From the IMG/VR virus record IMGVR_UViG_3300031578_000400, positions 1 to 21,229 of that record: a stretch of 21,229 bases of DNA; one strand, 5' to 3'. Below the pieces are notes generated by a model. It worked only from the letters and a program-made list of their open reading frames with translations. It was not told where the DNA came from and did no database searches. Shown here piece by piece: positions 1 to 21,229 of this stretch (the first letter of the stretch is position 1; each line of letters begins with the position of its first letter). A program made the position numbers and the translations under genes. This DNA comes from a virus.

Positions 1-904
1 AGCCATCATCAGTGAAGGTCGCAACGTTTACGCCTGAGCCTGCGTATATAGCCACCCGTGGGTTCGTTCCATTAGCATATCCATAAAATAAAGGTCTTTC
101 AGTGCCGTTAGAGTCCTCAAGCCTAATCTGTATGCCACCATTATGCTGTCTACTAATGATCTGTGTTATGGCGTCATTCTGCTTTATCTCTGTCACTCTT
201 GAGGGTTCGGCTAAATCATTTATTTTAATACCATCTGAAATGGTTTCCATTACCTTACTTCCAGCATAATAAAGTTCAGCTGATCCGTCTGGATCTCCTC
301 TGAAAACATCTTTAACTTCCGCTGCTGCGTCTGTGGCCTGTAAAACTATATTATTGTCATTTGTAATGGAGCGGACTATAGCATCATCTCCACTGCCGGT
401 TAATCTTAAATTATCTCCTGAACCATTATAAACAAGAACCCCATCACTAACAGTTTGGAATTTAATACTACCAGCATAATACATAGACGCTGCACCGTTT
501 GCCTGACCAACAAATAAAAGTCTAGTACCAGAAGATTCTCCAGTTAATCTTACTTCAACGCCGCTTTTGTTTTCTATATAAAATCTATTTGATCCAGAAT
601 CAAAATGCATATCCGCAGTATATGTGCCATCTGTTACGTTTATACCATCAGAACTTGCGGTAGCTCTAACATCGGTGGTGTTATAATATAATGATTCTGG
701 GTTACCGCCGCCTACACCAGAGAGATTAGACCCGTCTCCATATAAGGTAGTGGCGTATATATCTCCAGTACCTGATATAGTTCCATCCTGGAAGTTTAAT
801 GTTCCACTTGTGACAAGATTGACATGAACCCAAGCATCATGCTCGGCTTCTTCCATGACATCTTCGTCTCTTAATTGTGCTGCTCTTAATAAGCTTCTTG
901 CCAT
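1..904 (-). CDS. Tail fibre-like protein, C-terminus off the window
   Basis: The frame is open from the ATG at 904 to base 1, giving 301 complete codons, so the gene continues beyond the window. The start follows a GGGAG site seven bases upstream that lies inside the end of the preceding gene; the two genes are one base apart. The N-terminus begins MARSLLR, the same heptapeptide that opens the interrupted fibre gene at 10742. Further on there is an ISGTGDIYA segment, close to ISGTGDIFA in the 689-aa fibre. After that come repeated modules of the type LYYAGS..-..T.SDG, at least three times, separated by Gly/Ser/Asp-rich stretches. Repeats like these are common in phage fibre shafts of beta structure. 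I infer a structural, host-contacting role. The receptor-binding tip is probably in the missing C-terminal part. Confidence 0.75.
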   Translation of the reverse strand, partial: MARSLLRAAQLRDEDVMEEAEHDAWVHVNLVTSGTLNFQDGTISGTGDIYATTLYGDGSNLSGVGGGNPESLYYNTTDVRATASSDGINVTDGTYTADMHFDSGSNRFYIENKSGVEVRLTGESSGTRLLFVGQANGAASMYYAGSIKFQTVSDGVLVYNGSGDNLRLTGSGDDAIVRSITNDNNIVLQATDAAAEVKDVFRGDPDGSAELYYAGSKVMETISDGIKINDLAEPSRVTEIKQNDAITQIISRQHNGGIQIRLEDSNGTERPLFYGYANGTNPRVAIYAGSGVNVATFTDDG

Positions 905-905
905 C

Positions 906-1439
906 TTATATCTCCCACTCTAATATTGTTTCAAATGGAGTGTCTTCTTTTAAAGATTCATCATCAATGTCATCTGGTTCTACTGCTGACCAGTTTAGTT
1001 TATTAAACCTGATTTCGGTCTCCTTGTCATAGCACCAGGCTATTAGACTTGAGCATATTTGTTGATCTGGGTCTTTTACGCGCCTTGTGAAATAATTAGT
1101 ACCGGAAATTTGATCCAATAGCTGAAGAAATAATCTACCAAAACTGTATCTTTTACCCAATAAAGTTCTAGCTCTGTCTACTATGGCCTTTCTCTGTTCA
1201 TCTGTGAGATCGTTATGTCTTAGTACTTTGTATTTTTTGAGGTCTTCAAATCTTTCTGCTAGGATGTTCATTTCTATTTTCAAGTTAGCTTCTATACATG
1301 TATCCTCATTAACTACTAACATTGAGTGTTGATACTCCACTGGGTCCGACTGAAAAAATCTTAATACAGCTATAATAGAATTACTAAGTAAATTACTTTT
1401 CTCCCTTGTTATGATTATATCGGCCGGTTTAAAGTTCAT
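906..1439 (-). CDS. Permuted NlpC/P60-type (YiiX/YebB-like) cysteine hydrolase
   Basis: The 177-aa protein has the order of motifs seen in circularly permuted NlpC/P60 (YiiX/YebB-like, papain-fold) enzymes. An N-terminal 'ADIIITR' strand is followed by a His in 'QHSMLVV' (H38), an acidic residue in 'CIEANL' (E50) and, late in the chain, a Cys in 'ICSSLIAWCY' (C129). In this family the permuted His, Glu and Cys form the catalytic centre, and members cleave amide or ester bonds in peptidoglycan-type peptides or lipids. There is no signal peptide or membrane segment. The ATG overlaps the stop of the upstream gene (TAATG), which suggests translational coupling. Its place among fibre genes suggests a virion-associated or host-envelope-acting enzyme, but a role in lysis or in modifying a host protein is equally possible. 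The substrate cannot be read from the sequence. Confidence 0.68.
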   Translation of the reverse strand: MNFKPADIIITREKSNLLSNSIIAVLRFFQSDPVEYQHSMLVVNEDTCIEANLKIEMNILAERFEDLKKYKVLRHNDLTDEQRKAIVDRARTLLGKRYSFGRLFLQLLDQISGTNYFTRRVKDPDQQICSSLIAWCYDKETEIRFNKLNWSAVEPDDIDDESLKEDTPFETILEWEI

Positions 1440-2305
1440 TATGCACTGTCTCCTGGTAGAATTACAGATCTATGTCTGTACATTTCGTACGATGCAAAGC
1501 CTTTACTAACATTATCACTTGCGGGTGTTTTAATTACACCCCTCACTACCCATCCTACTGGCAATGCTTCTACCATACATCCCTCCGCATTAAGCTCGTC
1601 TCCCATAGGACACGAGCCGTATATATAATGTTTGTTTACGTATCTATAAAATGGAGTATCTGTAGCAGCATAAGAATACATCTGATTTCCAGATAAACCC
1701 AGAGCCGATGCTGGTATATTACCATGTTCATTCGGATAATAATTACCGGCCGGAACTAAAATAGTCATATCACAATGACAGCCCCATGGAGCATCAAAAA
1801 AGTATATAGCTCCATCTTTAAAATAAACTGGATCTAAAAATTCCAAATCTATAACTTGTGCCTTCCATCCATCATCAATTTTATGGCCGCACGATAAAGT
1901 ATACGGGCCAGATATTGTAGTATATTCAGAATCAGGACTAAAATCCCATCTAAGCGCTTTACCATCTCCTATACCAGAAGTAGTATCAGAACAACAAGTG
2001 AAATACGTAGCCGTATTTAATGGTCTTGTGTCTGCTCTAACTATGGGTCTGCCATCATCCATAGTTGGGGGATCAGCCTGCTCAGGAATTGCTCCGCTAT
2101 GGGAACCAATAACTCCACTCAATGTAGTCTCATCTGCTGATGATAAAGCAGCCTTAAACCACATATCACATTTAGATGAATCTACATTTATATAATCTAA
2201 TGCAGTTATTATTTCAGAATCCTGTATTTCTGAAGAAAGTCTAGTTGCATTAACTAAATTATTTGGAAATTGTCCTGTTAAAAATGTATATTTTATATTT
2301 GCCAT
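1439..2305 (-). CDS. Putative virion or tail-fibre-associated protein, function unknown
   Basis: The 288-aa protein starts at an ATG with GGAG eight bases upstream. I do not recognise a full-length family. The N-terminal third contains 'CDMWFKAALSSADETTLSGVI..H', a segment that resembles one I associate with phage structural proteins ('FKAALS..D.TTL..I...H'). The middle is Tyr-, Gly- and Asp-rich with several Cys residues, notably a CHCD motif and a CCSD pair, so bound metal or disulfides are possible. 'TTLSG', 'TTSGIG' and 'TTISGPY' carry the T-x-SG signature found throughout the neighbouring fibre genes. There is no signal peptide or membrane helix. Its position between a fibre gene and the cysteine hydrolase supports a structural or receptor-binding role, but this is inference from context. 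Confidence 0.6.
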   Translation of the reverse strand: MANIKYTFLTGQFPNNLVNATRLSSEIQDSEIITALDYINVDSSKCDMWFKAALSSADETTLSGVIGSHSGAIPEQADPPTMDDGRPIVRADTRPLNTATYFTCCSDTTSGIGDGKALRWDFSPDSEYTTISGPYTLSCGHKIDDGWKAQVIDLEFLDPVYFKDGAIYFFDAPWGCHCDMTILVPAGNYYPNEHGNIPASALGLSGNQMYSYAATDTPFYRYVNKHYIYGSCPMGDELNAEGCMVEALPVGWVVRGVIKTPASDNVSKGFASYEMYRHRSVILPGDSA

Positions 2306-2319
2306 ATTTAATACTCCTA

Positions 2320-3195
2320 TTATGTTCCTACAGTAATTCTACATGCCTCTATATGTGCATTCCTTACACTACAGTCGGCTGTTCCGGCTCTAAATTGTAC
2401 TTCAAATACTCTTTCTGTGTAATTCATTTCAACATATCCAAAACCTGCGAACGTCCACCAGTTTTGATTGTTGTTAGTCTGCTGTACGTTTTCACCTAAA
2501 ACAATAGCATCTGTAATATTATACGATCGCACGCCAACATCTTTGTTGTTAGCTGAAGCATTATATTCCATGCTCCACATCACCCTTATTGTTCCAGAAA
2601 TTGTAGCTGGAACTGTGATCTGTGCCTTAGTTTGATACGTGGTACTAGTAGTAGTTGATGTTGCATCACTCTCTACGTAGGTTATTAGTGTTACTAAATT
2701 GTCTGCTGCAGATAGACCACCGGACACAGTAACTAGCTGATCAAACGTTACTAAATCTTTTGGTAGAACAGCAGACACACCACTGACCGTATTGGTAAAT
2801 CCACGAGAACCATCTCTAGGAACATACTGGTAATGATCATCATCTCCAAGACCAGTTAGATCTCCATGATCTACAGCATCAAAAACTATCCCTGTAGATG
2901 TCACTCTTAAATATAAATTTTCGTTGCCAGAGTAAGTATTAGGTGTGTCTATTAATTCTATAAACTCGTCTTGTGCTTCTAGCCCAGTATCTATGTAATT
3001 TTTAATGGTTCCAGAAGCCTCAGTAAGCTGGTCGTATCTCACCATTTGATGTGGTTGAGCTGCACGCACCCCACTGATTGTGGAGTTAATGTACAGCTCA
3101 GACCCATCGTAGCCCATTTTTATAAGGTCGTTGTCATCGAAATCTATATGTTCGCCTGTTTCAAGATCCAGACTTAGATCCCTAAATTTGGCCAT
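2320..3195 (-). CDS. Short tail fibre-like protein
   Basis: The 291-aa protein has modules shared with the adjacent 689-aa fibre. The N-terminal 'MAKFRDLSLDL' matches MAKFYDLHLLL there. Two copies of a '[ST]T[IV]SGV......P..[LM]V..DQL' module lie at about residues 38-58 and 138-158. Between them is 'HGDLTGLGDDDHYQYVP', a widespread phage-fibre motif. The C-terminal 120 residues are rich in alternating polar and hydrophobic residues and probably form a beta-sandwich head, a candidate receptor-binding domain. The start has GGAG six bases upstream. The shared N-terminal peptide suggests both proteins attach to the same virion site. The function is inferred from these modules and from the neighbourhood. 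Confidence 0.72.
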   Translation of the reverse strand: MAKFRDLSLDLETGEHIDFDDNDLIKMGYDGSELYINSTISGVRAAQPHQMVRYDQLTEASGTIKNYIDTGLEAQDEFIELIDTPNTYSGNENLYLRVTSTGIVFDAVDHGDLTGLGDDDHYQYVPRDGSRGFTNTVSGVSAVLPKDLVTFDQLVTVSGGLSAADNLVTLITYVESDATSTTTSTTYQTKAQITVPATISGTIRVMWSMEYNASANNKDVGVRSYNITDAIVLGENVQQTNNNQNWWTFAGFGYVEMNYTERVFEVQFRAGTADCSVRNAHIEACRITVGT

Positions 3196-3205
3196 TAGTT
3201 ACTCC

Positions 3206-5275
3206 TTAAACATTATAAGTGGCTTCATTAGCGTGCCACTCAAGCTCGTAGTTTGAAGAATCAATCTTACCAGAAAAATATACAACAAAACCAGTAGTCG
3301 ACTTAGCACCAACTATGGCACTATAGATAGACGGAGGAGAATCTAACTCATTGGTGATTGATGTAATAACTGTGTAATCATCAGACGGAAACGCTGTAGT
3401 AAACGTGACTGCCTGTTGTCTAACACCGTCAATCATTGCTTCTCTACCCCACTTCTTACTTTCATCAACCAAATTCTCAACTGTAAGGTTTCCAGCAAAT
3501 ATATCACCGGTACCGGAAATAGTGTTTCCACCAAACCACATATTTTCATTAAGATTTACTTCACTATCGAAGTTGGTAGTTCCACTAAATGTTACCGTAG
3601 ATCCAGCAACAAATGTAGTATCACCTTCGTTGACTGTTGTTGTACTCGGGCCATAATTAATATCAGTATCACCCTCGAAATTAACATCAGTTCCACTGAA
3701 GGTTAAAATTGATCCAGGCAGATAAGTATCTTCAGATAGACTATTATGAAATGTCTCTGATCCGCCTTCATAAGTCTCTACAGTTCCATCTTCATAATTA
3801 ACTGTGGTTCCATCTTGGTAATCTATATTAGTTCCGCTAGCTGTTATGTTAGCAGTACTATCATAGATGGTGTCCCCACTGTTATTAATGGTGGAGTTGT
3901 CATCGTAATTAGTGGTAGATCCGCCTTCATTAGTTATGGTAGATCCATTAGCATTATTGACATCACCGTAATTGGTTTCAGTAGTATTAGCACCATTAAT
4001 AGTGTTAGTATCACCGGTGTTAGTGATAGTAGTTCCGCTATAGGTCAGGTTAGATCCATCATTATAAGTGTCATTAGAACCACTTTCATGAATTGTTTCA
4101 GCCCCACCTTCGTATGTGTCTGTTGATCCATTCTCATGATTAGTGGTGGAGTTAGATGTAAAATTGTTATCTCCATCATTATTTATAGTAGCCGTGCTAT
4201 CATAATTAAATACCGCGGCTGATTCTGTATTCAGGGTTGTACCACTCATTGTGATTGTGATACCATCAAAGAACACACCATTAAGGAACGTTGTCAAAGT
4301 ACCATCAAAAGTTTTATCGCCGGTAATAGTCTGAGGAGTGCCAGAAATCGTAACAAAATTAGCACTGGATGTTAAAGCGTCATCTATAGTATCCAAAGCA
4401 GTCTGTACATCAGTATCTAACCCACTAAGAATTCCATCAAAATTAGTGGTATCCACAGAAATTGCATCGGCTGGATGCGAATCAGCTACATCTCTATTAG
4501 TGGTAGCACTATGATCGATGTAAATTACACCGGAAATAATAGTAGTGGTACCAGAAATAGCTGCGATTATTTCATCTACATAATCCTTAGTGACTAGATC
4601 GTATCCTGAAACAGGATAAGTACCACTTACCGTACTGGTAAAACCTCTATCACCAGTAGTAGGTACATACTGAGTATGGTCATCATCCTCAAGCCCAATC
4701 AGATCTCCATGGTCAATTCCTTCTCCCATGGGTGCCCAATTTCCATTATAATACACGTAGTATTTATCTTCGTCTTCTACAAAAGTTGTAAAACCTTCGT
4801 TCGGATTGTAAACATCCCATGTACCGGATGCTGTATTCCACTCCACTATATTGTTTTCTTGGCCGGCCCACACACCAGAAGCCGTAGCTTCTACTATGTA
4901 TCTCTCTCCGTTAGCAGGCGCCCCTGGTGGGTCACTCTCAAACGAAAGAACAGATTCTTGCCAGTCGCTGTTTGATGCGTCATCTACAACGTCCTGGAGT
5001 TGGTCAAACCTTGCCAAATGGTAAGGCTGTGTGGCCCGTTCACCAGCTAAAGGAGTACTCACTGCCAGCTGAGCAGTGCTCGCTATAGTTGTTATCCCAC
5101 TACCCGGATATGTTGTGTTATACCCAGATATAGTAGTGTAACCAATGAACGCTTTTTCTGATCCCAAATTAGTGGCCGGGTACACGGCAGGTCCATCTTT
5201 GCCGAGCGAATCGTCACCAAACAGGATACGCATGTCTTCCTGCAATAAAAGGTGCAAATCATAAAATTTGGCCAT
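3206..5275 (-). CDS. Modular tail fibre with a long octapeptide-repeat shaft
   Basis: The 689-aa protein reads as a string of fibre modules. Residues 1-10 are an N-terminal peptide shared with the neighbouring fibre. Residues 70-96 hold a P..L...DQL module. At 110-182 there is a segment like phage DUF2793-type domains ('PANGERYIVEATASGVWAG', then W-x-V and 'YYNGNWAPM'). Residues 188-235 carry 'HGDLIGLEDDDHTQYVP' followed by 'STVSGTYPVSGYDLVTKDYVD'. At 265-302 comes a 'DAISVDTTNFDGILSGLDTDVQTAL' type motif, often seen in phage fibres. Residues 356-575 are about 28 short repeats of roughly eight residues. Residues 620-683 are a terminal domain shared with the 174-aa protein upstream. The start has GGAG about eight bases upstream. 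A trimeric beta-structured fibre is the likely form. The terminal domain would then be the tip. Confidence 0.8.
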   Translation of the reverse strand: MAKFYDLHLLLQEDMRILFGDDSLGKDGPAVYPATNLGSEKAFIGYTTISGYNTTYPGSGITTIASTAQLAVSTPLAGERATQPYHLARFDQLQDVVDDASNSDWQESVLSFESDPPGAPANGERYIVEATASGVWAGQENNIVEWNTASGTWDVYNPNEGFTTFVEDEDKYYVYYNGNWAPMGEGIDHGDLIGLEDDDHTQYVPTTGDRGFTSTVSGTYPVSGYDLVTKDYVDEIIAAISGTTTIISGVIYIDHSATTNRDVADSHPADAISVDTTNFDGILSGLDTDVQTALDTIDDALTSSANFVTISGTPQTITGDKTFDGTLTTFLNGVFFDGITITMSGTTLNTESAAVFNYDSTATINNDGDNNFTSNSTTNHENGSTDTYEGGAETIHESGSNDTYNDGSNLTYSGTTITNTGDTNTINGANTTETNYGDVNNANGSTITNEGGSTTNYDDNSTINNSGDTIYDSTANITASGTNIDYQDGTTVNYEDGTVETYEGGSETFHNSLSEDTYLPGSILTFSGTDVNFEGDTDINYGPSTTTVNEGDTTFVAGSTVTFSGTTNFDSEVNLNENMWFGGNTISGTGDIFAGNLTVENLVDESKKWGREAMIDGVRQQAVTFTTAFPSDDYTVITSITNELDSPPSIYSAIVGAKSTTGFVVYFSGKIDSSNYELEWHANEATYNV
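3551..4210 (-). repeat. About 28 degenerate octapeptide repeats coding for a fibre shaft
   Basis: Within the 689-aa fibre, residues 356-575 can be divided into consecutive units of seven to nine residues of the form [Y/F/H/N]-x-x-G-[S/T/D]-x-x-[T/N], for example YEGGAETI, HESGSNDT, YNDGSNLT, YQDGTTVN and YEDGTVET. The aromatic or His residue recurs at the start of most units, and Gly with Ser or Thr recurs at positions four and five. The nucleotide repeats are degenerate, so this is an old array and not a recent slippage product. The regular spacing suggests one turn or strand per unit in a beta-solenoid or intertwined beta-shaft. Confidence 0.75.
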
Positions 5276-5303
5276 TTTGTTTCTCCTTTTAGTATACTGT
5301 TTT

Positions 5304-5828
5304 TTATCTAAATATTTCCCATTCTAGAATGTAGTTGTTGGTGTCTATCTCGCCAGAGAAAAATACGGTAAATCCATTGACCGATTTACTACCTACAACT
5401 AAAGAATAAATCGATGGCTTACCGTCTGTTGTTACTAATTCTACATTAACATTATAAAATAAATCTGACAATGGAGATGGGAAAACTATATTTTGGCTCA
5501 CAGCATTTAATAGAACTGGAGTTGCTCCGCGGTAATTTATATCGTAACTCGCAGCCTCTATTTCATAAGTTGCCCTTAGATGTTCATCTGATTCAGGTTT
5601 GATGTATATTAGTGTTACCTCATTGGCTCCTGTCTGCTCGAAATCGTAGGGCGCGTGTAAAGCTTGTCCATTAAAGTGTAGGTCTATTCTATCATGCTTA
5701 TAATTATAAGTAGTATAGAATACCTGATTAGCTCCATTAAGGGTTCCAGATATAGTATCAGCTACTATAGTGCCATTACGGTATATCTCTTGTACGGCCG
5801 GTAAGGCCATTTTCCTTAATATAATCAT
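5304..5828 (-). CDS. Fibre- or adhesin-associated protein sharing a terminal domain with the 689-aa fibre
   Basis: The 174-aa protein has two parts. Residues about 25-95 ('GTLNGANQVFYTTYNY', then 'LHFNGQALHAPYDFEQTGANE') match a module common in phage structural proteins, with a D/N-G-N-x-x-F strand and an NGQ-x-L strand. Residues about 108-172 ('NIVFPSPLSD', 'PSIYSLVVGSKSVNGFTVFFSG', 'NYILEWE') are a clear paralogue of the last 65 residues of the 689-aa fibre; such domains may bind carbohydrate. The ATG at 5828 is preferred over the one at 5810 because GGAG lies eight bases before it, whereas the AAGGAA before 5810 is only two or three bases away. The start overlaps the stop of a 30-aa mini-gene (TAATG). 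Confidence 0.7.
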   Translation of the reverse strand: MIILRKMALPAVQEIYRNGTIVADTISGTLNGANQVFYTTYNYKHDRIDLHFNGQALHAPYDFEQTGANEVTLIYIKPESDEHLRATYEIEAASYDINYRGATPVLLNAVSQNIVFPSPLSDLFYNVNVELVTTDGKPSIYSLVVGSKSVNGFTVFFSGEIDTNNYILEWEIFR

Positions 5829-5920
5829 TACCTAGTCTCCACAAAAATAAAGCCAACGAATGCAAAAATAGCCTTCTGATTCCTAGGTTCAGATGGTTTT
5901 TTATTACATAGATTGGCCAT
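5828..5920 (-). CDS. 30-aa mini-gene translationally coupled to the next gene
   Basis: An ATG at 5918-5920 has GGAG eight bases upstream and opens a 30-codon frame ending in TAA at 5828-5830; the last A of that stop is the first base of the next ATG. The peptide starts MANLCNKKPSEPRN and ends with a hydrophobic run AIFAFVGFIFV followed by ETR. The run of about eleven residues is short for a membrane helix but could insert or associate with a membrane. It could also be just a leader whose translation delivers ribosomes to the fibre-like gene. I do not recognise a family. The strong ribosome site and exact stop-start overlap are the main support. Confidence 0.45.
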   Translation of the reverse strand: MANLCNKKPSEPRNQKAIFAFVGFIFVETR

Positions 5921-6007
5921 ATTATAGTCTCCTTTATGGTTTTATCGCTTCGCTACTACGCTCTTTCAAAAAGCATATCCCCGTCCTACGTAGCCCGATT
6001 TGCAAAC

Positions 6008-6403
6008 TTATCTAGTTAGTGCAGGCGGTACCTGCGGTAAATCACCTTTTTCCTTTACTTCTGGTTCCTGATTTTTCTCTGTCCTTTCGGCATGTCTGGC
6101 ATCCTCAACTTCTCTGGCTTCCTTGAGTTTTACCATTGTTTCCTGTCTTGCAATATCTCTTTCAGCTGCCGATACCATACTCTCTATTAATTGTACTATA
6201 ATCTGTTCATTTATTCTAAGCTGATTTAATTCTCCTTGAATAGTCAGGAGTTGTTTTTCCTTCTTATCCTGATCTTTTCTAAATCTTTCTACTAGGGTTA
6301 TGACGAAACCAGCTTCTTCCTGGGTCATAACCATATCCCTTTGTGCTTTTTGTACAACATACCTTAATTTATTTCTATCTTCGCGTTGTGGTAAATCAAC
6401 CAT
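6008..6403 (-). CDS. Coiled-coil protein of unknown function
   Basis: The 131-aa protein is almost entirely charged helix: 'QAEEAGF'-type segments are followed by 'FRKDQDKKEKQLLTIQGELN', 'INEQIIVQLIESMVSAAERD' and Lys/Glu-rich heptads. Its tail is Pro-rich ('PEVKEKGDLPQVPPALTR'). There is no signal peptide or membrane helix. GGAGG lies about nine bases before the ATG, and a hairpin resembling a terminator sits 40 to 60 bases upstream of the start, so the gene may be expressed partly separately from the fibre genes before it. The composition would suit a small oligomerising or chaperone-like protein, for example one that assists fibre assembly. That is only a guess from the neighbourhood. Confidence 0.6.
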   Translation of the reverse strand: MVDLPQREDRNKLRYVVQKAQRDMVMTQEEAGFVITLVERFRKDQDKKEKQLLTIQGELNQLRINEQIIVQLIESMVSAAERDIARQETMVKLKEAREVEDARHAERTEKNQEPEVKEKGDLPQVPPALTR

Positions 6404-6443
6404 TTTCCTTTTCCTCCTATATAAATACTGGTTAAATAATTCA

Positions 6444-6461
6444 GGGGTGCGGAAGCACCCC
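6444..6461 (-). terminator. GC-rich hairpin, possible terminator
   Basis: Eight bases after the stop of the 128-aa gene, a perfect seven-pair stem GGGGTGC / GCACCCC closes a four-base loop (UUCC on the transcribed strand). The following transcript bases, UGAAUUAUUUAA, are AU-rich but lack a proper U run, so termination may be partial. It is the only strongly GC-rich hairpin in a gene gap of the window. Confidence 0.5.
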
Positions 6462-6468
6462 CTTTATT

Positions 6469-6855
6469 TTACGAACTCCAAATGTCGTCCGAACTTAATA
6501 CGTAAACGTTTATTGAATGTGCTCCAGGAGATAGACCTGCTGCTACAAAATCTGCTACTGTGAGTTCGTGGGTCATAATATATTCAGCTGGTACCCATCC
6601 TGAATCAAACAAATACCCATCTGTCTGATCGGTACCACCAATTCTTACACGATAATCACCCTCGATATCACTTCTCCAACGAAGAATAGTTGTATCAGCA
6701 GATCCACTATATACAGTATCTCTGGAGGCATCAAACATTGAAATAGTGGCAACCAGACCGAAATAGAAATTTACATCATCTCCGTCTGGAGCACTATAGC
6801 TGCCAGTAAACGAAAAATTAACATCATCGCCATCTGGTGGTGTATAATCAGCCAT
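6469..6855 (-). CDS. Small virion-like protein with a duplicated PDGDDVNF motif
   Basis: The 128-aa protein begins with a near-exact duplication: 'YTPPDGDDVNFSF' at residues 4-16 and 'YSAPDGDDVNFYF' at 19-31. Short 'Y-x-P-P-x-G-D-x-V-x-F-x-F' repeats occur in proteins of phage structural clusters, where they may form beta-strands that pack on a larger protein. The rest ('TILRWRSDIEGDYRVRIGG', 'HSINVYVLSSDD') looks like a single Ig-like beta-sandwich: a W-R-x-D strand, a Tyr, and a final 'HSINVYV' strand. A GGAGGAG site precedes the ATG. It lies 12 bases after the 846-aa adhesin-like gene and so is probably expressed with it. A role as accessory or cap of the fibre apparatus is inferred from context only. 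Confidence 0.6.
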   Translation of the reverse strand: MADYTPPDGDDVNFSFTGSYSAPDGDDVNFYFGLVATISMFDASRDTVYSGSADTTILRWRSDIEGDYRVRIGGTDQTDGYLFDSGWVPAEYIMTHELTVADFVAAGLSPGAHSINVYVLSSDDIWSS

Positions 6856-6867
6856 TAGTTCTCCTCC

Positions 6868-9408
6868 TTATTGTCTAATATAATACGTAATATTGGAATA
6901 TTGATACACATCTTCTGTAAAAGTAATACCTGAAATTGAAGTCTCAGCATAATCTCTGTCTCCATTAACTCCTCCTATTCCAGTACTAGCCGATAATAGC
7001 TGGCCATCTAACCACACATCCATATTCTTTCCTTCCTGTCCAGAGACAGTAGAATATGGTATATAAGTTTGACTCTCAGGCAATGGATGTTCCACTCCAG
7101 CGGTAATATCAGAAGCAAGTTCTTCTATATATTTATTACCAATACCAGCTTCTAAAAGGGCTGCTATAGCACCCATGGCTATATCAAGGTCGTCCAATGA
7201 ATTAGCTATTGGATCACCATCAATTATATAACCACCTGTGCCGTCGCCTTCACCTAGAAGTAAGACTGAACCATCATCACCTATCTCAAAGCTATTACCA
7301 TTCTCGTCGAAATTTAACACACCATTACCATAAACCCTGTCACCTATTTCAGTGTTCAGAGCATTAATAGCAGCTGTCTGACTAGTTCCAGAAACTACTA
7401 TATAATAAGATCCGGTGTCAGTCCAAGATGGTGCGCTTTCACTGTTGCTGGCTCCTGTATAATCCCAAAGGTTAACTATGTCATCTATAATCTCAGCGTC
7501 GCCCTCAAAACCATTTATAAAGTCAGTACGATGCCATTCATACTCTTCCATTTCTGAAAGAACTTTTCTGAATGGGTACACCAGCATAATATCTGCGGGG
7601 TCGCTAGCAGTCCAAGTGTAGGCTCCGCCGGACGTATAGAATTTTACATAAACATCAGCGCCCTCACCAGTACCACCATGATCCTCACCATCATAAAATT
7701 TAGCATAAATCACATTACCACTGACGTCCTTAAACTCAGAGCCAGTAGAGTAATCTATCAAGTCTATAGCACATACATCATCAGCCGCGCCCTCATCAGC
7801 AAAATCTCCAGCATTAGCAACACTCTGAAAGATAGGTAGACCTCGTCTATCAGACCAATCAGCATATCTAGAATCAGTAGGTGTAAACAAAAAACCCTCG
7901 TCAGTATTCGATATTGCTATACCGCTGCCTGATTCGGTAGTGCTCACTGCTACAAGTATAGTGTGAGCATCTAATGTGTTTCCACTAAAATTAGATAAGG
8001 TAGGTTCTTTATTCCATTCGCTGCCAGAGGTAGTGTTGGTGGGGTCGAAGTAAGTCGCCGGTTCTGTAAACCAATCGTCAGTACCTTTAATCTGCTTCAA
8101 CAATGTTCTAAAAACATTTAAATCGTGCTGTAATGTATTAGTGTCATCAGATTCATCAGCCAGATAATTAGGATCTGTACCAGTAACTGTGGGTTCTGCA
8201 ACAGCAACGGTATTAACACCTACTACGCCATCATTATAATAACCACTAGCTAATGTAGCATGAATTGACTGATAAATTTCATCTTGATAAAATCTACTTC
8301 TGCCCAGATCTGAAGGTAAACCAAGACCAACAACATCCCAATCTGGATCAGTGTTTAAATCATCTACGCTTGCGTTATAGGTGGCAGTTCCGGAAGATGT
8401 GATGTTAAGTGTAGCCGTAGCTATACCATTGGCATCAGTATAAACTGTACCGGATACTAATGTACCTATATTATCCCCGCTACCAGAGAACGTTACTGGG
8501 GCGTCCTCTACCCCGCCGCCAACAGAATCGAAAACTTTGGCTTTAATAACGACAGAAGTTCCTATATAACCAGATCCTTCAGATCCAGTATAAAACTCTA
8601 TCCTGTCTAATTCAGCGAAACCATATGTAGAAAACTCAAGAATGTCAAAAGAAAGAGTTCCTGCATTATACACTACATTAGCAATTTTATCGGTATACCC
8701 ACTAGCTACATTACCATTGTAATCGGTAACAGTATGCCAGCTGGAACCATCATTGTATGCAATGTATGGAGCCGCTGAAAAACCACTCTTAGATACTGGT
8801 AGTTTATTCCCCGGTTTGATAGCCAAAATTTTGGCTACTTCAGAATTAGGTGCTGCGTAGATTAAATTATTATACAACCTTATCCCACTCATATCTAAAT
8901 CATGGAATAAAAGTTGATCTATATTATTTTTACTAAATCTAACGGTGATATTAGAACTATCACCACTTTCTAAATCAGTATATGTCGCATTTTCATGCCC
9001 TCTGTCAGACCAAGTAGCCTGACCGTCACCATAAATTACATTAGGGTATATTCTGGGCTCATCAAAATCAAATGCTATACCGCTTGACACAACTGTCTCA
9101 TAATTGGAGCCACCGTCATGGAACTGAGCATACACAAACTGCATTGCGTTTGTGTTTACCAGTGTTCCGGTTATCGTGGTTGTCCTAGCTGACATGTCTA
9201 CCCACGAAGCGCTGCCTGAGCTCGTTACCCCATCTATGTCCCAGACTTTATATCTAGAACCTGGATAAGAGTAGGCATCGGGGCCGCGTAGGGAGACTTC
9301 GACTTGGAGACCATGAGTTAGCCACACGTGGTCAGCATTACTAACCTCGATAGCAGGGGTCGACGGCAGCGAATTGCTATATGTTATATTCCATGAATTG
9401 CTTGCCAT
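6868..9408 (-). CDS. Large adhesin-like fibre protein with bacterial Ig-like domain
   Basis: The 846-aa protein is mosaic. Residues 1-265 are beta-rich and unlike anything else in the window. Residues about 268-348 fit a bacterial Ig-like (Big_1, invasin type) domain: 'IGTSVVIKAKVFDSVGGGV', 'DAPVTFSG', then 'TDANGIATATLNITSSGTAT'. Residues about 400-846 are a paralogue of the upstream gene at 9435-10742, sharing 'VAEPTV.G', 'YFDPTNTTSGS', 'SGNTLDAHTI', 'DMEEYEWHRTDFI..[FW]EGD', 'SLDDLDIA', 'NMDV.[LV]DGQLL' and a C-terminal 'NITY.IRQ'. An alternating low-complexity 'IGDDGSVLLLGEGDGTGG' stretch is inserted in this half compared with the paralogue. The start has GGAG about ten bases upstream. 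A host-adhesion role is inferred from the Ig-like domain and the fibre setting. Confidence 0.7.
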   Translation of the reverse strand: MASNSWNITYSNSLPSTPAIEVSNADHVWLTHGLQVEVSLRGPDAYSYPGSRYKVWDIDGVTSSGSASWVDMSARTTTITGTLVNTNAMQFVYAQFHDGGSNYETVVSSGIAFDFDEPRIYPNVIYGDGQATWSDRGHENATYTDLESGDSSNITVRFSKNNIDQLLFHDLDMSGIRLYNNLIYAAPNSEVAKILAIKPGNKLPVSKSGFSAAPYIAYNDGSSWHTVTDYNGNVASGYTDKIANVVYNAGTLSFDILEFSTYGFAELDRIEFYTGSEGSGYIGTSVVIKAKVFDSVGGGVEDAPVTFSGSGDNIGTLVSGTVYTDANGIATATLNITSSGTATYNASVDDLNTDPDWDVVGLGLPSDLGRSRFYQDEIYQSIHATLASGYYNDGVVGVNTVAVAEPTVTGTDPNYLADESDDTNTLQHDLNVFRTLLKQIKGTDDWFTEPATYFDPTNTTSGSEWNKEPTLSNFSGNTLDAHTILVAVSTTESGSGIAISNTDEGFLFTPTDSRYADWSDRRGLPIFQSVANAGDFADEGAADDVCAIDLIDYSTGSEFKDVSGNVIYAKFYDGEDHGGTGEGADVYVKFYTSGGAYTWTASDPADIMLVYPFRKVLSEMEEYEWHRTDFINGFEGDAEIIDDIVNLWDYTGASNSESAPSWTDTGSYYIVVSGTSQTAAINALNTEIGDRVYGNGVLNFDENGNSFEIGDDGSVLLLGEGDGTGGYIIDGDPIANSLDDLDIAMGAIAALLEAGIGNKYIEELASDITAGVEHPLPESQTYIPYSTVSGQEGKNMDVWLDGQLLSASTGIGGVNGDRDYAETSISGITFTEDVYQYSNITYYIRQ

Positions 9409-9434
9409 ACCTCATACTCTCCTTCAGTAATTTA

Positions 9435-10595
9435 TTACTGTCTAATCATATAAGTAATATTTCTCCCTACTTGGACATCAAACCTAAATGTGATGCCAGA
9501 AGCAGTGGTTTCTCCATAGTCTCTATCAGCTCCGGAGCCGTAAGATCCGGTATCGGCGGCCAATAATTGACCGTCAACATACACATCCATATTCATACCC
9601 TCTCTGCTAGCAGTACTGACTGGCGTATAATTAGGGGCACCTACTGGAAGTGAATGCTCTATATTTTTAACAACTAAAGTCTCTACTGATTCTACCCATT
9701 TCTCAGCCACTCCAGAATCTATACTGTCAGACAGTACTTGGAGAGCAATATCCAATTCATCCAAGGATTCAGTGATGGGATCACCAGAATCAATATAATT
9801 CTCTGCTGTGTAAGTCCTGTCACCAACCTCTGTATTCAAGAGATTAATAGCAGTTGTAAGATCTGCTGGATCAGACTGCAATATAAAATTAGCAGCAGTA
9901 TCATCCCATGTTGGGTCGGTTGCATCGTTAGAAGCGCCGGTGTATGACCATAGGTTGGAAATATCTTCAATGATCTCGATATCGCCTTCCCACGAACTGA
10001 TAAAATCAGTTCTCAGCCATTCATATTCTTCCATGTCAGAGAGTACTTTGCGCTGTGGATACACAACACCAATTTTAGAAACTCCTGAAACCATGGTAAT
10101 CAAAGCATCAGCGGCGTAGAATATTACGGAAACATCAGTACCTGTACCAGTACCACCTGGATAGTCAGCCGCATCATGCAGCTTACCATAAATAATATCT
10201 CCGTTACCATCTACAATCTCACCATCCGTGTCCATATCAACGATATCAACACGACAAACATTGTCACTACCACCTATATCAAAATATGTATCAGGATTAG
10301 CCGAACTTGCATAGATCGGAAGACCTGTTCTATTATCAGGTGTAGCATATCTAGTTGCAATGGTTAACAATACACCAGAGCTACTAGTAGTAACAGCGTG
10401 ACCAACCGCAGCAGCATCATTAGAAACAGCTATGATAATAGTGTGGGCATCTAATGTGTTTCCACTCATATTACTTAGCGTTGTTTCTTTGTTACTTACG
10501 CTGCCGGATGTGGTGTTGGTGGGATCAAAATAGTTGTCATTCTGGTCATACCAATATTTCGTAGGACCTGTAGAATCAAATTTGAGTTGTTTCAA
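9435..10595 (-). CDS. Fibre paralogue; the part that can be translated after an in-frame stop
   Basis: The frame is open from codon 10695-10697 to 9435, giving 386 aa from the TTG at 10595. It is clearly homologous to residues 400-846 of the 846-aa protein, and this homology extends upstream of the TTG ('SVAEPTVSG', 'LEEDANVIRSLLKQL') to within about 14 codons of a TAA at 10698-10700. The same frame before the TAA starts with an ATG at 10742 that has a strong ribosome site. The TTG is only weakly supported, by AGG six bases before it. The protein as drawn here is therefore probably shorter than the ancestral product. It would form a beta-rich fibre or adhesin. Whether it is made by readthrough, by internal initiation, or not at all cannot be told from the sequence. 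Confidence 0.6.
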   Translation of the reverse strand: MKQLKFDSTGPTKYWYDQNDNYFDPTNTTSGSVSNKETTLSNMSGNTLDAHTIIIAVSNDAAAVGHAVTTSSSGVLLTIATRYATPDNRTGLPIYASSANPDTYFDIGGSDNVCRVDIVDMDTDGEIVDGNGDIIYGKLHDAADYPGGTGTGTDVSVIFYAADALITMVSGVSKIGVVYPQRKVLSDMEEYEWLRTDFISSWEGDIEIIEDISNLWSYTGASNDATDPTWDDTAANFILQSDPADLTTAINLLNTEVGDRTYTAENYIDSGDPITESLDELDIALQVLSDSIDSGVAEKWVESVETLVVKNIEHSLPVGAPNYTPVSTASREGMNMDVYVDGQLLAADTGSYGSGADRDYGETTASGITFRFDVQVGRNITYMIRQ

Positions 10596-10742
10596 AAGTG
10601 ACCTAATGACGTTGGCGTCTTCTTCTAACGAACCAGAAACCGTAGGCTCAGCTACTGAAGAGTCGTTGAAATTAACGACGGCATCAGTAAAAGTAGCTTA
10701 CTGTCTAATTTGCTCTAATTGCCTTAATAGACTTCTAGCCAT
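10596..10742 (-). other. 5' end of the fibre gene, separated by an in-frame TAA
   Basis: An ATG at 10742 preceded by GGAGGAG opens MARSLLRQLEQIRQ and then meets TAA at 10698-10700. The reading frame continues without shift into 'ATFTDAVVNFNDSSVAEP', which matches the paralogue's '...VGVNTVAVAEPTV'. The first seven residues MARSLLR are identical to those of the partial fibre at 904. A single codon therefore separates a well-initiated N-terminus from its body. Confidence 0.7.
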
Positions 10743-10769
10743 TTTTGTTTCTCCTCCTAAGTATTTATT

Positions 10770-10785
10770 ATGAAGTTTTCTTCAT
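10770..10785 (-). other. Small hairpin upstream of the interrupted fibre gene
   Basis: ATGAAG and CTTCAT form a six-pair stem around a four-base loop (AAAA on the transcribed strand), about 27 bases before the ATG at 10742. There is no U run, so it is not a clear terminator. It could hold the 5' leader structured or be chance in an AT-rich gap. Confidence 0.25.
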
Positions 10786-10808
10786 GTAAACCTAAGAGAT
10801 TTCTTTTT

Positions 10809-11327
10809 TTATCTCCTGTTACTAATAGTCAGTTCCTGAATTCTTTTCATCAAAATGCGACGTAGACTGTCTTTACCGGTACGTTGATTAGCTGTGTTCT
10901 CAGCGTATTTAAGCAGCTGTATATCCTGAATTTTAGGTATAATTTCACGTGCTTGTCTTACTGATAATCCAACTATATCATCAACACTCAACTCGGTAGG
11001 CACAATCGGTGCCACATTTTCCCCCCTTGACTTATCCGTCTTTACGACGTTAGATCCCTGTACCGTTACCTTTTGTTCTTCCTGTAATTCTTTGCCTGGC
11101 GAAACCTCCGCATAGGGCTTATCATTTTCTGTAAAAATTTGCCACCTGTTTCTATCACGAAGCTTAACTTCTTCGAGCCATTTAATGAATTCTTCCCCCT
11201 TTTTTAGATTATGGCGTTTACCATACTGCTCATAAATCTCATCAAGGGGAATCTTTGCGCCCGGACCCACTGTTCTCTTCATCGTGTGGGACCATAGGTG
11301 TGTCATGTTCTTCACGTAACCATTCAT
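10809..11327 (-). CDS. Putative head-associated protein, unknown function
   Basis: The 172-aa protein has a conserved-looking N-terminal half, 'TVGPGAKIPLDEIYEQYGKR' followed by 'GEEFIKWLEEVKLRDRNRWQIF'. A low-complexity linker follows, then a basic C-terminal helical segment ('SVRQAREIIPKIQD', 'TGKDSLRRILMKRIQEL'). The ATG at 11327 is chosen because GGAG stands six bases before it. Internal ATGs at 11306 and 11282 lack such a site, although the conserved part begins near the latter. The gene starts inside the preceding membrane-protein gene, with 86 bases of overlap in another frame. Coming right after the capsid and membrane genes, it may be a head-completion or internal virion protein, but I do not recognise the family with certainty. 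Confidence 0.6.
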   Translation of the reverse strand: MNGYVKNMTHLWSHTMKRTVGPGAKIPLDEIYEQYGKRHNLKKGEEFIKWLEEVKLRDRNRWQIFTENDKPYAEVSPGKELQEEQKVTVQGSNVVKTDKSRGENVAPIVPTELSVDDIVGLSVRQAREIIPKIQDIQLLKYAENTANQRTGKDSLRRILMKRIQELTISNRR

Positions 11328-11664
11328 AGTCTTCTCCTTCTCTAGTGTAATCTACTTCCCTTGGCCTTTTCAGATCTATCCAGTCTATAATAAAATGCAG
11401 CACATTAGACATCCTGTGAAATACTAAGATTAATATTATGAATTCAAAAACAGTATTAAAAATTAGTATTATAAAAATCGCTGCCCACACAGATGTACAA
11501 TAGCCACAGTCTAGCATATCATGGATAAAATTAAAAATTCTAAAGTGCCTCCAATTGAATAAAGGCTCTTTAATAAAACGTATGGAGAATTCAGATTTAG
11601 TTAGTAAATTTGTGAGTGCTTCAGTAGCTATTATAGCCAGAAGCAATTCCAATATTATTCCCAT
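11242..11664 (-). CDS. Small membrane protein with DCGYCTSVW motif (DUF1360-like)
   Basis: The 140-aa protein has an N-terminal hydrophobic segment (residues about 2-20), a 'DCGYCTSVW' motif at 52-60, a strong membrane segment at about 60-82 and a hydrophilic tail. The C-x-x-C-T-S-V-W motif at a membrane boundary resembles the DUF1360 family of small membrane proteins, to which I assign it by eye and with moderate confidence. The function of that family is not established. The start has AAGGAA six bases upstream, just after the inverted repeat that follows the capsid gene. Its last 29 codons overlap the next gene in another frame, suggesting coupling. A membrane protein between capsid and fibre genes could act on the host envelope, for example in exclusion of other phages or in assembly at the membrane. 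Confidence 0.65.
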   Translation of the reverse strand: MGIILELLLAIIATEALTNLLTKSEFSIRFIKEPLFNWRHFRIFNFIHDMLDCGYCTSVWAAIFIILIFNTVFEFIILILVFHRMSNVLHFIIDWIDLKRPREVDYTREGEDYEWLREEHDTPMVPHDEENSGSGRKDSP

Positions 11665-11678
11665 ACGTTATTCCTTGA

Positions 11679-11707
11679 GATATCTTACCCGGTAAGAGTA
11701 AGATATC
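11679..11707 (-). promoter_or_regulatory. Inverted repeat with two competing hairpins after the capsid gene
   Basis: GATATCTTAC and GTAAGATATC are a perfect ten-base inverted repeat around nine bases. In the transcript the loop carries a second CUUAC, so the 3' arm can also pair with it in a compact six-pair hairpin. The element lies 25 bases after the capsid stop and three bases before the next ribosome binding site. No U run follows, so it is not a standard terminator. A processing site, an mRNA 3'-end stabiliser or a switch for the downstream genes are possible. Confidence 0.5.
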
Positions 11708-11732
11708 GGTATCATATCACAATCCGTGTATT

Positions 11733-12797
11733 TTACAGAGAACGGTCGATGACGCCTATTCCAAGATTTCTTGGATCTAGACATGCGAATCCCAACTCGG
11801 CCCATCCAAAAAAACCTTGTTTTTGGACACGCAGCAACGTTGGATCATCATGTGCTTCGTATTCTTTACGGATCGGCATAACCAATGAATCATTAACGCT
11901 CAGATCAAAAGCCATTACCTGAGTTTCACCGAGTGTTGAAACAGTACCATCGGCGGCAGTCAGATTAGGATTGTCCAGGGTATATCCATTATAGACATTA
12001 CCCGGTGCAACGAACTTTCCAAATTCTGATGTTTCACCATTGATATTGTACAGACCGGTTGCTCCCAAATGCTGTACTTCGTGCAGAGCGACGTTCCAGA
12101 TACTACCCATGCCGGCGGCCTGAAAAATTTCACGCCTAGTGACAGGATCGATGTCTGTATCAGTCCATTCACGAATGTCTGCTGCATCTTCTGGAGACAC
12201 ATACAGATCGGTCAAGGTTCTTCCGATTCTCTTAAAACCAACCATCATCTTATTGATGAGTTCCTTCGACAGGTAACCAGCGCCTGTAGAAGCAGGAGAG
12301 ATTTCAAAGATCGGCGCTGGGCGGGAGCCCAACAGACCTTTACCAGAGAAAGACGAAGTGGCGGCAGGCATAATCACTCGCCATCCACACTCTTCCTCAT
12401 AATTGGCCAAGTCTTTGGCCACGCGAGCAGCAGCTCGCTGCGCGATGTCAACACGTGAATCACGTGCATATGTGATCTTCCAATCAGCGGAAGCATTAAT
12501 CGCGAATGTTGGAACATAAACTTCTTCTCCAATACCTTCTATGAAGTTCTGAGCCATATATCCTAGTCCAGGCAGAACCCAAACAGGAATTTCAAAGTCT
12601 TCTGCGACCGGATAAACGGCCTGTGCGCCAGGTGCCAATCTTTCGACAGCAAACATACTGCGCATAATAGACTCTAACTCAATCTTCTGAAGGATGGGAG
12701 TTGTGATAGCAGCGGCGAAAGCTCTAAATGCAGCCTGACCTTCGGGTCCGACTTCCGCGGTTGCTCTAAACAATTCTTGCATTTCCGTTAGTTCCAT
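11733..12797 (-). CDS. Major capsid protein (HK97-type fold inferred)
   Basis: The 354-aa protein is in the classic position after scaffold and decoration genes. Features fit an HK97-fold capsid subunit. A helical N-arm with 'MQELFRATAEVG' and 'GQAAFRAFAAAITTPIL' is followed by an extended loop with 'VYVPTFAINASADWKITY', and then by a long 'spine' helix 'ARDSRVDIAQRAAARVAKDL' with 'EEECGWRVI' (about 109-141). Next comes 'LYVSPEDAADIREWTDTDID..TRREI' in the P/A-domain region. The length is typical. No cleavage site is obvious, although the Ala-rich N-terminus could be trimmed by the prohead protease encoded upstream. The ATG has GGAGG about ten bases before it. Assignment rests on position and the general fold pattern, not on a recognised close relative. 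Confidence 0.8.
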   Translation of the reverse strand: MELTEMQELFRATAEVGPEGQAAFRAFAAAITTPILQKIELESIMRSMFAVERLAPGAQAVYPVAEDFEIPVWVLPGLGYMAQNFIEGIGEEVYVPTFAINASADWKITYARDSRVDIAQRAAARVAKDLANYEEECGWRVIMPAATSSFSGKGLLGSRPAPIFEISPASTGAGYLSKELINKMMVGFKRIGRTLTDLYVSPEDAADIREWTDTDIDPVTRREIFQAAGMGSIWNVALHEVQHLGATGLYNINGETSEFGKFVAPGNVYNGYTLDNPNLTAADGTVSTLGETQVMAFDLSVNDSLVMPIRKEYEAHDDPTLLRVQKQGFFGWAELGFACLDPRNLGIGVIDRSL

Positions 12798-12875
12798 GTT
12801 TACAACTCCTCCTATGAGTATTATAATTTAGGAAGCACTTATATTCTGTGCCTTAATCCCTTTACTTTAAATAAA

Positions 12876-13490
12876 TTAAACTAAAAGTTTAATTCTAATC
12901 GGATACAGTGTGGTATTTAGAATAGTTGCCTGAGCCTTAGCAATACTAACGCCCTTAACAACAACAGCAACCTGATCACTGACTGCAGCATCAACGGCTC
13001 CGCCTAAGGTAGAAGCTTCGTCTTTCGCCGAACCTGTAACCTTGGCTTCGTCCTTAGAAGCATATAATTTCTGTCCAGGAACAATATTAGCCTCAACAAC
13101 ACCGGCAGAAGACTGCTCTGTGGTATAGTGAACTGTGTCCCAAATACCCATATGGGCTACGCCCAATGGAGCTTCTTTGGTACCATCAATAGCACCATTA
13201 GCATCATAACTAGGTTGCGCAATAACATCACTTGATCCCAGGTCGCCCGGCATCATAAAGCCAGTCGGATGTACCTGGTGATATCCCATCTTAACTTTCT
13301 GCATAGCGAAACCAAACGGATCAGCGGGGACGTCCATCTTTACAACGATGGGCTCTTGGTTAGTGGAGCTGCCGTCCAAATAAAGAACGGACCCAGCATA
13401 ACAAACTACACCACCAACTCCACCAGCCGAACTAGAAGCTTCGTAACTACAGAATTGATTTTCAACTACAGGATGTCTTGGAATAAACAT
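12876..13490 (-). CDS. Putative head decoration or capsid-stabilising protein
   Basis: The 204-aa protein lies between the scaffold-like and capsid genes, the usual place of head decoration proteins. It opens 'MFIPRHPVVENQFCSYEASS', then has Gly-, Ala- and Val-rich strands ('GGVGGVVCYAGSVLYL') and 'DPFGFAMQKVKMGYHQVHPTG'. It ends 'NTTLYPIRIKLLV'. The beta-rich, Ala/Gly/Val-heavy makeup and the absence of membrane or signal segments fit a structural capsid accessory. The start has GGAGG nine bases upstream. The 78 bases after its stop contain a TATAAT-like box but no credible -35 element. An alternative is a minor head protein or a second capsid subunit. Confidence 0.6.
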   Translation of the reverse strand: MFIPRHPVVENQFCSYEASSSAGGVGGVVCYAGSVLYLDGSSTNQEPIVVKMDVPADPFGFAMQKVKMGYHQVHPTGFMMPGDLGSSDVIAQPSYDANGAIDGTKEAPLGVAHMGIWDTVHYTTEQSSAGVVEANIVPGQKLYASKDEAKVTGSAKDEASTLGGAVDAAVSDQVAVVVKGVSIAKAQATILNTTLYPIRIKLLV

Positions 13491-13508
13491 TATCCTATTC
13501 CTCCTTAA

Positions 13509-14255
13509 TTATTCTTTATTCATGCGCTTAGCCATAGCCTCACCCAGTTTTCTATACTTAGCAAGCACGTTATCGGAGGGCATAACCTCCATGTTTAGAG
13601 CAGCAGCCATTGCCTTGCCTGGATCTATATTGGCAGGCGGTGTTTCTTCAGCGGCTTCTTCTTCTTCACCCTCGGCGGATTCTTCCTCTTCGCCAGCGGC
13701 TTCCTCTTCGCCATCGGTTTCTTCTGCAGCGGCTTCTTCCTCTTGAGTCTCCTCTTCAGAAGCTGCCTCTTCAACAGGTAGTACCTTGGCAAGTTCAGCT
13801 TCGACAGCGCTTCTCAGAGAGACGAGCTCTTCCTTATAACTTCCGAACTCCTCGTCTTCCATTCCTCTGACCTTAGACGTCTGGGCGTCTTTATCAGAGA
13901 GTGCTACGCCGGCGGTCTTAAGTTCTGCCATGCGAAGCTCTGCTGCCTTGTCTTTCCTCATTTCTTCCATTGTATTCTCAGATGCGGCAAGCTTTTCAGC
14001 TGTTTCAGTGGCTTCCTTCTTAGCTGCCTCTAGCTCTGAAGTTAGCTCTTCGATCTTACTCTCTAGATCTGTAACCTGCTTTGCTACTTCCTCTCCGTCA
14101 GCGTTCTTGTTTTCAAGAGCCTCGGTTAGTTGAGTAATAGTATCAGCGGATGCCTGGAGAGCCTTTTCGGTTTCAGCTCTTTGCTCTGCCTCTTCTTTCT
14201 GAGAAAATATCGCGACCACTGCGGCCTCGACATCTTTCTTCAGTTCTTCATTCAT
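13509..14255 (-). CDS. Scaffold-like capsid assembly protein
   Basis: The 248-aa protein has a long coiled coil (about 5-115, Glu/Lys heptads), then 'AELRMAELKTAGVALSDKD' and 'RGMEDEEFGSYKEELVSL' (about 105-147). That pattern ('R.AEL...G', then a cluster ending 'F..Y...L') is typical of phage scaffold or prohead core proteins. A very acidic low-complexity stretch follows at 162-205 (13641-13772), then a basic C-terminal helix with 'AKYRKLGEAMAKRMNKE' that could bind the capsid. This order, coiled coil, acidic linker and basic capsid-binding tail, is what is expected of a scaffold. GGAGG lies nine bases before the ATG. The 129-base gap upstream of this gene is AT-rich, with an AATAAATA stretch but no clear promoter. 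It was probably made in excess and then removed or digested by the protease encoded upstream. Confidence 0.75.
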   Translation of the reverse strand: MNEELKKDVEAAVVAIFSQKEEAEQRAETEKALQASADTITQLTEALENKNADGEEVAKQVTDLESKIEELTSELEAAKKEATETAEKLAASENTMEEMRKDKAAELRMAELKTAGVALSDKDAQTSKVRGMEDEEFGSYKEELVSLRSAVEAELAKVLPVEEAASEEETQEEEAAAEETDGEEEAAGEEEESAEGEEEEAAEETPPANIDPGKAMAAALNMEVMPSDNVLAKYRKLGEAMAKRMNKE

Positions 14256-14384
14256 AAAGTAATACCTCCTATGAAATTTTAAACGAGATATTTATTTTTT
14301 TGTTACCAACCTGAATGAATTTAAGTATTTTTTCTAACAAATTATCCCTTTTCCTAATACCTAAATCTATCAATTAACTACTTT

Positions 14385-14819
14385 TTACGGTAGCATTTGA
14401 GCTGCACCAGTATTGCCTCTACAAGCAATATTAGCAATGTCAGGGTTAGGATAGCCGACCATAACCATAACATCTACGGAACCAGCTGCGCTAGATTCGA
14501 CAGTAATCATATTCAATGATGTGTCTTTAGCCACGATTGGTGCCGTTCCGGTAGTTCCACCTACTGTAACCATACAGTATTCAGAAGCCGGCATGCCATG
14601 AAATTTAGCTCCGCTGATAAGAGTCATCGTACCAGCACCACTAAAAGTCAAAGTTTGTGCCCATATAAAAGGGTACGCATGGTTATTACCCATGTTTCTA
14701 TATACCAAAGGCATATAATCGTCACCATTAATACGGGTTAGTTTGGGCATACTCTTCAACGGCGGTCTTCCACCAGAAGCGGTTGTATGTCCCATTTGTC
14801 CAATGTTTAAACTAGGCAT
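14385..14819 (-). CDS. Small head-module protein, unknown function
   Basis: The 144-aa protein starts 'MPSLNIGQMGHTTASGGRPP' and is rich in Gly, Thr, Ser, Val and Met, with repeated short strands such as 'TLTFSGAGTMTLIS', 'MVTVGGTTGTAPIV' and 'SVDVMVMVGYP'. This is consistent with a small beta-barrel, and no membrane or signal segment is present. It follows the protease-like gene with GAGGAGG before its ATG, and precedes the scaffold-like gene. Small beta proteins in this position are often head decoration or head-tail joining proteins, but no family is recognised. Confidence 0.55.
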   Translation of the reverse strand: MPSLNIGQMGHTTASGGRPPLKSMPKLTRINGDDYMPLVYRNMGNNHAYPFIWAQTLTFSGAGTMTLISGAKFHGMPASEYCMVTVGGTTGTAPIVAKDTSLNMITVESSAAGSVDVMVMVGYPNPDIANIACRGNTGAAQMLP

Positions 14820-14858
14820 AATTGCCCTCCTCTACGATCTAGTTTTAACTGCCTCGTG

Positions 14859-15998
14859 TCAAGCAGCTTTTAATCCAATTTTTTTTCCAGCTTTGTTCAA
14901 TGTCTCTTTCAGTTTCTCGGTCAGTTCAGATCTTCTATCGCTCTCTTCTCTCTTGAGTATTAGTTTTTTAGCGTAGGCTGCGGCCGTTTTACTTAATTGA
15001 ACTTTCAAACAATCTGGATCAGTAGTGTCTCTTGAAAAAGATGTACACCCCTTATCATATAGGGCACACCAATCAGTATTGACAACTTCTGTATCGGGGC
15101 CTTGCGGCTCCTTAGCAAATACACGACGTTTATAACTGACACAAATGCCAACTGTGTCTGTGTATTGTAGTTCTGCTTCCTCGGAAAGGTCTGTAATTAC
15201 AGAATTATCAGCGTCTACCTTATTAGAGGTTAGTTTATTGGCCTCCTCTAACAGGTCGTAATCTAAAACAATAACCTCATCAGTAGTTATAGGACGAGGT
15301 TTCTCACTGGCTGTCTCAAGAATTACTGAGGGTGGGTTGGCTGGATTTTTTACCACGCCACATCCCGAGAACACAATACCTCTTAAAACACGCTCCAGTG
15401 CACCTTCTGCTATTTCCTTACCCTTCTTCATAATCTTGGCCAGTTTACCAAAGAGTCTATCGTCGTGCGCTAGCCCCATTGATTCCGCCTCAGGTCGAGT
15501 TAATATCATGTCACCGACCTTAACATCGTAATTGGCGTAGTAGCATTCCATGCTCACTTTCCACTCACCGCTGGATACTTCTTTAGCTAGATTAGGGAAT
15601 CTGTTTTTATATATTACACCAGCGATTACAACATGCATATCATTATTCTCATTATCGAGACTGGCGTCCTCTTTATTTGCTAGTTCCCGTATATCTAGCT
15701 TTTCATGATCACCATTAATATAGGCTCTGTCATAGATATGTCCAATTATATCTTCTTCTTTGTGTTCTATATCTAGTGCCTTACTAATGATGGTATCCTC
15801 AGCTTTTACAAGTTCAGAAGGTAGAAAATGCGCACCATTTAAGTTTGTTCCTGCTGAAACAAAAATAGCGGAAAAATACTGCAGATCTGGTTGCTTGTCT
15901 TCGTTCCTAGGAAGCTCGATGACAGCGGCAAACGCCTTCTGTAGATCTTCTGTCTCATCCTCTAATTTAATGTCCGCTTCTATATAAAATTTTTCCAT
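14859..15998 (-). CDS. Prohead protease-like protein (S78-type) with C-terminal extension
   Basis: The 379-aa protein follows the portal and fits a prohead maturation protease. An N-terminal strand region leads to 'SAGTNLNGAHFLPSEL' and then 'ALDIEHKEEDIIGHIYD', with a His at 79 that could be catalytic. 'SSGEWKVSMECYYANYDV' follows, with Ser149 in the position of the catalytic Ser of the herpesvirus-like protease fold, and then 'GIVFSGCGVVKNPANPPS' (208-224), which resembles the NPA/NPP segment common in these enzymes. Residues from about 280 carry several Cys and a 'DTVGICVSYKRRVF' region, and a basic helical C-terminus ends 'NKAGKKIGLKAA'. The extension is not usual and its role is unknown. 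GGAG overlaps the stop of the mini-gene upstream. The protein may instead be a core protein lacking activity. Confidence 0.65.
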   Translation of the reverse strand: MEKFYIEADIKLEDETEDLQKAFAAVIELPRNEDKQPDLQYFSAIFVSAGTNLNGAHFLPSELVKAEDTIISKALDIEHKEEDIIGHIYDRAYINGDHEKLDIRELANKEDASLDNENNDMHVVIAGVIYKNRFPNLAKEVSSGEWKVSMECYYANYDVKVGDMILTRPEAESMGLAHDDRLFGKLAKIMKKGKEIAEGALERVLRGIVFSGCGVVKNPANPPSVILETASEKPRPITTDEVIVLDYDLLEEANKLTSNKVDADNSVITDLSEEAELQYTDTVGICVSYKRRVFAKEPQGPDTEVVNTDWCALYDKGCTSFSRDTTDPDCLKVQLSKTAAAYAKKLILKREESDRRSELTEKLKETLNKAGKKIGLKAA

Positions 15999-16009
15999 TG
16001 CAAAGTCTC

Positions 16010-16069
16010 CTACTTCTTGTTTTTGGTACGTTTATCTTTATCCTTATAATACCTCTTACGTTTCGCCAT
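16010..16069 (-). CDS. 19-aa basic mini-gene overlapping the portal stop
   Basis: An ATG at 16067-16069 has AAGGAGG six bases before it and encodes MAKRKRYYKDKDKRTKNKK, then TAG at 16010-16012. Eleven of 19 residues are Lys or Arg. The first 14 bases overlap the end of the portal gene in another frame, and the TAG overlaps the ribosome site of the protease-like gene. The ribosome site is as good as those of the large genes, so I list it as a probable gene. It could also be a leader that passes ribosomes to the protease gene. A basic peptide could bind DNA or an acidic scaffold, but this is only a guess. Confidence 0.45.
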   Translation of the reverse strand: MAKRKRYYKDKDKRTKNKK

Positions 16070-17960
16070 TCTCGTCCTCCTTATTTAATCTAAGTTTGGC
16101 CAATTCGTGGGTAAAATCCGCAAAATCCTCATCAGACATTTCTTTAACTACATCTTGAATAGATGCTGTCTTCTGAGCAGGTGTTGTTTGCGGTTTTGTT
16201 TTAGTTTTTGTTTTAGTTGTGTTCTGCTTAGACGGGCTCTGTGTTGTTTTCTTAGTAGCAGGCTTGCCCTTAGGTCTTCCCTGTGAGGGTGTTCCCTTAG
16301 GCGCTTTCTGTGTAGTCTGTGTACCGCCCGGGCCCTGGCCCTGTGCTGTCTGTTGCCATGGTGAGCCTATGATACCAAAGATACCCTTATCAACCAATGG
16401 AAACTCTTCTTCCATATTAGAAAGCTCATTGGGATAATCAAAACCAACTTCTTCGAGGGCTGTGTGATAACTGATCATTCTTCTGTCTACCAATTGCGAT
16501 ATGATATTCATATACATAATAGTGTCTTTAAGTATACCGTCATCCCATCTTATTTTAGGAAATCTTTCAAATCCCATAGCCTCAGATATCTGCTGATACT
16601 CTCTATAGATCCATCTAGTGACCTGACGTCTGGCGTAATCTATTTCCTCTTGTATACCTTTTATAATAAGCTGAGCTTCCGCCACATTCAAATCACCGGA
16701 GCCATCTATTAGAGCTCTTGAGATGCCAAGACCAGCTGATATATCTTCGTTAACTTGTATATATTTCTCCTGACCTAGAATAGATCCAATCTCCGGGGAA
16801 ACAATCTTTTCAACCTTTAATGTATGATTCCATATTACATCAAACGACTTACCAGAAGTGTTAAACAACTGTGATACAGCCTCTAACTCTTCTTGTGTTA
16901 CAACCGGATACTCATCATTACCAATAGTAATTTTTAATATATAATTAGTAATACCGTCCAGTGTACTTAGATCTGCTTGTCTGAGACTCTTCTTATATTC
17001 TATAGAATCAAATATTTTTAATGATCTAGGTTTGGCATAGCGTTCATACGGCATTTTTCTGTATGTCACAAACCCTACCAATCTAGGATCTAATTGAAAT
17101 TCTCCACCCTTTTCAGCTGCTGCCTTTAAGTCAGACGGTAATGCCTTAATAAGGTTCTTCTCATCCTCAGTCATCTCGCCCGAAGGTTTTTTCAATAACT
17201 CTGTCAATTCTGGCGGCGGTGTAAGTTTTACACTCACCTTATCGAATAGTAAGTTACCTTCTATATTAACCAACAACGGATTTAGTATAGTATAACTAAC
17301 TGGTAGATGTCCTTTAGACCAAATGTTTTTCTTGGCAGCATCTTCTTGTTCTTGTTCTTGTTCTTGTCCAGTAGCCTTGCCTTTCTTGGCTGGTGTTTTT
17401 CCATTTTTGATTTTCTGTCCGGGGATTGGTGATAGATGGGATACACGAGGTTCGTACTTAGCCAGAACCTTATATGTAGTCACGTGGCCGTACTTGAAAA
17501 AATCTAAGAACAGCCAATCTATCAACTCATAAAATTTTACATCGAATGCCCACACGTCAAAAAAGTTCTTTATATTCTCATCGTCAATATCATGCTCAAA
17601 ACCTTTTGATGCCAGGCCTGCCAACAGATTAATTGTTGAACCCAGCTCCGGTACAGTATAGTAATATCTAATAGCATTCTCAAACGACTCTCGTGCCGTC
17701 TGCTGCATTGGATCTTTTACATTTTGTTGGAGATCCAAGAATGTCCTATCCATGGTATCTCTAGTTATTACAGCAGCCTTTTCCTTAAACGCTTTTGGTA
17801 TAATACCGCCTACCTCCAGATATGCTAATGTCTTAGGCTTGGGGTCTAGGAAAAACGTAGACTGCCCAGTCTTTTCATCAACAGATATAGACCTAATACC
17901 CACATCGGGGTATCTTTCCTTGAGGTCAGCAGTGACCTTATTCATTTTTTCTTGATCCAT
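16056..17960 (-). CDS. Portal protein
   Basis: The 634-aa protein sits between terminase and protease genes. Its length and features fit portals: 'SFENAIRYYYTVPELGSTIN' and 'LASKGFEHDIDDENI' near the start, 'FDVKFYELIDWLFLDFFKYG' (138-158), a strand 'VSYTILNPLLVNIEG' (221-235), and a stem region around 325-345. Further on are 'IQVNEDISAGLGISRALIDG' (401-420) and 'AEAQLIIKGIQEEIDYARRQ' (427-446), then 'YREYQQISEAMGF' and 'IRWDDGILKD'. Residues 199-206 are a QEQEQEQE run made by a hexanucleotide repeat. The tail 537-600 is low-complexity and Lys/Thr/Gln/Pro-rich, with KTKTKTK. Such a tail is not typical and probably dangles or binds DNA. GGAG lies about nine bases before the ATG. The ring would form the DNA entry vertex and bind the terminase. 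Confidence 0.9.
   Translation of the reverse strand: MDQEKMNKVTADLKERYPDVGIRSISVDEKTGQSTFFLDPKPKTLAYLEVGGIIPKAFKEKAAVITRDTMDRTFLDLQQNVKDPMQQTARESFENAIRYYYTVPELGSTINLLAGLASKGFEHDIDDENIKNFFDVWAFDVKFYELIDWLFLDFFKYGHVTTYKVLAKYEPRVSHLSPIPGQKIKNGKTPAKKGKATGQEQEQEQEDAAKKNIWSKGHLPVSYTILNPLLVNIEGNLLFDKVSVKLTPPPELTELLKKPSGEMTEDEKNLIKALPSDLKAAAEKGGEFQLDPRLVGFVTYRKMPYERYAKPRSLKIFDSIEYKKSLRQADLSTLDGITNYILKITIGNDEYPVVTQEELEAVSQLFNTSGKSFDVIWNHTLKVEKIVSPEIGSILGQEKYIQVNEDISAGLGISRALIDGSGDLNVAEAQLIIKGIQEEIDYARRQVTRWIYREYQQISEAMGFERFPKIRWDDGILKDTIMYMNIISQLVDRRMISYHTALEEVGFDYPNELSNMEEEFPLVDKGIFGIIGSPWQQTAQGQGPGGTQTTQKAPKGTPSQGRPKGKPATKKTTQSPSKQNTTKTKTKTKPQTTPAQKTASIQDVVKEMSDEDFADFTHELAKLRLNKEDENGET
17343..17366 (-). 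repeat. Four perfect hexanucleotide copies in the portal gene
   Basis: The + strand reads TTCTTG four times in a row. On the coding strand this gives CAAGAA, Gln-Glu four times. Because the unit is two codons, gain or loss of copies would not break the portal frame but would change the length of a surface loop. Confidence 0.8.
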
Positions 17961-17973
17961 TTAAGTCCTCTCC

Positions 17974-18210
17974 TTAGCTGAAATCAGCTACGCTTTTTTT
18001 CCTTCCAATATATACATCAGCAGGGTGATTCTCGCCGGTATGATTATACATATCAACATCTCCATAAGTGGAGCCACTATGTGTCAGTGTACCACTTCGA
18101 TGTCTGTCTTTATCATCTGCCCACGATGGTGCAGCCGGACTATCAGTACCAGCACCAGACACTGTTGCCCACCAATTTCCAGCCTGGAAATCTTTTTCCA
18201 TTGTTGCCAT
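17974..18210 (-). CDS. 78-aa protein of unknown function
   Basis: The protein reads 'MATMEKDFQAGNWWATVSGA', then polar, Ser-, Gly-, Asp- and His-rich sequence with 'YGDVDMYNHTGENHPADVYI' and an end 'GRKKSVADFS'. No family, membrane segment or coiled coil is visible. GGAGG lies seven bases before the ATG. It sits 13 bases upstream of the portal gene and 10 bases downstream of the membrane-protein gene, so it is probably expressed with both. The 'T-x-SG' signature of the fibre genes also occurs here ('TVSGAG'). A small virion or head-joining protein is possible. Confidence 0.5.
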   Translation of the reverse strand: MATMEKDFQAGNWWATVSGAGTDSPAAPSWADDKDRHRSGTLTHSGSTYGDVDMYNHTGENHPADVYIGRKKSVADFS

Positions 18211-18220
18211 ACACTACCTC

Positions 18221-18727
18221 CTATCTATCTGTGTTAAGTGTTTTAATGTCGTCGAAATCTCTTGGCGGCCGAATTCTCTCAGAAACATAAACCACTCCAT
18301 CTTTAGACACACCATCACTTTCCCTACAATCTCTATCACTTTCCCTATGATCTCTACCACCTTCCTTAGCAAAGAGTCTTCTTTTGACTTCAATACCATT
18401 CCCATTTTCTTTAAGTCTGGTTTGTGCCACTATACGACCAAGCGCTAAAGTAACAAAACCGCCACCTAGAAAGCCAAGACCTATACCAGCTGAAATCCAA
18501 GGTTCTGGTGGATTAGATCCTGGTACTAACTTGAACATCCCAATTATAGTAGGAACATAAAGAAGCAACAACCATTGAAACTTCATTGATGCTACATTAC
18601 GAAGTAACTTCTGTATCCACAGATCCCAAAAACTGGAATCCAAAATACTAACATCTTTTGGTGACTTTAGTCCACTACAAATAGTGCAAATATCACCACA
18701 ATTACAATTCTTGATTTCTTCAGACAT
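18221..18727 (-). CDS. Small two-helix membrane protein with N-terminal Cys cluster
   Basis: The 168-aa protein has four Cys within residues 8-17 (CNCGDICTIC), a spacing that could bind zinc or an iron-sulfur cluster. Two hydrophobic segments follow: 'FQWLLLLYVPTIIGMF' (about 50-66) and 'GIGLGFLGGGFVTLALG' (about 81-97). The C-terminal part is polar and charged, with a repeated 'RESD' motif caused by a 21-base tandem duplication. GGAG lies six bases before the ATG. It lies 47 bases after the terminase stop. Holin-like proteins are also small with two helices, but they rarely carry an N-terminal Cys cluster, so I do not call it a holin. Membrane location is likely; function is unknown. Confidence 0.55.
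   Translation of the reverse strand: MSEEIKNCNCGDICTICSGLKSPKDVSILDSSFWDLWIQKLLRNVASMKFQWLLLLYVPTIIGMFKLVPGSNPPEPWISAGIGLGFLGGGFVTLALGRIVAQTRLKENGNGIEVKRRLFAKEGGRDHRESDRDCRESDGVSKDGVVYVSERIRPPRDFDDIKTLNTDR
18314..18355 (-). repeat. Two tandem 21-base copies in the membrane-protein gene
   Basis: Bases 18314-18334 and 18335-18355 are tandem copies with two mismatches. The unit is seven codons, so the copies keep the frame and give RDHRESD and RDCRESD. The high identity suggests recent duplication. Confidence 0.75.
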
Positions 18728-18774
18728 AACTTCTCCTATAGCGTGGTTCTCTATTAAATAAGAAGGTTAGTTTA

Positions 18775-21229
18775 TTACTTAACCCTTCGCTTACCTTTCA
18801 AGACCGCCCGACCTAAACCGCGATCGTTTCCTATAGATGGTCCAGGCCCAAGTGCTTTTTGTTTATTAAGAACACTCCATGGAGAATTTGGTTTACGCTC
18901 CCTTATATAGCCAGCCTTCTGAAATAAAATAGGTTCCGGCTCACCTTCAAGCTCCTTTGCCACCATTCTGCATCCGTGTGCTGCTAATATAACAGCTGAA
19001 TACAGGTCCTTGTTCTGTCCTTTCTTAGGTGTATCGAAATGTAATGCGCCTGACGCTGTCTGTGTAACAACAATATTTAACATCTGTTTCTTAAGTGTTA
19101 ATACATTACTGTACGCATCAGCTAAGATATCTGCTGTAGTGACAGGCGGTTCTGGAAACATCAACTTTTTATCTTCTAACATAGATAGTGTTGTAAAGTT
19201 AGCGTCCGCTATCCACGTAGGATTAAAATTAACCATCTCCAGTATGTGTCTACCTTTCATGTGACGCTTGTCATCGTCTGTACGGTCAATGAGAGGCTCG
19301 TAGTCGTTATATCCATCCTCTAACAGGTCCATAATAGCCTTACCACCACCGCCTTTGTCTATGAACACTCGGACGACGTGGTACGACTCACAGATAGCCT
19401 GTACCATCATTGTTAGATCTTGTGTGGTTCTACGCTTCAACTCCAGTACGTTTACTATCTTATTAGGGTTACCATACTTTATTATTACTACACCGCAACT
19501 GGCTTCTCCTCCCTGACTGGGGTCAACACCGACTACATAATCATGACCGGGATCTCCACGGACTTCTAGTGTATAACCACTTCCTTCTGTACACGCCTCT
19601 AACACAGAAGCTTTAAAGAACCCTTCTGAATCAGATATCATAGCAGCTTCGTATTCCATTCTGAATTCCGCGTCAGACATGATACGCTTAGCTTCTGAAA
19701 TATTATTCTTATCCAAAAAACCATCCGGTAGATCCCAATAAGGTATTTGCCATACCTTGTACTGAGACGCATCACCGTCCCTTTTCATCATGGCCCAATG
19801 GTCGCGCATACGACGCCACATATGATTAAACTTATAGAAACCAGATGACGTCATTATCATCTTGTTGACAGTCTCTTCCTCAAAATCACTATCAGAGGCT
19901 AAGCCCAATTCAATCAAACGTTTCTGACGTTCTAACCTACGAACGTTTTCCATAGGCTCTAGTGTTGTAGCGCCCATAGGACGAACAACCATGTCTAGTG
20001 TAGAATCTGGTACTTGAGCTAACTCGTCCACTACTATTAAATAGAAACGAGACCCACGAATTTTACTATTATGACTAAAGAATCCATTAGCACAGTATTC
20101 ATTACCATCTGGTACATGGATATCATATGTTAAATCTTCACCCTGACCTATAGAAACAATTTCATCATAATATATATCTGGGTTTGCTAATTTTTTTATT
20201 TTATCTACAGCAGAGTAGTTTAAATGATCATATGTTTTAATAAAACAATCAGCCATATATTGTGTAACTGAATTTTTAGATTCTATCATGGACGACCTAA
20301 CATAACGTGATTCTTTACACCCAAACCCTCTTTCTACTTTATTTTCAAAACTAACACGGATCATATCATCTCTGATTCCAGGAATATCATCATTCTTAAT
20401 CCACCTTGTTTTATTCTTAACTGCGGCCGCCAAAATATCTTGTTTACGTTTTAATTTAAATCCTATTTCCTCATAGAATATCTTAACATCAGAACCAGTA
20501 ATTAATAATTCATAGGAAGTATTCCAATTAACATCCCTATCTCTTTCGGTCTTATATGCCACTATACCATAATGTAATAATATATAATGTAATTGATTTA
20601 TTAATTCTTCCGACGTGTTTGTAAATCCTATAGTTATACCTATTCCACCTTTTATTGTAGATACTTGTATATGACCATCTGAATCATATAAGCCGCTGAT
20701 AGTTTCCGACATAATATTACGAGGTGCTGATAAGATTTTATCTGGTAATTTTTTATCAATAGTATAACACACATCCATACCCCAAAAATCTAACCATCTC
20801 TTCACATTATCTTTGGAATCATGATTGTAATGTACTCTATCAGAACACATATAAAATTCATAACCAAGTCCTCTTTCTATATGACTTATCAATTCAGGGT
20901 CTTCAGTGGTGTATCTTAATCTATATTTATTTGTCCACGAACCATCTCCTACCATCAAACCTAAAGCATATGCCTGTTCCTCCGTAACGGCCGCATTACC
21001 ATTATGCCATCTATAACTACGGTCAATTAGAATTCTGTCGCCTACTATCATTTCGTCAAATCTGCACCAAATAATTTCCCCATTCCTAACAATTTTAAAC
21101 ATATGATTTGGAGTGCCTTCGTTTTTAAAACCCTTAGCTGTTTTTATTTTTATAGTTTCTTTTACACCATTACACAACGAACAATCAGATTCTCTGAATT
21201 CACCATTTGACCACACTATTTCTTTTCTA
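18775..21229 (-). CDS. terL: Terminase large subunit interrupted by an intein, N-terminus off the window
   Basis: The frame is open to the window edge; the GTG at 21216 is an internal Val codon and not a start. Residue numbers here count from that codon. Residues 1-383 are intein. From Ser384 the terminase continues: 'FYLIVVDE' (391-398) is Walker B with its catalytic Glu, 'MTSSG' (456-460) a probable coupling motif, and 'GVDPSQGG' (D565), 'FIDKGG' (D620) and 'KDLYSA' (D737) the acidic residues of the RNase H-like nuclease that cuts DNA in packaging. Walker A and the N-terminal ATPase half lie outside. The basic C-terminus ends 'GKRRVK' with TAATAA. The mature enzyme would dock on the portal and pump DNA. 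Splicing must occur for the ATPase to work. Confidence 0.92.
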   Translation of the reverse strand, partial: RKEIVWSNGEFRESDCSLCNGVKETIKIKTAKGFKNEGTPNHMFKIVRNGEIIWCRFDEMIVGDRILIDRSYRWHNGNAAVTEEQAYALGLMVGDGSWTNKYRLRYTTEDPELISHIERGLGYEFYMCSDRVHYNHDSKDNVKRWLDFWGMDVCYTIDKKLPDKILSAPRNIMSETISGLYDSDGHIQVSTIKGGIGITIGFTNTSEELINQLHYILLHYGIVAYKTERDRDVNWNTSYELLITGSDVKIFYEEIGFKLKRKQDILAAAVKNKTRWIKNDDIPGIRDDMIRVSFENKVERGFGCKESRYVRSSMIESKNSVTQYMADCFIKTYDHLNYSAVDKIKKLANPDIYYDEIVSIGQGEDLTYDIHVPDGNEYCANGFFSHNSKIRGSRFYLIVVDELAQVPDSTLDMVVRPMGATTLEPMENVRRLERQKRLIELGLASDSDFEEETVNKMIMTSSGFYKFNHMWRRMRDHWAMMKRDGDASQYKVWQIPYWDLPDGFLDKNNISEAKRIMSDAEFRMEYEAAMISDSEGFFKASVLEACTEGSGYTLEVRGDPGHDYVVGVDPSQGGEASCGVVIIKYGNPNKIVNVLELKRRTTQDLTMMVQAICESYHVVRVFIDKGGGGKAIMDLLEDGYNDYEPLIDRTDDDKRHMKGRHILEMVNFNPTWIADANFTTLSMLEDKKLMFPEPPVTTADILADAYSNVLTLKKQMLNIVVTQTASGALHFDTPKKGQNKDLYSAVILAAHGCRMVAKELEGEPEPILFQKAGYIRERKPNSPWSVLNKQKALGPGPSIGNDRGLGRAVLKGKRRVK
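20068..21229 (-). mobile_element. Intein with LAGLIDADG homing endonuclease in the terminase
   Basis: Numbered from the codon at 21216, residues 34-40 'GTPNHMF' fit splicing block B, with a T..H type core. 'LGLMVGDG' (85-92) and 'ISGLYDSDG' (173-181) are two LAGLIDADG motifs with acidic residues D91 and D180. 'YDIHVPDGNEYCANGFFSHN' (364-383) holds blocks F and G with the terminal His-Asn. The next residue, Ser384, would be the nucleophile of the C-extein. Block A and the first intein residue are off the window. All visible catalytic motifs are intact, so both splicing and endonuclease activity look possible. The insertion point is just before the Walker B strand of the terminase ATPase. Confidence 0.9.

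Follow-up and report, generated by a model that had tools for sequence, protein, structure and literature searches.

Described cases of interrupted virion genes

The A1 protein of phage Q-beta is a readthrough virion protein that begins with the abundant coat protein and continues past a leaky UGA stop. At the locus described here an in-frame stop likewise splits a virion protein frame into two parts; unlike in A1, however, the first part comprises 14 residues, and the stop is TAA and is shared by no relative. The closest known case, with which the locus may be compared by analogy, is the broken stf gene of laboratory lambda. In phage lambda PaPa, stf, the side tail fibre gene, is broken by a frameshift (PMC10721106, citing Hendrix and Duda 1992), and its loss is readily selected in a biofilm-like setting, with stf mutations in 19 of 21 sequenced isolates, including 15 frameshifts (PMC2762979). 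As with stf, a putative fibre gene appears to have been lost by a simple mutation that left the rest of the gene recognisable, the lambda phage working otherwise. The differences are that a nonsense codon rather than a frameshift is involved, that the phage is natural, uncultured, and known from its sequence, and that its protein, a presumed fibre, is not homologous to Stf by the searches made.

The window (the whole stretch of DNA analysed) is a metagenome virus record of 21,229 bases from IMG/VR, with the structural module of a phage encoded on its minus strand. Family-model matches identified the terminase, the portal, and the major head protein, and fibre-like genes follow; the gene at 13509-14255 is a candidate scaffold gene by position and composition only. 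The terminase frame (18775-21216, minus strand) contains an intein with a LAGLIDADG domain and is cut by the window end. Extra ORFs in or beside the major head protein gene were noticed in contigs L006 (1878-2393 and 3561-5057) and L007 (992-2029), and by eye they look like homing endonucleases.

The interrupted frame and its relatives

On the minus strand, the beginning of the gene reads TTAGGAGGAGAAACAAAA-ATG (10742) GCT AGA AGT CTA TTA AGG CAA TTA GAG CAA ATT AGA CAG TAA (10700-10698), the TAA being codon 15, 14 codons from the ATG. The ribosome-binding region of this start (AGGAGGAG, 10746-10759, minus strand) is near-identical in the closest relative, contig L010, in which the gene order is identical. 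The 14-codon remnant ORF (10698-10742 with the stop, minus strand) encodes MARSLLRQLEQIRQ, and its residues 1-13 match the conserved family start. The in-frame stretch from the stop to a TTG (codons 16-49; 10596-10697, minus strand) is homologous in all relatives and is now untranslated unless the stop is passed. The remaining frame, which is open from the TTG at 10595 behind a weak AGGT site and is 386 residues long (9435-10595, minus strand), represents the body of the fibre-like protein. Beyond the TAA, neither a frameshift nor a second stop interrupts the frame before its terminator at 9437-9435. The sequence therefore confirms the original prediction of a start at 10742 with a strong GGAGG site, a TAA after 14 codons, and an unshifted frame beyond it.

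An intact paralogue of 846 residues lies directly downstream (6868-9408, minus strand); it carries a Big_1 domain, and its C-terminal module is homologous to the broken gene. Over 477 columns the readthrough frame is 45% identical to it, and the alignment takes in some of the sequence before the TTG, in agreement with the proposed continuation into sequence homologous to the neighbour; the homology falls in the C-terminal half of the paralogue. One 95-base stretch of the broken gene (10438-10532) is 80% identical to positions 7958-8052 of the paralogue (minus strand), closer than the rest, and looks as if one gene had copied the other.

Relatives were gathered from viral metagenome contigs by protein searches and by a DNA pattern for the conserved start, a set that may lack near-identical phages of the window's own population. 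The protein is encoded by 31 distinct relatives and is complete wherever the contig extends far enough, which rules out that the frame is open by chance. The readthrough frame matches them from residue 1 to the last residue. Both the conserved N-terminal segment and the full-length homology to the C-terminal RNITY end that characterise the MARSLLRQLEQIR family are present in the window copy; the reading frame that begins at the N-terminal ATG is interrupted in this copy and open in each of the 31 relatives. The N-terminal segment occurs in 31 of 31 relatives, each of which aligns a Ser, Ala, or Thr codon with the stop. The start at 10742 is hence the normal start of the family, and the body upstream of the TTG was formerly coding, as had been supposed. 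Since the DNA pattern leaves codon 15 free, copies bearing the stop were also detectable, and neither the protein nor the DNA-pattern searches found any among the 31 relatives; a stop absent from relatives with an intact gene is what a nonsense pseudogene would show. One of the two motifs in one search lies near the C-terminus, so that copies lacking the N-terminus were detectable as well, and none appeared among the viral metagenome contigs. Relatives that start naturally at 10595, named in the original prediction as counter-evidence, were sought and are absent among the 31. Searches of isolate phages and bacterial genomes returned no relatives.

Natural versions of 167 residues are found in contigs L076, L077, and L078 (3001-3501); they join about 60 residues of the N-terminus to about 90 of the C-terminus, without the middle. 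Because even these versions keep the conserved N-terminus, their sequences suggest that it may be needed for attachment or assembly. The start M[AG]RS[LVF][LI]R of the broken gene also occurs in the window at 2-904 (minus strand) and at L005:8449, L006:8455, L021:7718, and L051:4968; this short segment on otherwise different structural-module proteins may serve as a common peptide for docking or assembly.

No significant match of the window protein to a named tail fibre family was obtained in PHROGs, Pfam, or PDB. In the wider family, tail needle, minor head, and tape measure models were each matched by one member. The structural model predicted for the L010 protein is of low confidence (mean pLDDT 58.5, pTM 0.36); it has helices at the N-terminus, a beta domain, a long helix, and a further beta domain at the C-terminus. 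Tailspike and tail fibre proteins are among the viral predictions that it matches best, a resemblance that is only suggestive because the model is weak. It is from such low-confidence fold matches and the gene context only that the protein is taken as a putative fibre.

Selective constraint on the interrupted gene

Private changes on the window branch and on that of its sister L010 were averaged over 20 outgroups. Were the stop an error or the protein still fully required, the broken gene would be expected to change at the pace of its L010 sister, and it does not. The broken gene has accumulated 44.9 private amino-acid changes in the window versus 22.0 in L010, with 33.0 versus 41.9 synonymous changes, giving amino-acid to synonymous ratios of 1.36 and 0.53, respectively. 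The adjacent paralogue is even in amino-acid changes (40.5 in the window versus 42.7 in L010), as are the neighbour at 10809 (6.7 versus 8.0) and most other neighbouring genes. With six outgroups taken singly, Fisher P values ranged from 0.001 to 0.046, these tests being non-independent because they share the window and L010 rows. Changes from common to rare residues in the broken gene were distributed 40:10 between the window and L010 (P = 2e-5), whereas nine neighbouring genes pooled gave 65:57 (Fisher P = 0.001 for the difference from the broken gene). An intact-looking gene adjoining the major head protein (12876-13490, minus strand) has an excess of the same kind, though less pronounced (14:4, P = 0.03). 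The reduction in constraint relative to the sister and the neighbours, as expected of a nonsense pseudogene, is thus moderate given this weaker excess elsewhere, and the signal, read from sequence comparison, appears strong yet not unique to the broken gene; acceleration by itself is no proof of loss, because the intact gene at 12876 shows it too. Overwriting by the paralogue was rejected as a source of the excess, only 1 of 33 window-derived rare residues being the paralogue residue.

Across codons 14-49, 50-110, 111-200, 201-350, and 351-435, the window-derived changes number 4, 6, 7, 9, and 7, compared with 0, 0, 5, 3, and 0 derived in L010; three further private changes of the window sit beside the stop (codons 14-19). 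Under full release, 15-30 excess amino-acid changes predict 0.6-1.5 stops, and one is observed. The excess is therefore the number expected from full release when about one stop has arisen, which is a consistency check and gives no date. The lack of any other stop or frameshift and the conservation of most residues indicate that the release was recent or partial.

These data are probably best explained by a lineage-specific nonsense mutation in the first of two adjacent paralogous fibre-like genes, which has since been released from selection and is in early decay. Silencing of one of two paralogues had been listed in the original prediction among several meanings, and the intact relatives together with the gene-specific excess of amino-acid changes make it the best reading. 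The mutation would cut this putative virion gene after 14 codons, so that ribosomes starting at the strong site at 10742 would release a 14-residue peptide and the full-length protein would presumably not be produced in a useful amount. Since then, the whole length of the gene would have been free of selection, at an early stage of decay, and the particle would presumably still be equipped from the intact paralogue and the other fibre genes. The presence of the paralogue is not enough to render the first gene dispensable, because both genes are intact in six other phages that have the same paralogue (L007, L010, L012, L016, L021, and L022). Counting against the nonsense-mutation reading, faster change could instead reflect adaptive divergence of a surface protein.

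Alternative explanations and significance

Among the alternatives, the one that survives best, although unlikely, is that the stop is a consensus error or an allele carried by part of a mixed population, the whole protein being made by the phage in general. The sequence comes from a 21-kb metagenome virus fragment, nothing else interrupts the frame up to its end, and an elevated rate of amino-acid change can have other causes, as in the 12876 gene. A pure sequencing error is nevertheless argued against by the gene-specific excess of amino-acid changes: constraint is reduced over the whole length here and not in the neighbours taken together, private changes cluster beside the stop, and none of the remaining window genes is visibly damaged.

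Somewhat less probable still is a restart of translation at the TTG at 10595 that yields a shortened 386-residue protein that is still useful. The frame from the TTG is open, a weak AGGT site precedes this possible start, and no further stop lies downstream. However, none of the 31 relatives begins there, L010 has another Leu codon in place of the TTG, and in the natural 167-residue forms it is the middle that is missing and the first 60 residues that are kept. The excess changes also lie on both sides of the TTG, and this spread along the full gene fits release of the entire protein better than a restarted one.

Programmed or tolerated readthrough, or a reversible switch, by which little full-length protein would be made and the host range would vary, is very unlikely. 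The start site, the first 13 codons, and the frame beyond the stop are intact, but the original suggestions of readthrough and of host-range switching found no support: no relative has the stop, TAA is the usual terminator, and no tRNA was found in the window. Nor did the relatives show what a readthrough gene would be expected to have, a shared stop with constraint before and after it. Searches for an Rfam element, and for a terminator or an unusual hairpin at the stop, were likewise negative; the sequence around the stop has an unremarkable folding energy (z = -0.93), and 241 bases hold eleven inverted-repeat pairs, among them the 6-nt pair CAGTAA/TTACTG that flanks the stop, so that short repeats do not exceed the regional background. 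TAA ends 17 of the 20 genes in the window, for which reason a change of code, already thought unlikely, was rejected; the accompanying statement that all other genes stop at TAA holds as the usual case, with two TGA and one TAG as exceptions. A suppressor tRNA was rejected for the window on the tRNA result. That the phage uses the early stop on purpose, with the 14-residue peptide as a separate product and the full fibre made rarely, thereby tuning which particles carry it, is highly improbable.

The broken fibre-like gene is thus most likely a sound but ordinary case, loss by ordinary mutation being already known for the tail fibre genes of other phages, and it leaves ideas on translation or host-range switching unchanged. 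Read as a nonsense mutation followed by release from selection, it would show, on a small scale, a virion gene of a natural phage at the beginning of its decay, one that can be compared with intact relatives and with an intact neighbouring paralogue, and it indicates that reduced constraint is detectable on single phage genes from metagenomes.
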